A DNA stretch of 64,000 nucleotides from Nitrososphaerota archaeon (GTDB lineage Archaea; Thermoproteota; Nitrososphaeria; Nitrososphaerales; Nitrosopumilaceae): positions 1-64,000 of the forward strand of contig JAGWGA010000003.1 in assembly GCA_028867675.1 (NCBI GenBank), read 5' to 3'. Each line of letters opens with the position of its first letter. Within the stretch, counting starts at the first letter, position 1. Below the pieces are notes generated by a model. The model was given only the letters and a program-made list of their open reading frames with translations, had not been told where the DNA came from and ran no database searches. The translations under genes and the position numbers were made by a program. Below are positions 1 through 64,000 of this stretch, one piece after another.

Positions 1-162
1 AATGCATCTTTCTGGATAAAATACAAATGCTTTACCTCTCTTCCAGCCTTCTACTGGTTTTACTCTTAATACGTCTGGGCCTAGTGATGTACAAATCTCT
101 ACGCAGAGTGCACATCCTATGCACATTTGTTCGCCTATATCTGGAATAATTCCAACTGGCAT
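1..162 (-). CDS. 4Fe-4S ferredoxin, N-terminal part (cut by window edge)
   Basis: Reading leftward from an ATG at 162, the 54 visible codons begin MPVGIIPDIGEQMCIGC and contain a C-x2-C-x2-C-x3-C cluster at residues 14-24, the standard motif for one [4Fe-4S] centre. The frame stays open to the window edge, so the C-terminus, and a possible second cluster starting around the last visible Cys, cannot be seen. A TATA-like TATATTAAG (184-192) sits about 25 bp before the ATG, which fits a leaderless transcript. The protein is probably a small soluble electron carrier; its partner cannot be told from this fragment. Confidence 0.85.
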   Translation of the reverse strand, partial: MPVGIIPDIGEQMCIGCALCVEICTSLGPDVLRVKPVEGWKRGKAFVFYPERCI

Positions 163-332
163 GTTTGTACTTCGAGAAATGATCTTAATATAACTTGCTG
201 AAAAATGGCATGTTATAACGGCGTTTGGGAATTTTATAACACCGTTAATTTGTAGATCGTCTCATTCCAAATCTTTAGAATGACAATTGTTTGAACCGAC
301 GTTTTTTTATAATTTATCACCAATCTGAAACC

Positions 333-608
333 ATGGGAAGTAAAATTCATTGTGCGCATATTTTGGTTGAAAAACTAAGTGTGGCACAAGATCTTAAAAC
401 AAGAATTTCAAAAGGCGAGAGTTTTGCAAATCTTGCCAAAGAGTTTTCAATAGATGTCTCAAAAAAAAGAGGCGGAGATCTGGGATTTTTTACAAGAGGT
501 GCCATGGTGTCAGAATTTGAAAAAGCAGCGTTTGCACTACAAAAAGGACAGGTTTCAGATATTGTAAAAACTCAGTTTGGATATCATATAATAAAAAGGC
601 TAGACTAA
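333..608 (+). CDS. Parvulin-type peptidyl-prolyl cis-trans isomerase
   Basis: The protein has 91 residues and is a single PpiC/rotamase domain with no signal peptide. It starts with the parvulin strand HCAHILVEK, which carries the conserved His. The GGDLGFF turn and the FGYHIIKRLD end, with its second conserved His, follow. This matches the minimal stand-alone parvulins known from Thaumarchaeota. The reading frame opens at 291, but I start at the ATG at 333: a TATA-like TTTATAAT (306-313) lies 20-25 bp before it and the 14 residues upstream look non-coding. The expected role is proline isomerisation during folding. Its substrates are unknown. Confidence 0.93.
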   Translation: MGSKIHCAHILVEKLSVAQDLKTRISKGESFANLAKEFSIDVSKKRGGDLGFFTRGAMVSEFEKAAFALQKGQVSDIVKTQFGYHIIKRLD

Positions 609-1277
609 CGGAATCAAATTTGAAGGAATTACAAGTTTGCTGGAACCATCAGGTATACTTAGTACAATACCATCTTTTCCATATTCAAGAAGGATTTTCT
701 TGCTATTTTTTGCTTCAATTAGACGCTTTCCTGTAGGTGATAAGATCCATCCTTCTTCTTTTTTGTATCTGACCATGCTTGCAATAACAAGATAGGATTT
801 GGTCATCTTTGCTATACTTGCAAGTAGCATTACAATAGACATGACAGTTTTTCCAACATTCTTTTTCCTATTCAAGATATTGAAAAGCCCATTGAGTGAA
901 TCTACAATTATTATAGTTTGAGAGAGACTTGCTTTGACAAGAATTTCTTTTAGCATTTGATTCAAAGTTTCAGTGGTTGGCTGAAACAAACTTAGATTTT
1001 CTATGGTAGGAAGTGTTCCAGAAACCACGTACCCACTATATAACAAATCAAGATCCAAGTACAAGACTTGAAGTTTTGCATCATGAACTAGTTTGGAAAC
1101 AAATCCAGCTTTTAAAAATGGATCAGAATAAAATACAGAATTGATCAGTTCTTGTTCTAATATGGTTTGCAAGTTAAGATTAGATGAACTAGATTCATTG
1201 CTAGGATTTTTAAACAATGTAAAGATTAGAAGATTGTAATATAATAATGAATTTAGATTATTCCCAAGATTTTCCAT
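600..1277 (-). CDS. RecA-superfamily-like ATPase, degenerate
   Basis: This 225-residue protein is not firmly recognised. A hydrophobic strand ending in Asp (TIIIVDSLNGL, about residues 120-135) looks like a Walker B motif of the RecA/RadA/KaiC family, and the following alternating helices and strands fit that fold. No clear Walker A P-loop is visible, so it may be an inactive paralogue. The ATG at 1277 overlaps the divergent aminotransferase gene by 31 bp. A TTG at 1217, with a TATA-like sequence about 25 bp upstream, would remove the overlap and is a plausible true start. The 3' end overlaps the convergent parvulin gene by 9 bp. Confidence 0.6.
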   Translation of the reverse strand: MENLGNNLNSLLYYNLLIFTLFKNPSNESSSSNLNLQTILEQELINSVFYSDPFLKAGFVSKLVHDAKLQVLYLDLDLLYSGYVVSGTLPTIENLSLFQPTTETLNQMLKEILVKASLSQTIIIVDSLNGLFNILNRKKNVGKTVMSIVMLLASIAKMTKSYLVIASMVRYKKEEGWILSPTGKRLIEAKNSKKILLEYGKDGIVLSIPDGSSKLVIPSNLIPLV

Positions 1278-2386
1278 ATAAAGAGAGGATCTATCTCAAT
1301 AATGCATCTACATCTAGAATGCCCAGAACAAGTATAGAGACAATGAGTAATTTTCTAGTAAAGTATAACGAATTTGGTCCTGACTCTGAGGCTTCTGATA
1401 TTTATGTAAAAGAGAGATTGGCTAGGTTACGCAAGGAAATTTCAGAGTTAATCAAATGTAGACCAGAAGAAGTGATACTCACCCAGAGTGTAACTGACGG
1501 AATAAATTTTGTTTCAAATGGATTGAAATTAAATCCAAACTCCAATATCATAATACGCGACTCTACTCACGAACATCCAGCCAATCACTATCCATGGGTA
1601 AGAACTGGTAAAAGAACAGAATTGAGAAGTCTATCCATAGACGAGACAGGATATTTTGAACTTGATTCTTTTCAAAATACAGTTGATAAAAAAACTGGAC
1701 TTGTTGTACTAAGTCACGCATTATTTAACACAGGAGCAATTATTCCAGTAGAAGAGATTGGTAAGGTACTCTCAGAAAAAAATATACCATATTTTGTGGA
1801 TGCAGCACAGTCTGTGGGATGTCTTGATGTAGATGTAAACAAAATCAATTGTAATTTCATGTCATTTAATGGATCAAAGTGGTTATGTGGTCCAATGGGA
1901 ATGGGTGTATTTTTTTGTAGAAGAGATTCAAGTGATCTTGTAGAACCATTACAGGTTGGTGGCGAGTCTGCAATATTTCATGAAAATAATATTGTATACA
2001 AAGAAATTCCTGCTAGATTTCAAGCAGGCTTTCGTAACTGGGTAGGTGTTGCAGGTCTTGAAGCATCAATAAGTTATTTGAAAAAGATAGGAATACAAAC
2101 CATCAGAGAGAAGAACATTAAGCTTGCAAATCTATTACGTGATGAGATTTCAAAAATTAGTGGTGCAATTTTGTATGGACCAGAAGAGGATGAAAAACGT
2201 ACAAGCATAGTTTCTTTTTCATTCAAAGACCAAGATTCAAAGACCATAGTTGCAAAACTAGAGAAAAATAACATAGTACTTGCAGTAAGAGATATTTTCT
2301 CTAAAAAAGTTGTAAGAGCTTCCCCACATTTCTATAATACAGAATCGGAAATTCAGACTATCGTTGATTTAATAAGAAAAGGATAG
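1247..2386 (+). CDS. Cysteine desulfurase-like class V aminotransferase
   Basis: This is a 379-residue fold-type I PLP enzyme of aminotransferase class V. The N-terminus has the usual YLNNAS motif. YFVDAAQSVG carries the Asp that contacts the PLP nitrogen, and FNGSKWLCGPMGMG carries the Schiff-base lysine (about residue 211). The overall layout resembles SufS/CsdA and isopenicillin-N-epimerase-like proteins. Whether it releases sulfur from cysteine is uncertain because no iron-sulfur assembly genes sit beside it. TTTTTAAA about 35 bp upstream may be the TATA box. The stop codon abuts the convergent RAM-domain gene. Confidence 0.85.
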   Translation: MNLDYSQDFPYKERIYLNNASTSRMPRTSIETMSNFLVKYNEFGPDSEASDIYVKERLARLRKEISELIKCRPEEVILTQSVTDGINFVSNGLKLNPNSNIIIRDSTHEHPANHYPWVRTGKRTELRSLSIDETGYFELDSFQNTVDKKTGLVVLSHALFNTGAIIPVEEIGKVLSEKNIPYFVDAAQSVGCLDVDVNKINCNFMSFNGSKWLCGPMGMGVFFCRRDSSDLVEPLQVGGESAIFHENNIVYKEIPARFQAGFRNWVGVAGLEASISYLKKIGIQTIREKNIKLANLLRDEISKISGAILYGPEEDEKRTSIVSFSFKDQDSKTIVAKLEKNNIVLAVRDIFSKKVVRASPHFYNTESEIQTIVDLIRKG

Positions 2387-2644
2387 TTACCTTTCTTGCT
2401 CTTCAATTACCATCATAGTCAAGGTAGAGTAAACCTTGTCTACTTTTCTAATCTTATTTGTGATGATACTTCTTAGAAGATCCATTGAATCTGCTGTAAT
2501 CTTGACTATGATATCGTATACTCCATAGACGCCTTGAACCTCATACTTCACACTGCTTTCAGTATCAAGTATTTGTTTTATTTTTTTAATTATTTCAACA
2601 TCAGAGCCTAGATCGGAATTAATCAAAATGTAAGTGGTTGGCAT
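2387..2644 (-). CDS. Stand-alone RAM (Lrp/AsnC ligand-binding) domain protein
   Basis: The 85 residues form only the C-terminal sensor domain of Lrp/AsnC regulators. The protein starts with the beta strand TYILINSD, has the YGVYDIIVKI strand, and ends with the strand STLTMMVIEEQ. The DNA-binding helix-turn-helix is absent. In archaea such single-domain proteins can form ring-shaped oligomers and bind amino acids, or join heterologous full-length Lrp proteins. The effector is unknown. The gene ends one base after the convergent aminotransferase gene stops. Confidence 0.88.
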   Translation of the reverse strand: MPTTYILINSDLGSDVEIIKKIKQILDTESSVKYEVQGVYGVYDIIVKITADSMDLLRSIITNKIRKVDKVYSTLTMMVIEEQER

Positions 2645-2721
2645 GCATTAATTCGAGCTGCACGATATTTAACCTTTGATTAAAATTTCAAAATTGATTT
2701 TTCCGATCTTGGAGTTTTATG

Positions 2722-3783
2722 TTATACAATAAATTGGAATCTATTTTGCTTGTACTTTTCAGAAAGTTTTCCTTCAATTGCTATTTTATTTCCACAAGAT
2801 TTGCAGCAATTTTTATCGTCAATATACCATCCTTGAATGTCAAAACCATATCTTTTGACTACGATTTTCTTGCATTGTGGACAGTATGTATTTTCAAGGG
2901 GATGACCCGGAACATTTCCCAAATAGGCATAGTTGAGACCCTCTTCTTTTGCAATCTTGTAATGATTTTCTAGTGTTTGTATTGGTGTTGGTTCAAATTC
3001 CATCATCTTGTAATCCGGATGGAATCTAAGAAAGTGAATTGGCATATCTGGTCCAAATTCATCGTAAATGAATTTACAGAGTTTTCTTGCATGTTGTATA
3101 TTATCACCAACTTGTGGTATTACCAAGTCAGTAATCTCTACGTGAATCTTTGTTTTAGTATGAATCTCTTTGAGTGTATCAAATATTGGCTTTGGATCTG
3201 GAATGCCAACATATTTTCGTGAAAATTCTGGTTCTGCATTTCCCTTAAAATCTACTGTGATACAGTCAAGAAATTCATTCATCATGTTAACTGTCTCTGG
3301 AGTATCATATCCATTTGAAACAAAGATGTTGAACAATCCATTTTTTCTTGCTATCACTCCACAATCACGTGCAAATTCGATAAATATTGATGGTTGATTG
3401 TAAGTATACGCAATTCCATCGGAGCCTGATTGTTTTGCCAAGTCAACTACTTGTTGAGGTGTCATGTCAGTTCCTTCAATTTTTCGTCTCTGACTAATGT
3501 CATAGTTTTGACAATATTTGCAAAGCCAATTGCAACCAGTTGTAGCAATAGAAAAGATGCTGGTACCAGGCATATAGTGAGTTACAGGTTTTTTCTCAAT
3601 TGGATCCACATGTCCTGTAATTACTTTGCCATATGCAAGAAGATCGAGTTTACCGTTGTTGTTTGCCCTAATTCCACAAAGGCCAATCTGTCCTTTTCCA
3701 ATTTCGCAGTATCTAGCACATGCTGTGCATCTAACCTTGTCATCAGGTAATTTTTGATAGAGAATTGCTTCCTTTGCCGTCAT
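2722..3783 (-). CDS. amrS: AmmeMemoRadiSam-type radical SAM enzyme (AmrS)
   Basis: This 353-residue radical SAM protein has the [4Fe-4S]-binding C-x3-C-x2-C in TGCNWLCKYCQN (about residues 83-94). A cysteine-rich N-terminus (RCTACARYCEIGKGQIGLCG) is shared with the AmrS / pyruvate-formate-lyase-activase-like family. A C-terminal CPQC / CCKSCG knuckle adds a possible zinc or extra iron-sulfur site. AmrS is usually genetically linked to AMMECR1 and MEMO proteins, but neither is encoded in this window. The reaction is not established for this lineage. It follows the CDC48 gene on the same strand after a 10-bp gap and may be co-transcribed. Confidence 0.9.
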   Translation of the reverse strand: MTAKEAILYQKLPDDKVRCTACARYCEIGKGQIGLCGIRANNNGKLDLLAYGKVITGHVDPIEKKPVTHYMPGTSIFSIATTGCNWLCKYCQNYDISQRRKIEGTDMTPQQVVDLAKQSGSDGIAYTYNQPSIFIEFARDCGVIARKNGLFNIFVSNGYDTPETVNMMNEFLDCITVDFKGNAEPEFSRKYVGIPDPKPIFDTLKEIHTKTKIHVEITDLVIPQVGDNIQHARKLCKFIYDEFGPDMPIHFLRFHPDYKMMEFEPTPIQTLENHYKIAKEEGLNYAYLGNVPGHPLENTYCPQCKKIVVKRYGFDIQGWYIDDKNCCKSCGNKIAIEGKLSEKYKQNRFQFIV

Positions 3784-3793
3784 TACACATTAC

Positions 3794-5950
3794 TCAATTT
3801 ATCATATTAGATATGATATGATTTACCTGTTTTGATTTGACTTGACCAGGTCGCATCTTTTCAATGGCATTTTCAAAATCTTCTCGAGTAATCTTGATTG
3901 ATTTTACATCCTTTTCTTTTTTGTCCAAGTGCCTTCGTATAGAACTCATTGCTGCTCTATTACATACTCCTTCGATCTCAGCACCACTAAAGCCTTCAGT
4001 TAGTTGTACAAGTTTTGCAAAGTCAACGTTTTCTAATAGTGGTTTCTTTCTTGTATGAATTTTGAATATGTTTTCACGTCCCTTTGTATCTGGTAGTGGT
4101 ACCTCGATAATTCTGTCAAATCTTCCCGGTCTTAGTAATGCACTATCGATTAGATCTACTCTGTTTGTAGCTCCAATGATTAGTACATTGTGTAATTCTT
4201 CAAGGCCATCTATCTCAGTCAATAGTTGAGATACTACTCTCTCTGTAACATTAGAATCCGAACTGCCTGAGCTTCTACTTGGAGCTAGTGAATCAAGTTC
4301 ATCAAGAAATATGATACATGGAGCAGCTTGACGTGCCTTTCTGAATATTTCACGAACTCCTTTCTCAGATTCTCCTACCCATTTTGAGAGTAGCTCAGGA
4401 CCTTTGATGCTAATGAAATTAGATTCAGATGTGTGTGCAACTGCCTTTGCAATCAATGTCTTTCCAGTTCCTGGAGGTCCATAAAGTAAGATTCCTTTTG
4501 GAGTTGCAACATCAGCATACTCAAAAGCTTCTTTGTGTTTGAGTGGCCATTCTACTGCTTCATAGAGTTCTTCTTTTAGAGATTCCAATCCACCAACATC
4601 TTCCCATGTTACATTGGGTACTTGAACTAGAACTTCACGTAATGCAGATGGTCTTACCTCTTTTAGTGCATCTTTGAAATCATTGTCTGTAATGATAATT
4701 TTTTGAAGAATTTCTGCTGGAATTTTTTCTGCTTCTAAATCCAAGTCGGGTAAAATTCTTCGAAGAGACCTCATGGCAGCTTCTTTTGCAAGTATCTCCA
4801 AATCAGCGCCTACAAATCCATGAGTTACTTTTGCAATCTGTTCCAAGTTTACTTTTTCTTCAATTGGCATTCCGCGTGTGTGAATATTTAGTATCTCCCT
4901 TCTTCCTTGTTGATCTGGAATTCCAATTTCTATTTCTCTATCAAACCTACCTGGTCTTCGCAATGCAGGATCTATAGAATCTGGTCTGTTTGTTGCAGCA
5001 ATTACAACTACCTTGCCTCTTGATTGCATTCCATCCATCAGAGTTAGAAGTTGTGATACGATTCTTTTTTCAACCTCTCCTGTAACTTCTTCTCTTTTTG
5101 GAGCAATTGAATCAATTTCATCAATGAATATAATGCTGGGAGAATTTTCTTCTGCTTGTTTGAATATCTCTCGTAATCGTTCTTCGCTTTCTCCATAATG
5201 TTTTCCCATAATTTCAGGACCGCTAATAGAAGTAAAGTGAGAGTTTGTTTCTCCTGCAACTGCTTTTGCCAATAATGTCTTTCCAGTTCCTGGAGGTCCA
5301 TAGAGTAACACCCCTTTTGGGGCCTCTACGCCTAGTTTTTCAAATAATTCAGGGTGTCTCATAGGAAGTTCCACCATTTCTCTTATTTTTTGAACTTCGT
5401 GTCTTAGTCCACCAAGATCATCATAGGTTATCCTTGGAATAGAATTATCAATGGCCTTTGTCATGGCTCCCAATTTGAAATCGGTTTGCTCTGATACAAT
5501 CACTGGCTTGGATGGCTTGGTACCAGAAACAACAAGTTGTGTCTTACCACCCATTTGAGTAGTTACAAGTAATGTATCCCCAGTAGTTAGAACATGACCC
5601 ATGTAGTATGTTTGCATATACTCTTGAAGTCCTTCTTCTCCTAGTTTTTCTATAGGTGAGAGTGTTATCTGTTCTGCTTCTTCTGCATCTACTTTTTTTA
5701 TTGTAATTTTTTCTCCAATTCCTGCTCCTATGTTATGTCTTGTAATTCCATCGATCTTGATTATTCCTGTTCCATAATCAGTTGTAGAACCAGACCATAA
5801 CTTGACATGACTTTTTCTATTTCCAATCAATTCTAAAATTTGGCCAGTCTCCCAGTTGTTGTCTTCAACAATTTTTGGATCTACTACTGCGATTCCTTTT
5901 CCAACATGTCTTTGTGACGCTTCTGCAATTTTTAATGTAATTTCGCTCAT
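3794..5950 (-). CDS. cdc48: CDC48/VAT-family AAA+ ATPase
   Basis: The 718 residues have the full p97/CDC48/VAT layout. An N-terminal double-psi barrel domain (about 1-180) comes first. D1 follows, with Walker A GPPGTGKT near 218, Walker B IIFIDEID, and the second region of homology [20 protein letters not shown]2 has its own GPPGTGKT near 491, IIFLDELDS and [18 protein letters not shown]. Both ATPase rings look catalytically complete. The protein is a hexameric unfoldase that feeds the proteasome and remodels complexes. The small heat-shock gene lies immediately upstream on the same strand (about 25 bp), grouping two protein-quality-control functions. Confidence 0.97.
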
Positions 5951-5975
5951 AATTTAATCACCATAAAAAATAAAG

Positions 5976-6491
5976 TCATTCGACCGTTACCCTCTTTCCT
6001 TGCGGTCGATTTTCTTCTTTGAGTTTGAACTTGACTTCCAAGATTCCATTGGAATATGTTGCCTTGACTGAATCTTCGTCAACTTTTTGTTTTATTGGGA
6101 TCTTTGTTTGGTATTTTTTGTTGTCATTTTCTGCATCAAGATTGATTGTATGTCTTGCAACTTCGATCTTGATGTCTTTCTTTTCTACTCCTGGCATCTC
6201 TGCAACAACCTTGAGAACTTTTTCTTTATCATCTACAATAACGTCAACAAATGGTTCTCTTGTTTCGGAAGTTGGAAGAAGACCTAGTCTAACATTTCCA
6301 TATTCCTTGACTATTGGTTTTCCATCTGGTCCCATTGTCAGTGAATATTCGTAGTAGTAAGGACCAAATGTCTGGACATCGTTAGAGTCTTTGATGTCAT
6401 CCCAAATTTTGTCAAGCCCCTTGAAAGGTCTCATCATTCTTTGGAAGAGTTCATCAAGCTCATCCGGTTCTGTAATGTCATAATTATGCAT
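5976..6491 (-). CDS. hsp20: Small heat-shock protein (Hsp20/alpha-crystallin)
   Basis: This is an alpha-crystallin-domain chaperone of 171 residues from the chosen start. The core runs from about residue 75 to the end, with the conserved VVAEMPGVEKKDIKI segment, and YSNGILEVKFKLK as the usual GxL-type signature. The acidic N-terminal arm contains DELDELFQRMMRPF. The frame could open at an ATG at 6512, but a strong TATA box (6513-6520) overlaps that codon, so the ATG at 6491, 26 bp downstream, is almost certainly the leaderless start. The protein holds unfolding clients for refolding, fitting its place beside CDC48. Confidence 0.95.
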   Translation of the reverse strand: MHNYDITEPDELDELFQRMMRPFKGLDKIWDDIKDSNDVQTFGPYYYEYSLTMGPDGKPIVKEYGNVRLGLLPTSETREPFVDVIVDDKEKVLKVVAEMPGVEKKDIKIEVARHTINLDAENDNKKYQTKIPIKQKVDEDSVKATYSNGILEVKFKLKEENRPQGKRVTVE

Positions 6492-6512
6492 ATAGTGTAA
6501 TATATATGACAT

Positions 6513-6520
6513 TATATAAA
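6513..6520 (-). promoter_or_regulatory. TATA box of the hsp20 gene
   Basis: On the minus strand this reads TTTATATAA-like and lies 26 bp before the ATG at 6491. That is the archaeal TBP-site-to-start spacing expected for a leaderless mRNA. It excludes the upstream in-frame ATG at 6512. Confidence 0.75.
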
Positions 6521-6584
6521 GATTATGAAGTACAAGATCATCTTATTACATAAATTAATATAATTATGACTAGTATAGGCTCTC

Positions 6585-7247
6585 ATGCGAGCCACATACC
6601 TTTCTGTTCCTGATGCAGTCAGGGAGATAATTACAAGAAATAGATCCATTTACGATTGCATCAAAATGGGGCTGATAAATTATACATCGCTTGCAGAAAA
6701 ACTGCAAAAGGAAGTCGAGTCCCTAGTGGGAGGTCCAGTAAATCCCAATACAATTGTAGTTGCAATCAAAAGATATGCAGATTCTTTTGAAAAAAAAGAT
6801 GAGATGCAAAATGAAACAGTATTAAAAAATGCGAGACTTTCTTTGACTGATGGAATTGTAGATATCAAATTTTTCTCAGATGATTTTGAAATGAAGGATG
6901 CAGTTGATCTAATGGATAGATTCATGAGAATAGATCCAGATTATGAATTTTTCAGATCCACTGACTCGTTTAGATTTTTAACTGAAGATATTAGTGATAT
7001 AAGAAAAATTTTAGAGTCTTTTTCATCACATAGAAATTTATTTCAAACGGGTCTTGCAAAGATTTCTATTCACATACCTGAGCATGAGCATAGCTCTGAA
7101 GTGGTATCATATGTATCTGAGATTTTGCATGACAATGGAATTGAACTTTTTAATGCGTTTTTTGGACAAGATTACATTGTCATAGTTTTGCATGAAAAGG
7201 ATGCAGCCAGGGCATACCAAATTCTAAGAACCGAAGTCTCACGTTAG
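6585..7247 (+). CDS. Conserved protein with ACT-like C-terminal domain
   Basis: I do not recognise a named family with certainty. The first 70 residues (MRATYLSVPDAVREIITRN) look like a helical domain of the kind seen in archaeal HTH proteins. The C-terminal part (about residues 150-220) alternates strands and helices, with a final IVIVLHEKDAARAYQIL, in the beta-alpha-beta-beta-alpha-beta order of ACT/RAM ligand sensors. A regulatory role in amino-acid or cofactor metabolism is inference. A TATA-like run of TTAATATAATTA at about 6552-6563 precedes the ATG. It converges on cbiE with a 6-bp gap. Confidence 0.6.
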   Translation: MRATYLSVPDAVREIITRNRSIYDCIKMGLINYTSLAEKLQKEVESLVGGPVNPNTIVVAIKRYADSFEKKDEMQNETVLKNARLSLTDGIVDIKFFSDDFEMKDAVDLMDRFMRIDPDYEFFRSTDSFRFLTEDISDIRKILESFSSHRNLFQTGLAKISIHIPEHEHSSEVVSYVSEILHDNGIELFNAFFGQDYIVIVLHEKDAARAYQILRTEVSR

Positions 7248-7253
7248 TTTAAA

Positions 7254-7955
7254 TTATTTGAAATTAATGTAAGATTCCATTTTATTCTGATCAAATACCA
7301 TTACAGAGAGATCAGAGAATTGTTTTCCTTCTAGATCTTTTACTTTACCAATAAAATGTGTCTCCTTGTCGGTAGTTAGGAACTCAAAGACATGAACTTT
7401 CATTTTTGAGGTGTCAAAACCATGATCTTTAAGATATGTTGCTATCTCTGACTGCATAAAATGTTTAGATGGTTCTTTAGGCCAAGGTCTGGGTACTAGT
7501 ATAACACTAAATCCGTCAATTAGAGCTTTTTGAAGTTCAAGTTTTTTTTCTTCAATGCTAGTTGAAATGTGCATGGTGATTACCTTACTTTTGTCTATTG
7601 GTACCTTTGATTTAGATGAGGCCACTTGTATGGAACTAATTCCAGGAACAATTTGTACATCTCCAAATATCTCAATTAATCTATCAACCACTTCAGATTC
7701 TGAGAAATTTACATCACCAGTAAATGGAACAACACAAGTCTTGTTTCCCAAGGTCTTTGCTACTTTTTGGTATGCTTCTTCTTGGTCTTTCATAGTTATT
7801 TCATGAATTTCTTTATTTTTCAAAAGCGCTTCTATAGTATTTAGTGTGTATTTGTATCCAATTATGACATCAGAATTTAGAACTATTTCCTTTACTATTT
7901 CAGTTACATATTTTGGTGATCCAGGTCCTACACCAACAGCAAAAACCTCTCCCAT
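7254..7955 (-). CDS. cbiE: Cobalt-precorrin-7 C5-methyltransferase (CbiE)
   Basis: This tetrapyrrole methylase of about 233 residues starts with the family hallmark MGEVFAVGVGPGSP (SAM-binding GxGPG loop). Later come VVPFTGDVNFSES and VPGISSIQVASSK, the region that binds SAM in CobJ/CbiE-type enzymes. CbiE methylates C5 during corrin ring construction in cobalamin synthesis, a pathway known in Thaumarchaeota. I prefer the ATG at 7955 to the one at 7988: TATA-like AAATATATTG (7976-7985) is 26 bp upstream of it, and the family normally begins just before the GPG loop. No other corrin genes are in the window. Confidence 0.85.
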   Translation of the reverse strand: MGEVFAVGVGPGSPKYVTEIVKEIVLNSDVIIGYKYTLNTIEALLKNKEIHEITMKDQEEAYQKVAKTLGNKTCVVPFTGDVNFSESEVVDRLIEIFGDVQIVPGISSIQVASSKSKVPIDKSKVITMHISTSIEEKKLELQKALIDGFSVILVPRPWPKEPSKHFMQSEIATYLKDHGFDTSKMKVHVFEFLTTDKETHFIGKVKDLEGKQFSDLSVMVFDQNKMESYINFK

Positions 7956-7975
7956 ACCTGTTATTTTGTAATGTT

Positions 7976-7985
7976 CAATATATTT
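7976..7985 (-). promoter_or_regulatory. TATA box of cbiE
   Basis: Reads AAATATATTG on the minus strand, centred about 26 bp before the ATG at 7955. The element lies inside the longer reading frame, which argues against the ATG at 7988. Confidence 0.6.
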
Positions 7986-8071
7986 CACTAATGTACAACT
8001 AAATCTATGAAAAATAATTAGGATATAGAAAACTATTTGGGATTAATTAAAATAAAAATGTAAGATACAGT

Positions 8072-8221
8072 TTATTCTTTTGATGTATCTGGATTTGTTG
8101 TATTTGTCTGTGGTTGTACTTTTTGTGAAGTCTTGTTTTTCTTGCTTCTCATGTAAAATATGATAGCACCGATTGCAGCTACGCCTATTGCTGCACCAAT
8201 TAGTGTTGTTGTATGTACCAT
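8072..8221 (-). CDS. Small single-span membrane protein (49 aa)
   Basis: A short frame encodes a 49-residue peptide. After MVHTTT comes a hydrophobic helix (LIGAAIGVAAIGAIIFYM, about residues 7-24), then a basic stretch RSKKNKTSQK, and a polar Asn/Thr/Gln tail ending DTSKE. The positive-inside rule predicts an outside N-terminus and a cytoplasmic tail. An in-frame ATG also exists one codon earlier at 8224. A weak TATA-like ACTTAATAG lies about 28 bp upstream. Function unknown; it sits alone between cbiE and the NDH-2-like gene. Confidence 0.65.
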   Translation of the reverse strand: MVHTTTLIGAAIGVAAIGAIIFYMRSKKNKTSQKVQPQTNTTNPDTSKE

Positions 8222-8293
8222 CATAAACAGTAGATTAGAGTTCTATTAAGTCATTGGATCTTACAGACATCATCAAAAAGAATATGCCTCCTT

Positions 8294-9652
8294 TTACCAG
8301 ACATCATCAACTTCGTCAAGTTCCTTGAATTCCTCAACTGGTTTTTCACGCATAACCTTCAGTCTAGCAATATCTCTATCAAAGAACATGTCTATTGCCC
8401 AATCAAGAAAAATTCTTACTTTCTTGTCTAACCTTGGAATTTTTGAAAGATAGATTACTCTCCAAATCATCCATGCAAATAATCCGTGCAGATGAATACC
8501 AAACATGCTTGCAATTGCACTTCTTTTTCCAATGACTGCCATCTGGCCTCTAGGTGAGTAGACAAATTTTTCTTTGTCTTTATTTGTTATAATCGCACGA
8601 AGATTTTTTGCAACAATTTTTGCTTCTGATTCTGCGTTTTGTGCTGTTGGTGGAAGATTTCTATTTGTTTTTGGATCTATAATATAACAACAGTCTCCTA
8701 TTGCAAAGACTTCGGGAAAATCAGAAGCTTGGAGAAATTCATCTACTACAATCCCGCCTCTGTTAGTTTTGAAGACTGATTTTTTTATTATATCCACAGG
8801 GGTAACGCCTGCAGTCCAGATCAAAGTTCTTGTCTGTATTGCATTTACTGTACTAGGTTCTTTAGCAGAATCTTCTGTAGGTGGTCGAGCATCCTCAATT
8901 ATTACTTCATCACCTGAAAAACTAGAAAGTTTTGTACTAACTTTGACTTCAATTCCACGTTCGTGAAGTTTCTCCAAGGCAAATTTTGCAAGTTTTTCAT
9001 TAAAACCTGGAAGTATTGCAGGTAGAGCCTCAAGCACAATTACTCTAATGTCAGTCTTTTCTGTATTAGGATAATATTTTCTTGCATCATGTAACAAATC
9101 CATTAGCTCTCCTGCTGTTTCTATCCCTGCAAATCCTCCTCCGACTATAACAAAAGTAAGCAAGCTTTTCTTCAGAATTGGATTGGTTTCATTATCTGCT
9201 TGCTCCAGCATATCTATGACTCTGTTTCGTATTACAACTGCATCATTGAGAGTCTTCATGGAATAAGCCAGTTTTTCTATCTTATCCATTCCAAAGAAAT
9301 TTGTCTGACTGCCAAGAGCCAAGACAAGATAATCATAATGTAGAGTGATTCCGCGTTTTTCTTTTGTACCGCTTAATGTTATAGTTTTTCCATAAGGATC
9401 GATGTTCTTTACTTCGGCCTCGTAAAATTTGGTTCTTTTTAATAAAGTTCTGACTGGAATTACAATGTGTCTGGTTTCAATTGTTCCAGAAGCTACTTGG
9501 GGAAGCATTGGAGTAAACAAGAAAAAGTTATCCTCACTTACAAGACTAATCTGTACATCATTTTCATTTGGAAAGTATGATTCAAGTTTTCTTACACATT
9601 CAACTCCAGCAAACCCGCCTCCTAAAACAAGAATTCTTTTGGTTTCTGACAT
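8294..9652 (-). CDS. ndh: Type II NADH dehydrogenase-like flavoprotein (NDH-2)
   Basis: This 452-residue FAD/NAD(P)-dependent oxidoreductase has a first dinucleotide fold at ILVLGGGFAGVE (about 7-18) for FAD and a second at FVIVGGGFAGIETAGE (about 167-182) for NAD(P)H. VFAIGDCCYI is the FAD ribityl-binding motif. A hydrophobic stretch, FAWMIWRVIYLSKIPRLDKK, and an amphipathic tail close the protein, as in NDH-2 enzymes that sit on the inner face of the membrane. It probably passes electrons from NADH to quinone without pumping protons. Substrate assignment within this family is uncertain from sequence alone. Confidence 0.88.
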   Translation of the reverse strand: MSETKRILVLGGGFAGVECVRKLESYFPNENDVQISLVSEDNFFLFTPMLPQVASGTIETRHIVIPVRTLLKRTKFYEAEVKNIDPYGKTITLSGTKEKRGITLHYDYLVLALGSQTNFFGMDKIEKLAYSMKTLNDAVVIRNRVIDMLEQADNETNPILKKSLLTFVIVGGGFAGIETAGELMDLLHDARKYYPNTEKTDIRVIVLEALPAILPGFNEKLAKFALEKLHERGIEVKVSTKLSSFSGDEVIIEDARPPTEDSAKEPSTVNAIQTRTLIWTAGVTPVDIIKKSVFKTNRGGIVVDEFLQASDFPEVFAIGDCCYIIDPKTNRNLPPTAQNAESEAKIVAKNLRAIITNKDKEKFVYSPRGQMAVIGKRSAIASMFGIHLHGLFAWMIWRVIYLSKIPRLDKKVRIFLDWAIDMFFDRDIARLKVMREKPVEEFKELDEVDDVW

Positions 9653-9769
9653 TTGATATCTAATGTTTGTTCGGGGGGATAAAAAAGGTAGTAATGATTC
9701 TCATAGAGAATGCATCTCAGAACAACTTGAGCGAAAGGTAAAATATGCTCATTTATTGAAATCTATCAT

Positions 9770-10090
9770 ATGAAGAAAGAATTCATTGTTACACGAATAG
9801 ATGCATCACCTGATGGATCTCCATATGTAATACTCTCACTTTCTACATCAAAGGACTTTAGAGAACAAAGCACACCAGCATCTCCATTTGGTGCAGGAGG
9901 AGTAATGGGCTTTACAAACATGGATGATATGGTAAAAAACCTCAACAAGATGTTAACTGGTGGGGGAATGGGCCAGCCAGGTTCTGTAACTTCGATAAAG
10001 CTTGACATGCACGAATACAAGGAACTAAACCTTGGAGTTGGAGACAAGGTTTACCTAGAAGTAACAAAAGCAGAGTCAATTGGTGTTTAG
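9770..10090 (+). CDS. Conserved small protein, unknown function
   Basis: These 106 residues are unfamiliar by name. The protein begins with a beta strand MKKEFIVTRID. A glycine-rich middle follows (SPFGAGGVMGF and a MLTGGGMGQPG loop), then a strand-rich C-terminus (VTSIKLDMHEYKELNLGVGDKVYLEV). The closing LNLGVGDKVYLEV resembles the last strands of small beta barrels. There is no signal peptide or membrane span, so it is cytoplasmic. The convergent secreted gene follows after 18 bp. Confidence 0.75.
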   Translation: MKKEFIVTRIDASPDGSPYVILSLSTSKDFREQSTPASPFGAGGVMGFTNMDDMVKNLNKMLTGGGMGQPGSVTSIKLDMHEYKELNLGVGDKVYLEVTKAESIGV

Positions 10091-10108
10091 AAGTTTATTT
10101 TAGATTAT

Positions 10109-11809
10109 TTAGTGAAGAGCAGAATTATGTGACGGTGCACCAATTGTAACAGATTGTGTTTGGGGCTGTGAAATTATTACACCATTCATCCAAGTGTATT
10201 GTGGATCATAGAATCTGATAATTCCTGTACCGTTAATGATTACAGAAAATGTTTGGCCTGGTGCTATCGGACCACTTGCTATAATTCCGTCTGGAGTAAA
10301 CGGATTGTCGTTCTTTTGTGTACTAACTCCACTAAGAATTGTATGTGCTATTGAATCATTATTTATCCAGATGATTGGAGTGCCAGGGACTACTTGTATA
10401 GTATCTGGATAATAGTATGAATTGTATTGATTAAATGTCTGTTGAGTTGCTGCTCCCTTTGACAACGATGATCCTAAAGCTATACTGATCTGAATTGGAG
10501 TGATTGGAGTAGTTGATGTTGTAGATGATGAAACAACAACTCCATTAATCCAAGTGGCCAAAGGATCGAAGACTTGTATTGTACCTGTTTTAGTAATTGT
10601 AACTCTAAAGTGCTGTCCTGGTGAAAGTATTCCAGTATCCAGTATTCCATCTGGAGTAAATTGAAGCTGTTTTGTGGGAGCAGAACCCTTTGCTCCACCG
10701 TAAGTATTGGTAATTGTGTTGCCACTTTGTAATTGATGTGGAACAGAATCATTGTTTACAAATTCTACAGTTTGTCCTGCTGCAATCAAAATATTTGTGG
10801 GTGAAAGAAATTGTCCATTGTTTGGATTAGATGCACCCTGGGCTATACTCATCTGAACTATACCACTTCCTGAGGGAGGTGGTATAATAGGAGAAATTAC
10901 TCCTATCATGAATGAATAGGTGGGATCAAAGAAAGTAATGTCACCTAATGTTTGTTCTGGTGGTATGTTATATCGCTGAGCAATTTTTGAATCTAGAATT
11001 TTTGTACGATCAAACTCAGTTATAGTATATGAAAATGATGAGCCTGGTGCAATTACACCACTATCAATCTTGCCGTCTGGAGTAAATGATGGAGAGCTAT
11101 CTGTTGAAATTACTTTAGCTATTCCACTCATTATTCTATGAGGAACAGAATCATTGTTAGTCCAAACTATTGTGGTACCTGTATCTACTTGCAAACTTGA
11201 AGGAGTAAAATGAACTTGATTATTGATATCAGATGCACCATAAACTATACTTACGCTTACTTGGTTTCCGGAGGAAGTCTGTTGTATTGTTGGAGTTGGG
11301 GTAGCAGGTACTGTTGTAGGTACTGTTGTTGGTTTTGTGGTTACTGTATTTGCAGAAATAATTTTTGCGCTATAGATTACTTTCATGGTTTCAGAGCCTG
11401 TTATCTTGCCTGTTACAGAATAGATGGAGCCGTCCTGGTTGCTATTTATGATTCTACCAAACAAATTCAGATGGATTACATTTCCATTTTGATCCTGTGC
11501 GTCACCTTGAATAATAAAATATTTTCCATCACGTAAAATTGAAGTCTGCCATGTTCCAGAATTTAGATAATGAGTATCTGCTATAGTTACTAGTCCGTTG
11601 TCAAGTGTGGTTTGAGTGGTACTTCCACTTGTTGAACCTGCAGTAAGCTGCAAAGCTATAGTTGAATCAAAAATAGATTGATTTCCTGAGACATATCCTG
11701 AGACATCAACTAGATACTTGCTATTTTGTGCAAAGTCAGAATATGCATTAGGTAAACAGAATATGGTTAGTCCTGCAATTACCATTAGAAACAGGAATAC
11801 GTACTTCAT
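10109..11809 (-). CDS. Secreted protein with three degenerate cupredoxin-like domains
   Basis: This 566-residue extracellular protein has an N-terminal signal peptide (about 1-24, KYVFLFLMVIAGLTIFCLPNAYS). A beta-rich domain (30-150) follows, then a Thr/Pro linker. Three cupredoxin-like repeats come last at about 184-305, 318-426 and 439-548. Each repeat has NNDS-x-x-H (His224, His358, His489), then FTPDG, then an F-x-DP-x3-(W/F) end. The usual type-1 copper Cys-x2-His-x2-Met is replaced by Asp-x2-Tyr-x2-Met in repeats 1 and 3 and lacks the Met in repeat 2. Blue-copper electron transfer is therefore unlikely. Another metal or a purely structural surface role is possible. Confidence 0.85.
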   Translation of the reverse strand: MKYVFLFLMVIAGLTIFCLPNAYSDFAQNSKYLVDVSGYVSGNQSIFDSTIALQLTAGSTSGSTTQTTLDNGLVTIADTHYLNSGTWQTSILRDGKYFIIQGDAQDQNGNVIHLNLFGRIINSNQDGSIYSVTGKITGSETMKVIYSAKIISANTVTTKPTTVPTTVPATPTPTIQQTSSGNQVSVSIVYGASDINNQVHFTPSSLQVDTGTTIVWTNNDSVPHRIMSGIAKVISTDSSPSFTPDGKIDSGVIAPGSSFSYTITEFDRTKILDSKIAQRYNIPPEQTLGDITFFDPTYSFMIGVISPIIPPPSGSGIVQMSIAQGASNPNNGQFLSPTNILIAAGQTVEFVNNDSVPHQLQSGNTITNTYGGAKGSAPTKQLQFTPDGILDTGILSPGQHFRVTITKTGTIQVFDPLATWINGVVVSSSTTSTTPITPIQISIALGSSLSKGAATQQTFNQYNSYYYPDTIQVVPGTPIIWINNDSIAHTILSGVSTQKNDNPFTPDGIIASGPIAPGQTFSVIINGTGIIRFYDPQYTWMNGVIISQPQTQSVTIGAPSHNSALH

Positions 11810-11897
11810 TAGACTAGATTGCCTTTTATTGCATATTTAATTACTGGGTATAATTTATCACACAATTAGGCAATTCCCGGTTGATTGTTTTTTGGAA

Positions 11898-12431
11898 TTA
11901 TTTTGGATGAACCACACTTGATCCAAATTGTTGGATCATGTAATATTCAATAAATGCCCCTGCAAGCAAAAGGGCAAGAACAATTCCTATTTCTATGCCG
12001 GTCTTGTAAAGTTCAGGTTTTAGAGGTCTTTTCCTAATTATGGCATTTATCAACAAAAAGCTTCTTGACATTCCAATTGAATATGCAATTAATTCCATTA
12101 CACCAAATGGGGAGAGGTAAAGTAATGCAAGTGCAGGAATTTTTGCAAGTGATGGAGTTGTCTCTACAAGTGCTTCAAATGCAACACCTGTTGACCATGC
12201 TGCAAAAGCACCCCATGCAAGGCCAAAGCCTGGAATAAACATTGGCAGTGCAACAGATGAATTATGTTGAAAAATTCCTATTGCATCAATTCCTTGTACA
12301 ACTTTTTGAAATTCTTTTAGAAAGTCTTTTGATTCTTGATCAGATAATTTGCTATAAGTTCCAATTAGATATGACATTGAGAAAATTCCAATAAAAATTA
12401 AAAATACTAGAACTCGTTTGTTTCTAAACAA
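11898..12431 (-). CDS. SpoIIM-like (stage II sporulation protein M family) membrane protein
   Basis: This 177-residue integral membrane protein has about four or five helices. It contains the family pattern HNSSVALPMFIPGFGLAWG at about residues 56-74, then a YLSPFGVMELIAYSIGMS segment. SpoIIM-family proteins are widespread in archaea and have no sporulation role there; their function is unknown, though some are linked to membrane remodelling. Divergent from the DP1 gene with 60-70 bp between the starts. Confidence 0.75.
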   Translation of the reverse strand: MFRNKRVLVFLIFIGIFSMSYLIGTYSKLSDQESKDFLKEFQKVVQGIDAIGIFQHNSSVALPMFIPGFGLAWGAFAAWSTGVAFEALVETTPSLAKIPALALLYLSPFGVMELIAYSIGMSRSFLLINAIIRKRPLKPELYKTGIEIGIVLALLLAGAFIEYYMIQQFGSSVVHPK

Positions 12432-12500
12432 TAATCCATTTTTAAGAGAACTATATTTGAGCTTTGGCGGTTGGCACAGTTTAATTAAAAGTTGAATTAT

Positions 12501-13943
12501 GTGACCTTGTTGAAAGAAGAAGTTTCGTCTGCTATAACATATGCACTAAGCAAAGGGTTTCAGATTCATCCTGATGCGTTTAGGATTTTAGAAAAAATTG
12601 ATGTAAAGGAGCTTCAAAATATAATAAAACAAGTTGTACGGGAAAAACCCAAACAAAACTTGTTTTTAATAAATCAAAGCGACCTGAAGATGTTTGTAGA
12701 ATCAGAAATTGATGATACCATAGAAAATAATCATGTTATTTTGTTTGATCCTACTCAGAAAGTGACATCTGCAGAAGGAATTGATGGTTTTACTAGACTA
12801 TTCCAGGATAGATATGCAAAACTACTCAAAATCATGATGCAACGCTCCCAATCAAAGAAACTAACACCAATTTCAAGTGTAACTAATGGTAAATTGGATG
12901 AGGAGACCTATATTGCAGGCCTATTGATGGACAGAAGAATAGACAGGGATGTGACAAAACTTGTCATTGACGATCCTTCAGGTTCTATAGAGTTGTTAAT
13001 TTTCAATAAAGAGATTCAAGATACTGCAAATTCGTTATTGATGGACCAGTTTGTCATGATTTCTATTGCAAGTGGAAAGAATGGAGGATTTTTTGTAAAA
13101 GAGATTCTAGTTCCTGATATCCCTGACCATATTGCAAATCGCTCAAAATCAGAAACTTATGCTGTCTTGATTTCTGACTTGCATGTTGGTAGCAAGTTTT
13201 TCATGGAAAAGGAGTTCTCAGAGTTTGTTTTATGGTTATCTAGTCCAGATCCTGTAGCAAGGAAGGTACGATTTGTTTTGGTTGGGGGTGATATCATAGA
13301 TGGAATTGGAATATTTCCAAATCAGGACAAGGAACTTTTGCTTATGGATGTTGACCAGCAAATGGCAAAAGCTGCTGAGATGTTAGATAAGATTCCAAAA
13401 CACATCAAGGTGTTTATCATTCCAGGAAACCACGATCCAGGAAGAAGGGCACTTCCGCAGCCGGCCATTCCCGAAAAGCATAACATGCACCTATGGAATA
13501 GAGAGAACTTCTTTATGCTTGGAAACCCGTCCTTGCTTGATCTAAATGGGGTTAAGATTTTGATGTTCCATGGTCAGAGCCTTGATGATGTTGTAGGTAG
13601 TACTCCAGGCTTGAGTTATGCGCAGCCTGCTAAAGCCATGAGGACTTTACTGAGGACTAGACATTTGAGTCCCATATATGGCAAGAGAACTCCAATTGCA
13701 CCAGAATTAGAAGATTTAATGGTAATATCTGAGGTTCCTGATATTTATCATTCTGGACATATTCATGTTGTAGATTTGGATATGTACAAGGGAACTTTGA
13801 TTGTAAACTCTGGTGCATGGCAAAGCCAGACTCCATTTCAGGCAAGTGTTGGAATCAGTCCAACACCTGGGATTGCTATAATTGTAAACCTTGCAACGAT
13901 GAAGGTTTTTACAAAAGACTTTACAGAAAAATCTGAGTTATAA
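12501..13943 (+). CDS. polB: DNA polymerase D small subunit (DP1)
   Basis: The small (DP1) subunit of archaeal replicative polymerase PolD is about 480 residues long. The C-terminal calcineurin-like phosphoesterase fold supplies the 3'-5' proofreading exonuclease. Its metal motifs are all present: SDLHVGS, GGDIIDG, PGNHDPGR, FHGQS and SGHIHVVD. An OB-fold region (about residues 135-215) lies before it. The frame opens at a TTG (12492). I prefer the GTG at 12501, with TTTAATTAAAAG about 20 bp upstream, but the start is not certain. The gene overlaps the convergent Orc1/Cdc6 gene by 6 bp. Its partner DP2 is 4.3 kb downstream. Confidence 0.95.
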   Translation: MTLLKEEVSSAITYALSKGFQIHPDAFRILEKIDVKELQNIIKQVVREKPKQNLFLINQSDLKMFVESEIDDTIENNHVILFDPTQKVTSAEGIDGFTRLFQDRYAKLLKIMMQRSQSKKLTPISSVTNGKLDEETYIAGLLMDRRIDRDVTKLVIDDPSGSIELLIFNKEIQDTANSLLMDQFVMISIASGKNGGFFVKEILVPDIPDHIANRSKSETYAVLISDLHVGSKFFMEKEFSEFVLWLSSPDPVARKVRFVLVGGDIIDGIGIFPNQDKELLLMDVDQQMAKAAEMLDKIPKHIKVFIIPGNHDPGRRALPQPAIPEKHNMHLWNRENFFMLGNPSLLDLNGVKILMFHGQSLDDVVGSTPGLSYAQPAKAMRTLLRTRHLSPIYGKRTPIAPELEDLMVISEVPDIYHSGHIHVVDLDMYKGTLIVNSGAWQSQTPFQASVGISPTPGIAIIVNLATMKVFTKDFTEKSEL

Positions 13944-15161
13944 CAGATCTTCTAAAGTTAGATCTTCTTTAAATGCTTTTTTCACAGTATCAGGGTTTAG
14001 TGTAAGGTTGTATTTTTTGGTCCTACCATGCATTCCTTGGTGAACTATTTTTCCTGAAATTAATCCAGTCATTTCTATTTCACTTAGCATTTGAGTAATT
14101 CTGCGTTGAGTAAGTTCTTTTTGTCTTGTTATTTTGCAGAGGTTTTTGTATGAATGATAAATTTCTCCGGTAGTATTTCCACTTGCTTTCATTACTCCTA
14201 AGATTAGTAATTTTTCATGTAGTGGATATGAGTTTAGGGCTGTTGTTTCCTTGTCTTCTTCCATCTTAAGTGATGCTCTTCGGATATGGTCCTCTTTTAC
14301 GGTATCAGATTGTTCACGTTCTGCAATTTCACCTGCAACTCTAAGAAGATCTATGGCTCTTCTTGCATCACCATGTTCTTGCCCAGACATGGCAGAACAA
14401 AGATTCACGGCTGCCTGCTCTACTGTATTTGGAATAAAGGCTTCCTTGATTCGTTCTTCTAGGATTTCTTTGATCTGGCCTACGGTATAGTTAGTAAAGA
14501 CTACCTCTTCTTCACTAAGACTGCTCAGAACCCTAGGGTCCAGGCGCTCTTTGAATGTCAAGTCGTTTGAGATTCCAATTAGAGTCAAAGTCCCCTTCTT
14601 TAGACGCTCATTTGCTCTTGTTAATGAATAGAATACGTCCTTGCCTGACTTTGATACCAACTCTACCAGATAATCGATCTCATCTACTACAAAGACAGTA
14701 TTTAGGCCATCCTTTTCAATTGCTGAAATTATTCTGTTAAAGACTTCACTTATTGATAATCCAGTTGACGGCAACTCTTTTTGTGATGTAAGGCCCAACT
14801 GCCTTCCAAGTTTTACTAGTAAACCATAGAGAGTAGTTTCTTCTTTTGCATTTGCATAAAGAAGGTGTATTGGAAATGAATTGTCTTTTATTCTCTCTTG
14901 TATCTTTCCAAGTACTTTTTTTACTACAAGGGTCTTTCCAGTTCCTGGTTTGCCGTAAACCAATAAGTTAGATGGACGAGATTTTTTTAATAATGGTAAT
15001 AGTGATTGAGTGACCTTTTTTTGCTCTTCTTCTCTATGTAAAATTACATCTGGGATAAACGAATAGTGAAGGATCTCGCGATTTTTAAACAATGACTTGC
15101 CGCTCTCTGCATCATCTAGTAATTTATCAATCGGGTCTTTTACCAATATCCCACACACCAT
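13938..15161 (-). CDS. cdc6: Origin-recognition / helicase-loading ATPase Orc1/Cdc6
   Basis: This AAA+ initiator of about 407 residues has Walker A YGKPGTGKT (about 70-77 from this start), Walker B NTVFVVDEIDYL, and sensor 1 LIGISND. A C-terminal winged helix (about 325-400) includes an ITRQKELTQRRITQML recognition region. It binds origins and loads MCM. A GTG at 15179 would add six residues. I choose the ATG at 15161 because a purine-rich GAGGAG lies 6 bp before it. It is transcribed away from the adjacent 440-bp non-coding region, which carries origin-like repeats, the usual archaeal arrangement. Confidence 0.95.
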   Translation of the reverse strand: MVCGILVKDPIDKLLDDAESGKSLFKNREILHYSFIPDVILHREEEQKKVTQSLLPLLKKSRPSNLLVYGKPGTGKTLVVKKVLGKIQERIKDNSFPIHLLYANAKEETTLYGLLVKLGRQLGLTSQKELPSTGLSISEVFNRIISAIEKDGLNTVFVVDEIDYLVELVSKSGKDVFYSLTRANERLKKGTLTLIGISNDLTFKERLDPRVLSSLSEEEVVFTNYTVGQIKEILEERIKEAFIPNTVEQAAVNLCSAMSGQEHGDARRAIDLLRVAGEIAEREQSDTVKEDHIRRASLKMEEDKETTALNSYPLHEKLLILGVMKASGNTTGEIYHSYKNLCKITRQKELTQRRITQMLSEIEMTGLISGKIVHQGMHGRTKKYNLTLNPDTVKKAFKEDLTLEDLL

Positions 15162-15229
15162 TGTTTCTCCTCTGTCCACATATGGATTCTACCATAATAA
15201 TCAAATTAGAATATCATAACTAAACCAAA

Positions 15230-15286
15230 TTTAGTATATCATTAATTATTTTTATTTTTATTTTCATTAAAAAAAATTTTAAGAAA
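15230..15286. other. AT-rich putative DNA-unwinding element
   Basis: A run of almost pure A and T (for example TTTTTATTTTTATTTTC, then eight A residues) begins about 70 bp from the cdc6 start and ends about 100 bp before the first ORB-like repeat. It is the most AT-rich stretch in this non-coding region, so it is the likely melting site if the region is an origin. It may also carry the cdc6 promoter. Confidence 0.5.
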
Positions 15287-15383
15287 AGCTAGAGTGGAAG
15301 TATAGGTGTGTGGGCATTCCTAAAATGAAGTTAACAATTAATGAACATTCTGTTAAGGTTTGGACCTGAAAAGCCCAAAATAA

Positions 15384-15407
15384 CCCCATTATTTCCAGTC
15401 CAGGCGT
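15384..15407 (-). repeat. ORB-like origin repeat, copy 1
   Basis: Plus strand: CCCCATTATTTCCAGTCC followed by AGGCGT. It differs from copy 2 at a single position. Read on the minus strand it ends in TGGAAATAATGGGG, which resembles the TGGAAA plus G-string half of archaeal origin recognition boxes bound by Orc1/Cdc6 winged helices. Confidence 0.6.
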
Positions 15408-15445
15408 GAAGATGAATCTTAACATTGTTAATATCCTAAAGGAGA

Positions 15446-15469
15446 CCCCCTTATTTCCAGTCCAGGCGT
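15446..15469 (-). repeat. ORB-like origin repeat, copy 2
   Basis: Plus strand: CCCCCTTATTTCCAGTCC followed by AGGCGT, 62 bp downstream of copy 1, in the same orientation. That spacing is about six helical turns, so both sites would face the same side of the DNA. Its five-base C run gives a stronger G-string than copy 1. Confidence 0.6.
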
Positions 15470-15524
15470 CAAATTATGTCCATTTTAGATATAAGATTGG
15501 TACAGCCTGTTAAGATACATGGAA

Positions 15525-15544
15525 AGGCTAGGCGTAGGCTAGGC
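15525..15544 (+). repeat. Tandem 9-bp repeat near the candidate origin
   Basis: AGGCTAGGC occurs twice (15525-15533 and 15536-15544) with a 2-bp spacer. The inner TAGGCGT shares the AGGCGT ending of the two ORB-like repeats. It may be a weak extra protein site; nothing stronger can be said. Confidence 0.35.
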
Positions 15545-15551
15545 AGTGAAT

Positions 15552-15610
15552 GTTAACAAACTCACTAGTTAACAAATCTTCTATGATCTGTTCAAGTGTT
15601 AACAGTTAAC
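15552..15610. promoter_or_regulatory. Cluster of GTTAAC palindromes (possible operator)
   Basis: Four copies of the palindrome GTTAAC start at 15552, 15568, 15598 and 15605, and a fifth lies at 15330. Two share the longer GTTAACAAA. They end 12 bp before the ATG at 15623, so they could be operator sites for that gene or part of the origin. Confidence 0.4.
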
Positions 15611-15622
15611 CAGATCATCCCA

Positions 15623-16012
15623 ATGGCACGAAAAAGAATCAGAATAGACTTGGAGGACTCGGATGGCGCAAAGTACAACTTTAGCCTAGAAGGTAACGTA
15701 ACCCGAGAAAAAATGCTAAAGATATTTGAATTGATGAATTTGATGAACATTGAAGAGCCAGAGACCTTGGCACAACTGGACTCGGTGGGAGCCAAAATCT
15801 GGAATGTTATAGACAAGAACTTTCCAATTGGCAAGTTTACATCATCAATGATTCTAGAAAAATATGAAGATGAATATGAAGAGCCAATCAAACTAAGTGT
15901 GATCTCTACCTATCTCTCCAGATTTGCTGTAAAGGGTAGGGTAGTTAGGGAGAAACAAGGCAAAGAATGGGCCTACCAGATACAAAAAATTGCTCAAAGA
16001 GAAAAGCCTTAG
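15623..16012 (+). CDS. Conserved protein with predicted winged-helix C-terminus, unknown
   Basis: From the ATG at 15623 the protein has 129 residues. It begins with a basic strand MARKRIRIDLED and a short beta meander. A helical section follows (about 30-75), then what looks like a winged helix (ISTYLSRFAVKGRVVREKQG with a wing and EWAYQI). I do not recognise a named family. A GTG at 15596 would extend it into the GTTAAC cluster and is less likely. Its position directly beside the candidate origin, facing away from cdc6, makes a replication or regulatory link worth testing, but that is inference. Confidence 0.75.
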   Translation: MARKRIRIDLEDSDGAKYNFSLEGNVTREKMLKIFELMNLMNIEEPETLAQLDSVGAKIWNVIDKNFPIGKFTSSMILEKYEDEYEEPIKLSVISTYLSRFAVKGRVVREKQGKEWAYQIQKIAQREKP

Positions 16013-16161
16013 GAGATGATTACTTTCTTAACAAGCAAATGATCTCCATCGATGGAGACTTTAACATAATCACCTTTTTGTAATTCTAAAAATTTTCTAA
16101 AGTCTTTTGGGATTGAAATCGTGCCTGCAGTGGTTATCTTGATTAATTGCTCATTAGGCAT
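16009..16161 (-). CDS. SpoVT/AbrB-like swapped-hairpin protein (50 aa)
   Basis: A frame of 50 residues encodes a SpoVT/AbrB-type domain: LIKITTAGTISIPKDFRKF, then LELQKGDYVKVSIDGD and LLVKKV. The core TAGTISIPKDFR corresponds to the family's G-x-(I/V)-x-(I/L)-P-x-x-(I/F/L)-R motif. These domains dimerise and bind DNA, as in AbrB, MazE and many archaeal regulators. No toxin gene lies next to it, so an antitoxin role is not supported. The gene ends inside the stop of the convergent gene (4-bp overlap). A TATA-like TTATAATATAATA is just upstream. Confidence 0.8.
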   Translation of the reverse strand: MPNEQLIKITTAGTISIPKDFRKFLELQKGDYVKVSIDGDHLLVKKVIIS

Positions 16162-16356
16162 GATATTATATTATAAGAACATTAATTTAAGAATTATGTA
16201 TTATATACAAATAATAAATAATGATAACTTTTGTAGACTTTGACAGAAAATCGATGATAATTTTTAGAAATTGACTGGAGGAAAACCGGCAGTGGTTTTC
16301 AAAAACTTGTGATCTTAAAGTTGTAAAAGGTAGCTCAGGTATTGATATCCCTAAAA
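16162..16356. other. Intergenic region with a small inverted repeat
   Basis: 195 bp without a supported gene. It holds a perfect 7-bp stem, GAAAACC (16281-16287) and GGTTTTC (16294-16300), around a 6-base loop. There is no T-run directly after it on the plus strand, so a terminator is only one possibility. The remainder is AT-rich promoter-like sequence for the AbrB-like gene. Confidence 0.35.
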
Positions 16357-16914
16357 CTATTGGGCCGTAACCATCTTGACAGCCCCTATCCTTGCGAGTC
16401 CCTTGTCGGTAATCTTGTAAGTAAAGGGCTTAGTTGACATGTCTCTCTCCACTAAATCATCCTCAAAAAGCTTCTTTAGCATACGTGATGTATGCTCTCT
16501 AGTCCTTCCTATTGTGACTTGGATGTCACGTGATGTCATTGGTTTCTCTGTGATTAATCGTAATACGTAGTCTGTAGCATTTCCAAAGTGCATATTTTGT
16601 ATTCTCTCCTTTGGTTTCTCTTCTTTTATTATGACTTGGGATTCTGGCTGCACTTTTTGCTCCTTTGGCTTGGTAATTTGTGCCTGAGGAATTTCCTGAG
16701 TTTCTTGTGCCATTTCCATTGAATCTAGACGAATTTTCATATCAATTAGCAAATTTTCATAATATTGTAAGCGCTCTGTTAGAATTTTTGCATTTTCTGA
16801 CTCTGATACCAAGCGTGGCTTGACCTTGTTGTATATGCTAACAGCTGCTAGACCACCAATAAATGATGCAAACACACCTAAAATCACTCCCACATCTGGG
16901 ATATCTACTAACAT
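16357..16914 (-). CDS. Membrane-anchored winged-helix regulator
   Basis: The 185-residue protein has three parts. A single N-terminal transmembrane helix comes first (about 8-28, VGVILGVFASFIGGLAAVSI). A charged coiled coil and Gln/Lys/Pro-rich linker follow (about 35-105). The C-terminus is a MarR/ArsR-type winged helix (about 108-180: YVLRLITEKPMTSRDIQVTI, then a recognition helix REHTSRMLKKL and a wing FTYKITDKG). This layout tethers a DNA-binding head to the membrane. I use the ATG at 16914 rather than the GTG at 16917. The signal and targets are unknown. Confidence 0.8.
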   Translation of the reverse strand: MLVDIPDVGVILGVFASFIGGLAAVSIYNKVKPRLVSESENAKILTERLQYYENLLIDMKIRLDSMEMAQETQEIPQAQITKPKEQKVQPESQVIIKEEKPKERIQNMHFGNATDYVLRLITEKPMTSRDIQVTIGRTREHTSRMLKKLFEDDLVERDMSTKPFTYKITDKGLARIGAVKMVTAQ

Positions 16915-17049
16915 CACGGTATGTGGTTAAATGATGTGATTTATCATATTTGAGTAAAATTATTTTACACCTTACACATCTATAACAAACACAATTTATC
17001 ACAATATATCACAACCTTCTCTAAATCTATGCCTGATTTTGAACCTAAA

Positions 17050-17412
17050 TTAGAGCTTACAGGTCCTATCTAGTAACATTTGTATCACATTCATGACTTC
17101 CTGCTCACGTTCAGGAAAAACATCACTACTTTTTATCACAGAAATTTGTTCGGAGAGACGATTTATCACATCCATATCATCAATAGAAAGGACGCCTAGG
17201 CTTCTAAGAAGGATCCATGAGTAGCACAGTGCAATTAACTTCTCTCTAGATTGGTTTACTTGACGATAAAACGCCCCTTTACTGATAGTAAACTGGGAGT
17301 CGGCAAGGTTCTTACGTTTTAAAATAATTTCAATTTGTCTTTCAGTAAATAGAGATTTTTCTATAATTTGCCTAATAATATTACTAAATTTATCATCAGG
17401 GAGTTTGCTCAT
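17050..17412 (-). CDS. Conserved helical protein, unknown function
   Basis: The 120-residue product from the ATG at 17412 is all-helical by eye. It begins MSKLPDDKFSNIIRQIIEKS. A basic helix-turn-like part (FTERQIEIILKRKNLADSQF) is followed by KGAFYRQVNQSREKLIALCYSW. The ISKGAFYRQVNQSR part could act as a recognition helix, so DNA binding is a reasonable guess, not shown. The longer frame from 17442 is less likely because TTTAATTG lies about 25-30 bp before 17412. Divergent from GGGPS; the region upstream has no other gene. Confidence 0.7.
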   Translation of the reverse strand: MSKLPDDKFSNIIRQIIEKSLFTERQIEIILKRKNLADSQFTISKGAFYRQVNQSREKLIALCYSWILLRSLGVLSIDDMDVINRLSEQISVIKSSDVFPEREQEVMNVIQMLLDRTCKL

Positions 17413-17477
17413 AGCTATACAAATCTGTATGACTTTCATCAATTAAACTTTTAATCAATAGACAATCAACCCTTCCT

Positions 17478-18227
17478 ATGCATGAGACAGAAAAATATCT
17501 TCACACTTCTAGGAAGAAAAAGGGAACACTTCTCTTTGTATTAATCGACTCTGAAAACGCTGCAGGCAAGTCTGCTTCAAGCTTGGCAAAAGAAGCTGAG
17601 AAAAATGGAGCCTCGGCAGTTCTAGTTGGTGGCTCGTCTGCTACTGATCAACTAACCATGACTGAGACAGTAGCTAGCATCAAAAAGGTAGTCAAGATTC
17701 CTGTTATATTATTCCCAGGAAACGTTACAGGTGTTGTTCCTGGCGCAGATGCTATACTGTTTAGTTCACTTCTCAACTCGGATAATCCTTACTTTATCTC
17801 TCAGGCACAAGCCTTGGGAGCTCCAAGTGTTCTAAAATTTGGCCTTGAGGCACTTCCAACAGCCTATATCATCATAGGTGAGGGAACTACCGTTTGGCAT
17901 GTAGGCTCTGTACGAACAATCCCCTTTGACAAGCCAGGTTTGGCAGTTATGTATGCTCTCTCTGCCCAATTCATGGGTATGCGCTTTGTGTATCTAGAAG
18001 CAGGCTCTGGGGCAAAATCCAACATACCTCCTGAGCTGGTAGCAGCTGTGAGAAAGCTCTTCAAGGGATTTCTAATCGTAGGAGGAGGCATTCGTAGCCC
18101 AAAGACTGCAGAACAGATAGCAAAAGCGGGTGCAGACGCCATTGTAATTGGGACTTTCATCGAAAAAGGTGGAAGCTTTAAGACAATTTCCGATATCGTA
18201 AAAGCCATCCAATCTGTAAGGAAATAA
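17478..18227 (+). CDS. Geranylgeranylglyceryl phosphate synthase (GGGPS)
   Basis: The 249-residue TIM-barrel prenyltransferase makes the first ether bond of archaeal lipids, joining geranylgeranyl diphosphate to sn-glycerol-1-phosphate. Visible family signatures are VLIDSENAAGK near the N-terminus, LVGGSSATDQ, VILFPGNVTGV, YLEAGSGAKSN (the G1P-binding region) and LIVGGGIRSPKTAEQIAKAGAD (phosphate-binding loop). The DP2 gene begins one base after its stop, so the two are almost certainly co-transcribed: lipid synthesis is coupled here to replication. Confidence 0.95.
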   Translation: MHETEKYLHTSRKKKGTLLFVLIDSENAAGKSASSLAKEAEKNGASAVLVGGSSATDQLTMTETVASIKKVVKIPVILFPGNVTGVVPGADAILFSSLLNSDNPYFISQAQALGAPSVLKFGLEALPTAYIIIGEGTTVWHVGSVRTIPFDKPGLAVMYALSAQFMGMRFVYLEAGSGAKSNIPPELVAAVRKLFKGFLIVGGGIRSPKTAEQIAKAGADAIVIGTFIEKGGSFKTISDIVKAIQSVRK

Positions 18228-18228
18228 C

Positions 18229-21200
18229 ATGTCAGAAAATCTTGCATTAAGACTAAAAGAAGTCCCAATGCCTCAAGACTATTTTGACTATTATACAAAA
18301 TTATCAGAAGGCGTATTTACTATATTTGAGCAAGCTGCAGCTGCAAAAGCTACGCTTGCCGACTCCTCAGGAATGGTAGAGCCAAAGATTGCATTTGATC
18401 TTGCAGACCGTGTATCAAAAATGCACGACATTGATGTTACAGATAATCTTCGAGCTTTAATCCAAAATACTCCAAAGGAGCTTGCTGCGTTAAAACTTGC
18501 AGAAGATATTGCCTCAGGAAAATACTCTGGTCCAGATACTGATCTTCAAACAAAACTTGACCTTGCCGTTCGTGTGGCATTGGCCATAGTGACTGAAGGT
18601 GTTACTATTGCTCCCCTTCAAGGAATCAGTGAGGTAAAAATCAAGAAAAACGCAGACGGCTCTGAATATCTCTCTGTATCATTTGCAGGTCCAATTAGAT
18701 CAGCTGGTGGTACAGAAGCTGCAGCTACAATGTTAATTGCAGACCATGTGAGAAAAATTGCAGGACTTGGAAAGTTCCAGGCCAATTCATTCGATGATGA
18801 GACTGGAAGATTTGTTGAAGAACTTCGAGTATACGAAAGAGAGGTTGGAAGTTTCCAGTTTCATGTTCCTGATCAAGATGTTGTAAGTGTAATCTCAAAT
18901 TTACCAGTTGAGATTGATGGAGTAGATACTGACTTGGTAGAGATTGTAAGCCATAGAAACATGGTACGAATTAGTACCAATAGAGTTCGAGGAGGAGCCC
19001 TTCGTGTACTAAATGATGGATTGATTGGAAGGTCTCGTAAACTGCTAAAACTTATAGAATTGTACAAACTTGACGGCTGGGACTGGCTAAAAGACCTCAA
19101 GGGGGCAATCCAGACTGGAGACGCTGATGCAGCAGCCCATAGAATGAGAGAAGTCATAACGGGAAGGTCTGTTCTCTCCATGCCTAAGAAACTAGGTGGA
19201 TTTAGGCTCAGATACGGCCGTGCGTGCAATACTGGGTTTGCGTCAATTGGGATACATCCTGTAGTTGCAGAGATTTTGGATCATGCAATAGCTGTTGGAA
19301 CCCAGATCAAACTAGACATTCCTGGTAAGGCCTCAACTGTAGCCTTTGTAGATTCAATTGACACGCCAATTGTTAGACTAACAAACGGTAATGTTGTAAA
19401 AATCAAAGATGTATCTCATGGAATATCTCTCAAACCACAAATTGCAAAAATTTTGCATCTTGGTGACATTTTGATAAGTTATGGAGATTTTCTTGAAAAC
19501 AATGCAGAGCTTGTACCAACTGGATATGTTGAAGAATTTTGGGCCCAGGAACTAAAAGATAAGGTACTAAAATACGAGCCAAACGATACTGAACTTTTAA
19601 GCTATGAAAATAAAATCCCTGATCTTGAAGAAGCATTTAGAATATCACTAAACTTTGGAATCGGTCTTCATCCAAAATATCTTTACTATTGGGATCAAAT
19701 TACATCTGATGAACTTGAATCAATTCTAAAACCACAACAAGTAGAATCAGACTTGATAATTTATTCAATTGATGCAAAAGATGTTTTGGAAAAACTTGGT
19801 GTTCCACATGAGGTTACAGGAAATACAATACTTTTGAAAAATTTAGAATCCAAGATATTTTTTTATTTATTATTTAGAAAACCAATCCAACTTGAAAAAG
19901 ACCTGACCGTTCCTCAGATTATAACCCAGTCATCTGGAATTAAAATTCCAAATAAATTCTCAACATCTATAGGAGTACGAGTTGGAAGACCTGAAAAAGC
20001 TGCACTACGAAAGATGAAGCCTCCCGTTCATACTCTATTTCCCGTTGGGAATAAAGGAGGAGCATCACGTGATCTACTAAAAGCAGCCAAGCAGCCAAAC
20101 TTTTACTGCAACATCTACAATAGATTTTGTAAAAATTGTAACGTTCCTTGCATCAGTATAGCATGTCCAAAATGTCATGAAAAAACAAGTACCATCTACA
20201 TTTGTAAAAAATGCAGAGACGAGCTTGACACCAACTATTGCTCAAAATGCAAGTCCCGTGCATATGGTCACTCGTATCGCTCATTTCCTCTCAAGGACCT
20301 CCTAAATGCCGCTCAAGAAAGGACTGGATTTAGAGCTCAAGAGCCATTCAAGGGCGTAAAGGAGCTAATAAACCAAGACAGAGTGCCTGAACCACTTGAA
20401 AAAGGCCTTATAAGACAAAGCCTTGGACTTAATGTATTCAAAGATGGAACAATTAGATTTGATGCAACAAATGCTCCGCTGTCACACTTTAAACCATCAT
20501 GGATTGGAACAACACCACAAAAACTAATCGAACTTGGATATACACATGATATCGAAGGCAAGCCACTTGAAAACTCGCATCAAGACATTGAACTTCGAGT
20601 CCAAGATGTTATAATTCCAAAAGAATGTGGAGATAGTCTTGTTTTTGTTTGTCAATATATTGATAGAGAACTTGCAAAACTTTTTGGTGCTGCTCCATTT
20701 TACAATGTTAAATCTACTGAAGATCTTGTAGGACATCTAATCATTGGTCTTGCACCACATACATCAGTTGGTATAGTTGGAAGAATTATCGGATACACTA
20801 ACACACAGGTATGTCTTGGAACTGCAGTTTGGCATTCTGCAAAAAGACGTGATGCTGACGGTGATGCAGATTCTATAATGTTACTAATGGACAGTCTGCT
20901 AAACTTTTCAAGATTATTTTTATCAGATAGAATTGGTGGACTGATGGACGCACCACTACTTGTTCAGCCAATCGTAATTCCTCAAGAGGTACAAAGACAG
21001 GCACACAACTATGAAGTAGTCAAGGCATATCCATTATCATTTTTTGAAGCTACCTTGAGAAAAGACAAGGCAAGTGAAATCAAAGATGTTGAAATTTTAA
21101 AATCAAGACTAGAGACAGAAAGACAATTTCTAGGACATGACTGTACACATGTTACATCTACACTTACAACATCAAAATCGCGTAGTGCTTATTCTACTCT

Positions 21201-21603
21201 TGGCTCGTTGCTTGAAAAACTTGACATGCAGATTCGAACTGCCGATATCATAAACGCAGTAGACCCAAGTGAGGTCGTATCAATGGTGATGACAACTCAC
21301 TTACTTCCTGATATAATGGGCAACTTGAGAGCCTATTCTGGACAGTCATTTAGATGCACTGCATGTGGTGCAAGCTATAGGAGAATTCCTCTGGTTGGAA
21401 AATGTCTTGAATGTGGACATGAATTGATCCAAACAATATCTAGACCTTCTGTGCAAAAATATCTAAAACTTGCAAGAAGAATGCTTAACAAGTATACTAT
21501 AGCACCATATCTTAGAGGACGTGTGCTTTCTTTATTGGATGAACTAGAACTCGTATTTGGCAAAGAAGAAAGTAGTCAGTCTATACTAACAGACTTTGCT
21601 TAA
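18229..21603 (+). CDS. polC: DNA polymerase D large subunit (DP2)
   Basis: This is the catalytic subunit of PolD, with 1124 residues. GGFRLRYGRACNTGF lies in the N-terminal half. A cluster of Cys-x2-Cys knuckles sits at about 640-685 (CKNC, CPKC, CKKCRDEL, CSKCKSR), and a second zinc knuckle near the C-terminus (CTACGASY, CLECGHEL). The catalytic segment is KRRDADGDADSIMLLMD (about 875-890), where Asp residues hold magnesium in the two-barrel polymerase. Some archaea carry inteins in DP2; none is present here. It follows GGGPS by one base and overlaps the convergent SHMT gene by 4 bp. Confidence 0.97.
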   Translation: MSENLALRLKEVPMPQDYFDYYTKLSEGVFTIFEQAAAAKATLADSSGMVEPKIAFDLADRVSKMHDIDVTDNLRALIQNTPKELAALKLAEDIASGKYSGPDTDLQTKLDLAVRVALAIVTEGVTIAPLQGISEVKIKKNADGSEYLSVSFAGPIRSAGGTEAAATMLIADHVRKIAGLGKFQANSFDDETGRFVEELRVYEREVGSFQFHVPDQDVVSVISNLPVEIDGVDTDLVEIVSHRNMVRISTNRVRGGALRVLNDGLIGRSRKLLKLIELYKLDGWDWLKDLKGAIQTGDADAAAHRMREVITGRSVLSMPKKLGGFRLRYGRACNTGFASIGIHPVVAEILDHAIAVGTQIKLDIPGKASTVAFVDSIDTPIVRLTNGNVVKIKDVSHGISLKPQIAKILHLGDILISYGDFLENNAELVPTGYVEEFWAQELKDKVLKYEPNDTELLSYENKIPDLEEAFRISLNFGIGLHPKYLYYWDQITSDELESILKPQQVESDLIIYSIDAKDVLEKLGVPHEVTGNTILLKNLESKIFFYLLFRKPIQLEKDLTVPQIITQSSGIKIPNKFSTSIGVRVGRPEKAALRKMKPPVHTLFPVGNKGGASRDLLKAAKQPNFYCNIYNRFCKNCNVPCISIACPKCHEKTSTIYICKKCRDELDTNYCSKCKSRAYGHSYRSFPLKDLLNAAQERTGFRAQEPFKGVKELINQDRVPEPLEKGLIRQSLGLNVFKDGTIRFDATNAPLSHFKPSWIGTTPQKLIELGYTHDIEGKPLENSHQDIELRVQDVIIPKECGDSLVFVCQYIDRELAKLFGAAPFYNVKSTEDLVGHLIIGLAPHTSVGIVGRIIGYTNTQVCLGTAVWHSAKRRDADGDADSIMLLMDSLLNFSRLFLSDRIGGLMDAPLLVQPIVIPQEVQRQAHNYEVVKAYPLSFFEATLRKDKASEIKDVEILKSRLETERQFLGHDCTHVTSTLTTSKSRSAYSTLGSLLEKLDMQIRTADIINAVDPSEVVSMVMTTHLLPDIMGNLRAYSGQSFRCTACGASYRRIPLVGKCLECGHELIQTISRPSVQKYLKLARRMLNKYTIAPYLRGRVLSLLDELELVFGKEESSQSILTDFA

Positions 21604-22919
21604 CGAATCTTGATGTAATCATATCCGCCATGCTTGCTTTCAAAGCAATAGCGGACCTTCTGAAAGTCTCTTCTAAACTTCTTGACTTGTTTTGCAATCT
21701 TTTTCTTATCTTTTTTATCTACAACAACTTTTTTGATAAATCCCGCAACTTCTTCCATATCTGATTCTTTCATTCCAAGTCGTGTCAATTCTGCAACACC
21801 AAGTCTCATTCCACCTGGATGGAAGTAGTTTCGTCCGGCCTTGATATCTCCTGGAATAAGTTGTCTGTTTACTATGATGTTTGCCTTTTCAAGATCTGCC
21901 TCAATTGTTCCACCATCACCAAATGAAAGTACATTTACTACAATCTGGTGAGATTGTGTAAATCCTCGTTTCTCACCAAGAACTGAAAATCCAGATGTAT
22001 GAAGAGCCTCTGCTAATGCTTTTGCATTCTTTATCACTTGAGATGCATATTTTTTACCAAACTCTAACATCTCTGCAAAAGCAATTGCCTTTCCTGCCAT
22101 GTGATGCAAGTGATGATTACTTGTCATTCCTGGAAATGTTGCCTTTTTGATAGCCTCACCATATTTTTCAAATGAACAAACCATTCCACCCTGTGGACCA
22201 AACAAAGTCTTGTGCGTACTCATTGTCATTGCATCTGCACCCTCTCTTAGAGGATCCTGAAACTTTCCACCTGCAATTAATCCTGCAACATGAGCACCAT
22301 CGTAATTAATGAACATGTTATACCCTTTTAGAAAATCTGCAAGTTCCTTTACTGGATGTGGGAACAAAAAGACTGAACCGCCAAACATTGCAAGCTTTGG
22401 AATTTTTCCAGATTTTTCAAGTTCTTGCACTTTTTGTTTTGTTTTATCGACATCAATTGACATCTCTTCAGCATCAAAGGGATAGAATTCAATATCCAAA
22501 CCGTGGACTAGACCTGCAGTACCTGCGTGTTCTTTCTTACCATGTGATATGTGGCCACCAGATGGAATTGAAGGAGCAAGCATTGTATCTCCTGGATTTG
22601 AAAATGCGGAATAGATAGCTAAATTTGCAACAACACCGGAAATTGGTCTTACATCTACAAACTCTGCCTTGAAAAGTTTCTTTGCAAGTTCCATGCACTT
22701 GAATTCTACTTTGTCAATGTATATGCAACCTGCATATACTCGCTCACCTGGCCAGCCTTCAGCATATCTGTTGGCAAAATCAGAGACTGTTGCCTCTCGA
22801 ACTGCAGGACTTGTAACATTTTCACTTGCAATTAGTGGAATAGAATCTGCAAACCATTGATTATGAGTCTTAAGCATTGAAAGTACTTCGTTGTAAGATG
22901 ATCGCGGTGAACCCGACAT
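21600..22919 (-). CDS. glyA: Serine hydroxymethyltransferase
   Basis: This 439-residue PLP enzyme interconverts serine and glycine with a one-carbon carrier. It has the family start IPLIASENVTSPAV, substrate-loop YAEGWPGERVYAGC, and NYDGAHVAGLIAGG. The PLP lysine is in MTMSTHKTLFGPQGG (about residue 238). A lysine-rich C-terminal helix (KKVVVDKKDKKKIAKQVKKF) is longer than in bacteria. TATA-like sequence lies within the 128 bp shared with the divergent thermosome promoter. Confidence 0.96.
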   Translation of the reverse strand: MSGSPRSSYNEVLSMLKTHNQWFADSIPLIASENVTSPAVREATVSDFANRYAEGWPGERVYAGCIYIDKVEFKCMELAKKLFKAEFVDVRPISGVVANLAIYSAFSNPGDTMLAPSIPSGGHISHGKKEHAGTAGLVHGLDIEFYPFDAEEMSIDVDKTKQKVQELEKSGKIPKLAMFGGSVFLFPHPVKELADFLKGYNMFINYDGAHVAGLIAGGKFQDPLREGADAMTMSTHKTLFGPQGGMVCSFEKYGEAIKKATFPGMTSNHHLHHMAGKAIAFAEMLEFGKKYASQVIKNAKALAEALHTSGFSVLGEKRGFTQSHQIVVNVLSFGDGGTIEADLEKANIIVNRQLIPGDIKAGRNYFHPGGMRLGVAELTRLGMKESDMEEVAGFIKKVVVDKKDKKKIAKQVKKFRRDFQKVRYCFESKHGGYDYIKIR

Positions 22920-23047
22920 GTATAGTCCGGACAGTTTTCCTAATTTAAAAACATCGCTTGAGGTGGTGGTTGAAAATAATAAATTTCAAATGTAAATGGT
23001 TTTGATCTACATAAGACATAATAAGGGAAAATTGACCTCTTGCAAAT

Positions 23048-24748
23048 ATGTCTATTCAATCATCTTCAGGCGGTATCCCAGTTGTTATTCTAAAAGACGG
23101 TGCTCAACAAACCAAGGGTCGTGATGCTCAGAAAAATAACATTGCTGCAGCAAAACTGATCGCAGAAATTGTCCACTCTAGCCTTGGTCCAAGAGGAATG
23201 GACAAGATGTTAGTTGATTCTCTAGGAGATGTAACAATTACAAACGATGGTGCTACTATACTTAAAGAAATTGATGTCCAACATCCAGCAGCAAAGATGT
23301 TAGTTGAAATTTCAAAGGCAACTGATAATGAAGTAGGTGATGGAACAACATCAGCTGTTGTTCTAGCAGGTGCATTACTTGAAAATGCAGAATCTTTGAT
23401 TCTACAAGATGTACACCCAACAATTGTCGTTGATGGTTATAGAAAAGCTGCACAAAAAGCAGTAGAACTATTAGAAAAAATTGCAGACAAGGTAACAGCA
23501 ACTGACAAGGCCGTACTAGAAAGAATTGCAAGAACATCAATGCAAACAAAACTAGTCAGAAGAGACTCTGCAAATCTTGCAGAAATGATTGTAAAATCTG
23601 TAATTGCTGTAGCCGAGAAAAAAGATGACGGTTATCTAATTGACATTGATGATATCAAAGTAGAAAAGAAAGCAGGGGGTTCTATCAAAGACTGTACCAT
23701 TACTCAAGGAATTATTTTAGATAAAGAAGTTGTTCACAGCGGAATGCCAAAGAAAATTGATCATGCAAAGATTGCTCTAGTAAATAGCGCACTTGAGATT
23801 GACAAGACTGAGTTTGATGCGAAGATAAACATCACAAATCCGCAACAAATGAAATCATTTCTAGATGAAGAACAGCGAATGGTCAAAAATATGGTAGACA
23901 AGGTAATTGCATCAGGTGCAAATGTTCTGTTCTGCCAAAAGGGTATAGATGACATGGCTCAACACTATCTTGCTAAAGCAGGAATTCTAACAGTGAGAAG
24001 AATAAAAGAAAGTGATATGACAAAACTTGCAAAAGCAACAGGTGCAAGAATGATTAGCAATCTTGACGATTTATTTGAAAAAGATCTTGGTGCAGCACAA
24101 CTTGTAGAAGAAAGAAAAGTTGAAACTGACAAATGGGTCTTTGTAGAAGGTTGCAAGCATCCAAAGGCAGTTTCTTTGTTACTCAGAGGCGGTTCACAGA
24201 GAGTAGTTGATGAAGTAGAAAGATCAGTTCACGATGCATTAATGGTTGTCAAAGATGTGATGGAAAAGCCATTCATAGTAGCAGGTGGTGGTGCTCCAGA
24301 AACTTATGCTGCAACAAAACTACGAGAGTGGGCAAAAACACTTGAAGGTAGAGAACAACTTGCAGTAGAAAAATTTGCAGATTCACTTGAAGTAATTCCA
24401 ATTACACTTGCAGAAAATGCAGGAATGGATCCAATTGATACATTGGCATCATTACGATCAAAACAGATCCACGGAAACAAATGGACTGGCATTGATGTTA
24501 TGAAAGGAGTAGTTGCAAGTATGCATTCTACTGATATCTTTGAGCCACTCTCAGTTAAGATCCAAATTATTACATGCGCAACAGAAGCTGCATCAATGAT
24601 TCTAAGAATTGATGATGTAATTGCCACTGCCAAATCTGGCGGTGGTCCACCACCAGGAGCTGAAGGAATGGAAGGCATGGGCGGAATGGGTGGTATGGGA
24701 GGCATGGGCGGAATGGGTGGTATGGGTATGCCACCAATGGGCATGTAA
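23048..24748 (+). CDS. ths: Thermosome (group II chaperonin) subunit
   Basis: This 566-residue CCT/TRiC-like subunit has the ATP-binding GPRGMDKMLVD (about 52-62), the hydrolysis motif GDGTTS (about 96-101), and VAGGGAPE near 415. The C-terminal tail is a run of Gly-Gly-Met repeats pointing into the folding cavity, ending MPPMGM. It assembles into a double-ring cage that folds cytosolic proteins. A single subunit gene is present here; further paralogues may be elsewhere. With CDC48, Hsp20 and parvulin the window holds four proteostasis genes. Confidence 0.98.
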   Translation: MSIQSSSGGIPVVILKDGAQQTKGRDAQKNNIAAAKLIAEIVHSSLGPRGMDKMLVDSLGDVTITNDGATILKEIDVQHPAAKMLVEISKATDNEVGDGTTSAVVLAGALLENAESLILQDVHPTIVVDGYRKAAQKAVELLEKIADKVTATDKAVLERIARTSMQTKLVRRDSANLAEMIVKSVIAVAEKKDDGYLIDIDDIKVEKKAGGSIKDCTITQGIILDKEVVHSGMPKKIDHAKIALVNSALEIDKTEFDAKINITNPQQMKSFLDEEQRMVKNMVDKVIASGANVLFCQKGIDDMAQHYLAKAGILTVRRIKESDMTKLAKATGARMISNLDDLFEKDLGAAQLVEERKVETDKWVFVEGCKHPKAVSLLLRGGSQRVVDEVERSVHDALMVVKDVMEKPFIVAGGGAPETYAATKLREWAKTLEGREQLAVEKFADSLEVIPITLAENAGMDPIDTLASLRSKQIHGNKWTGIDVMKGVVASMHSTDIFEPLSVKIQIITCATEAASMILRIDDVIATAKSGGGPPPGAEGMEGMGGMGGMGGMGGMGGMGMPPMGM

Positions 24749-24808
24749 TTAAAAAAAGTATACATCGTTCCCTCAAAGGTTTATTTGACTATTCTTAATA
24801 GGAATTTC

Positions 24809-25087
24809 ATGCAGTTAGGTGGAACTAAAATTCTAGCTGGTGCAAGATACATCTATCTAATAGCATTCTTTGCATTGCTCTCTGGAGCGTTCTATCCTAT
24901 AGTCACTCACAGCAGCTGGGACTTGGTAATTGAGGGAACATTGGTTCTCTTTGTAGGTCTTGCAGGAACTGTTTCAATTTACAAAGCAGCAACTGCTGAA
25001 AAACACAAGAAAGCATATCTCATTATTGGTCTAGTGATAACTTCAGTTGCATTGTTACTTGTGTACGGTGCAATAGGACGAATCTAA
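24809..25087 (+). CDS. Small three-span membrane protein, unknown
   Basis: From the ATG at 24809 the product has 92 residues and three predicted membrane helices: IYLIAFFALLSGAFYPIV, LVIEGTLVLFVGLAGTVSIY and AYLIIGLVITSVALLLVYG. Short charged loops separate them (KAATAEKHKK between the last two). The frame could open at a TTG at 24785; the ATG is preferred. I do not recognise a family. It follows the thermosome gene but has its own TATA-like TTTATTTG upstream. Confidence 0.75.
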   Translation: MQLGGTKILAGARYIYLIAFFALLSGAFYPIVTHSSWDLVIEGTLVLFVGLAGTVSIYKAATAEKHKKAYLIIGLVITSVALLLVYGAIGRI

Positions 25088-25244
25088 AATTAATTTTCCA
25101 AAAAAGACTCAATTAATACAATTATACTAACCAAATTGGTGTAGGGATTTTCTTAACCTAAAAAATAAGACTGTAGTAATTGGATACACTTCAGCGTTAG
25201 GTGCTTCTGCTCTTTTTGGTTCTGTTCCAACAATTGCAAAACCA

Positions 25245-26063
25245 ATGGTATCAAACATCAATATCTTACTTCTTTGCTCCTTTGCTTATCTTATTGCAGC
25301 TGTTACATTTACTCCAATAGCGCAAAAAACCCAAAGTGCATTTGTAAAAAAAGATTATTGGATATTGCTAGTTGTTTCTATTTGCGGTGCCACTCTAGCA
25401 CCTTTTTTGTATTTCGAAGGATTAAACCAAAGCAACGCTTCCGATACTTCGATTCTATCAAATGCAGAAATCGTATTTACTGTACTCTTGGCGTTAATCT
25501 TCTTCAAAGAACGACTAAGACCAATTGGTTTTGTAGCAGTCGGACTGGTCTTGTTTGGAGTTGCAATAGTTACATCTAATCTGCAAGTTTCAAGCTCTTT
25601 ATTTCAGATCAATACTGGACACTTGCTAATTATTGGCTCTACTGCTCTTTGGGCCTTAGATAATAATCTAAGCAGAATAATTTCAACCAGAGTAAATACG
25701 GCAAGACTTGTTCAGTTAAAATCTGCAATTGGTGGCACGATAATGCTTGGAATCATATTTGCTTTAGGGATACCATTGCAAATTTCTGCTCAACAGATAC
25801 CGTATCTGATTTTACTTTCTGTCCTAGGTTTTGGAGGTTCACTTTACTTTTTCCTACAGAGTCTAAAAAGAATAGGAACTATTCGAACTATAGCAATATT
25901 TTCCATGTCATCTGTTTTTGGTCTTGTATTTGCAGGAATTTTTCTGCATGAACAGATTAGTGCCTTTCAGATTATAGCAATTGTAATAATGCTAACTGGA
26001 ATCTATTTGATCAACAGAAAAGAAAGCATGAAACATCCAGAATCGACAAGCTTTGGGTTCTAG
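25245..26063 (+). CDS. EamA/DMT-family transporter (start codon unresolved)
   Basis: The membrane protein has about ten helices in two EamA halves, the second at about 125-260 and ending in the positively charged INRKESMKH tail. The family exports metabolites such as amino acids or nucleosides; the substrate cannot be inferred. The only ATG (25245) is oddly placed: the same frame stays open upstream to 25131 and encodes TSALGASALFGSVPTIAKP, the typical first EamA helix, yet contains no ATG, GTG or TTG. The real start may be a rare codon such as the ATT at 25179, or a frameshift may exist. Confidence 0.8.
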   Translation: MVSNINILLLCSFAYLIAAVTFTPIAQKTQSAFVKKDYWILLVVSICGATLAPFLYFEGLNQSNASDTSILSNAEIVFTVLLALIFFKERLRPIGFVAVGLVLFGVAIVTSNLQVSSSLFQINTGHLLIIGSTALWALDNNLSRIISTRVNTARLVQLKSAIGGTIMLGIIFALGIPLQISAQQIPYLILLSVLGFGGSLYFFLQSLKRIGTIRTIAIFSMSSVFGLVFAGIFLHEQISAFQIIAIVIMLTGIYLINRKESMKHPESTSFGF

Positions 26064-26139
26064 CATAACACTATACACTATTACAAGAAATCTTTATCAA
26101 AAAAGTAGGTAATTTCATATTCTAATGTAATATTGAACC

Positions 26140-26664
26140 ATGCTATTGAACAAAAAAATTCTGATATCTATAATCATCATTGTAATGTCCATAGTGATTA
26201 CGACTACATATTTTCTACCTGTTAATTACAAGACTAGTCCTAACCAATCTACATCAAATGTAACACAAGTCTTCAACCAGACAGCAATGCTTGAACGGGG
26301 AAATGTTGCAATGGGATTCAATCAGAGTATGATACATCATCACTTTATGTCTACAACTACAGGTGGCCAGATTATGATCATGTCTACAAACATGAGTGAT
26401 TCCAAGACCATTAATGAAATTAGATCTCATATGAAAGATATACAGTACGAATTTTCACAAGGAAATTTTACAAAACCATTCTACATTCATGCCCAAGTTG
26501 TTCCTGGCACCGATGTTATGACTGCAAAAAAAGATTTGATTGAATATTCCATAAAAGATTTTGATGGTGGCTCGTCATTGATTCTAACAACAAATGATAC
26601 TGAATTACTAAAAGCAATTCAACAATTCATGGAATTTCAATCCACTCAACACATAATGCATTAA
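26140..26664 (+). CDS. Membrane-anchored extracellular protein, histidine-containing, unknown
   Basis: This 174-residue product has an N-terminal signal anchor (about 6-27, KILISIIIIVMSIVITTTYF) and an extracellular part with several N-glycosylation sequons. The mature part carries a short His stretch (MIHHHFM, about 64-70) and further His at IHAQ, ending QHIMH. These could bind a metal such as copper. I do not recognise the family. No operon partner: the neighbour upstream is the transporter and the glnA gene converges from the right. Confidence 0.65.
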   Translation: MLLNKKILISIIIIVMSIVITTTYFLPVNYKTSPNQSTSNVTQVFNQTAMLERGNVAMGFNQSMIHHHFMSTTTGGQIMIMSTNMSDSKTINEIRSHMKDIQYEFSQGNFTKPFYIHAQVVPGTDVMTAKKDLIEYSIKDFDGGSSLILTTNDTELLKAIQQFMEFQSTQHIMH

Positions 26665-26725
26665 CTTCTTTAAATTTTAAAATTTATTAAAAGTAAAATG
26701 AATTTTCAGAGATTTTGAATCTATT

Positions 26726-28210
26726 TTAGATATCAAAATAGAGATAGAATTCATGTGGATGAGGTCTGATTGAAACCTCGTGATCATCTGCCCTTTCTAC
26801 CTCGATTAATTTGTCTAGTGTCTCATTTGCAAATATTGGTGCAAGGAACTTTCTATCACTTTCTAATTCGTCAAGTGCTTCACCTAAAGTTGCAGGCAAG
26901 TCTTTGATTCCTTTTGCAGCTCGTTGAGCTTTTGTCATCTTGTAAATATCTTCATAGACTGGGTCGCCGGGATCCATCTTCTTTTTGATTCCGTCTAATC
27001 CTGCTGCTTGTACTGCTGCAAATACTAGATATGGATTTGATGAAGGATCAGGAGCTCTAAATTCAATTCTCTTAATCTTGGCATAACCTTCTCCCCTAAA
27101 GTGGGATGGAATTCTAATTATTGCAGACCTATTGCTTGCACTCCATGCAATATACACTGGAGCTTCATAACCTGGAACTAACCTATGGTAAGAGTTTGTA
27201 GTAGGTGCAACAATTGCAGATAACGCTCTTGCATGATTCATAATTCCTCCGCAATAATATCTTGCAATCTGGCTGATCTCTTCCTTGTCATCCTTATCAA
27301 AAAACATATTCTTGTCACCTTTCCACAAGCTGACATTTGTATGCATTCCAGAACCCGCATCCATTGAAATTGGTTTTGGCATCATGGTTGCAACTTTGTT
27401 ATACTTTTTGGCAATGTTTCGTATAACATACTTGTAAGTCTGAGCACCGTCAGCAGAATTTGTCAAAGTGTCATATCTGATATCAATCTCACACTGTCCT
27501 GCAGTAGCTACTTCATGGTGATGATTGTCACATAAAACTCCAAAATATTCATTCAAGCATTCTACACAGTCATTTCTATATTCTGTTAGTGTGTCAGATG
27601 GTGTGCTGGGATAGTATCCCTTCTTTAATGCCATTGGATATCCCTTGCCGTCTTGGCTCCATGGAGCTTCTTGGGATTCTATTGAATATGACTGGCCTTT
27701 GTAAGGAGTAAGAACATCCCATGTAATTTTATCAAATACAAAAAACTCTACCTCTGGACCCCAATAGCTATTGTCAAAGCCTTGAGTCTTCAGGTACGCC
27801 TCTGTCTTTTGGGCAATTCCTCTTGGATCAGATTCTAGTCTGCCCTTGTTTCTGCTCTTGTATATGTCACAGATTAACCTAGCAGTCTTTCCATTTTCCA
27901 TCCATGGTATTATAGCAAAAGTACTGGGATCTGGTTTTAGGACCATATCAGAATCTTCAATTGATCCAAATCCAACAATTGAGGAACCGTCAAGTTTTGG
28001 AAGTCCATCTTTCATTTGTTGTGGAGTAAACAAATTTGTAGAAATTGTAGTATGGTGAAATCTTCCTCTAAGACCTGTAAATTGTAAATCGATAAATTTT
28101 ATCTGATCATGTTTTATTTTTGAGAAAACATCTTCAGAAGTATAAGAAACTTGAACTGGTTCTCCACCAATCACTTTATATGGCAATTTTGCACCTTGAT
28201 CATAACACAA
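26726..28210 (-). CDS. glnA: Glutamine synthetase
   Basis: A 494-residue GS of the classical type makes glutamine from glutamate, ammonia and ATP. Family signatures visible are FIDLQFTGLRGRFHHTT near the N-terminus, YWGPEVEFFVFD, MDAGSGMHTNVSLWKG (ammonia/Glu site), and NRSAIIRIP with the arginine-rich substrate region. It is the main ammonia-assimilating enzyme in ammonia oxidisers. The N-terminus is uncertain: the frame opens with a TTG at 28210, and a GTG at about 28174 is possible. It shares a short divergent promoter region with the GINS51 gene. Confidence 0.95.
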   Translation of the reverse strand: MCYDQGAKLPYKVIGGEPVQVSYTSEDVFSKIKHDQIKFIDLQFTGLRGRFHHTTISTNLFTPQQMKDGLPKLDGSSIVGFGSIEDSDMVLKPDPSTFAIIPWMENGKTARLICDIYKSRNKGRLESDPRGIAQKTEAYLKTQGFDNSYWGPEVEFFVFDKITWDVLTPYKGQSYSIESQEAPWSQDGKGYPMALKKGYYPSTPSDTLTEYRNDCVECLNEYFGVLCDNHHHEVATAGQCEIDIRYDTLTNSADGAQTYKYVIRNIAKKYNKVATMMPKPISMDAGSGMHTNVSLWKGDKNMFFDKDDKEEISQIARYYCGGIMNHARALSAIVAPTTNSYHRLVPGYEAPVYIAWSASNRSAIIRIPSHFRGEGYAKIKRIEFRAPDPSSNPYLVFAAVQAAGLDGIKKKMDPGDPVYEDIYKMTKAQRAAKGIKDLPATLGEALDELESDRKFLAPIFANETLDKLIEVERADDHEVSIRPHPHEFYLYFDI

Positions 28211-28244
28211 GGAGTCTATGATTTAAGTATTATTAGATATGGAA

Positions 28245-28799
28245 ATGTCAGAAATTAAAATTGATGTAAATTCATTGTATGCCATTCTTCTTCGCGAAGT
28301 AGAAAACGAAACAGTCCAAGAGGTAGATCCTAACCTGTATCACAACATTGGAGAATTTCTTGGTAACTTGAAAAATCATGACTATGACGGAATAGAATCA
28401 AAGATTACTAAATCACTTGTAACAATGATTACCGAAATGACATCAATTTTACTAAAAATAAGAATTGAAAAGGCAACAGCTCTTCAAGAAATTGATTATA
28501 CCAATTTACTTGATGAAGAGAGATTTATTTTAGATTCTGAAGATGAACTGCGACAAAGAAAAGACATTATTCTTTCTGCTACATTAAATGGAAGACTAAA
28601 GCTTTTAGAAACTGTAGGACAAAATCACAGAGAAAGATCAATTGTAATACGATTTTTAAAACCAATAGACCAGATAATGGGCACAGATTTGCAGACATAT
28701 GGTCCATTTGAGGCAGAAGATGTTGCTACCTTACCCTTTGAGAATGCCCGTTCTCTTATAGAAAAGAAGATAGCGGCAAAGGTAAGCTGGGAAGACTAG
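28245..28799 (+). CDS. gins51: GINS complex subunit Gins51
   Basis: The 184-residue helical protein matches archaeal GINS51 (Sld5/Psf1-like). An N-terminal helical domain contains LYAILLREVENETVQEVDPN. Next is a long helix pair with TALQEIDYTNLLDEE. The characteristic small B-domain at the C-terminus includes YGPFEAEDVATLPFENARSL and ends with KVSWED. GINS joins MCM in the CMG-like helicase. The ATG at 28239 also exists; the one at 28245 has a better TATA spacing. It lies apart from the other replication genes (12-22 kb). Confidence 0.8.
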   Translation: MSEIKIDVNSLYAILLREVENETVQEVDPNLYHNIGEFLGNLKNHDYDGIESKITKSLVTMITEMTSILLKIRIEKATALQEIDYTNLLDEERFILDSEDELRQRKDIILSATLNGRLKLLETVGQNHRERSIVIRFLKPIDQIMGTDLQTYGPFEAEDVATLPFENARSLIEKKIAAKVSWED

Positions 28800-28829
28800 A
28801 AATTAGACAACGTCATTTTATGATATATC

Positions 28830-29105
28830 ATGCATAACGGGATAGACCTTGACGTATACTTTCTAATCATACTATACCCGGTTGCTGGATTATTTATAAT
28901 AGAAATGGTATGTAGAGCAATCAAGAAAATTCCAAACTGGACTAAACTTCTAACACAAGCCATAATGTGTATCGGTTTTGGCATTGCATATCTTACAATG
29001 CATGTTGCCCACTGGCTCACAGCTGGAGTATTGCTTGCCTTGGCAATAGCTCTTCTTTACCAGGCAAAAATTTCAAAACTTGATCCGCAAAAAGCGTTGT
29101 ACTAG
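28830..29105 (+). CDS. Small membrane protein, two to three helices, unknown
   Basis: The 91-residue product has hydrophobic segments VYFLIILYPVAGLFIIEMV, AIMCIGFGIAYLTMHVAHWL and AGVLLALAIALLY, with a basic loop RAIKKIPNWTKLL. His and Trp occur in the second helix (MHVAHW). No family recognised. Its 3' end overlaps the AN1 zinc-finger gene on the other strand by 4 bp. Confidence 0.7.
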   Translation: MHNGIDLDVYFLIILYPVAGLFIIEMVCRAIKKIPNWTKLLTQAIMCIGFGIAYLTMHVAHWLTAGVLLALAIALLYQAKISKLDPQKALY

Positions 29106-29326
29106 CTAAATTTCCCAAAAAGTCGTTTGAGGAAACTTTGTCTGCCTATACCCTTTGTCCTTTGGATCTTTTTTTCTCCAAATTTTCTTGAACGTATTTG
29201 AAACAATTTGACACATCTGTGTTCTTCTGGCAATCTGTGCTCTGCACAAAACTTGTCCTTGCAGTAACTACACTCAAACGGCAAGTCCTGCGTTTTTCCA
29301 CAATAGGCGCAGTCAAACTGTTCCAT
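29102..29326 (-). CDS. AN1-type zinc-finger protein
   Basis: The 74-residue protein has an AN1 finger at its N-terminus: C-x2-C, then FECSYCKDKFCAEHRLPEEHRC with the remaining Cys and His ligands in the standard order. A very basic tail follows (SRKFGEKKIQRTKGIGRQSFLKRLFGKF) that could bind nucleic acid or membrane. Archaeal AN1 proteins are common but poorly understood. The frame opens at a TTG (29335), but the ATG at 29326 is the natural start. Confidence 0.9.
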   Translation of the reverse strand: MEQFDCAYCGKTQDLPFECSYCKDKFCAEHRLPEEHRCVKLFQIRSRKFGEKKIQRTKGIGRQSFLKRLFGKFS

Positions 29327-29435
29327 TATTTTCAATTAATTACAATACTAATTTAGTGTTGGTAAAAAATCACTAGAGCCTTTGATTAACAAAACTTATT
29401 TACGCACGAGCGCAAGATGAAAAATAGTTTTCAGT

Positions 29436-30176
29436 ATGATAAAGGATCAAGTTGCAGTAATTACAGGCGCAAGTAGTGGAATAGGATATGCAACTGCTCT
29501 TGCAATAGCTAAAGCCGGCGCAAAGGTTGTGGTTGGTGCAAGAAGAATTGAGAAATTGCAACAACTCCAAAAAGATATTGAAAAAATTGGCGGAGAGTGT
29601 ATCCCCGTATCATGTGATGTAAGAAAACGTGCTGACTGTGAAAATTTGATTAAAACTGCTATAAACAAATGGAATAGAGTAGACATTCTAGTAAATAACG
29701 CAGGACTGATGCCTCTTAGTTTTGTAAAAAACCTCAAGGTGGGTGAGTGGGATCAGATGATTGATGTTAACATCAAGGGAGTGATGTACTGTACTGCAGC
29801 TGTAATTCCTCATATGGTAAGCCAAAAATCTGGCCACATTGTAAATATATCATCAATTGCAGGAAGAGTAGTTTTTCCTGCTGGTAGTGTTTATTGTGCA
29901 ACCAAATTTGCAGTATGGGCATTTAGTGAGGGTCTAAGACAAGAACTCTCTGTTAGAAATAATATTAGAATAACAACAATTGAACCAGGTATAGTAGACA
30001 CCGAACTTACCAATACTATAACTGACAAGTCTCTAGAATCTTTTGTAACACATTCAAAAACAATTCAATCTCTAAAAGCTGGAGACATTGCAAATTCTAT
30101 CATGTTTGCACTAGAATCTCCACCTCACATGAGTGTAAATGAGATTGCAATAAGACCAACTACACAAGAAAAATAG
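29436..30176 (+). CDS. Short-chain dehydrogenase/reductase
   Basis: This classical SDR has 246 residues. It has the cofactor loop TGASSGIG (about 10-17) and the NNAG motif (about 87-90). The catalytic Ser-Tyr-Lys set appears in ISSIAGRVVFPAGSVYCATK, with Tyr and Lys spaced Y-x3-K. The loop VGARRIEK after strand 2 has basic residues favouring NADP(H). The substrate is unknown. The next gene on the same strand begins 9 bp after the stop, indicating co-transcription with a flavoprotein. Confidence 0.93.
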   Translation: MIKDQVAVITGASSGIGYATALAIAKAGAKVVVGARRIEKLQQLQKDIEKIGGECIPVSCDVRKRADCENLIKTAINKWNRVDILVNNAGLMPLSFVKNLKVGEWDQMIDVNIKGVMYCTAAVIPHMVSQKSGHIVNISSIAGRVVFPAGSVYCATKFAVWAFSEGLRQELSVRNNIRITTIEPGIVDTELTNTITDKSLESFVTHSKTIQSLKAGDIANSIMFALESPPHMSVNEIAIRPTTQEK

Positions 30177-30185
30177 TGGTATACC

Positions 30186-31331
30186 TTGTCAAGACCTCAA
30201 AGTATTGTAATTTTAGGCGGAGGCTTTGGAGGCCTTGCTGCTGCAAACGAATTGCGAGAAAATCTTCCCCAAGATGTACGAATCACCATAATTGACAAAA
30301 AAGATTGGTTCATGATGGATTTAGTAAAACTTTGGATAATAAACGGTACAAGAGAATTTGAATCATCTAAAAGATCTTTAGAAAACATAACAAAGAAAGG
30401 AATTGAATTTGTAAATGAAGATGTTGTAAAGATAGATCCTGTAAACAAATCAATAAGAACAAAATATAGACAATTTCATTATAATTTTCTTATAATATCA
30501 TTAGGTGTAGAGCTTGCACCAGAAAAAATCCCCGGTCTTAAGGAAAATGGCCTTGTACTTTATGATATCAACGATGTTCCAAAGATTAGAGATGCCATAA
30601 GACAGTTCAAGTCAGGCAAAATTGTCTTTGCCATTACTTCAATGCCATACAAATGTCCTCCTGCTCCATTCGAAGCTGCTCTTCTCATCCATTCAGTCCT
30701 TGAAGAGACTGGGGCAAGCAGTTCGGTTCAAATGGATTTTTTTAGTCCGGCACCCCTTACACTTCCTGCGGGAGGCCCTAAGGTAAGTGAAGACATTTTA
30801 CAAATTCTAAAGTCTAAAAATATAGAATTTCATGGAAATAACAAAGTTATATCCGTGGAGAAAAATAAATTAAAATTTGAAAATGGCGAAACTGATTTTG
30901 ATATTTTAATTGCAGTTCCTCCACACAAAGTTCCTGGAGTTATAGTAGAGTCTGGATTTGCTGAAGAAGGAAAATTTATCGAAGTAAACAAAACATGCAA
31001 GACAAAATATGACAATGTATTTGCAATAGGCGATGTCAATCAGATGATGGTTACAGATAAAATTGCAGTACCAAAGGCAGGAATATTTGCAGAAGCTCAA
31101 GGAATTGCAGTTGCACAAAATATCATTGGAATAATAAAAAATGAATTGCAATACTTGTCCTTTGATGGAAAGGGAGGATGCTTTTTGGAAACTGGCAAGA
31201 AAACTGCAGGATATCTTTCAGTTGACATGTTTGCAAAACCAGATCCATTAACTGAACTACAGCCAACATCAACAGAACATTTTTCAGAAAAAGAAAAATT
31301 TGAACAAGATAGACTGAAAAAATGGCTCTGA
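30186..31331 (+). CDS. Sulfide:quinone oxidoreductase-like flavoprotein
   Basis: The 381-residue FAD enzyme begins IVILGGGFGGLAAANEL, the FAD-binding dinucleotide fold. It contains a MPYKCPPAPFEAAL segment with a conserved Cys, as in the SQR/FCSD family, and NVFAIGDVNQM near 270. A second redox Cys appears in GGCFLETG near the C-terminus. Whether it oxidises sulfide is not established; related proteins have broader roles. It begins with TTG, 9 bp after the SDR stop, and is followed by tRNA-Pro. Confidence 0.8.
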   Translation: MSRPQSIVILGGGFGGLAAANELRENLPQDVRITIIDKKDWFMMDLVKLWIINGTREFESSKRSLENITKKGIEFVNEDVVKIDPVNKSIRTKYRQFHYNFLIISLGVELAPEKIPGLKENGLVLYDINDVPKIRDAIRQFKSGKIVFAITSMPYKCPPAPFEAALLIHSVLEETGASSSVQMDFFSPAPLTLPAGGPKVSEDILQILKSKNIEFHGNNKVISVEKNKLKFENGETDFDILIAVPPHKVPGVIVESGFAEEGKFIEVNKTCKTKYDNVFAIGDVNQMMVTDKIAVPKAGIFAEAQGIAVAQNIIGIIKNELQYLSFDGKGGCFLETGKKTAGYLSVDMFAKPDPLTELQPTSTEHFSEKEKFEQDRLKKWL

Positions 31332-31378
31332 ATTTCAATCCCACAATTTAATAATTTCACAATAGCCCACATCTTCAA

Positions 31379-31456
31379 GGGGCCGTAGTCTAGCTTGGTT
31401 ATGATGCTAGCCTGGGGTGCTAGAGGTCGCCGGTTCAAGTCCGGCCGGCCCCACCA
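31379..31456 (+). tRNA. tRNA-Pro (anticodon GGG), with encoded CCA
   Basis: The cloverleaf is complete. The acceptor arm GGGGCCG pairs with CGGCCCC (31446-31452). The anticodon stem CTAGC/GCTAG encloses the loop CTGGGGT, giving GGG at positions 34-36. The T-arm GCCGG TTCAAGT CCGGC is perfect. Discriminator A is at 31453 and CCA is encoded at 31454-31456. There is no intron. An AT-rich box at about 31348-31356 may be the promoter. Confidence 0.97.
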
Positions 31457-31549
31457 TGATATCACATGAGGCGTTTGTCATAATTTTCAATCTACTTGCT
31501 AATGTCAATTTGTCACGCCTTTTTTTCTAGAATTACGATATTGTATAAC

Positions 31550-31858
31550 ATGGGAAAACGAAAATTCACTATTGACCTTGGCAATGAAAAAATTGAGGTC
31601 GAAGGACACATGCACAAAAATGTTGCAATCAAGTATCTCATGAAAAGACGAAGATCCCTCCTAATGACAAAAGACAAGGAAAAAGTTGAGAAACTCTTTG
31701 CAGACATACCAAAAACAATCTCAATAGTGGGTGGTCATCTGACAAAATCTTACCAAGTAAACTGGGAAAGAGAAGGAACTACAGAATTTGAGGGTTCAAG
31801 ATTTGTCTTTACTTTGACTGAACTGCCTGAAAAATCTGTACACGCAATTCCAAATTAA
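31550..31858 (+). CDS. Conserved small protein, unknown function
   Basis: From the ATG at 31550 there are 102 residues. A beta-strand start KRKFTIDLGNEKIEVEGH leads to a basic helix KYLMKRRRSLLMTKDKEK, then two strand-rich segments (SIVGGHLTKSYQVNWE and SRFVFTLTELP). The frame upstream to 31496 adds an unlikely hydrophobic extension. Nucleic-acid binding is possible from the basic helix, but no family is recognised. It lies 100 bp after tRNA-Pro. Confidence 0.65.
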   Translation: MGKRKFTIDLGNEKIEVEGHMHKNVAIKYLMKRRRSLLMTKDKEKVEKLFADIPKTISIVGGHLTKSYQVNWEREGTTEFEGSRFVFTLTELPEKSVHAIPN

Positions 31859-31889
31859 TTTTCCATCTGTGTATTTTTCAAAACTAGTC

Positions 31890-33596
31890 TTATAGCGTAG
31901 ATTTTATGCTTGAATTATAGCTTGGAAACCCCAATACATCTTGATACGCCTTTGGAATCATTGATTTTGATTGCATCAAAAGATCACTTGCCGCAGAATC
32001 CAAGACATACGTTACTGCCCAATCATCTTCACTTCTAATAGATCTGCCAAAACCCTGCAGCAATTTAGTTAATGTCTGCGACTTGTACCATAGGGGGAAT
32101 TGTTGCATCTTTACTTTAGTTCGTTTCTCACTTAGGTTAGGGTATGGCACCTTTGCTATAATTTGAAATCTTGACAAGTCATCTTTTAGATCAACTCCCT
32201 CCCACAAAGATGATGACAACAAGACTCCATCTTCATCAAAAGAATGTTCTTGCAATACCTCATCTTGCGTCATTCCGTTCTCATTTCTGCTATGACAAAT
32301 TCTAATTCTGGACCTATTTTTTTCAGACAAATTGTTTCTAATATCAAAACATCTCTTCTCTGATGAAGTAAGAATCAGTCCTCTTTCATGTCCATGCTCT
32401 GACATTATATCATCAATTTTTTTTATAACTGCAAGTTCGTCGTCTTTGCTTGAAGAATAACTTAGCTTTCTACTATTTAGAAAATTAATTCTTCTCTTGT
32501 CTGCAGCAAATGGAGATCTTGGAGTATCTACAAATCCAACCTTTGATGGATCAAGTCCTGCATTTTCACAAAAACTATCCTTGTCTATTGTTGCAGACAT
32601 GAAAATTTGATTTTCTATATCAAAGAAAGTCTTGACATATTTTGAAATGTCTAATGGTTTAATGGATACAGATCTAAAGTTTCCTCGCTCATCCATGTAG
32701 GGCTCGTTTATGACAAAATTACCTTTGTTTGAATAAATCTCTGCATGAGCATTTGCCATCTTTTCATATCTTGCTTCTAGTTTAGCAAGTAAGACATAAT
32801 CTGGATTTAGCATAAACGATCTGCTTTCCTGTAAATCTAAAAGTTGCTTTGAGTATGATCTTGCCAAATCATCAAGTAACTGTATAATCATACCGGCATC
32901 TTTCAAATCATATGTGCTTGCATCAATGCCGCACTCTGAAAGCAGTCCATTATAGATATCAACTCCGATGAACTGGATTATCTGATCTTCAACCTTGTGT
33001 GCCTCATCAAAGATTGCTATTGGTTTTGAGACATATTCTGCATATGCTTTTCTGTTAAACTTCATCAGCTGAAAGTATGATGCATAATTCCAAATTGAAT
33101 GAGGAGATGTCAGTGCGCGATACTTTTGTTCATAATAATGGCAAAATTGCTTTGTGATATCCTCTGGCTCTCCAAGCTTTGGTTTGTAAATGCAAACTTC
33201 TTTTACTTTTTTTCCACTCTTCATTGTTGTTTCTTCACAAAGGCCCTTCTCACAAGTAAGGCCTTTTTGAATCGCAATCTTTGTATCTGATTGTAAAATT
33301 GATTCCTGGTCCATTAGTTTTAGACAGGCAAAATTTGATTTCCCTTTTACTGGCATGAGAAATTTTAGATCTTTGGAATATTGGTCCTGTAATTGCTTTG
33401 ATGCAGTGACAACAAAGGAACTACCATAATATCTTGCCAATGTAGCAGCAATGAGTGATTTTCCTACACCAGTAGGGGCTGATAGGATAATAGTTTTGTA
33501 CCCTACCTTCATTTGCTCCTCGATTCCCTGGAGGATCTCCTTTTGTATCTCCCTTGGTTTGTATTCTTCTGGAAAATATTCTAAAACAGTAGTCAT
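31890..33596 (-). CDS. XPD/Rad3-family DNA helicase
   Basis: This superfamily 2 helicase has 568 residues. It has Walker A SAPTGVGKSL (about 39-48), a DEAH box AIFDEAHKVED, and motif VI LLQGFGRSIRSEDDW. Between motifs I and II lie Cys residues spaced as in the XPD iron-sulfur domain (FACLKL, GLTCEKGLCEET, QFCHYY), needed for 5'-3' unwinding in repair and transcription. There is no transcription-coupled-repair partner beside it. Divergent from a secreted-protein gene across about 190 bp. Confidence 0.92.
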   Translation of the reverse strand: MTTVLEYFPEEYKPREIQKEILQGIEEQMKVGYKTIILSAPTGVGKSLIAATLARYYGSSFVVTASKQLQDQYSKDLKFLMPVKGKSNFACLKLMDQESILQSDTKIAIQKGLTCEKGLCEETTMKSGKKVKEVCIYKPKLGEPEDITKQFCHYYEQKYRALTSPHSIWNYASYFQLMKFNRKAYAEYVSKPIAIFDEAHKVEDQIIQFIGVDIYNGLLSECGIDASTYDLKDAGMIIQLLDDLARSYSKQLLDLQESRSFMLNPDYVLLAKLEARYEKMANAHAEIYSNKGNFVINEPYMDERGNFRSVSIKPLDISKYVKTFFDIENQIFMSATIDKDSFCENAGLDPSKVGFVDTPRSPFAADKRRINFLNSRKLSYSSSKDDELAVIKKIDDIMSEHGHERGLILTSSEKRCFDIRNNLSEKNRSRIRICHSRNENGMTQDEVLQEHSFDEDGVLLSSSLWEGVDLKDDLSRFQIIAKVPYPNLSEKRTKVKMQQFPLWYKSQTLTKLLQGFGRSIRSEDDWAVTYVLDSAASDLLMQSKSMIPKAYQDVLGFPSYNSSIKSTL

Positions 33597-33782
33597 TTTA
33601 ATTTTGGTCTATAAAACATTGAAAAACTACATACTTAATCGCTTGGTTAAGTAGCAATTACATCTAAAATCAAAGGTTTTTGCAAAAACCGTTGCTTGGG
33701 AGGAGTGGTTAATTATTTCCAAGTCGATGACAAAAAAAATTAGGTTTTACGAATTAACAATGATTTCAAAAAGTATCCAGAG

Positions 33783-34529
33783 TTGAAAGCAACTCATATT
33801 GTATCACTCACTCTAGTACTAGCAGTGTTTGTAATTGGATTTTCAAATATCCCTGTCTCCCACTCTGTACTAACTTTAAGCATGCTTGTTAATGTAAAGC
33901 CGCAGATAGATCCTATTATTCAGGGAGACCATGTTATAATAGTTGGAAATGTTACAGACCAGGCCTACAAACCAGTTCCAAATGCCGTAGTGTTTCTCCT
34001 ATTTGGGTCAGAAGCAGTAACTACAACTACAGATAATCAGGGCAATTTCAAGTACCAATCTGTATTATCGCAAGCTCCTGGAACCTATGAGATAGATGCT
34101 ACTGTTACAAAACCAGGATACATCAAGCAACTTGCAACGACAACATATACTATAAAACCATTCTCAAGCACAAATTCCACATCGGTAGGTACCTCAACTG
34201 CAACTAGTAACATAACAGGCCTTCCAGTCTCTGCTGGAAACTATACGGTATATCTTGGCAAAGTTGCCCAGTGGAATCTTGAAACTACATGCTTTGTAGA
34301 CTTTTCTGACAAGTACATGAGATTTTTAAAAACATGTGACCTATACAACATTAATCCTCAAGACTTTACAGTAGATCAAAAAGTGATTTCTATGGTTACT
34401 GTAATTGAACATGATGGTACATACCGACTCTTCCCTCAAAATGTTTACGATGAAGCATACTATATGGAAAATAATACTGCAAGCAGCTTTGCGGCATCAA
34501 CATGGCAAAGCTATGTTGCTCCAAAGTAA
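33783..34529 (+). CDS. Secreted carboxypeptidase-regulatory-like (Ig-fold) protein
   Basis: This 248-residue protein starts at TTG. It has a signal peptide (about 5-28, ending in PVSHS) and an Ig-like carboxypeptidase regulatory-type domain (about 35-120). The domain shows GDHVIIVGNVTDQAYKPVPN and DNQGNFKYQS turns, a common pattern in surface proteins. A Thr/Ser-rich linker follows, and then a C-terminal domain with two Cys (TTCFVDFSDK and KTCDLYN) that may form a disulfide. Several NxS/T sites suggest N-glycosylation. Ligand unknown. Confidence 0.75.
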   Translation: MKATHIVSLTLVLAVFVIGFSNIPVSHSVLTLSMLVNVKPQIDPIIQGDHVIIVGNVTDQAYKPVPNAVVFLLFGSEAVTTTTDNQGNFKYQSVLSQAPGTYEIDATVTKPGYIKQLATTTYTIKPFSSTNSTSVGTSTATSNITGLPVSAGNYTVYLGKVAQWNLETTCFVDFSDKYMRFLKTCDLYNINPQDFTVDQKVISMVTVIEHDGTYRLFPQNVYDEAYYMENNTASSFAASTWQSYVAPK

Positions 34530-34574
34530 TTTTAGAAATAATTTAAAACTCTGATGATATAACTAATACATATA

Positions 34575-34955
34575 GTGGCAAAGATAGTTTATGATGTAAC
34601 TTGCATAGTAATAGACGATGACATTGATTTACGAGATATTTTTGTAGAATTACTTGGAATAAACAATGTTACTGTATTAGGTACTGGTATTAATGGTCAC
34701 GAGGCATTTGAACTGTATAAAAAATTCAATCCAACCATAGTTTTTTTGGATGAATTTATGCCCGACTTTGATGGAAGATACGGAATGGAAAAAATTAGAA
34801 AATACAGTCCACATGCAAATATAATCTTGGTTACCAGTGCTACAAAAAATGAATTAAAATTTCATAAAGATGACATAACCGCTATGATTGAAAAACCAAT
34901 TCAGATGGATCAACTCATGGCAATTGTAAATAAAATGATGTCACTTCATTCATAA
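34575..34955 (+). CDS. Single-domain response regulator receiver (CheY-like)
   Basis: This 126-residue receiver domain has no output domain. The acidic pocket is CIVIDDD, the phosphoacceptor Asp is in TIVFLDEFMPDFDG (about residue 59), a Thr/Ser follows in VTSATKN, and the conserved Lys is in IEKPIQ. Starts at GTG (34575). No histidine kinase is in the window, so its partner lies elsewhere. It could act through protein-protein contact, as CheY-like proteins do. Confidence 0.92.
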   Translation: MAKIVYDVTCIVIDDDIDLRDIFVELLGINNVTVLGTGINGHEAFELYKKFNPTIVFLDEFMPDFDGRYGMEKIRKYSPHANIILVTSATKNELKFHKDDITAMIEKPIQMDQLMAIVNKMMSLHS

Positions 34956-35026
34956 TTTTTTCTATCTATATATCATGAATTGATTTTAATTTGCATTGGG
35001 GGAAATCCTAAAGTATTCGGATATTT

Positions 35027-35515
35027 TCAAGCGTAAAGCAATGACATGGCAATATCTCGTGTTGTTATAATTCCAACAATCTTGTCTTTTTCAACTATTG
35101 GTAGATGGTCTATGTTGTTTTTCTCCATGATATGTGCTGCCTCTTGGATTGTCTGGGCAGGGCTTGCATAAATCAAGGGTCTTGATGCAAGAAAACTCAA
35201 GATTAGGCATTTGGGAGATATGCTAAGGTTTGCCATTATACGCACTAGGTCTCTTTGGGTTACAATACCAAAGGGTCTCTCGTAGGCAGTAATTATTACG
35301 CATCCTGCTCTTTTTTGTGCCATCAAAGTAGCGGCCTCATGTGCAGTTTTCAGATGGTCCATAGTTATCACATCTCTTTTCATGACATGAGATATTGTAG
35401 TACCGCCAGGTCCAAAAAAGACTTCAGAAAATATTTCTAATTCTATTTCACTTGTTGCTTTTGGGCTCTTTTCTTCTTGGTTGTGATGACTATCACGTAG
35501 TTTTATCATTGACAT
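35027..35515 (-). CDS. CBS-domain protein (two CBS motifs)
   Basis: The 162-residue protein is a tandem CBS pair (Bateman module): VMKRDVITMDHLKTAHEAAT to FGIVTQRDLVRIM, then PLIYASPAQTIQEAAHIMEK to KIVGIITTRDIAMSLL. Such modules bind adenosine nucleotides and act as energy sensors for partner proteins. There is no fused enzymatic or channel domain. The Asp residues in TQRDL and TTRDI are the usual ribose-binding positions. Its target is not evident from its neighbours. Confidence 0.92.
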   Translation of the reverse strand: MSMIKLRDSHHNQEEKSPKATSEIELEIFSEVFFGPGGTTISHVMKRDVITMDHLKTAHEAATLMAQKRAGCVIITAYERPFGIVTQRDLVRIMANLSISPKCLILSFLASRPLIYASPAQTIQEAAHIMEKNNIDHLPIVEKDKIVGIITTRDIAMSLLYA

Positions 35516-35561
35516 CTATACGTCTTGCTAACCTATAGGCATTATTCTCCCTCCAATTTTT

Positions 35562-35705
35562 TTATGCTTTTATCAGTTGATGATATTTTTGTTTGGCAAA
35601 ATAATCCTCTATGCATTCCTTGTGAGTATAACCAAAAGCATTGCATGTGTTTTGACAGAACCAGCAGACTCCTCTACGATACCTTGGTGACTTATTTTCT
35701 ACCAT
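35562..35705 (-). CDS. Small zinc-finger-like protein (47 aa)
   Basis: A 47-residue frame has a compact Cys/His set: CWFCQNTC (residues 14-21) followed by HKEC (28-31), enough to hold one zinc ion. The flanks are basic (NKSPRYRRG and AKQKYHQLIKA), so nucleic-acid binding is plausible. The opposite strand also has an open frame of 60 codons with a C-x2-C and C-x-C, but this strand gives the cleaner zinc motif. Confidence 0.55.
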   Translation of the reverse strand: MVENKSPRYRRGVCWFCQNTCNAFGYTHKECIEDYFAKQKYHQLIKA

Positions 35706-35834
35706 GATGTAATAATACGTCATTCCAAGTATTATCTATGATCTTTAATTATTTTCAAAGTATGCAAGTAATAATCAGTAACATATTTCTTCTAAATAAT
35801 GATTATATTATTGCATAATATTTTCATGATCAAT

Positions 35835-35846
35835 TTTATATTTTTG
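35835..35846 (+). promoter_or_regulatory. TATA box of the 43-aa zinc-ribbon gene
   Basis: TTTATATTTTTG is centred about 24 bp before the ATG at 35864. It has the right spacing for a leaderless mRNA and supports the reality of the very short gene. Confidence 0.5.
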
Positions 35847-35863
35847 TAATGCTATATTATAAT

Positions 35864-35995
35864 ATGAAAAAAGAATTCTGCCACTTCTGCAAAGAAGGGG
35901 GCAAACAATGTGTTCAAGTTGACACAGTATCACAAGTATACATGGAAATGTTTCATGTTACATGTGCAAAATGTGGACGACAATTGATTTCGTAA
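35864..35995 (+). CDS. Small zinc-ribbon-like protein (43 aa)
   Basis: This short frame encodes MKKEFCHFCKEGGKQC, then an acidic and aromatic middle, then TCAKCGRQLIS. The spacing C-x2-C (6, 9) and C-x2-C (34, 37) is that of a zinc ribbon, with Cys16 in addition. It is divergent from the other tiny zinc-finger gene at 35562-35705. Function unknown; single zinc ribbons may be adaptor or transcription-factor-like proteins in archaea. Confidence 0.65.
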   Translation: MKKEFCHFCKEGGKQCVQVDTVSQVYMEMFHVTCAKCGRQLIS

Positions 35996-36101
35996 ATTAT
36001 TTTTTTATGTTGTAAAAAATAAGTTGCAAATATGCCAAACAAAAATTTCTAATTTGTATAGTTTAGTCTGACATTACTACGTACCGTTTTTGGTATTTGG
36101 T

Positions 36102-36332
36102 TTATACAGCTCGGAAGACTAGTGCTATGTACCCAATTAGCACACCGGCAAGAATCAATCCTGCACCCTCAAAAAATGCAAGCTGATTTGTGCCTCCTCC
36201 ATATCCTCCACTTTGAGGATTAATCACAAATATCGTCACCAAGCAGCATACTAGCATCAATGCTACTGCTATTGGGAGATATTTTGGATGGTCTTTTCTT
36301 GTTTTCTCATACGAACCTGTGTATGAAGACAT
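36102..36332 (-). CDS. Small two-span membrane protein, unknown
   Basis: From the ATG at 36332 the protein has 76 residues. A Lys/Tyr-rich head (SSYTGSYEKTRKDHPK) is followed by helix 1 (YLPIAVALMLVCCLVTIFVI), a glycine-rich loop SGGYGGG, and helix 2 (FEGAGLILAGVLIGYIALVF). TATA-like CGTATATC lies about 27 bp upstream. The longer frame starting at 36410 lacks support. Not recognised. Confidence 0.65.
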   Translation of the reverse strand: MSSYTGSYEKTRKDHPKYLPIAVALMLVCCLVTIFVINPQSGGYGGGTNQLAFFEGAGLILAGVLIGYIALVFRAV

Positions 36333-36466
36333 GGGATATAATACGTGATTCAAAGATATACGGATATCTATTGTATGTATAGCAAGACTGCCTTTTTTGT
36401 TATATGTCATAAAAAAGGTTTATCAGTCAATTAGTCTGATTTAACCAAAGTCCAAGGCTGTAAACT

Positions 36467-36745
36467 ATGTGGGAACCAAACAAGAAATCAAAGGTAAAAA
36501 CAATGATTTTGATTGTAATAGTAATCTCATTTGTGCCATTTTCGTATCTATGGTACGAGACTCTATCCCATCTTGGATGTACTCAAATCTCCTTGCAAAC
36601 TAATGTTAATGGAGAAAATCTAAAAGATACACCAAGTAATTGCATATCACAAACAAGTTCTCATTGGTTGATGTTTTATGCTATCAATGGTATGATGTAT
36701 GGAGTTCCATTTACTACACTGGTTCTAAAAACAAAAAGAGTATAA
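36467..36745 (+). CDS. Small membrane protein with two cysteines, unknown
   Basis: This 92-residue product has a basic N-terminus (EPNKKSKVK) and a first helix TMILIVIVISFVPFSYLWY. An extracellular loop with Cys in GCTQIS and NCISQT may form a disulfide. A second helix SSHWLMFYAINGMMYGVPF ends in a basic KTKRV. Unknown function; it converges on the gene at the end of the kdp cluster. Confidence 0.65.
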   Translation: MWEPNKKSKVKTMILIVIVISFVPFSYLWYETLSHLGCTQISLQTNVNGENLKDTPSNCISQTSSHWLMFYAINGMMYGVPFTTLVLKTKRV

Positions 36746-36761
36746 GAATCAATTCTTAGAT

Positions 36762-37037
36762 TTACACTGGATTTAGAATCTCTCTTTTGTTTGAAGAACC
36801 TACTTGTATTTCAGGATAAACCGGCATACCTATCTCATACGTTAACTTTACATCATCGATATAATCAAAACTCCCAGCCTCTGGAAAATCTGCCAAAATC
36901 TCCATGATAAGGATTTTTTCGCGACTTGGCTTTTTTGTCATTTCATATGTAATTGCAAACACTTCTATCGTTTTTTTAATGCGTTGGTTATACCATTGTC
37001 CAGTTACTGCTTTTTCGTAAAACTCAACTACGGACAT
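36762..37037 (-). CDS. Conserved small protein downstream of kdpF, unknown
   Basis: This soluble 91-residue protein starts MSVVEFYEKAVTGQWYNQRI. Its centre has mixed helix-strand character, and the C-terminus contains YEIGMPVYPEIQVGSS. No family is recognised. The start lies 17 bp after the kdpF stop on the same strand, so it is likely the fifth gene of the kdp operon. A role connected with potassium is inference only. Alternative: an independent gene that simply follows. Confidence 0.6.
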   Translation of the reverse strand: MSVVEFYEKAVTGQWYNQRIKKTIEVFAITYEMTKKPSREKILIMEILADFPEAGSFDYIDDVKLTYEIGMPVYPEIQVGSSNKREILNPV

Positions 37038-37054
37038 ACAAGAACATCCAAATT

Positions 37055-37144
37055 TTAATTATTTTCAGCCCTCAATAATGAGTACATCAATACACTGATA
37101 GATATTCCAAGTGCTGCTACAAATGCTATCAATATCCCACCCAT
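37055..37144 (-). CDS. kdpF: KdpF-like small subunit (29 aa)
   Basis: A 29-residue single-helix peptide, MGGILIAFVAALGISISVLM, ends YSLLRAENN. This is the size and shape of KdpF (29 aa in E. coli), a lipid-like stabiliser of KdpABC. The ATG is 2 bp past the kdpC stop. A perfect AGGAGGT lies 8 nt before the ATG, inside the last codons of kdpC, so translation by Shine-Dalgarno pairing is expected. It is located after kdpC instead of before kdpA, which is unusual. Confidence 0.75.
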   Translation of the reverse strand: MGGILIAFVAALGISISVLMYSLLRAENN

Positions 37145-37146
37145 GA

Positions 37147-37629
37147 TCAATTACCTCCTTTTACACCGACTTCTGGAGCATATACTTCAGGATACTGCTT
37201 TACCAATTCTACATTGAGATTCAATACTCGAACATAGTCTGGTGCAAAGACTAGAGCGTTTGTTTCCTTGTTTCTTGCAATATCCAGATTAACCAATGTT
37301 TTCAAAGCATTCATTGGTATTCCAGTAGCGTTGCTTATCCTTGGTATTTGTGAAAGGGCATTATCTGGAGTAATGTCTGGATCTACACCAGATCCGGAAT
37401 CTGTTGAATTTCTTGGATAGAAAAACTTTGGCGAATCAAAGCTTTGAGCTATGAGTTCTGATCCAACTATTTTTCCATCTAGAATAACTTGACTGCCATT
37501 AGATTGCGATGGAAGTACAGTCTGACCTATTGCTGTAACAAGTAGTGGATAGGCAACTCCAGTTGTAATTATCATCAGGATGACGATTCTGATGGCAGGT
37601 GAAAATACTTTGCTCTTTATCGTTCTCAT
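37147..37629 (-). CDS. kdpC: Potassium-transporting ATPase subunit KdpC
   Basis: KdpC of 160 residues, shorter than the usual ~190. An N-terminal membrane helix (IRIVILMIITTGVAYPLLVTA) is followed by the extracellular part with FYPRNSTDSGSGVDPDITPD, matching the family's FYGRPSA-SGGSNL/ISP region, and ALSQIPRISNATGIP. KdpC joins KdpA and KdpB in the high-affinity K+ pump. It starts 8 bp after kdpB stops. Its final Gly-Gly-Asn codons contain the Shine-Dalgarno sequence for kdpF. Confidence 0.93.
   Translation of the reverse strand: MRTIKSKVFSPAIRIVILMIITTGVAYPLLVTAIGQTVLPSQSNGSQVILDGKIVGSELIAQSFDSPKFFYPRNSTDSGSGVDPDITPDNALSQIPRISNATGIPMNALKTLVNLDIARNKETNALVFAPDYVRVLNLNVELVKQYPEVYAPEVGVKGGN
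37153..37159 (-). promoter_or_regulatory. Shine-Dalgarno sequence for kdpF
   Basis: On the minus strand AGGAGGT, perfectly complementary to the 16S rRNA tail, ends 8 nt before the kdpF ATG at 37144. It overlaps the last codons of kdpC, so it serves a downstream gene in an operon, unlike the leaderless first genes seen elsewhere in the window. Confidence 0.7.
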
Positions 37630-37637
37630 CTTCTATA

Positions 37638-39758
37638 TCATCTCATAAAGACCGACAGTAGAAGGTCAATCGCTTTTATGCCTGCAAATGGAAATACAAC
37701 TCCACCAAGTCCGTATATTATCATATTTTTGAGAAATGTCTTCTCTGGAAGTTCTGGCTTGTATTTTACACCCTTGAGCGATAATGGTATCAGCATAGGA
37801 ATCACTATTGCATTAAATATCAATGTGGAAAGTACTGCACTTTCTGGACTGTGGAGATGCATTATGTTAAGTACCTCCATTCTTGGATTGTCCTTCAAGA
37901 ACATTGCAGGAAGTATTGCAAAATATTTTGCAACATCATTTGCAATTGAAAATGTAGTGATTGCACCACGGGTCATCAGTAATTGCTTGCCAAGTTTTAC
38001 AACTTTGAGAATCTTTGAAGGATCCGAGTCAAGATCAACCATGTTTGCAGCCTCTCTTGCAGCTGCGGTTCCTCGGTTCATTGCAAGTCCAATATCGGCT
38101 TTTGCAAGAGCTGGTGCATCATTTGTACCATCGCCAATCATTCCTACTACGTGACCCTTTAGCTGCTCTTCTACTACTCTGTTTAGCTTGTCAGTGGGTT
38201 TAGCTTCTGCAATAATTTGATCAATATTTGCCTCTTTTGCAATTACTTGTGCTGTTAGTTGGTTGTCACCTGTGATCATAACCGTTGTTATACCTGATAT
38301 ACGGACTTCATCCAACTTTGTTCTAATATCCTTCTTGAGAGTATCCTTGAGTGAAATCAAACCTACTATCTCATCATTAACTGCAACGGCAAGTGGGGTT
38401 CCACCATTCTTTGATATTTCTTGGGCCTTCCAACGTAATTCTGGTTCGTTTACATCATGAGCAATCTTTAGAATTGCCTCAACTGAACCTTTGAGAATTT
38501 TTACTTGAATGTTAGATTCATCTAGTTCATCTATCTTGGCAGATACTCTAGTACGCGGTAAAGATGATTTTGGAGTTTGACCCTGTGTAGTAAATGATTT
38601 TTTCTTTGGTGAAAATTCTATACCGCTAAATCGTGTTTCTGAGCTAAACTCAATTGGTTTTGATGTTAAAATCTCCATCAAAAATGGTGGCTCAATTTTT
38701 TTCTCATTTGCAAGTTCAATAATTGAAGTTCCTTCATGAGTGTGATCACTATAAGACGCAGCATACGCAGCTTGTGCAATATCTTCTTCTGTGAATTTTT
38801 CCATTGGAACAAATGCAATTGCTCTTCTGGCTCCTTCAGTAATGGTTCCTGTTTTATCCAAGATTAGTACATCACAGTCACCTGCAGCTTCGATTCCCTT
38901 TCCAGATTTTACTACAATGTTATCTCTTGCAAGCCTGTTAATTCCGGCAACACCAATTGCAGGCAACAATCCACCGATGGTAGTTGGCATCAAGGCTACT
39001 AGTAACGCAAAGAGTACGGATACATCCATGTGGTATCCAAGATAATATCCGAAGAACAGCATAGTCCCAACTACAGTTATGAAAATTAATGACAATCCTG
39101 CAAGCAGTATGGTAAGGGCAATCTCGTTTTTGGTCTTTGGTCTTTTAGCACTTTCAATTAATCCCACCATTTCATCAAGGAAGCTTTTTCCAGCTTCGGA
39201 AGTTATCTCAATTATTATGCTATCATTTGCAACCTTGGTTCCTCCAAGTACTGGATTATCTTTTTCCTTAAAGACAGGGTTTGATTCTCCAGTCATCATG
39301 GATTCATCAATGAATGCTTTTCCTTCGTGTACAATGCCATCTCTTGGAATTATTTCTCCGGCATAAACTCTAACCCTGTCTCCCATTTTGAGGCTGCTTG
39401 AGATTACTGGAACTTCTTTTCCATCTACGAGTTTTTTTGCTAAAACCTCCTTTTCCAAATTTTTTAGTGAGTCTACCTTTGCCCTTGCCTGAGATTCAGA
39501 CAAAGATTCAGAAAATGTTGCAAACCAGACTGTAACAATTAGAATTATTGAAGTTTCAATATAAAAGACACGGTTTTCATTTACAAATTCTAATGACATG
39601 TTTGGCAGCAAACCAATTGCAAGCACCAAAAAGAATCCAACTTCAACTGTAAACATTACTGGACTTTTCTTTGCAAGATAAATTGGATTGAGTTTAGTTA
39701 CAGAGTCCTTGAGCATTCTTTTGTCAAATATTGATTGTCTTAATTGTGCTGTCATCAT
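37638..39758 (-). CDS. kdpB: Potassium-transporting P-type ATPase subunit KdpB
   Basis: This 706-residue P-type ATPase energises KdpABC. The phosphorylated Asp301 is in DKTGTITEG. The actuator motif TGES is at 156-159, with Ser159 at the regulatory phosphorylation site known in E. coli KdpB. GDGTNDAPALAKADIG marks the hinge, and the N-domain has KGSVEAI. It starts 9 bp after the kdpA stop with two tandem ATG codons, the first at 39758. Confidence 0.97.
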   Translation of the reverse strand: MMTAQLRQSIFDKRMLKDSVTKLNPIYLAKKSPVMFTVEVGFFLVLAIGLLPNMSLEFVNENRVFYIETSIILIVTVWFATFSESLSESQARAKVDSLKNLEKEVLAKKLVDGKEVPVISSSLKMGDRVRVYAGEIIPRDGIVHEGKAFIDESMMTGESNPVFKEKDNPVLGGTKVANDSIIIEITSEAGKSFLDEMVGLIESAKRPKTKNEIALTILLAGLSLIFITVVGTMLFFGYYLGYHMDVSVLFALLVALMPTTIGGLLPAIGVAGINRLARDNIVVKSGKGIEAAGDCDVLILDKTGTITEGARRAIAFVPMEKFTEEDIAQAAYAASYSDHTHEGTSIIELANEKKIEPPFLMEILTSKPIEFSSETRFSGIEFSPKKKSFTTQGQTPKSSLPRTRVSAKIDELDESNIQVKILKGSVEAILKIAHDVNEPELRWKAQEISKNGGTPLAVAVNDEIVGLISLKDTLKKDIRTKLDEVRISGITTVMITGDNQLTAQVIAKEANIDQIIAEAKPTDKLNRVVEEQLKGHVVGMIGDGTNDAPALAKADIGLAMNRGTAAAREAANMVDLDSDPSKILKVVKLGKQLLMTRGAITTFSIANDVAKYFAILPAMFLKDNPRMEVLNIMHLHSPESAVLSTLIFNAIVIPMLIPLSLKGVKYKPELPEKTFLKNMIIYGLGGVVFPFAGIKAIDLLLSVFMR

Positions 39759-39767
39759 TACATCACG

Positions 39768-41375
39768 CTACATTGAAAATGGCCCCATTGCCAAGAACGG
39801 AAAGAAAGTAAGAACTGTCAAAACAAATACCATGACTGACAATACTCCAACAAAAAGAAAGCCTGAAGTTTTGATGGGCTCTACAACTTCCTTTCTGTCT
39901 CTCAAAGTAAATGATCCTGCAATTGCTAACATCAATCCAAACGGTGCATAACGTCCAAGTATCATTATCCATGCAGTAGACCAATTCCAAAATGGAGTGT
40001 TTGCAGAAGTTCCAAGATAATCTGATCCGTTATTTGCTGCGGCTGAACTATATTCATACAAAACTTGTGTAAATGTTGCAGGAGTGGTTTGTTCCCCCAG
40101 AATACTCTGTGCACTTTCAGTTGTATACGCCATTACAGACGGAATTAGTATGAGTGCAGGATGAATCAAAAATACAAATGCTGCAATTTTGACGTCTCTT
40201 GGATTTATTTTCATACTCATAAATTCTGGAGTTTTCCCTACCATAAGACCAACCAAAAAGAGTGTAAGTATAACAAAAATTATCATCATCATCATTCCCG
40301 CACCGTCCGCTCCCGGAATTGCTTGAACAAACATGCCCAAGAAGAGTCCAATTACTGCATTGGGAGACATGCCTGCAAGAGCGGCATTTGCAGAACCAGT
40401 GTTTGTAGCTATGGAGGATTCTTGAAATAAAGCACTGCCAAAACTCCCAAATCTTGTTTCAAGGCCAGAAGGACCATTCTGTTCAGAGAATCCTAAAGCC
40501 AACATAACTCCAAATCCGATTAACATGGCTGCAAGTATCGAAAGTCCTCTTCCTTTGCCTAACAGATGACCGTATGCTATAGGAAATGATAGTGGTATGA
40601 CAAGCATGAGGATGCACTCAAAGACATTTGAGATGCCACTGGGATTCTCAAATGGATGGGCAGAATTTGCACCAAAAAATCCACCACCGTTACTTCCAAG
40701 CTCCTTTATAGATTCAAGCGATGCCACTGGTCCGATTGTAATTGTTTGACTTGTACCTTGGAGTGTACCTACTGTAATTGTGGAATCCAATGTTTGAGGA
40801 GCCCCCAAGAAAAGTAAGAAGAAGGCAGAAAAAAACGCAATTGGCAAAAGAAGTGTGAGTATTATTCGAGTGAAATCAACATAAAAATTTCCCAATCCAA
40901 ACTCTTTTCTGATAAAACCTCTGATGAATGCAAATGCCGAAGCTATTCCTGTTGCTGGAGCCACAAACATGAGAAAAATTAATCCAACCATCTGTGAAAA
41001 AATAGATAGCTGTTGATCGCCAGCATAGTGCTGAAGATTGGTATTTGTAACAAAGGAAGCAGCTGTGTTAAACGCTAAATCAAATGATAAACCAGGTTTT
41101 GGTGAAAGAGGAAGATCATTCTGATAAAGAAGAACTGCCATTAAAAATCCTGCAGCAATAACATTAGTTATCACTATTGCCAGAAAGTACTGCTTCCACG
41201 TCATCTGCTCATACTTGTCTACACCAATTATCCTGTAGAACCCATTCTCAACTCTACCCAATGTATTTTCTAACGGTCTTTTTTCATAAACAATCATTCT
41301 TGCCAAGTATCGTCCAAAAATAACAGACAGTCCAAGGGCTCCTCCAAGTACAACTAGAAGAATTATAATCTCCAC
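39768..41375 (-). CDS. kdpA: Potassium-transporting ATPase subunit KdpA
   Basis: This 535-residue channel-like subunit has about ten helices. The K+ filter loops of this fold are visible: NTAASFVTNTNLQHYAG, LGSNGGGFFGANSAHPFENP, NTGSANAALAGMSPNAV and YEYSSAAANNGSDYLG. It binds K+ on the outer side at micromolar affinity; KdpB drives release. Begins with GTG. TATA-like GTATATCATA (41401-41410) lies about 28-31 bp upstream. It is divergent from an Lrp/AsnC gene 197 bp away. No kdpDE pair is nearby. Confidence 0.97.
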   Translation of the reverse strand: MEIIILLVVLGGALGLSVIFGRYLARMIVYEKRPLENTLGRVENGFYRIIGVDKYEQMTWKQYFLAIVITNVIAAGFLMAVLLYQNDLPLSPKPGLSFDLAFNTAASFVTNTNLQHYAGDQQLSIFSQMVGLIFLMFVAPATGIASAFAFIRGFIRKEFGLGNFYVDFTRIILTLLLPIAFFSAFFLLFLGAPQTLDSTITVGTLQGTSQTITIGPVASLESIKELGSNGGGFFGANSAHPFENPSGISNVFECILMLVIPLSFPIAYGHLLGKGRGLSILAAMLIGFGVMLALGFSEQNGPSGLETRFGSFGSALFQESSIATNTGSANAALAGMSPNAVIGLFLGMFVQAIPGADGAGMMMMIIFVILTLFLVGLMVGKTPEFMSMKINPRDVKIAAFVFLIHPALILIPSVMAYTTESAQSILGEQTTPATFTQVLYEYSSAAANNGSDYLGTSANTPFWNWSTAWIMILGRYAPFGLMLAIAGSFTLRDRKEVVEPIKTSGFLFVGVLSVMVFVLTVLTFFPFLAMGPFSM

Positions 41376-41521
41376 ATAAGGTCACTTTACGTCCTTTGAT
41401 TATGATATACAGATTGTGTAAACATCACCAGTGTTTTTGTTAAACATCCTGAATTTGCATCTGTGACCATGTGAATCAAACTCATCATCGAGATGCACGA
41501 ATATAGACCTTATCGGTATTG

Positions 41522-41552
41522 GATATCATAATTAAAACCTTAATATGATATC
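41522..41552. promoter_or_regulatory. Inverted repeat, probable operator of the Lrp/AsnC gene
   Basis: GATATCATAATTAA and TTAATATGATATC form arms of an inverted repeat that matches over 13 bases with a single-base bulge and a four-base gap. It covers the likely TATA box (about 41540-41547) of the regulator at 41572. A further half-site AATATCAT follows. Lrp-type proteins often bind such symmetric AT-rich sites, so autoregulation is likely. Confidence 0.55.
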
Positions 41553-41571
41553 TAATATCATAGTATTTGTC

Positions 41572-42087
41572 ATGCAGGAGCCACCCTTTGTATCTGATGA
41601 ACTTGATCTATTGATATTGGAATACATGGCAAAAGATGCAAACATACAGTTCAAGCAGCTTGCAGATATTTTGAAAGTTGATCAGCGAACAATAGCAAAA
41701 AGAGTAAACAATCTAAAAGAAAATGGAGTTCTAAAAAACAAGATCGAAATAGACTGGTCAAGACTTGGAGTTGGAATCTCTGCATATGTAGGTGCTGAGA
41801 CCGGGCTTGGAGAGGAGGATGTTAAAAAGATGTATGAGTACATTAGAAAAGAACCGCGTATCATAGAAGCATATTCTACAATTGGTAATCAAGAATATTT
41901 TTTTAAGGTAATGGAGACTGACTTGCATAGTCTAAGAGAGGAAGTAATGACCCGTTTTGAACCAATTACTGCAAAGCTTACAAGCTCAATCATATCTTCG
42001 CAGCTAAAACACCATGATGATGTTGCACTATTACGTTTTATTAGAAATAGAGGATATTCTAACAAGAAGATCAAGGCAGACACTTGA
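41572..42087 (+). CDS. Lrp/AsnC-family transcriptional regulator
   Basis: This is a full-length Lrp/AsnC protein of 171 residues. The N-terminal HTH is LDLLILEYMAKDANIQFKQL and QRTIAKRVNNLKENGVL. The RAM ligand domain begins at about residue 60. I choose the ATG at 41572 over 41545 because the latter lies inside a probable operator. It is divergently transcribed from kdpA and is the best candidate to control the pump, as no KdpD/KdpE pair is visible; it might instead regulate an unlinked regulon. Confidence 0.92.
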   Translation: MQEPPFVSDELDLLILEYMAKDANIQFKQLADILKVDQRTIAKRVNNLKENGVLKNKIEIDWSRLGVGISAYVGAETGLGEEDVKKMYEYIRKEPRIIEAYSTIGNQEYFFKVMETDLHSLREEVMTRFEPITAKLTSSIISSQLKHHDDVALLRFIRNRGYSNKKIKADT

Positions 42088-42156
42088 AAAAATACACAAA
42101 CTTGATTAGAATCAATTTACATTTTTAACTACTGCAAAGCTTACTAGCACAATCAT
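41968..42156 (+). repeat. 26-bp near-direct repeat in and after the Lrp/AsnC gene
   Basis: Copy 1 at 41968-41993 lies inside the coding region and copy 2 at 42131-42156 lies 44 bp after the stop. They match at 24 of 26 positions, sharing ACTGCAAAGCTTAC at the 5' end. The downstream copy looks like a relic of a local duplication. Confidence 0.55.
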
Positions 42157-42251
42157 CTAATATTGATATAATAAAACAAGTTGAAACTATTGTTATTTCT
42201 ATATAGTATCTATATTTTTTTAATAATTATGAAATCTATAAGCTCCATATG

Positions 42252-42261
42252 GATATAATAA
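42252..42261 (+). promoter_or_regulatory. TATA box of the pstS-like gene
   Basis: GATATAATAA is centred about 24 bp before the ATG at 42280, so the mRNA is probably leaderless. The 190 bp between this gene and the Lrp/AsnC gene hold no other gene. Confidence 0.6.
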
Positions 42262-42279
42262 TTAATTTTTGTAGAATTG

Positions 42280-43470
42280 ATGAATTACAAAATATTATTT
42301 GCTTTAGCATCAATGCTATTGCTAATAATACCAGCAACTTCATTTCATGCAAGTGCTCAAACCAGTCAGACATATACGCTCACAGGAGCAGGTTCGACAT
42401 TTGTTTTTCCTCTGATGGATAATTGGAGAGTACAATACAACAAACTTAACCAAAACATAAACCTCAATTATCAATCAATTGGTAGCGGAGCTGGAATAAA
42501 ATTACTCGAACAAAAATCGGTTGATTTTGCAGCATCTGATGCACCATTACAGCCTTCTGAATCAGCAAAGGCACCTGGTGCATTGACTCTACCTGAATCA
42601 ATTGGAGGAATCACAATTGCATATAATGTACCAGGAGTTGACAAGGGTCTCAAATTAACAGGACCTGTTATTGCCCAGATATTCATGGGAACGATAACCT
42701 CTTGGAATGATCCTGCAATTGCAAATCTGAATCCTGGTGTAAACTTGCCAAGTCAGAATATCGTCATCGCTCATCGTTCAGACGGTTCTGGAACAACTTA
42801 TGCATTTACTGATTATTTATCAAAAGTTAGTCCAGATTGGATGAGTAAGGTAGGTCAGGGCAAAACAGTGCCGTGGCCAGTTGGTACTGGTGGACAAGGA
42901 AACGCAGGTGTAGCCAGTATTGTAAAGACTACACCGTATGCAATTGGATACATAGAGTTGGCATATGCAGTACAAAACAACATGTCCTATGCTTTTGTCC
43001 AAAATGCAGATGGTAATGCCTTTGTTGAACCAACATTGGATACCGTAGCGGCTGATGCGGCGGCAGCTGGTACAAACTTGCCTGCTCCAGATGGAGATTG
43101 GAGTAAGGTATCAATAGTAAGCCAGCCAGGAAGCAATTCCTATCCGATATCTACTCTTACATACGTATTCGTTTACAAAGACTTGAGTCAAGTAACTGGT
43201 GAGACACAAGGCAAGGCAAATGAAATAGTCAACTTCCTTAACTGGATAATCCATGATGGACAACAATATGCTACACCTTTATACTATGTTCCATTGCCAG
43301 ACTCGATAAAGAAGATTGACGAACAAGGACTTGCAGAAATTCAATTCAATGGTGGTGCCGTTCCAGAATTTGGCTCTATGGCAGAACTGATACTAGTAAT
43401 TGCAGTAATAGCAGTTATTGGAATGTCTGTAAAGAAGATCGGTCTTGCAGCATTATTGCCAAAGGCATAA
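42280..43470 (+). CDS. pstS: PstS-like phosphate-binding protein with PEFG-CTERM anchor
   Basis: The 396-residue secreted protein has a signal peptide (to about 27, ASA), then a phosphate ABC transporter substrate-binding domain. Typical parts are LTGAGSTFVFPLMDNW, GSGAGIKLL, DFAASDAPL, and SDGSGTTYAFTDYL with the phosphate-contacting Ser and Thr. Near the end is VPEFGSMAELILVIAVIAV with a basic tail: the PEFG motif plus helix of the thaumarchaeal CTERM sorting signal. It would thus be surface-anchored. No pstCAB follows. Confidence 0.92.
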   Translation: MNYKILFALASMLLLIIPATSFHASAQTSQTYTLTGAGSTFVFPLMDNWRVQYNKLNQNINLNYQSIGSGAGIKLLEQKSVDFAASDAPLQPSESAKAPGALTLPESIGGITIAYNVPGVDKGLKLTGPVIAQIFMGTITSWNDPAIANLNPGVNLPSQNIVIAHRSDGSGTTYAFTDYLSKVSPDWMSKVGQGKTVPWPVGTGGQGNAGVASIVKTTPYAIGYIELAYAVQNNMSYAFVQNADGNAFVEPTLDTVAADAAAAGTNLPAPDGDWSKVSIVSQPGSNSYPISTLTYVFVYKDLSQVTGETQGKANEIVNFLNWIIHDGQQYATPLYYVPLPDSIKKIDEQGLAEIQFNGGAVPEFGSMAELILVIAVIAVIGMSVKKIGLAALLPKA

Positions 43471-43572
43471 GGACCACACAAAATCTTTTTCTTTTTAAAT
43501 TATAAAGCTACGACGGTAATTTGTAGCAGATTGTTGAAATAGTATAAATTATAAATTGTAACAGAACCGTAC

Positions 43573-44160
43573 ATGGTAGTAAAACGACAATCTCATACTG
43601 CAAAACATGAGCAGACAAGAAGTATAACCTATCGTCTTCCAGAAAACATAATTGAAGAATTAGAAACTGAAGCTCAACAAAATGGAATATCACAAAATGT
43701 TCTAGTCAAGCAAATTTTAGAAAAATACATCGAGTGGGATAGATTCGCAAGTAACATAGGAATGATTCCAGTTCCAAAAGAACTTCTAAAAATATTGGGT
43801 GAGAGGATGGATGGTACTGCAATAAATGAAATAATACAAGGAATAACTCCTGTTATAAAAGACTGGATTATGTTCAAAAAAGAAGGCTATGACTTGAAAA
43901 AAGTAATTGTATCAATGGAAGAATACATGAAAGCTTCAGGCATGAAATCTGATCATCGAATAGAAGGGGACATTCATCATTTTCTAATACAGCATGACCT
44001 TGGAATACGTTGGTCACTTTTTGCTGAATTTTTGTTAAAACAAACCTTTCACGAGTTTCTACCAAATTTAGTCATGAAGACTCGCACTACCCCAAATACT
44101 GTTGTTTCAAGTATTGCTCTAGGGTCTGATTTTAACGAGCATGCTAATACACAAGACTAG
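43573..44160 (+). CDS. Ribbon-helix-helix protein with conserved C-terminal domain, copy 1
   Basis: This 195-residue protein starts with a ribbon-helix-helix DNA-binding domain (SITYRLPENIIEELETEAQQ, NVLVKQILEKYIEWD). A roughly 130-residue C-terminal domain follows, ending with the signature HHFLIQHDLGIRWSLFAEFL. The same architecture recurs at 47932-48462 and 60186-60719. Identity between copies is modest by eye but key residues (EWD, the HD-x-G-x-x-WS motif) align. Copy 1 is the most divergent and has an extra basic tail. The C-terminal domain is not one I recognise. Confidence 0.8.
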   Translation: MVVKRQSHTAKHEQTRSITYRLPENIIEELETEAQQNGISQNVLVKQILEKYIEWDRFASNIGMIPVPKELLKILGERMDGTAINEIIQGITPVIKDWIMFKKEGYDLKKVIVSMEEYMKASGMKSDHRIEGDIHHFLIQHDLGIRWSLFAEFLLKQTFHEFLPNLVMKTRTTPNTVVSSIALGSDFNEHANTQD

Positions 44161-44337
44161 GTTCTGTTAAACGGGATTTTACACAAACAAGAATTTCGAA
44201 AAGTAAAATGCTAGTTTTGTCTAACAATCTTGTGATTCGAGAAGATATACTCATAATGACTGCTTGCTGAATTATTTTAAAAAGGAAAAGAAAGTTTCAC
44301 TCTTTCCATAGAGTCCAATTATAGAAAAGATAAAAAT
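44161..44337. other. Intergenic region, no gene seen
   Basis: About 177 bp with no supportable gene on either strand. It is AT-rich and includes an imperfect GGAAAAG...CTTTCC fold at about 44283-44308 that might end the RHH transcript. The last part would be the 3' end of the convergent PEFG gene. Confidence 0.3.
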
Positions 44338-44829
44338 CTACAAGTATAGTCTAAATTTTCTGGATGCTACTATGACACCAATTACTGATATTGTAATAAT
44401 CATCCCTGCAAGTGGACCAAATTCGGGTACTGCTGAAGAACTAGAAGTTGTTCCTTGAGGTATTGTATTGTCTACAGTAGAATTAATGTCCCCTGGCAAG
44501 GTTGTGTCTGTTTGATTTTCAGGATTTGTAATATCTGGACTTGAAATGTCTGGAGGAGTAAGGCTGGTAGAATTATCCTCTGGAATTGGATCTGCTCCTA
44601 AATTGTCAGTAGAATTATCCTCTGGAATTGGACCTGCTCCTAGATCTGCAGTTGAGTCAGGATCTTGTGTAGATGGATCAGGTGTTTGTGCAGATGGATC
44701 AGATGGTGCTTGTGCAAACGCATTGAATTTTTGATTCAAATCAAAACTGGAATAAGAAGATGATATTATAGCTGAAAGGCTGAAAAGTAACATGGTTAAC
44801 AAGATTTTCTTGGTTTTTCCCTGTACCAT
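44338..44829 (-). CDS. PEFG-CTERM surface protein with NST-rich repeats
   Basis: From the ATG at 44829 the product has 163 residues. A signal peptide (about 1-36) is followed by FNAFAQAPS. A Pro/Asp/Ser/Thr-rich acidic stretch then contains a duplicated PIPEDNST unit, with DNA duplicated in step (about 39 bp). The C-terminus has VPEFGPLAGMIITISVIGV and a basic end, a PEFG-CTERM signal. Asn-Ser-Thr sequons suggest heavy N-glycosylation. Similar to the secreted protein at 46971-47516 in the FNAFAQ and PIP-E/D-DNST segments. Probably a glycosylated cell-surface spacer; function unknown. Confidence 0.85.
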   Translation of the reverse strand: MVQGKTKKILLTMLLFSLSAIISSSYSSFDLNQKFNAFAQAPSDPSAQTPDPSTQDPDSTADLGAGPIPEDNSTDNLGADPIPEDNSTSLTPPDISSPDITNPENQTDTTLPGDINSTVDNTIPQGTTSSSSAVPEFGPLAGMIITISVIGVIVASRKFRLYL

Positions 44830-45006
44830 AGCCTTGGCAATTTTTTCATTTACATAAGCATTCCGGCACAATAATCTATGTTGAAGAATTTCCTCTACAA
44901 TTTCATGGTGTACTTTGAAAAATTAGGATTGTCAGTTAACTTTGTTAAGTGACAAAGCTCCGCAATTAATTATATACTGCATGCCTAATACATCTTAAGA
45001 AATAAC

Positions 45007-46011
45007 ATGACACACACCAAAACAAACCTCAAGGAAATCAAATCCGGTTTGACAAAAAAGGCAACAGCATTTGCAGTTATAGCTGTATTGTTTGTTTCCG
45101 TTTTTGCAGGCAATTTGATGACCCTACAGGCAAGCGCAGACAATGGCACAAACACTGGTGCAAGCCCAGCAGCCAATGGTAAACAAGCTGACAGACAAAC
45201 ATTGCGACAAACATTGGCACAAGATCAAACTACTTACAAACAAGCAGTTCAAGCAGCAGATCTTGCATATCGCCAAGCAGTACAAACATCACAACTTGCT
45301 CACAAGCAATCAGTCCAAGATGCAAACTCTGCATACAATACTGCAGTTCAGAGTGCTCGTCAAGCATATCAAACTGCAATAAGTGGTGGAAAAAACAATC
45401 CAACAATAATTGGACCAGCCATGGCAACAAGAGACCAGGCAATTGCAACTGCTCAGACTAACAAAATAAACGCAGTTGTTACAGCTGATACTACTTATGA
45501 TAAAGCAGTATACGATGCATGGTCAGCTCATGAGACTTCAGTCTATGGAGCTCTAGCTACAAAAGATGGCAATGATGGTACTGCACAAAGCACATACTAT
45601 ACAGCCATTGGAAATGCAACACTTGCCACACGTGCAACAACAATAGGCCAAGCACATGTAACTGAAGACAATGCTATCTTGAAAGCAAGAACTGATAGAA
45701 TATCTGCAGTAGAAACTGCCGACGCTGCAAAAATCAATGCAGTAGGAGCAGGTCAGACTGCATTTGTCAATTCAGAAATTACTGCCAAGACAGCACTTGA
45801 CAATGGTTACACAAAGGATGCAAAGGCCTGGAATGCAGCATACCAGACATACTGGGGTGCAGTTGCTCCACTTGAACAGACAAGAGACACTGCAATTGCT
45901 ACTGCTAATGCAAATCAAGTAAGCGCAATAGGTAGTGCCGACGGAGCAAGAGATCAAGCAATTGATCAAGCACATGCAGCAATGTATGGTGCAATTTCCG
46001 CCGCCTATTGA
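45007..46011 (+). CDS. Secreted Ala/Gln/Thr-rich coiled-coil protein, unknown
   Basis: This 334-residue protein has a signal peptide (about 15-43, ending LQASA). The remainder is almost entirely Ala-, Gln-, Thr- and Asp-rich helices with short quasi-repeats (YKQAVQAADLAYRQAVQ, AYNTAVQSARQAYQTAI, ATRDQAIATAQTNKINAV). The spacing of aromatic Tyr and small Ala suggests a long coiled coil or stacked helices. There is no C-terminal anchor or cysteine. It could be a surface filament or envelope-spacer protein; nothing in its neighbours tells more. A clean terminator hairpin follows. Confidence 0.75.
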   Translation: MTHTKTNLKEIKSGLTKKATAFAVIAVLFVSVFAGNLMTLQASADNGTNTGASPAANGKQADRQTLRQTLAQDQTTYKQAVQAADLAYRQAVQTSQLAHKQSVQDANSAYNTAVQSARQAYQTAISGGKNNPTIIGPAMATRDQAIATAQTNKINAVVTADTTYDKAVYDAWSAHETSVYGALATKDGNDGTAQSTYYTAIGNATLATRATTIGQAHVTEDNAILKARTDRISAVETADAAKINAVGAGQTAFVNSEITAKTALDNGYTKDAKAWNAAYQTYWGAVAPLEQTRDTAIATANANQVSAIGSADGARDQAIDQAHAAMYGAISAAY

Positions 46012-46017
46012 TACGAC

Positions 46018-46050
46018 AAATTCCGTAAATAACGGAATTTCCCCTTTTTC
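46018..46050. terminator. Terminator-like hairpin between convergent genes
   Basis: AAATTCCGT (46018-46026) and ACGGAATTT (46032-46040) form a perfect 9-bp stem with a 5-base loop, followed by CCCCTTTTTC. It starts 6 bp after the coiled-coil gene stop and may also serve the convergent regulator gene. Confidence 0.7.
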
Positions 46051-46058
46051 ATTTTTAT

Positions 46059-46373
46059 TTACAAGTCTGATTTTTTATCTAAATTCTTCTTTCTTGGAAA
46101 TAATGTCTCATAAGGGTCCAAGATGGTCTTACAAAATTCAATTCCTTTCTGGGTAGGCTTGTATATTGTTATGATTCTCTTTCCGATTGATTTTTCCTCA
46201 CTTTTGATTAGATTAATTGATTCCAATTCATCAAGAATAGATTTGTGTTTTTTTAAATTCAGACCACAAAAACTCACAAGAGCAGTCTGGTTTAGCTCGC
46301 CATATTGAACCAGCATGAGAATTAGATCTTTAATTATGTAAATTCTATCTCGATAGGAACTTGATCCTGACAT
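46059..46373 (-). CDS. Winged-helix DNA-binding protein
   Basis: A 104-residue winged helix: YIIKDLILMLVQYGELNQTA (helix 1), LVSFCGLNLKKHKSILDELE (helix-turn-helix), and LIKSEEKSIGKRIITIYKPT with the wing and closing TQKGIEF. This is the layout of many small archaeal ArsR/PadR-like regulators. There is no effector domain. Targets unknown; it lies between two secreted-protein genes. Confidence 0.8.
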   Translation of the reverse strand: MSGSSSYRDRIYIIKDLILMLVQYGELNQTALVSFCGLNLKKHKSILDELESINLIKSEEKSIGKRIITIYKPTQKGIEFCKTILDPYETLFPRKKNLDKKSDL

Positions 46374-46451
46374 TTATTGTATCCACAGTTCCTTTGCTGT
46401 ATACTGTCTAGGTGTCAATATTCTGTGAAGCAAACTAGTCATAGCTAAAAA

Positions 46452-46835
46452 CTAATCTTCGTCTATGCCGTAATCTGAGGCAATTTTTTTATCAATCTCG
46501 TCTTTTTGTTGTTGATATTCTTGAAATTTTTTATTCCACAATTTTAGCATCCTATGTTGTCGTATTCCAATTACCATCCATGCTATTGATACTGCTATTA
46601 TAATTCCAAGCAATACACCAAGTGCTAATCCAAATTTATACTCGCCTTGAAGAACACGAAAGAAATGTGGATGTGTAAATAAAAATATGCAAAGTCCGAT
46701 TGAAAAAGGTGCTAAAATAAATCCAGATATTGTAACTCCAAGCAGAATTTTTCTTATTGATAAAATCTTACTTATGAAACCGTCCATTACATCAAGCAAG
46801 TCAACACGAGATGGTTTGGTATTGTCTTCGCTCAT
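46452..46835 (-). CDS. Two-span membrane protein with C-terminal coiled coil, unknown
   Basis: This 127-residue protein has a soluble start. Helix 1 (LLGVTISGFILAPFSIGLCIFLF) and helix 2 (FGLALGVLLGIIIAVSIAWMVIGI) follow, and then a charged cytoplasmic helix LWNKKFQEYQQQKDEIDKKI. The acidic end is DYGIDED. Unknown; not similar by eye to any protein in the window. It may partner with the downstream winged-helix gene in expression, but the gap of about 80 bp is not decisive. Confidence 0.65.
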   Translation of the reverse strand: MSEDNTKPSRVDLLDVMDGFISKILSIRKILLGVTISGFILAPFSIGLCIFLFTHPHFFRVLQGEYKFGLALGVLLGIIIAVSIAWMVIGIRQHRMLKLWNKKFQEYQQQKDEIDKKIASDYGIDED

Positions 46836-46970
46836 GTAAATTTAGATAAAACAAGTTAGATTTACACATATTGGCTGTAATTTACTTGTATGTGGAATCA
46901 AAAATAATTGAATTTCAAAAATATCATAGCTGAGTAATTCTTAAGTACAAAAAAGATATTGGACGTGATC

Positions 46971-47516
46971 ATGTCATATGATGGATTAATAGACAAACTC
47001 TTATTGTCTATTATCTTTCTTAGTTTTTCAGGAATAGTATTTTCATCTTCGTATCATGCTGACTCTGAATTAAAATTCAATGCGTTTGCACAAACTGATC
47101 CATCTACAGACCCAGGAGCAAGTCCAATTCCAGATGATAATTCCACTAGCGATATGCTAGGAGATAATTCTACAGATACAGCAAATCCTGGCAGTATGGA
47201 TACAACAAGTTCTGATAATTCCACTAGTGTACCTGATGTGAGCAGCACTGATCCTAGCGAAAATGATACCATGTCTACAAGTGACATGTCAGGTCAACAA
47301 GAAACTCTCTATCCCAGTACAAATGATGCCATGTCATCCAATATGGCTATGAATCAACATGGTGTACTTCCACCATTACAGCAACTAAAATCAGGAGTCT
47401 TGGCAAAAGATGTACAATGCACACAGGGTTTCACACTGATTCTAAAAATTGAAGATGGCTCACCTGCTTGTGTAGATACTCAAGTTTCACAAATACTGAC
47501 TCAACGTGGTTGGTAA
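46971..47516 (+). CDS. Secreted acidic protein with conserved Cys-containing C-terminus
   Basis: From the ATG at 46971 the product has 181 residues. A signal peptide (about 8-31) and FNAFAQTDPSTDP lead to a low-complexity Asp/Ser/Thr region with several NST or NDT sequons, then the C-terminus LQQLKSGVLAKDVQCTQGFTLILK and SPACVDTQVSQILTQRGW. The latter (QC, SPACV, RGW) is a tail I associate with thaumarchaeal secreted proteins. It resembles the PEFG protein at 44338-44829 in its N-terminal half but has no PEFG anchor. Likely extracellular; function unknown. Confidence 0.8.
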   Translation: MSYDGLIDKLLLSIIFLSFSGIVFSSSYHADSELKFNAFAQTDPSTDPGASPIPDDNSTSDMLGDNSTDTANPGSMDTTSSDNSTSVPDVSSTDPSENDTMSTSDMSGQQETLYPSTNDAMSSNMAMNQHGVLPPLQQLKSGVLAKDVQCTQGFTLILKIEDGSPACVDTQVSQILTQRGW

Positions 47517-47542
47517 GAGTAAAATTTTATCAAAATTATAAT

Positions 47543-47863
47543 TTAAGAAAACTCGATAATTGTCTCAGGTGTGGAATTTAAGACAACTCGGATTGAATTT
47601 ATCTTACTTTGATACATGAAGAATTTTTTGCCAGACTCGTTTGTATCTCCTGAGATGCGCAAAAACCCCACTTTGTGAAGCCTACGAACCCACCTGTACA
47701 CCTGAGTTAATGCAATATCTGATGTTTGAGATATTTGCCAAGCCGACTTTGGGCAATCACATGTTTGCCTGAGTATCTTCATTGCTTGATCGTTTGACAT
47801 TATTCTTAAAATTTCATCAACTGCATCGTCTTGAACAATTCTACCTTGTTGCAGTATCTGCAC
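47543..47863 (-). CDS. ArsR-like winged-helix regulator
   Basis: A 106-residue protein starting at GTG with a winged helix: DEILRIMSNDQAMKILRQT, CPKSAWQISQTSDIALTQVY, RWVRRLHKVGFLRISGD, and a wing followed by MYQSKINSIRVVL. Two cysteines lie in RQTCDCPKS at the start of the recognition region and might sense a metal or redox state; that is inference. TATA-like TTATATTTC lies about 27 bp upstream. Confidence 0.8.
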   Translation of the reverse strand: MQILQQGRIVQDDAVDEILRIMSNDQAMKILRQTCDCPKSAWQISQTSDIALTQVYRWVRRLHKVGFLRISGDTNESGKKFFMYQSKINSIRVVLNSTPETIIEFS

Positions 47864-47931
47864 ACATATAGGAAATATCCAAGAAATATAACAAGAGTGA
47901 TTATATTGTATTTGATTGCAAGCGTTTGCAA

Positions 47932-48462
47932 TTATTCAGAAAATTTGAATGACATCATGCCTGCATTATATTCAAAATCAGCTTTTTTCTCTAGAACTTC
48001 TCTGAAAATTAATTCTAGTACTGTGGTATGATAGATGGACCAATTCTCACCAAGGTCATGTTTTATGATAAACGTATGGACATTGTTCTTGATGTTATGG
48101 TTTATCTCAATTGATGATGCACGCATTCTTGCTTCAAACCACGAGATAAACGAATCAAGACTGATATCGCCTTGCATAAATAATGCAGTATCTCGAACTA
48201 CGTTTTTGCCAATGCGCTTTGCCATATCTATAACCTGATCTTTTGTCATCTTTCCAAAGAGTTCAACTATGATAGGTTTTGCAATGGGTACCATTCCAAC
48301 TTTGGCTTCAAACATGTCCCATTCTACATATCTTTTGAATATGTGGTTGACAAATGTATTCAGACTGGTTTCTCTATGCTCTGACTCGGAACGAAGTTTG
48401 CTCAAGATATCTTCATCGATTCTAAATGTCATAGTTGATGTTTTCTTTGTACTTAGAACCAT
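47932..48462 (-). CDS. Ribbon-helix-helix protein with conserved C-terminal domain, copy 2
   Basis: From the ATG at 48462 the protein has 176 residues. The RHH part is TMTFRIDEDILSKLRSESEH, then TFVNHIFKRYVEWDMFEAKVG. The C-terminal domain has LFMQGDISLDSFISWFEARM, and HTFIIKHDLGENWSIYHTTV with LELIFREVL. It is close to the copy at 60186-60719 along its full length and more distant from copy 1. The frame also opens at a GTG (48474), but a TATA box (48484-48494) is 27 bp before 48462. Confidence 0.82.
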   Translation of the reverse strand: MVLSTKKTSTMTFRIDEDILSKLRSESEHRETSLNTFVNHIFKRYVEWDMFEAKVGMVPIAKPIIVELFGKMTKDQVIDMAKRIGKNVVRDTALFMQGDISLDSFISWFEARMRASSIEINHNIKNNVHTFIIKHDLGENWSIYHTTVLELIFREVLEKKADFEYNAGMMSFKFSE

Positions 48463-48483
48463 TGTCTTCCCCACTATCTCTTT

Positions 48484-48494
48484 GAATATAATTT
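48484..48494 (-). promoter_or_regulatory. TATA box of RHH copy 2
   Basis: AAATTATATTC on the minus strand, centred 27 bp before the ATG at 48462, which fixes the leaderless start of this RHH gene. Confidence 0.55.
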
Positions 48495-48561
48495 GTTTTA
48501 TTTTCCAAATTTTGCTATGAGGATGATCTGCTTTTTATGCATTAAGACCATATCTATCCCA

Positions 48562-48909
48562 TTGAGTGTCCAAGATATGCTAGATTCTGTAATGAAGTCA
48601 GATGATCGCATAAGATATGCAACAGTTTGTGACCTGGAGGGATCAGTGCTTGGAACAAAAATTCGTGAAGGTATCCAACCCTTGTTGTCCGAAGAAGAAC
48701 ACAAGGAGGCACTAGTCTATGCAATCAATGCGATGAAGATTCGTGAGAAGTTGAGTGCAAAGTTGGGAAAAAATCAGTACGTGTTGGCCGTATATGAAAA
48801 TCTCTGTAGGATGACAATGCCTATTGGAAACAAGTACATGCTCTTGCTAACATGGGGACCTGATACACCATTAGACATATTAAAAAATATTAGAAATGCA
48901 CTAAAGTAA
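48562..48909 (+). CDS. Roadblock/LC7-like small protein (DUF6659-like)
   Basis: About 115 residues from a TTG at 48562, or 110 from the ATG at 48577. The sequence MLDSVMKSDDRIRYATVCDL, followed by a short hairpin (EGSVLGTKIREG), a helix, and paired strands (YVLAVYENLCRMTMPIGNKYMLLLTWGPD), fits the roadblock/LC7 fold. These small proteins often regulate small GTPases. In Thaumarchaeota they occur in many copies with unknown partners. The start choice rests on a TATA-like TTTTTATG about 27 bp upstream of the TTG. Confidence 0.7.
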   Translation: MSVQDMLDSVMKSDDRIRYATVCDLEGSVLGTKIREGIQPLLSEEEHKEALVYAINAMKIREKLSAKLGKNQYVLAVYENLCRMTMPIGNKYMLLLTWGPDTPLDILKNIRNALK

Positions 48910-48994
48910 ACTCTCCACAATCTTTGAAAAAGACTTTACACTAAATGATAATTGTAAAGTATTTTTCATTTTTGGAAATGATTTCAGAATGATA

Positions 48995-49621
48995 CTAGTG
49001 GATCTTGTGCCCTGTTTTGCGGTTGTGCTCTTTTGCCTGCTTGCTGTTAAGCAAGACTATTTCGCACTGCTTGCAGACTATCTCTCCAGTAAGAAAATAT
49101 TTTGGGTTTCCCATGTCAAATGGAAAATATTCGTAGGCAGTATCTACCTCTCCTAACAATCTGTTTCTTAGATTTCCCATTGTCTCTAAGAAATTTCCCC
49201 AGCGTTTTGCATTTACCATTTCATGCAACTTTGATATGATTATTTTTCCTTCAAATATTTGAAAGTCTGATATGTGTTTTTCAATCCAGTATGGCGTTGT
49301 ATAATATATGATATCATTTTCTTTTAGGTCATATCTCATAGTTCCAACAATAAACACCTGGCATGATGGCTTTTCCATAGTTCCAGTTGGAAATACATTT
49401 TCTATTGAAGAGAGAAGCTCATACTCCCAATATGGCAACCAAAAGGTTCCCTTGTCATCAAACCTTTTTAGTTCATACAGATAAACTCCATACTTGCCAC
49501 ATCCTCCTCCATGTTGTACCTCAGAGCCTTTGGGTCTTGAAATTCCATGTAATTTTTCAGTAGAAACTATTGTATTTTGTACCTCTTTGTAAAAAGAGAC
49601 AACATCCAATTGTTTTTTCAA
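48995..49621 (-). CDS. Unknown protein with C-terminal C2H2-like zinc finger
   Basis: This 208-residue soluble protein has no recognised catalytic motif. A C-x2-C...H-x5-H finger sits at the extreme C-terminus (CKQCEIVLLNSKQAKEHNRK, followed by TGH). The N-terminal part is rich in Tyr/Trp (FWLPYWEYELLSS, YYTTPYWIEKH). C2H2 fingers are uncommon in archaea. It stands alone; the gaps on either side (about 85 and 205 bp) hold no gene. Confidence 0.75.
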   Translation of the reverse strand: MKKQLDVVSFYKEVQNTIVSTEKLHGISRPKGSEVQHGGGCGKYGVYLYELKRFDDKGTFWLPYWEYELLSSIENVFPTGTMEKPSCQVFIVGTMRYDLKENDIIYYTTPYWIEKHISDFQIFEGKIIISKLHEMVNAKRWGNFLETMGNLRNRLLGEVDTAYEYFPFDMGNPKYFLTGEIVCKQCEIVLLNSKQAKEHNRKTGHKIH

Positions 49622-49757
49622 TACTGTATTTCATTATGGTATAATTGTAGATAAAGATCTACACTGTATGATTCAGTTAACACTGTCAATCTGAATTTTT
49701 TGCATTTAATCAAGTTCTCTAAAAGATTATTATTTTTTTCAATTGCGAATAATTATC
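49622..49757. other. Intergenic region, no gene seen
   Basis: AT-rich sequence carrying the promoter of the C2H2-finger gene. Nothing else is recognised in it. Confidence 0.3.
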
Positions 49758-49826
49758 TCATCCAATTTTGTCAAATTTCTGAAGGCTCTTCCAGAGATAC
49801 CATGTTACAATAGTTCTGTATGGTCT

Positions 49827-50366
49827 CTAACGCTCACCAATCTTTTCAACTTCCTTTGGTTTTGGAATCTCTTTCAAAGAAAACGCTCTCTGAACTCCTT
49901 TTCTTAATCCAAGATCATCTGCAGGAAAAACATCTTGTCTTCCAAGTGAAAAAATAAGAAACATCTCAGCAGTCCATCTTCCAATTCCTTTCACTTGTGT
50001 TAGTTGTACAATAACATCTTCATCATTCATCTTTGCAAGTGATTTCATGTCTAGCCGTCCTTCTTCTACATGTCTTGCCAAATCTTTTAGATAATCAATT
50101 TTCATTCCAGACAGACCAACTTGACGCAGTTTTGTTTTTCTTGTAGAGAGAATCTCTGACGCAGTTGGAAATTTTGGATACAATCCCTTGAATCTCTTAA
50201 AAATTGCCTCTGCCGCACCAGTTGCAAGCTGTTGAGATATTATGGATTCTACTAGAACAGAAAAATGATGACTTTTTTTCTTTAAGGAATAATCGCCTAC
50301 TGTATCTATTATATCCGTCAATACAGGGTCTTTACGAAGAAAATCTACTGGATCCTTGACTGTCAT
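49827..50366 (-). CDS. HhH-GPD DNA glycosylase (AlkA-like), C-terminus cut by a TAG
   Basis: A 3-methyladenine-DNA-glycosylase II-like protein. The helix-hairpin-helix is in QVKGIGRWTAEMFLI (about 124-138) and the Asp pair is in FPADDLGLRKG (150-151). The frame stops at TAG (49827-49829) after VEKIGER, yet the same frame continues for 22 codons as RPYRTIVTWYLWKSLQKFD to a TGA at 49758. That is the family's usual end (WRPYRTVASWYLW), with TAG where Trp (TGG) is expected. Most simply a nonsense mutation or sequencing error; otherwise readthrough. Only 2 bp separate it from the CDF gene. Confidence 0.85.
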   Translation of the reverse strand: MTVKDPVDFLRKDPVLTDIIDTVGDYSLKKKSHHFSVLVESIISQQLATGAAEAIFKRFKGLYPKFPTASEILSTRKTKLRQVGLSGMKIDYLKDLARHVEEGRLDMKSLAKMNDEDVIVQLTQVKGIGRWTAEMFLIFSLGRQDVFPADDLGLRKGVQRAFSLKEIPKPKEVEKIGER

Positions 50367-50368
50367 CT

Positions 50369-51727
50369 CTAGCTTGGCTCTGGATGTATGGTAACTATGG
50401 CATTTTTTATCTGATTTTTAATCTTGGTTTCAATCTCTGAGACAATATCGTGAACCTCTTCTATACTAAGATCTTTCTCAAATGAACAGTCAATGTCTAC
50501 TTTGAATATGTCCTGCAAGTGTAATGTTATGACTCTGCCAACTTTTTTCACCTTTGGATATTCTTTTATAATTTTTGTAACTTGCTCTTCAATTGTTATA
50601 TCCTCTACTGGAATGCTGTCTGGAATTGAGATGTATGGCTCTAGATGTATTGTAATATGATTTACATTTGTAACAGATTTTTTTATTTGAGATTCAATCT
50701 CATCTGATACACGGTGTGCATCTTCAAGTGACATGTTTCTATCAACCATGACATGCAAGCTGATAAAGACACCATTTTCTGCATTAAAGGAGCTTACATT
50801 GTGTATCCCTTTAACACCTGGTACTAGGTTTGCAACATTGTTTATGATGTAATCAGAAGGTACATCCTTCCAAGTTGGCTTGAAATTAACAGTTACATTG
50901 GAATTTGCAATAGAATTTTTGATATTTTTTTCCACATTTGCAGAAATCTTGTGAGCCTCTTCAAAGCTTGATGCTGCACTCAATGTAATAGTAATTTCTG
51001 TAAATATGTCACTGCCAGATCTTCTAATCAGAACAGATTCTGTCTTCATCACTCCTGGTGTGTTGGATACAATATCCTGAACTCTTTTTACCATGTTTGC
51101 AGGAACTGCATCAGTTAGTTCTAGTCCGCTCTTGTGAATTAGCTTCAAGCTTAGTGCAAAAAGTAAACCTCCAAGAATTAATGCTGCGATATAATCTCCC
51201 TGGTAGAATCCTAGTGTGACAAATACAATTCCTACCAAAGCAACTGAGGTGGCACCCATATCCATGAATGCGTGATACAAGTCTACTCGAAGGGTCGAGC
51301 CCTCTGTTTTCTTCAATGCCCTCTCTAAAATTACAATTCTAAAGAAGATGGAACCTAAGGTATAGACTGCTGCTATTATAGCCAAAACTCCAGGCAAAAC
51401 CTCTGGTTTTGGCTCCTGGAATCTTGAAATTGACTCGTAAATGAAAAATGATGAAATTAATAAAATGATGATTCCTGCGATAAAGCTGCCTAACGTCTCA
51501 ATTTTACCATGACCATAGGTGTGTTCCTTATCAGCTGGCTTTGAAGACCACTTTGCTGCTATAAGCAGTATGGCAGTTACAATAGAATCTAAAATTGCAT
51601 GAACACTGTCTGTGACAAGAGCAAGACTGTTTGAAGTAACTCCAATCAAAAATTCTACTGCAAAAGCAGAAAGTATAACGGCTAGCGATATCTTTAATGC
51701 ATTTGTTTTAATGTTTTGCAGGCTCAA
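50369..51727 (-). CDS. Cation diffusion facilitator transporter with three C-terminal domains
   Basis: At 452 residues it is much longer than usual CDF proteins (~300). Six helices come first, with metal-site motifs HAILD (in TDSVHAILDS) and HAFMD. Three tandem cytoplasmic ferredoxin-like domains follow at about 208-290, 292-370 and 376-450. Each has a (D/E)-x2-H-x-(I/V)-(S/V) helix (SFEEAHKIS, SLEDAHRVS, SIEEVHDIV) and ends with a T(I/V)(N/H/T)-type strand. Likely exports zinc or another divalent metal. It overlaps the upstream kinase by 4 bp. Confidence 0.92.
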   Translation of the reverse strand: MSLQNIKTNALKISLAVILSAFAVEFLIGVTSNSLALVTDSVHAILDSIVTAILLIAAKWSSKPADKEHTYGHGKIETLGSFIAGIIILLISSFFIYESISRFQEPKPEVLPGVLAIIAAVYTLGSIFFRIVILERALKKTEGSTLRVDLYHAFMDMGATSVALVGIVFVTLGFYQGDYIAALILGGLLFALSLKLIHKSGLELTDAVPANMVKRVQDIVSNTPGVMKTESVLIRRSGSDIFTEITITLSAASSFEEAHKISANVEKNIKNSIANSNVTVNFKPTWKDVPSDYIINNVANLVPGVKGIHNVSSFNAENGVFISLHVMVDRNMSLEDAHRVSDEIESQIKKSVTNVNHITIHLEPYISIPDSIPVEDITIEEQVTKIIKEYPKVKKVGRVITLHLQDIFKVDIDCSFEKDLSIEEVHDIVSEIETKIKNQIKNAIVTIHPEPS

Positions 51728-52491
51728 GATTTTTCCAACCCCAACATTTTCAATATCTCGTCAAAGTTTTCCCTTGACTGATCATGCTTGTATTTTTTTA
51801 ATGGACCAAACATTTTTTTCTTGTTTGGTACTTTGATTATTTTTTTAACCGTATTTGAAAGAACAGATCCAATGAATATTGATTGTGTAGCTGATGTAAC
51901 ATTTGAAGTTCTTCTGTTTGTACTTCCACTCTCAAAGTCTATTATACACGGAGATTTTCCAACAATGACATGTTTATGAATATAGGATAACTCTCCATGA
52001 TCAAGATGAATTGTATCTAATTTATGACAGTCTTCTAGAACTTGTCTTACTATACTCTTGAGCTTGGCTGCACTACCTTTGCCCTTTAATTCTTCTACCC
52101 AATCAGTTATTTTTTTACCATCTAGATATTCCATTATCAGAAAATTCTTGCTGCTGTCAATCACCTTTGGACCTACATTTACTTTGTTTGCAAGTTGTAG
52201 TAGTTTTGCCTCACTTTTCATCTCTGACCTGCTAGAATCAATTCTGCGGATCTTTAATGCTACATCTTTTTTACGTAACTTTGCTATAACTACAACTCCC
52301 ACGTAGCCTTTTCCTAATACGTGGATGTTACTTAGTATAGTCTCCCCTTCAAATTTTACGCCTGTAATCCCAAGTTTTTTTAGCTCAGCGTATCTCTTTG
52401 TTAATTCAGATTTAGTAGCCTTTGGATATCCTAGGATGAGAGAATGAGGTTCCTTGACAAGTTTACTTGTTGGCACTAAAGATGAGTTCAT
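51724..52491 (-). CDS. RIO/Bud32-like atypical serine/threonine kinase
   Basis: A 255-residue protein kinase of the archaeal RIO/Bud32-like class. Gly-rich loop VLGKGYVGVVVIAKL and the Lys of VALKIRR bind ATP. The catalytic region is HLDHGELSYIHKHV and the metal-binding triad is IIDFESG in place of DFG. There is no winged-helix domain of RIO1/2. Its first 29 bp overlap the end of cca, and its stop overlaps the CDF gene, so it lies mid-operon. Its target is unknown; tRNA or ribosome biogenesis is plausible from neighbours. Confidence 0.85.
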   Translation of the reverse strand: MNSSLVPTSKLVKEPHSLILGYPKATKSELTKRYAELKKLGITGVKFEGETILSNIHVLGKGYVGVVVIAKLRKKDVALKIRRIDSSRSEMKSEAKLLQLANKVNVGPKVIDSSKNFLIMEYLDGKKITDWVEELKGKGSAAKLKSIVRQVLEDCHKLDTIHLDHGELSYIHKHVIVGKSPCIIDFESGSTNRRTSNVTSATQSIFIGSVLSNTVKKIIKVPNKKKMFGPLKKYKHDQSRENFDEILKMLGLEKS

Positions 52492-53797
52492 CGGTAGAGG
52501 TTAACTCTGCCAGAGCCTTTTTAATGGATTTGCTTGTCACCTGTGAGCCTTGTATTACCTTGAAGTTGCGTTTCATGTCTGGAATAATACCGCTTGGGAT
52601 GCCAGCCTCTGAGAGATTTTTCTTCAATAATGACTGTAAGAATTTTTTTGCATCAGAAAATTCTCTTTCTTGTAACGACAAGATTCTTCCTTCATCGTCA
52701 ACCCATGTTATTTTATTCTTTGAGTTTTGTAAAATAAAACTCTCTGATTCTTGTTTTCTAAATACATCTGGGCCATTTTTTAGCATAGAGTTTTCTATAC
52801 TTGGTGATTTTAATAAAAATAGCATCGCACCTTCACATGCTTCTTCATCTACTATGCCGCTCTTTCTTAATACTGAAAATCCACCAAGTTCTAATTGTCC
52901 TGCAAGTGCTGTAGCTCCCCTTTTTACTTGGCCCCATATCGTATCTGGACTTCTCCACTTGTAATCAAATTTTACCACAATGACATTTTTTAGATTATTT
53001 TTGTTTGATAGGGATTTTTTTCCATTGAAAAATACTAGAGATGGTTTTTTTAGAAAAGTTCTTGCAGCAAGTATGAATTTTCCCAAGTTTTGTGTAGAAA
53101 TTGCAGTACCAAGATTTCTGTTACCGTCAATTGGATCTATCAGTACTAACGCAGACTCGAATTTCTTTGTAGGGCTTCCTATAATTTGTCCACGAGTAAA
53201 ACTTGCAGCAGCTTCTAAAACTTTGAGAAATGTTCCGTAATTGTAAATTAAAACTTCAGCGACATATCCGCCAAATCCTTCCATTGCAATCTCTGCACCA
53301 TAGATGTTTGCCCCTCCAAGAAACTTTTTGAGCAGTCTTACTTCGTTTTTCTTTTCTGCATCTAGCTTCTCAAGAATGAATCTAGTATGAAATGATGATC
53401 TATCGGCCGAGCTCTTCCACTGCCCTATTTCAACATCGTAACAAGGAACAACATTTACTTTGGTACCTTCTGCCTCTGCCTCAACGTAAGGGTGCTCTGA
53501 ATATCTAACGTAAGGTTTGAATTTCTTCATGGAAGCAAAGCCAATCTTTCTTCCAATCTCTTCAAATTGCTTTACATCAATCTCTTTTTTTATCTTGACA
53601 AAAATATCAAGGTCCAACTTGCCCTTAAGCCAAGTTCCCTTTGCATAAGAGCCTCCAAGCTCAACTGAAACAATCTCTGAATATTTTGCAGCTTCCTTCT
53701 CTACTAGATTTAGTAAATTATTTGCAAGTGTACGAATCTTATCTTCTTCTTGTTTTGTAGGAATTGTAATCTTCCTTGCTTGTTCTAATACTTTCAT
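52463..53797 (-). CDS. cca: CCA-adding tRNA nucleotidyltransferase (archaeal class I)
   Basis: This 444-residue enzyme adds or repairs the 3' CCA of tRNA without a template. The nucleotidyltransferase core has VELGGSYAKGTWLKGKLDLD (about 44-63) with the GS...D-x-D signature of class I. NVVPCYDV carries the third carboxylate. Further conserved blocks are RLLKKFLGGANIYGAEIA and LIDPIDGNRNLG. It shares a 4-bp overlap with thpR and 29 bp with the kinase. Some tRNAs here encode CCA (tRNA-Pro at 31379), so repair and completion may be its main work. Confidence 0.96.
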   Translation of the reverse strand: MKVLEQARKITIPTKQEEDKIRTLANNLLNLVEKEAAKYSEIVSVELGGSYAKGTWLKGKLDLDIFVKIKKEIDVKQFEEIGRKIGFASMKKFKPYVRYSEHPYVEAEAEGTKVNVVPCYDVEIGQWKSSADRSSFHTRFILEKLDAEKKNEVRLLKKFLGGANIYGAEIAMEGFGGYVAEVLIYNYGTFLKVLEAAASFTRGQIIGSPTKKFESALVLIDPIDGNRNLGTAISTQNLGKFILAARTFLKKPSLVFFNGKKSLSNKNNLKNVIVVKFDYKWRSPDTIWGQVKRGATALAGQLELGGFSVLRKSGIVDEEACEGAMLFLLKSPSIENSMLKNGPDVFRKQESESFILQNSKNKITWVDDEGRILSLQEREFSDAKKFLQSLLKKNLSEAGIPSGIIPDMKRNFKVIQGSQVTSKSIKKALAELTSTDELIFSANK

Positions 53798-54330
53798 TTT
53801 GCTAAAACCACCTGTAAATCAGAGTATATGGGGCCACTGGGAGTTAAGACGCTTTGCTTGAACTTTAACTCTGTTATGGCACTTGTCCCAAAATCTACAT
53901 CCTTGAATTTGTCTATTGTATTTGTAATGTCTGTCTTGTTTCTAATTCTAAATATTGTAAGATGTGGCCTAAATGGTTTGTCTGACTTGAACCCTAAAGG
54001 CTTTAATTTTTTTTCTACTTGTTGTGCAAGTTCAACCAGTTTCTTTCCAGCTTCATCATCTACACCAACCCAGACAACTCTTGGGTATCTTGGATTTGGA
54101 AATGCTCCAACGTGAGTAAATCTTACTTTGATTGGAGAAAATGTAACTGTGGACAATTCTTTTTTTACCTTCTCAACATATTCGTCTGATGTTTCTCCCA
54201 AGAATAATAATGTAAAATGCATGTTATGTTTTTGTACGGGAGTTGCCTTTATCTTAAATTCAGATTGGGTCTTGCCAATTTTATCCAAGACATTTTCATC
54301 ATGAAGCTCAATAGCAACAAAAGTACGCAT
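53794..54330 (-). CDS. thpR: RNA 2',3'-cyclic phosphodiesterase (ThpR/LigT-like)
   Basis: This 178-residue 2H phosphoesterase has two catalytic H-x-T/F-x motifs, HNMHFTLLFLGE (about 40-51) and FRPHLTIFRIRN (about 120-131). These define the family that opens 2',3'-cyclic phosphates or joins tRNA halves in vitro. It begins MRTFVAIELHD, the standard start. It is the first gene of a five-gene operon (thpR, cca, kinase, CDF, glycosylase), and pairs naturally with cca in tRNA end processing. Divergent from the UPF0200 gene. Confidence 0.93.
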   Translation of the reverse strand: MRTFVAIELHDENVLDKIGKTQSEFKIKATPVQKHNMHFTLLFLGETSDEYVEKVKKELSTVTFSPIKVRFTHVGAFPNPRYPRVVWVGVDDEAGKKLVELAQQVEKKLKPLGFKSDKPFRPHLTIFRIRNKTDITNTIDKFKDVDFGTSAITELKFKQSVLTPSGPIYSDLQVVLAK

Positions 54331-54397
54331 TAGTGAAATTCAGATTATTCCATCTATAATGATTTCCGGTAGCTTCATAGACTAGAGAATCAAGTTT

Positions 54398-54952
54398 GTG
54401 AGTGTGACTAAGCTTATCATCTGTCTCACAGGAATGCCTGGTGCCGGCAAGACCACAATAGCTGAGGGTCTAAAGTCAAAGGGCTTTGATAAAATTACAA
54501 TGGGTGATGCTGTAAGGGCAGAAGCCTCACGAAGAAATATTGAACCTAGTGGGGCAAATCTTGGAAAAATAATGATTGATCTGCGAGAAAAGAATGGTCC
54601 AGGAGCTGTTGCAGAATTAATCCAAAATGATATTTTAAATTCAAAGTCTGATGTTGTCCTTGTAGACGGTGTACGATCTATATCAGAAGTTAACGTATTG
54701 AAAAAAATTGGTACAGTCAAGGTTTTAGCTATACACGCATCTGGTGATACTAGATACAAGTTTCTAACAGGAAGGGGAAGATCTGATGCTCCATCTGATC
54801 GTGAAGACTTTACAAAAAGAGACTCTAGAGAAATTGGTGTTGGTATGAGTGAATCAATTGCCTTAGCAGATGAAACAATATCCAACAACAACATGACAAT
54901 TGAGGAACTAGTTGCTGCTGCATATCATATAATACAAGGCTGGATGAATTGA
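54398..54952 (+). CDS. P-loop kinase-like ATPase (UPF0200 family)
   Basis: The 184-residue P-loop protein has Walker A CLTGMPGAGKTTIAEGL (about 9-25) and a nucleotide-kinase-like LID (TGRGRSDAPSDREDF). The family (UPF0200) resembles dephospho-CoA or adenylate kinases but its archaeal substrate is not settled. Starts at GTG. It overlaps the next gene by 4 bp; UPF0200 and UPF0201 are neighbours or fused in many archaea, so they likely work together. Confidence 0.88.
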   Translation: MSVTKLIICLTGMPGAGKTTIAEGLKSKGFDKITMGDAVRAEASRRNIEPSGANLGKIMIDLREKNGPGAVAELIQNDILNSKSDVVLVDGVRSISEVNVLKKIGTVKVLAIHASGDTRYKFLTGRGRSDAPSDREDFTKRDSREIGVGMSESIALADETISNNNMTIEELVAAAYHIIQGWMN

Positions 54953-55359
54953 GAATTCCTAAAGTTCCATGTAAAATTGAAGTCTATGCAGCTGTTAATC
55001 CTTCAGAAGATCCAGAAAAAGTACGACTTGCAGTATCTAATGTAATCAACACTTCAGACTTTCAGTATAAAGAAGGAAGCATCAAGGCAACTTCAACTGA
55101 TGTCGAGTCTCTGTCAAAGATCCAGGAAATTATACAAAAATATCGAACAGCCAAAGTCTACCGAAGACAAATGAGATACAACACCAAGGGAGATACTACT
55201 TGGTTTTATCTTAACAAGCAAGCAGCCTTTGTAGATGTTTTAGCAATATGTGAAGAAGCTGAAGAGTCTGCAATGGGACCAATCAAAGTTATAATCCACT
55301 CAAATGACTTGGATAAGATAAAAGACTGGCTTGCTCCTGAACCTGTTGTAGAAGAATAA
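54949..55359 (+). CDS. UPF0201-family RNA-binding-like protein
   Basis: This 136-residue protein of the DUF54/UPF0201 family starts at TTG, with CKIEVYAAVNPSEDPEKVR at the N-terminus. YRRQMRYNTKGDTTWFYLNKQ, a basic and aromatic patch, and IKVIIHSNDLDKIKDWLAP at the C-terminus complete it. It shares a fold with ribosomal L5-like RNA-binding proteins. Translation is coupled to the UPF0200 gene through a 4-bp overlap. The RNA target, if any, is unknown. Confidence 0.9.
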   Translation: MRIPKVPCKIEVYAAVNPSEDPEKVRLAVSNVINTSDFQYKEGSIKATSTDVESLSKIQEIIQKYRTAKVYRRQMRYNTKGDTTWFYLNKQAAFVDVLAICEEAEESAMGPIKVIIHSNDLDKIKDWLAPEPVVEE

Positions 55360-55435
55360 CTGCATAAATTTATCACATTTGCTCAAATAGAATACATTTC
55401 GAGTTTTTTATCAAAACCTAAAGACTTGGAATGGC

Positions 55436-56290
55436 TTGATAGGTAAATTAATCATAATTGGAATTATAGCAGTAGCATTACTTGTGATACTGCCTAGCTC
55501 GGCCAAGATATTTTCTAGTAATCCTACACTGGACGCATTAAAGACAAAGATTGATCATGCTACTAGCGACAAATACCTGCTTAATGATACAAATTCAACA
55601 ATTAAACAAGTAACTTTGGGTGGAAAACTTGTCGATTCAATTTCAACTGGCTTGCCAACTGCAAGTGCTTCCAGTACTCCTGCATCTGTACCTACTTCTA
55701 TCTATCAGCTTGCTCCAAAATATGTAAATCAGCAAAACTATACCGGTCAAGTCTTTGAAAAGACCGGAGATACATGTTCAATCTCTGTTCCAGGATTAGC
55801 ACAATCTGTAAACGGACAGACAGAACTTACTCATATTGTTCAGCTTGGTCAGTGTTCTCTAAATGTTGGTGATCCTGTTCAGGTGACAACACTTACAACA
55901 ACACCTGGAGCTCCTCAAGTAAATCCATCAAGTGGTTTGCAAATAACTCCTTATTCCAGAGATTCAGGTTCTGCATTGCCATCTTTGCCTCCTTACTATA
56001 ATGTAGTTCAACTAAGTACAATAAACCAAGGAAACACTGCCACGTTGAATTTTGATGATGCATCTGGTGAGACAAAATCTGTAACAGTTACAGTACGAAA
56101 TAGTGATACTGTTTTATTTACTGGAACATTTTATTCTTCAAAATTTACTACTGAGATCAAGGATGTTCCAAACACTCCACATATTATAGAAATGACAATA
56201 GACAATGCTGTATACGGAACATTACATGCATCTGCATATGCTCCATCCAATGCACAAAATTCCACAATTAACGGAATCTTGTCTCAATAA
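55436..56290 (+). CDS. Membrane-anchored extracellular protein, unknown
   Basis: A 284-residue protein starting at TTG. An N-terminal hydrophobic anchor (KLIIIGIIAVALLVILPSS, about 4-22) is followed by a Ser/Thr/Pro-rich spacer. A beta-rich domain follows, with Cys in GDTCSISV and LGQCSLNV that could pair, and a later Ig-like part (TLNFDDASGETKSVTVTV). No known motif is identified. The gene is separated from the UPF0201 gene by about 76 bp and probably has its own promoter. Confidence 0.7.
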   Translation: MIGKLIIIGIIAVALLVILPSSAKIFSSNPTLDALKTKIDHATSDKYLLNDTNSTIKQVTLGGKLVDSISTGLPTASASSTPASVPTSIYQLAPKYVNQQNYTGQVFEKTGDTCSISVPGLAQSVNGQTELTHIVQLGQCSLNVGDPVQVTTLTTTPGAPQVNPSSGLQITPYSRDSGSALPSLPPYYNVVQLSTINQGNTATLNFDDASGETKSVTVTVRNSDTVLFTGTFYSSKFTTEIKDVPNTPHIIEMTIDNAVYGTLHASAYAPSNAQNSTINGILSQ

Positions 56291-56464
56291 AATTTGTTAA
56301 TTGAAAAATCATTGATAGTAAAATGTTAAACTGGTAATTCATACCGCTATCTGGACTTCCAACATCATATTATAATATGTGAAATTAGGTACAAAAATGG
56401 AACCTGAAACTGAACAATTCTTCCTTATCTTTTTAAATCATGAAATGTCCCGTACATCTAAACT

Positions 56465-58048
56465 ATGAAAACCCTGATTCTTGCCATGTTTACAATAATT
56501 ATCATTGCAAGTTCGATGACTGTTGGAAATGCTCATGCAACCAGCATTTCAGCAACATTTGTATCTTCATTTGGTAATACAGATACAGGAAATGGGCAGC
56601 TTGCAATTCCACAGGGGATTGCACTAGACCAGTCTGGAAACGTATACGTTGCAGATCAGATGCATAATCGAGTAGCAAAATTTGATTCTACGGGGAATTT
56701 TATAACCCAGATAGGAGCAGACCGTCTGAGTACTCCCATAAACGTGGCAGTTGATGAATCTGGAAACGTATATGTCTTAAACATGAACGGAATAGAAAAA
56801 TTCAACTCTACGGGCAACTTTGTTTCCAAGTTTGGTGCTTATGGTATGAATGAAGCAAAGCAAAAAGAGCCTCAGGGCATTGCAGTTGATGAAGCTGGAA
56901 ACGTATACATCACAGATTTTTCAAACATTGCAAAATACGACTCTACGGGCAACTTTGTTTCCAAGTTTGGTACTTGGGGCATGAAAGATGGACAGCTTAA
57001 CAGCACTGGTTATATGACAATTGACAATTCTGGAAACATATACGTTGCAGATGGAAACGAACGAGTCGAGAAATTTTCCAGTGACGGAACATTCCTAGCA
57101 AAATGGGGTTCATATTGTAGCGTAAATGATTATCATACTTCTGCAATATACTGTCATGACCCGGACGGCCCTGGACCTCTCAATATTGGAGACGGTCAGT
57201 TTGCAAATCTAGAAGGCATTGCACTTGACAAATTCGGAAATGTATTTGTTACAGACATGGGTAACAGCCGAGTGCAGGTATTCGATCCTTCCGGCAACTT
57301 TTTGTATAAATTTGGTTCTTTTGGTACCGACGGTGGTCAATTTGCAAATCCCAATGGTATTGCATTAGACAACTCTGGAAACCTATACGTTGTTGATCAG
57401 AACAATGCCAGAGTACAGATTTTCCATATAGACTACAACAGTGTAGCAAGTTCGTCAAATGATACTCCATCATCCACTCCAACTACTGCAACTACGTCTA
57501 TATTTTCATCATCTAACCCTTCAACATTTGGCCAGCCAACAACCTTTACTGCTACAATTACACCATCGTCTGCAACTGAAACAGTGCAATTTGCAATTGA
57601 TGGGACAGATGTTGGTTCTCCAGTTACAATATCTAACGATGCTGCTACTTTGCCTAACATATCCAATCTTTCTGTAGGATCTCATACTATTACTGCAACA
57701 TATTCTGGTGATACAAATATTCTAGCAAGTACAGCCACTTATACACAGATTGTAAATCCAACTGCAATTGCTGCTGGGGCTAAGACATCTATATCTACAG
57801 CTGCTACCCCGCCAACTGCTGTAACTACACCACCAATTGCAGCAGCACCTTCAACTACGATTCAATCTGTCATACCGCAGTCTACAACTGCACCATTAAC
57901 TTCAGTACCTACCCTATCATCAGTACAAAAGATTCCAAATTGGGCAAAAAATGTTTTTTCATACTATGGACAAGGACAAATATCTGATGGAGAATTAATT
58001 AGTGCGATAAACTTTCTAATCCAACAGGGTATCATTGAATTAAAGTAA
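56465..58048 (+). CDS. Secreted NHL-repeat beta-propeller with Ig-like domain
   Basis: This 527-residue protein has a signal peptide (about 1-24, ending NAHA). An NHL propeller of about six blades follows (30-325), with recurring GIA(L/V)D-x-SGNVYV-D and KFG-x-G/(W) turns. An Ig-like domain (about 345-430, PTTFTATITPSSATETVQFA and SVGSHTITATYSG) comes next, then a Thr/Ala/Pro linker. A C-terminal motif (KIPNWAKNVFSYYGQGQISDGE, LIQQGII) recurs in thaumarchaeal secreted proteins. Surface scaffold or ligand-binding role likely; target unknown. Confidence 0.85.
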   Translation: MKTLILAMFTIIIIASSMTVGNAHATSISATFVSSFGNTDTGNGQLAIPQGIALDQSGNVYVADQMHNRVAKFDSTGNFITQIGADRLSTPINVAVDESGNVYVLNMNGIEKFNSTGNFVSKFGAYGMNEAKQKEPQGIAVDEAGNVYITDFSNIAKYDSTGNFVSKFGTWGMKDGQLNSTGYMTIDNSGNIYVADGNERVEKFSSDGTFLAKWGSYCSVNDYHTSAIYCHDPDGPGPLNIGDGQFANLEGIALDKFGNVFVTDMGNSRVQVFDPSGNFLYKFGSFGTDGGQFANPNGIALDNSGNLYVVDQNNARVQIFHIDYNSVASSSNDTPSSTPTTATTSIFSSSNPSTFGQPTTFTATITPSSATETVQFAIDGTDVGSPVTISNDAATLPNISNLSVGSHTITATYSGDTNILASTATYTQIVNPTAIAAGAKTSISTAATPPTAVTTPPIAAAPSTTIQSVIPQSTTAPLTSVPTLSSVQKIPNWAKNVFSYYGQGQISDGELISAINFLIQQGIIELK

Positions 58049-58205
58049 CTAAATTAGAAGAAATCTATATCTCGCTTTTTTAAATTATTATATCATACAT
58101 CTTCTCTTCATACCGTCTTTTTATTTGTAATAATAATACCTTAAAACCTCTTTTTGACAACATAAATCACATTTTATAGAAGACTTGCAAACATGTAAGA
58201 TCTAA

Positions 58206-59501
58206 TTGGCCTTAAAACGAGAGATTGGAATTTTTGGAGCTGCATCCATTGGAATTACAAATATCATCGGTGCTGGAATATTTGTCCTAAGCGGTATAGC
58301 TGCAGGACTTGCAGGTCCTTCTGTGATTATCTCATTTTTGATTGCAGGATTTGTTTCACTTTTAACCGCATTTTCATCAGCTGAACTTACATCGTTTGTT
58401 ACTGAAACAGGGGGAGGTTATGCATTTACAAAAAGAGCTTTTGGAAGATTTTGGAGTTTTCTTGTGGGATGGCTAGGATATTTTGATGCAATTGTTGGTG
58501 CAGCATCAGTATCGGTAGGATTTGCTGCATACTTTACATCACTCTTTGGATTGGAAGGCACAACACCACTAATTCTTGCTGCATTTTGTTTGCCCATAGC
58601 TATGCTTGTTTTGAATTTAATTGGAATTAAGGAAGTAAGTCGAGCCGCATCTGGCATGGTAATAATCAAAATTTTTGCTCTAGTCCTTATCTTGTTTCTT
58701 GGAGGTTTCTATCTTTCAAGTCATTACAGTGTAAGCCACTATACGCCATTTTTTCCAAATGGGTTTTCAGGAACACTAAATGGATCTGCCATCATCTTCT
58801 TCGCCTTTGTGGGATTTAACATCATTAGTTTAATGTCTGAAGAAACAAAAAACCCTGAGAAAACAATTCCAAAAGCCATTCTACTGGCCTTTGGCGTCAC
58901 GTTTGTTCTTTATGTTGGAATTGGGCTGGTTGAGGTTGGTGTTTTGGATTGGAAGGGTCTGGGCACCGCAGCATCTCCATTACATGATCTCGTCACAAAA
59001 ATTTCAGACAATAAAATGTTAATTGACTTTGTTTCATTTGCAGCACTTATTGCAACAGGCTCAGTTACAATGGGTTCCATAGCTGGAACCTCAAGAGCAA
59101 GTTTTGCAATGAGCAGAGATGGACTCTTTCCACGGTGGTTTAGTTATATTCATAGTAGATTCGGTACACCATTTGTAGGCATAACGGTTAGCGGATTTGC
59201 AATCGCAGTCATTGCAACCATATTTTTTAAAAGCATAGATGTTATTGCATCAATTTTTAATTTTGGAATATTGTTTACTTATATCCTGATACATCTTTCA
59301 TTGATTAAATTAAGAAAAAAAGAGCCTGAAACAAAAAGAGGTTTTAAGGTTCCGTTTTATCCCGTTGTTCCCATTATTGGGATAGGCAGTTCTATTATTC
59401 TGATGTATTTTCTTTCTGATACTGCAAAGATTGCCTCGGCCATCTGGATAATTATAGGATTAATACTGTACATTATTCTCATTAGAAAACAAAATAACTA
59501 G
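58206..59501 (+). CDS. APC-family amino-acid/polyamine permease
   Basis: Twelve membrane helices over 431 residues, starting at TTG. The first helix carries IGITNIIGAGIFVLSGIAAGLAGPS, the unwound Gly-rich substrate segment of the APC fold, and AFVGFNIISLMSEETKNPEKTIPKAI is the helix-6/7 signature of amino-acid permeases. It likely imports an amino acid or polyamine; specificity is not readable. Tail is short and basic. The neighbours are unrelated, so it is probably a single-gene unit. Confidence 0.93.
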   Translation: MALKREIGIFGAASIGITNIIGAGIFVLSGIAAGLAGPSVIISFLIAGFVSLLTAFSSAELTSFVTETGGGYAFTKRAFGRFWSFLVGWLGYFDAIVGAASVSVGFAAYFTSLFGLEGTTPLILAAFCLPIAMLVLNLIGIKEVSRAASGMVIIKIFALVLILFLGGFYLSSHYSVSHYTPFFPNGFSGTLNGSAIIFFAFVGFNIISLMSEETKNPEKTIPKAILLAFGVTFVLYVGIGLVEVGVLDWKGLGTAASPLHDLVTKISDNKMLIDFVSFAALIATGSVTMGSIAGTSRASFAMSRDGLFPRWFSYIHSRFGTPFVGITVSGFAIAVIATIFFKSIDVIASIFNFGILFTYILIHLSLIKLRKKEPETKRGFKVPFYPVVPIIGIGSSIILMYFLSDTAKIASAIWIIIGLILYIILIRKQNN

Positions 59502-59583
59502 TTTTGAAATACTTGGATTAAAATTTAGTTCAAATTACTTGGCCATGATATATTTTAAAACAAAAATTTAGGATGGGTTTACC

Positions 59584-60054
59584 TTATCCTCGGATTAGGT
59601 CTGCCCAAGATTTTCGCTCTTCCATGGGAACACTATGTGGTCTTCCCTCGGCTTTTTCTTGTATCAGATCAGCTGCCATCTCTGCCTCAATTTGCAGTTC
59701 TTCTTTGATTCTGCCTGAGAATAAACCAGCAACGCCAGATATCTTGTAGTTCAGGCTAATCTCTAAAAGAGTTGTATTTCCAAGTGTACTCAAAAGAATA
59801 TCTTTTGTTCCATTTATCACACCCTTGGTCCAAAGCACATGCAATCCTTCTTTAGGCACAAGTGTAATTTTTTGTAGGCACTTGTCTACCTTGCCTACTA
59901 CAACTTCGCGAACAATCTCATTTTGTTTCTTTGAGATGTTTCTAATCCTTTTAGTTAGGTTCCAGAACTTGGGGTCATCGTCTACTTTTGATATTATGTC
60001 GTAGACCTTTTCTAATGGCGCACCGATCTGTACTCTGACTTTGATTTCTACCAT
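59584..60054 (-). CDS. START/SRPBCC-superfamily lipid-binding-like protein
   Basis: This soluble protein of 156 residues has the helix-grip pattern: MVEIKVRVQIGAPLEKVYDI, a WNLTKRIRNISKK loop, central antiparallel strands (EIVREVVVGKVDKCLQKITL), and a long C-terminal helix ending EAEMAADLIQEKAEG. Such folds bind hydrophobic ligands such as lipids, quinones or polyketides. Ligand unknown. It is divergent from RHH copy 3. Confidence 0.82.
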   Translation of the reverse strand: MVEIKVRVQIGAPLEKVYDIISKVDDDPKFWNLTKRIRNISKKQNEIVREVVVGKVDKCLQKITLVPKEGLHVLWTKGVINGTKDILLSTLGNTTLLEISLNYKISGVAGLFSGRIKEELQIEAEMAADLIQEKAEGRPHSVPMEERKSWADLIRG

Positions 60055-60185
60055 GGTATGTTATTAGTGATTGTACCATAAATTATCTGGGTACACAATG
60101 TAAGACGATTGTATCTGAAGAGTATTTGACAATTGCTTCTGAACAACTTATCATTTCTTAAATATTTAGAAATTAATTACAATTT

Positions 60186-60719
60186 ATGAAAGAGATAACA
60201 AACAAGAAAAAAACAGCGACTATTACATTTAGATTTGATACGGATCTTATAGAGAGATTACAAAGAGAGGCCAAAAATCACCAAGTAAATACAAATACAC
60301 TTGCTACACAAGCTCTGAAGAGATTCCTAGAGTGGGATGTTTATCAATCAAGAATAGGTCTAGTCAGCCTTAACAAATCAGTCTTTACAAAAATTTTTGA
60401 TGCCCTGAGTGAAAAAAAGGTAATAGAAATTGCATCTATGGGAAAAGATGAGATGCGTGATATTGCAATGTTTATGAAAGGAGAGACAGATGTCATTTCA
60501 TTTATGTCATGGTTTGAGATGCAGATGATAAACTCCTCTGTTCAGGTAAGCCACATGTCTGATGATGGAACACATACATTTGTCATGAAACACGATAATG
60601 GCAAAAACTGGTCATTATACAACAAGACAATCCTGGAACTCATCTTCGAAGAGCTCTTCCACAAAAAAATTGATGTCAAATACGACAAGAACATGTTTGC
60701 ACTTCGATTTCAAGAATGA
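60186..60719 (+). CDS. Ribbon-helix-helix protein with conserved C-terminal domain, copy 3
   Basis: The 177-residue protein has an RHH domain (ATITFRFDTDLIERLQREAK, NTLATQALKRFLEWDVYQ). A C-terminal domain follows: IAMFMKGETDVISFMSWFEM, then HTFVMKHDNGKNWSLYNKTI and LELIFEELFHKKID. It aligns along its whole length with copy 2 (47932-48462) and less well with copy 1 (43573-44160). The C-terminal domain carries no motif I can name. The strong conservation of His, Asp, Gly, Trp and Ser in the HD-x-G-x-x-WS stretch suggests a functional site, perhaps for a small ligand. Confidence 0.85.
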   Translation: MKEITNKKKTATITFRFDTDLIERLQREAKNHQVNTNTLATQALKRFLEWDVYQSRIGLVSLNKSVFTKIFDALSEKKVIEIASMGKDEMRDIAMFMKGETDVISFMSWFEMQMINSSVQVSHMSDDGTHTFVMKHDNGKNWSLYNKTILELIFEELFHKKIDVKYDKNMFALRFQE

Positions 60720-60801
60720 TTTGAAAATAAAATCAATGCCGTCTTACTTTGTCTTACAATGAATACTCCGTGATTATATTTGTCTAAGACCATATGATAT
60801 C

Positions 60802-61104
60802 ATGAACAAATCCGATTCCAACATAAATCAGACAAAGAATCTTCAGCCAATGGTTGCAGGCGGAGTTATGCTTGCTATTATAGTTCTAATGATGACTATG
60901 GTATGGCCAGTCTGGAATTTGATCCCGCAATATGTAACTGAGACAGTAAAGATTGTCTCAGTAGATCAGAGTGGATGCTGGGCAGATACACAAGACAACT
61001 ACCTAGTAAAACTCGTGGGAGCATGTAACGGACAGCCAGGTCAGCACGTAATGGGAACCTATGATGTCAAGGTAAAACAAAGAATGCATACATTTCTCCC
61101 CTAG
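60802..61104 (+). CDS. Single-span membrane protein with extracellular tail, unknown
   Basis: The 100-residue product has a short Asn-rich cytoplasmic start, one helix (PMVAGGVMLAIIVLMMTMVWPVW, about 16-38) and an extracellular domain of about 60 residues with Cys in GCWADT and VGACNGQ. The two Cys may form a disulfide around a small beta domain. It lies between the RHH copy 3 gene and uspA. No family recognised. Confidence 0.7.
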   Translation: MNKSDSNINQTKNLQPMVAGGVMLAIIVLMMTMVWPVWNLIPQYVTETVKIVSVDQSGCWADTQDNYLVKLVGACNGQPGQHVMGTYDVKVKQRMHTFLP

Positions 61105-61177
61105 AAATTGGCTCATATTTTAAGTCACATTGATGGTCTGACTAAATCCAAGCTTTTTTATTTTTTAAAATTATATT

Positions 61178-61594
61178 TTATTTGATCAACATGACTGGCA
61201 CTTTTGATTTGTGCAAGACATAAGTTGACACACTTCCAAGAAATATTTTCTTGAAGGTAGAAAGACCTCTTGCACCTATTATTATCAAATCTATGCCGCG
61301 AGTATCTGCAAACTCTACAATGACGTGTCCCGGATCGCCTCTGACCAATCTTGAGGAGAAGACAATATCGTTGTCTCTTGCGAGTTTTTCTGCGGAAAGG
61401 ATGAATGATGGAGGGATCTTTTCATCTAGTTCTAACTTTATTCTCTGTTTTGTTCCATGTGGCTCATGAACCACGTGAATAGCAATGATGGATGCTTCGT
61501 GTTCTTTTGCAATATGTATTGCAGTTGCTAAACACTTTAAGGAATTTTTTGAATTATCTAAAGGTACTAGAATTTTTCTAATTTGTTCTACCAT
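61178..61594 (-). CDS. Universal stress protein (UspA family)
   Basis: This single-domain UspA protein has 138 residues. IRKILVPLDNSKNSLKCLAT marks the ATP-site start. The ATP-binding G-x2-G-x9-G-S signature is present in GARGLSTFKKIFLGSVS near the C-terminus, so it is probably the nucleotide-binding type. It is preceded by a fairly long helical section (SFILSAEKLARDNDIV). The role, as in relatives, is likely stress tolerance; its regulation is not visible. Confidence 0.93.
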   Translation of the reverse strand: MVEQIRKILVPLDNSKNSLKCLATAIHIAKEHEASIIAIHVVHEPHGTKQRIKLELDEKIPPSFILSAEKLARDNDIVFSSRLVRGDPGHVIVEFADTRGIDLIIIGARGLSTFKKIFLGSVSTYVLHKSKVPVMLIK

Positions 61595-61662
61595 GTTATA
61601 ATGCCACCTCTTTCTGTGTTATAGAAGTTACGTTCATTTTCATAGCAGAAAATCATCTTTAA

Positions 61663-63894
61663 TTATTCTTTTTCTGCTGATGACACAGCTTCACGAATTT
61701 TGTTAACTGCATCCATGTTACATGAAACACTCCTTATCCCATACTTTACAAGAAGTTTTACCATTTCAGGGTTACTTCCAGCTTCGCCGCATATCGAGCT
61801 CTCTATGTTGTATTTGTTACAGATCCCAATAACGTATTGGAGCATATATACAACAGATGGATGAAATTCAGAATGTAACTTTGCAATCTGCATATTGTTT
61901 CTGTCAACTCCCAAGGTAAGCATAGTCAGGTCATTTGTTCCAAAACTTGCAAAGCCAATACCTTCCTTACAAAACTCTTCTATGGATAATGCACAAGCTG
62001 GAGTCTCAACCATTATGCCTAAATTGAAATCATTTCCAATCCTCATTTCATTGGCAATCTCTCTTGCCTTTCTAAACTCGTTAACTGTAATTACAAATGG
62101 GAGCATCACGTGAATATTATCAAGTCCCTCTGCACGCATTCTCTTTATTGCTTCAAATTCTGCTTTCAATATATCCGGCTCATCTAAACTCCTTCTAATT
62201 CCATGCCAGCCAAGCATCGGATTATCTTCATGAGGTTCTTCTTCTCCACCTTCCAGATTTCTAAACTCATCACTTCTTGCATCCAAAGTTCTAACCCATA
62301 TTGGCTTTGGATGAAACTTGGCAGCTATTGGTTTTATTCCATTTATCAAAATCTGGACATATTCCTCAGATCTACCTTCACGAACAAGTTTTGCGGGATG
62401 TATTCCGCTTTTAGTGACCATGTGTTCTATTCGTAGTAATCCAACTCCGTCGGTTCTTGAAGCCACCTCAAGTTTGTCTGCAAAAACAAGATTCACTTTG
62501 ACTTTTGTTTGGGTTTTTTCTGTCTGTAATGGTTCAGATATCTTTTCTTTGTTAATGGAAACTACTCCCTCGTATACTATGCCGTCGTATGCATCTACCG
62601 TGACGATTTGTCCGTCTTTCAAAATGATTGTTCCATTTCCAGTTCCAACAATAGCTGGTAATCCCATCTCTCGTGATACAATGGCAGCATGAGAGGTGGC
62701 ACCTCCAAGATCTGTTATAATTGCAGCAGACTTGCTCATCTTTGGGACAAGATCTGGTGAAGTCATAGTAGTTACCAGTATGTCTCCCGTCTCAATCTTT
62801 GTGATCTCACTCATGTTTTTTACAATCTTGACCCTGCCCGTTGCAATTCCGGGAGATGCTCCCATTCCCTTCAATATCTTGACTCCCGTCATTGTACCTT
62901 GACCAATCTTTGGTTTTGTGGTAACGGGTCTGGTCTGGACAATCTTAATTTCAGATTGCTCAATTGCAAACTCGACATCTTGTGGTTCTCCATAATATTC
63001 TTCAAGTTGTTTGCCATACTTTGCTAGTTTGGATATCTCATCATCTGTTAGAACACGTGCACCAATTTTTTCATCAGGTATCTTTATCTGAATTGACTTG
63101 CCAGTTTTATGATCTCGAACTAATGCAATTGGTTTTTTACCTATATTTTTCTGTAAAATTTTTCCCATTTTATCTACAATATAATGATCGGGAGAAACTT
63201 CGCCCAGTACAAGATACTCTCCCAAACCCCAAATAGCTTCTACAACAATTACATTTTCTCCAGATATGGGGTCTACTGTGAACATCACACCAGACTTGTC
63301 AGAGTTTACCATTCGCTGCACGATGACTGCTATACTTGGATTCTTGAAACTGTGCTTTTCCCTGTAGAATATGGCCCGTGGCTCATAAAGAGATGCCCAG
63401 CATTTCTTTACGGCATCAATTACATCCTCATCGTGCTTTACATTTAGAAAGCTTGCCTGTTGTCCTGCAAATGATATTCCTGGCAAGTCTTCAGCAGTAG
63501 CGGAACTTCTAACTGCAACAAATTCCGCATCACTTTGAGTCAAATTGATTGAGGGTTTGGAATTCAGGTCTGCCAAAGATAGTTTCTTATAATAATCTAA
63601 AATCTCACTTTTTATTTCATTAGGAAAATCTTGAGAAACAATTAGATCCTTTATTTTCTGGGATGTGGACATGAGTATGGAAGTATCTTCAACATTGAGC
63701 CCCTCTAACATCATCTTGATTTTATCTTCAATATTGTGAATATGCACTAATCTTTCAAATGCTGCGGTAGTAACAATAAATCCTGATGGAACTGGCATGC
63801 CGATATGAATCATCTCACCAATGTTTGCACCCTTGCCACCTGCAATGGGTATGTCATCCTTTGTTATTTCATCAAGCCAGCGAACGTATTTCAT
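61663..63894 (-). CDS. ppsA: Phosphoenolpyruvate synthase
   Basis: The 743-residue enzyme converts pyruvate, ATP and water to PEP, AMP and phosphate, the entry to gluconeogenesis in carbon-fixing archaea. Three domains are present: ATP-binding (about 1-330: AGGKGANIGEMI and VAVRSSATAEDLPGISFAGQ), the swivelling phospho-His domain (GGATSHAAIVSREMG, about 400-414), and the PEP/pyruvate barrel (GTNDLTMLTLGVDRNN, and CGEAGSNPEMVKLLV with the active Cys). Divergent space to the right edge holds only AT-rich promoter sequence. Confidence 0.96.
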   Translation of the reverse strand: MKYVRWLDEITKDDIPIAGGKGANIGEMIHIGMPVPSGFIVTTAAFERLVHIHNIEDKIKMMLEGLNVEDTSILMSTSQKIKDLIVSQDFPNEIKSEILDYYKKLSLADLNSKPSINLTQSDAEFVAVRSSATAEDLPGISFAGQQASFLNVKHDEDVIDAVKKCWASLYEPRAIFYREKHSFKNPSIAVIVQRMVNSDKSGVMFTVDPISGENVIVVEAIWGLGEYLVLGEVSPDHYIVDKMGKILQKNIGKKPIALVRDHKTGKSIQIKIPDEKIGARVLTDDEISKLAKYGKQLEEYYGEPQDVEFAIEQSEIKIVQTRPVTTKPKIGQGTMTGVKILKGMGASPGIATGRVKIVKNMSEITKIETGDILVTTMTSPDLVPKMSKSAAIITDLGGATSHAAIVSREMGLPAIVGTGNGTIILKDGQIVTVDAYDGIVYEGVVSINKEKISEPLQTEKTQTKVKVNLVFADKLEVASRTDGVGLLRIEHMVTKSGIHPAKLVREGRSEEYVQILINGIKPIAAKFHPKPIWVRTLDARSDEFRNLEGGEEEPHEDNPMLGWHGIRRSLDEPDILKAEFEAIKRMRAEGLDNIHVMLPFVITVNEFRKAREIANEMRIGNDFNLGIMVETPACALSIEEFCKEGIGFASFGTNDLTMLTLGVDRNNMQIAKLHSEFHPSVVYMLQYVIGICNKYNIESSICGEAGSNPEMVKLLVKYGIRSVSCNMDAVNKIREAVSSAEKE

Positions 63895-64000
63895 TGATTA
63901 CAATTAGTTCTAACGGTGATAACTATTTCGTCATTTATCATACTTGGAATTATAAGAAAACCAATTTTTTGATTTCATTTTTCAATCAAATTTATTTCAA
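63895..64000. other. Upstream region of ppsA at window edge
   Basis: 106 bp of AT-rich sequence with no supported gene. It should carry the ppsA promoter; a TATA-like element lies in the AT-rich part but its spacing is not decisive. Confidence 0.3.

Follow-up and report, generated by a model that had tools for sequence, protein, structure and literature searches.

A probable oriC1-type chromosomal replication origin beside orc1/cdc6 in a member of the Nitrosopumilaceae

Introduction

The gene-free gap beside orc1/cdc6 in a Nitrosopumilaceae genome raises the question of whether replication of the chromosome starts there and, if so, which DNA elements define the start. For ammonia-oxidizing archaea, knowledge of replication origins comes almost entirely from one marker-frequency map; a single origin has been mapped in Nitrosopumilus maritimus (Pelve 2013, via PMC4010727 and PMC5333045). 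In view of that map, the statement of the original prediction that thaumarchaeal origins are poorly mapped should be toned down. The type of site is already known: ORBs beside cdc have been mentioned for thaumarchaea (PMC5797428), and ORBs beside cdc6 were used earlier (Ori-Finder 2) to place thaumarchaeal origins. For the gap studied here, the prediction of a chromosomal origin is supported by matches to ORBs, by a conserved pair of these (C and D), by the adjoining sole orc1 gene and by the skew of one complete relative (G003), and we consider it very probable that the gap is a chromosomal replication origin of the oriC1 type.

Gene setting and initiator

The window, by which we mean the whole 64,000-nucleotide stretch of DNA that was analysed, is contig C158 of an assembly of 1.74 Mb in 224 contigs, from a family that includes Nitrosopumilus. 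The genes around the gap are:

12492-13943: DP1 (Pfam), adjoining orc1/cdc6
13938-15161, minus strand: orc1/cdc6 (Pfam Cdc6_lid and Cdc6_C), ATG at 15161
15623-16012, plus strand: divergent gene of a 129-residue winged-helix protein (AlphaFold model, weak Foldseek matches)
18229-21603: DP2 (Pfam), 3 kb past the gap

The proposed clustering of DP1, Orc1/Cdc6 and DP2 is confirmed by Pfam, with all three inside 9.1 kb. The gap itself had been placed at 15187-15610; the gene-free region is real, but its true limits, given by the start codons of orc1 (15161) and of the divergent gene (15623), are 15162-15622, a space of 461 bp. That this is the largest gene-free gap of the window is plausible, yet uncertain, because the ORF-poor stretch 35516-36101 (from mechanically called ORFs) is longer, although it holds two small ORFs. 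These, on opposite strands, contain CxxC pairs and are possibly zinc-ribbon microproteins. Bacterial-type promoters, terminators and structured RNAs were also considered and account for nothing in the origin gap.

Across the 1.74 Mb assembly, Cdc6_C has a single match, which is the gene adjoining the gap. The nearest solved relatives of its product are Sso Orc1-1 (2qby_A, E 7e-85) and Orc1 of Aeropyrum pernix (2v1u_A, E 9e-83); sequence places this initiator in the Orc1-1 type. The adjoining initiator gene that marks an oriC1 is therefore present, with its ATG at 15161.

ORB boxes and AT tract

Two same-orientation repeats had been described in the gap. They extend over 15383-15410 and 15445-15472, are identical in 26/28 positions and start 62 bp apart, and the copies of their 24-bp core do differ at one base. 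The mini-ORB-like TGGAAATAAGGGG noted on the minus strand is exact at 15447 and has one mismatch at 15385. When two mismatches are allowed, this 13-mer is not significant alone (3 found against 1.7 expected by chance); therefore we scored boxes with the published common archaeal ORB motif of Ori-Finder 2, TCCA[CG]T[TG]GAAA[TC][GA]AAGGGGT, which has 20 positions (PMC4164010). Besides the two repeats, the gap has two ORBs that the original prediction lacked, the inverted ORB-B and the degenerate ORB-A, and the boxes and the AT tract follow each other in the order A(-), AT tract, B(+), C(-), D(-):

15155-15174, minus strand: ORB-A, degenerate, GAGGAGAAACAATGGTGT..., lying across the orc1 start codon; most other genera have a recognisable box here
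15185-15288, no strand: AT tract, 85.6% AT, between ORB-A (minus) and ORB-B (plus)
15290-15309, plus strand: ORB-B, TAGAGTGGAAGTATAGGTGT, in the opposite orientation to C and D; 15/20 to the common motif
15383-15402, minus strand: ORB-C, TGGACTGGAAATAATGGGGT, the first of the two repeats; 17/20
15445-15464, minus strand: ORB-D, TGGACTGGAAATAAGGGGGT, the second repeat; 17/20, 62 bp from ORB-C

The site thus carries several ORBs, two at 17/20, one at 15/20 and one degenerate. C and D end in a G-string of GGGGT or GGGGGT, for which B has the variant GGTGTG. ORB-A is clearer at the equivalent place in other genera (e.g. TACAGTGGAAATGAAGGTGT): the A-site scores at least 14/20 in 91/108 family loci outside the host genus, against 6/28 within it. 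The core of ORB-B is invariant in the genus alignment, and the B site is present in 132 of the 136 Nitrosopumilaceae loci. Throughout the Nitrosopumilaceae the first half-site of the boxes is altered from TCCA to T[AG]GA, with GCCT added before it. Orc1 residues that vary along with this alteration were looked for; the candidates are weak, the main one being residue 384 in the wing of the winged helix, which is His in 138/138 sequences of the family and Tyr in 87% of those from families with canonical ORBs; this residue may track the changed half-site.

The AT tract had been called prone to melting; the most AT-rich 100-mers of the window fall in 15185-15288. It is kept among the genus relatives in the alignment and lies, as an AT-rich element, between inverted ORBs, of which ORB-A is weak in the host genus. 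The tract is the probable duplex-unwinding element. It probably also houses the orc1 promoter, and since it would double as promoter region, its conservation is no proof of an unwinding element.

Conservation of the layout

As the original prediction expected, the repeats recur beside orc1/cdc6 in close relatives with enough sequence: 28/28 loci within the genus and 108/108 from the rest of the family. The C/D pair is found in 136/136 Nitrosopumilaceae loci, always spaced by 61-62 bp, and in 23 of the 29 loci that represent other families of the order, spaced by 59-64 bp; the other 6 of these 29 loci lack it. No such pair occurred in 825 mononucleotide-shuffled regions, and in two complete relatives (G002 and G003), each sampled over 1.2 Mb, it was seen at the origin only. 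In the other families, boxes at homologous positions are often canonical in 20/20 positions (TCCAGTGGAAACAAAGGGGT), which ties the diverged boxes of the Nitrosopumilaceae to known ORBs.

The whole intergenic space is conserved in blocks in an alignment of 27 genus loci. Many complete relatives (G052, G079, G099, G109, G141, G002) are linearised within 7-150 bp of orc1, which lies, for example, at base 7 in G002 or at about 140; depositors thus already take this place as base 1, as is done for predicted origins.

A second box array and the divergent winged-helix gene

Several GTTAAC sites, together with an overlapping palindrome of 86% at 15583-15618, confirm the palindrome cluster that had been noted in the gap. 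Over the whole gap there are nine TGTTAA[CG] half-sites, forming about seven boxes, where 0.1-0.2 would be expected, and nine were reached by 0/20000 Markov sequences. The boxes, none of which is assigned a strand, are:

15330-15336: TTAAC box 1, GTTAACA, between ORB-B and ORB-C, at a constant offset from ORB-C in the family
15351-15357: TTAAC box 2, TGTTAAG, at a constant offset
15418-15431: TTAAC box 3, CTTAACATTGTTAA, between ORB-C and ORB-D
15508-15514: TTAAC box 4, TGTTAAG
15551-15558: TTAAC box 5, TGTTAACA
15568-15574: TTAAC box 6, GTTAACA
15597-15609: TTAAC box 7, TGTTAACAGTTAA, inside the 15583-15618 palindrome

Measured from ORB-C, the box offsets are constant family-wide, near -54, -33 or -42, +36, +42, +126, +168, +183 and +213, and several of them are occupied in about 90% or more of the family loci. 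Box 3 stands at an equal offset in all 28 loci of the genus and in 105/108 of those from the rest of the family, and box 5 in 96/108 of the latter. In the sampled parts of G002 and G003, TTAAC boxes are densest at the origin, where 300 bp contain 6 of them in one genome and 7 in the other; a single other cluster of at least three boxes was seen there, and it has three. Among the other families, the boxes are abundant in some and absent in others. No mention of GTTAAC boxes at archaeal origins came up in the open-licence literature, and an array of them that is densest at the origin is apparently undescribed.

The gene that diverges from orc1 across this array encodes a protein whose AlphaFold model (pLDDT 78) comprises an N-terminal β-hairpin and helix, followed by a C-terminal winged helix. 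Foldseek returned weak matches to winged-helix DNA-binding proteins, whereas no curated family scored above its cut-off and no sequence match in the PDB was meaningful. In 71 of the 100 genomes of the order in which both genes were located, the winged-helix gene is divergent and less than 1.6 kb from orc1, and in 8 more the contig starts at orc1 and has the winged-helix gene at its opposite end; in the rest it is arranged otherwise within 5 kb (11), lies further away on the same contig (2) or is on a different contig (8). We regard the protein as a candidate for a second origin-binding or regulatory protein and as the leading candidate for the factor that binds the TTAAC boxes. The gene persists in families without the boxes, however, which weakens this assignment, and a one-to-one link between boxes and gene was rejected on the same grounds.

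What the boxes do is much less certain than the identity of the origin. They lie not only near the winged-helix gene but also between ORB-B, C and D, distant from the gene start and at constant offsets in 136 loci, and the sampled genomes have no comparable cluster elsewhere. These observations speak against a reading that is nevertheless quite possible, given that the boxes are partly clustered in the presumed leader of the winged-helix gene and that a regulator gene adjoins them: the site would be an origin, but the boxes would serve only as operators, for the winged-helix gene or for orc1, with no role in replication. More tentatively, the site could be a two-protein replicator, with Orc1 on the four ORBs and the winged-helix protein on the TTAAC array, the latter being either a counterpart of ucm/UBP or a regulator that sequesters the origin.

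Number and place of origins

The assembly with the window being too fragmented for it, nucleotide skew was sampled on the two complete genus relatives, G002 and G003, over 61-66% of each genome. At this sampling, GC skew in G003 puts the best-fit origin 7.9 kb away from the corresponding site (permutation p 0.017), whereas the best fits in G002 are 244 kb away by GC skew and 94 kb away by keto skew; the keto skew of G002 is nonetheless significant when taken around the site (p 0.0045). The skew signal that the original prediction called for is therefore supported, about 8 kb off, by one genome and left ambiguous by the other.

Second Orc1-like genes, about 30% identical to the chromosomal one, are present in some relatives (G002:C1:120493-121638, G004:C1:201044, G032:C283:126000, G068:C1:326821 and others). 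Cdc6/Orc1 genes have been reported on integrated thaumarchaeal mobile elements (PMC6563490), and the paralogues of the relatives are probably genes of such integrated elements. Together with the displaced skew of G002, they are what favours the view that the site is one of several origins, the others using mobile-element Orc1 paralogues; with one Orc1 in the assembly, one mapped origin in N. maritimus and no second ORB pair in the sampled genomes, we consider this very unlikely. It is likewise very improbable that the gap is a shared control region only, at which Orc1 autoregulates and another protein represses via the TTAAC boxes while initiation occurs elsewhere: the boxes do sit between divergent genes, several of them between the TATA-like TTTAGATATAAG and the ATG at 15623, and ORB-A overlies the orc1 start codon, but the ORB pair and its spacing are kept order-wide and match boxes proven elsewhere as origin sites, neither a second Orc1 gene (in the assembly) nor a second ORB pair (in the sampled genomes) was found, the skew of G003 and the single mapped origin of N. 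maritimus also argue against it, and origin function is compatible with autoregulation.

A model of initiation

For an origin of the oriC1 type, we infer from the arrangement of the elements the following course of events. Orc1/Cdc6 from the neighbouring gene would bind the polar ORBs A, B, C and D as monomers, with the inverted A and B bracketing the 86% AT tract. C and D, whose spacing is about six helical turns, may strengthen binding, and the pair would add initiator near the DUE. By analogy with Sulfolobus (PMC12141716), MCM would be brought to the AT tract by ATP-bound Orc1; melting of the tract and bidirectional replication would follow. The TTAAC boxes, which are in register with the ORBs, would bind a further protein, in all likelihood a regulatory or accessory one, which might bridge or time MCM release like UBP, might repress firing, or might just regulate both flanking genes.

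Comparison with known origins

The site resembles the origin of N. maritimus in family, in apparently being a single origin and in having ORB repeats beside cdc6. Named Nitrosopumilus loci share the layout, and agreement with N. maritimus at the level of single boxes is presumed from the genus.

Sulfolobus oriC1 comprises Orc1-1, ORB1-3, a DUE that is flanked by ORB2 and ORB3, and ucm (PMC12141716). Both sites lie beside orc1-1, have an initiator of the Orc1-1 type, and combine inverted ORBs around an AT-rich element with an extra non-ORB element. Unlike Sulfolobus oriC1, the present site has four boxes, with C and D 61-62 bp apart, and the left half of its ORB dyad has changed from TCCA to T[AG]GA after GCCT. 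Where Sulfolobus has one ucm inside the AT tract, the extra element here is a TTAAC box that is repeated and lies outside the tract, and there is apparently one origin here as opposed to the three of Sulfolobus.

Compared to the ORB family of the Methanomicrobia and the Ori-Finder 2 motif (PMC4164010), several other families of the order match in 20/20 positions, whereas the Nitrosopumilaceae boxes lose the CC of the first half-site and box B ends in GGTGTGTG instead of GGGGT. Relative to the published work that we found, several things look new: the layout shared across the order, the change in the half-site, the TTAAC array in register with the ORBs, and the winged-helix gene conserved beside the origin. 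They amount to a base-level, order-wide anatomy, with four polar ORBs, a pair spaced by 61-62 bp, a family-specific half-site change, a second box array and a DNA-binding neighbour, by which a thaumarchaeal initiator-replicator pair becomes testable in vitro with recombinant Orc1 and winged-helix protein. The anatomy also offers a lead on what controls the firing of archaeal origins besides Orc1.

Just past the winged-helix gene, the interval 16012-16356 holds a short minus-strand ORF with an AbrB-like start (MPNEQLIKITTAGTISIPKDF) and an ORF-free stretch.
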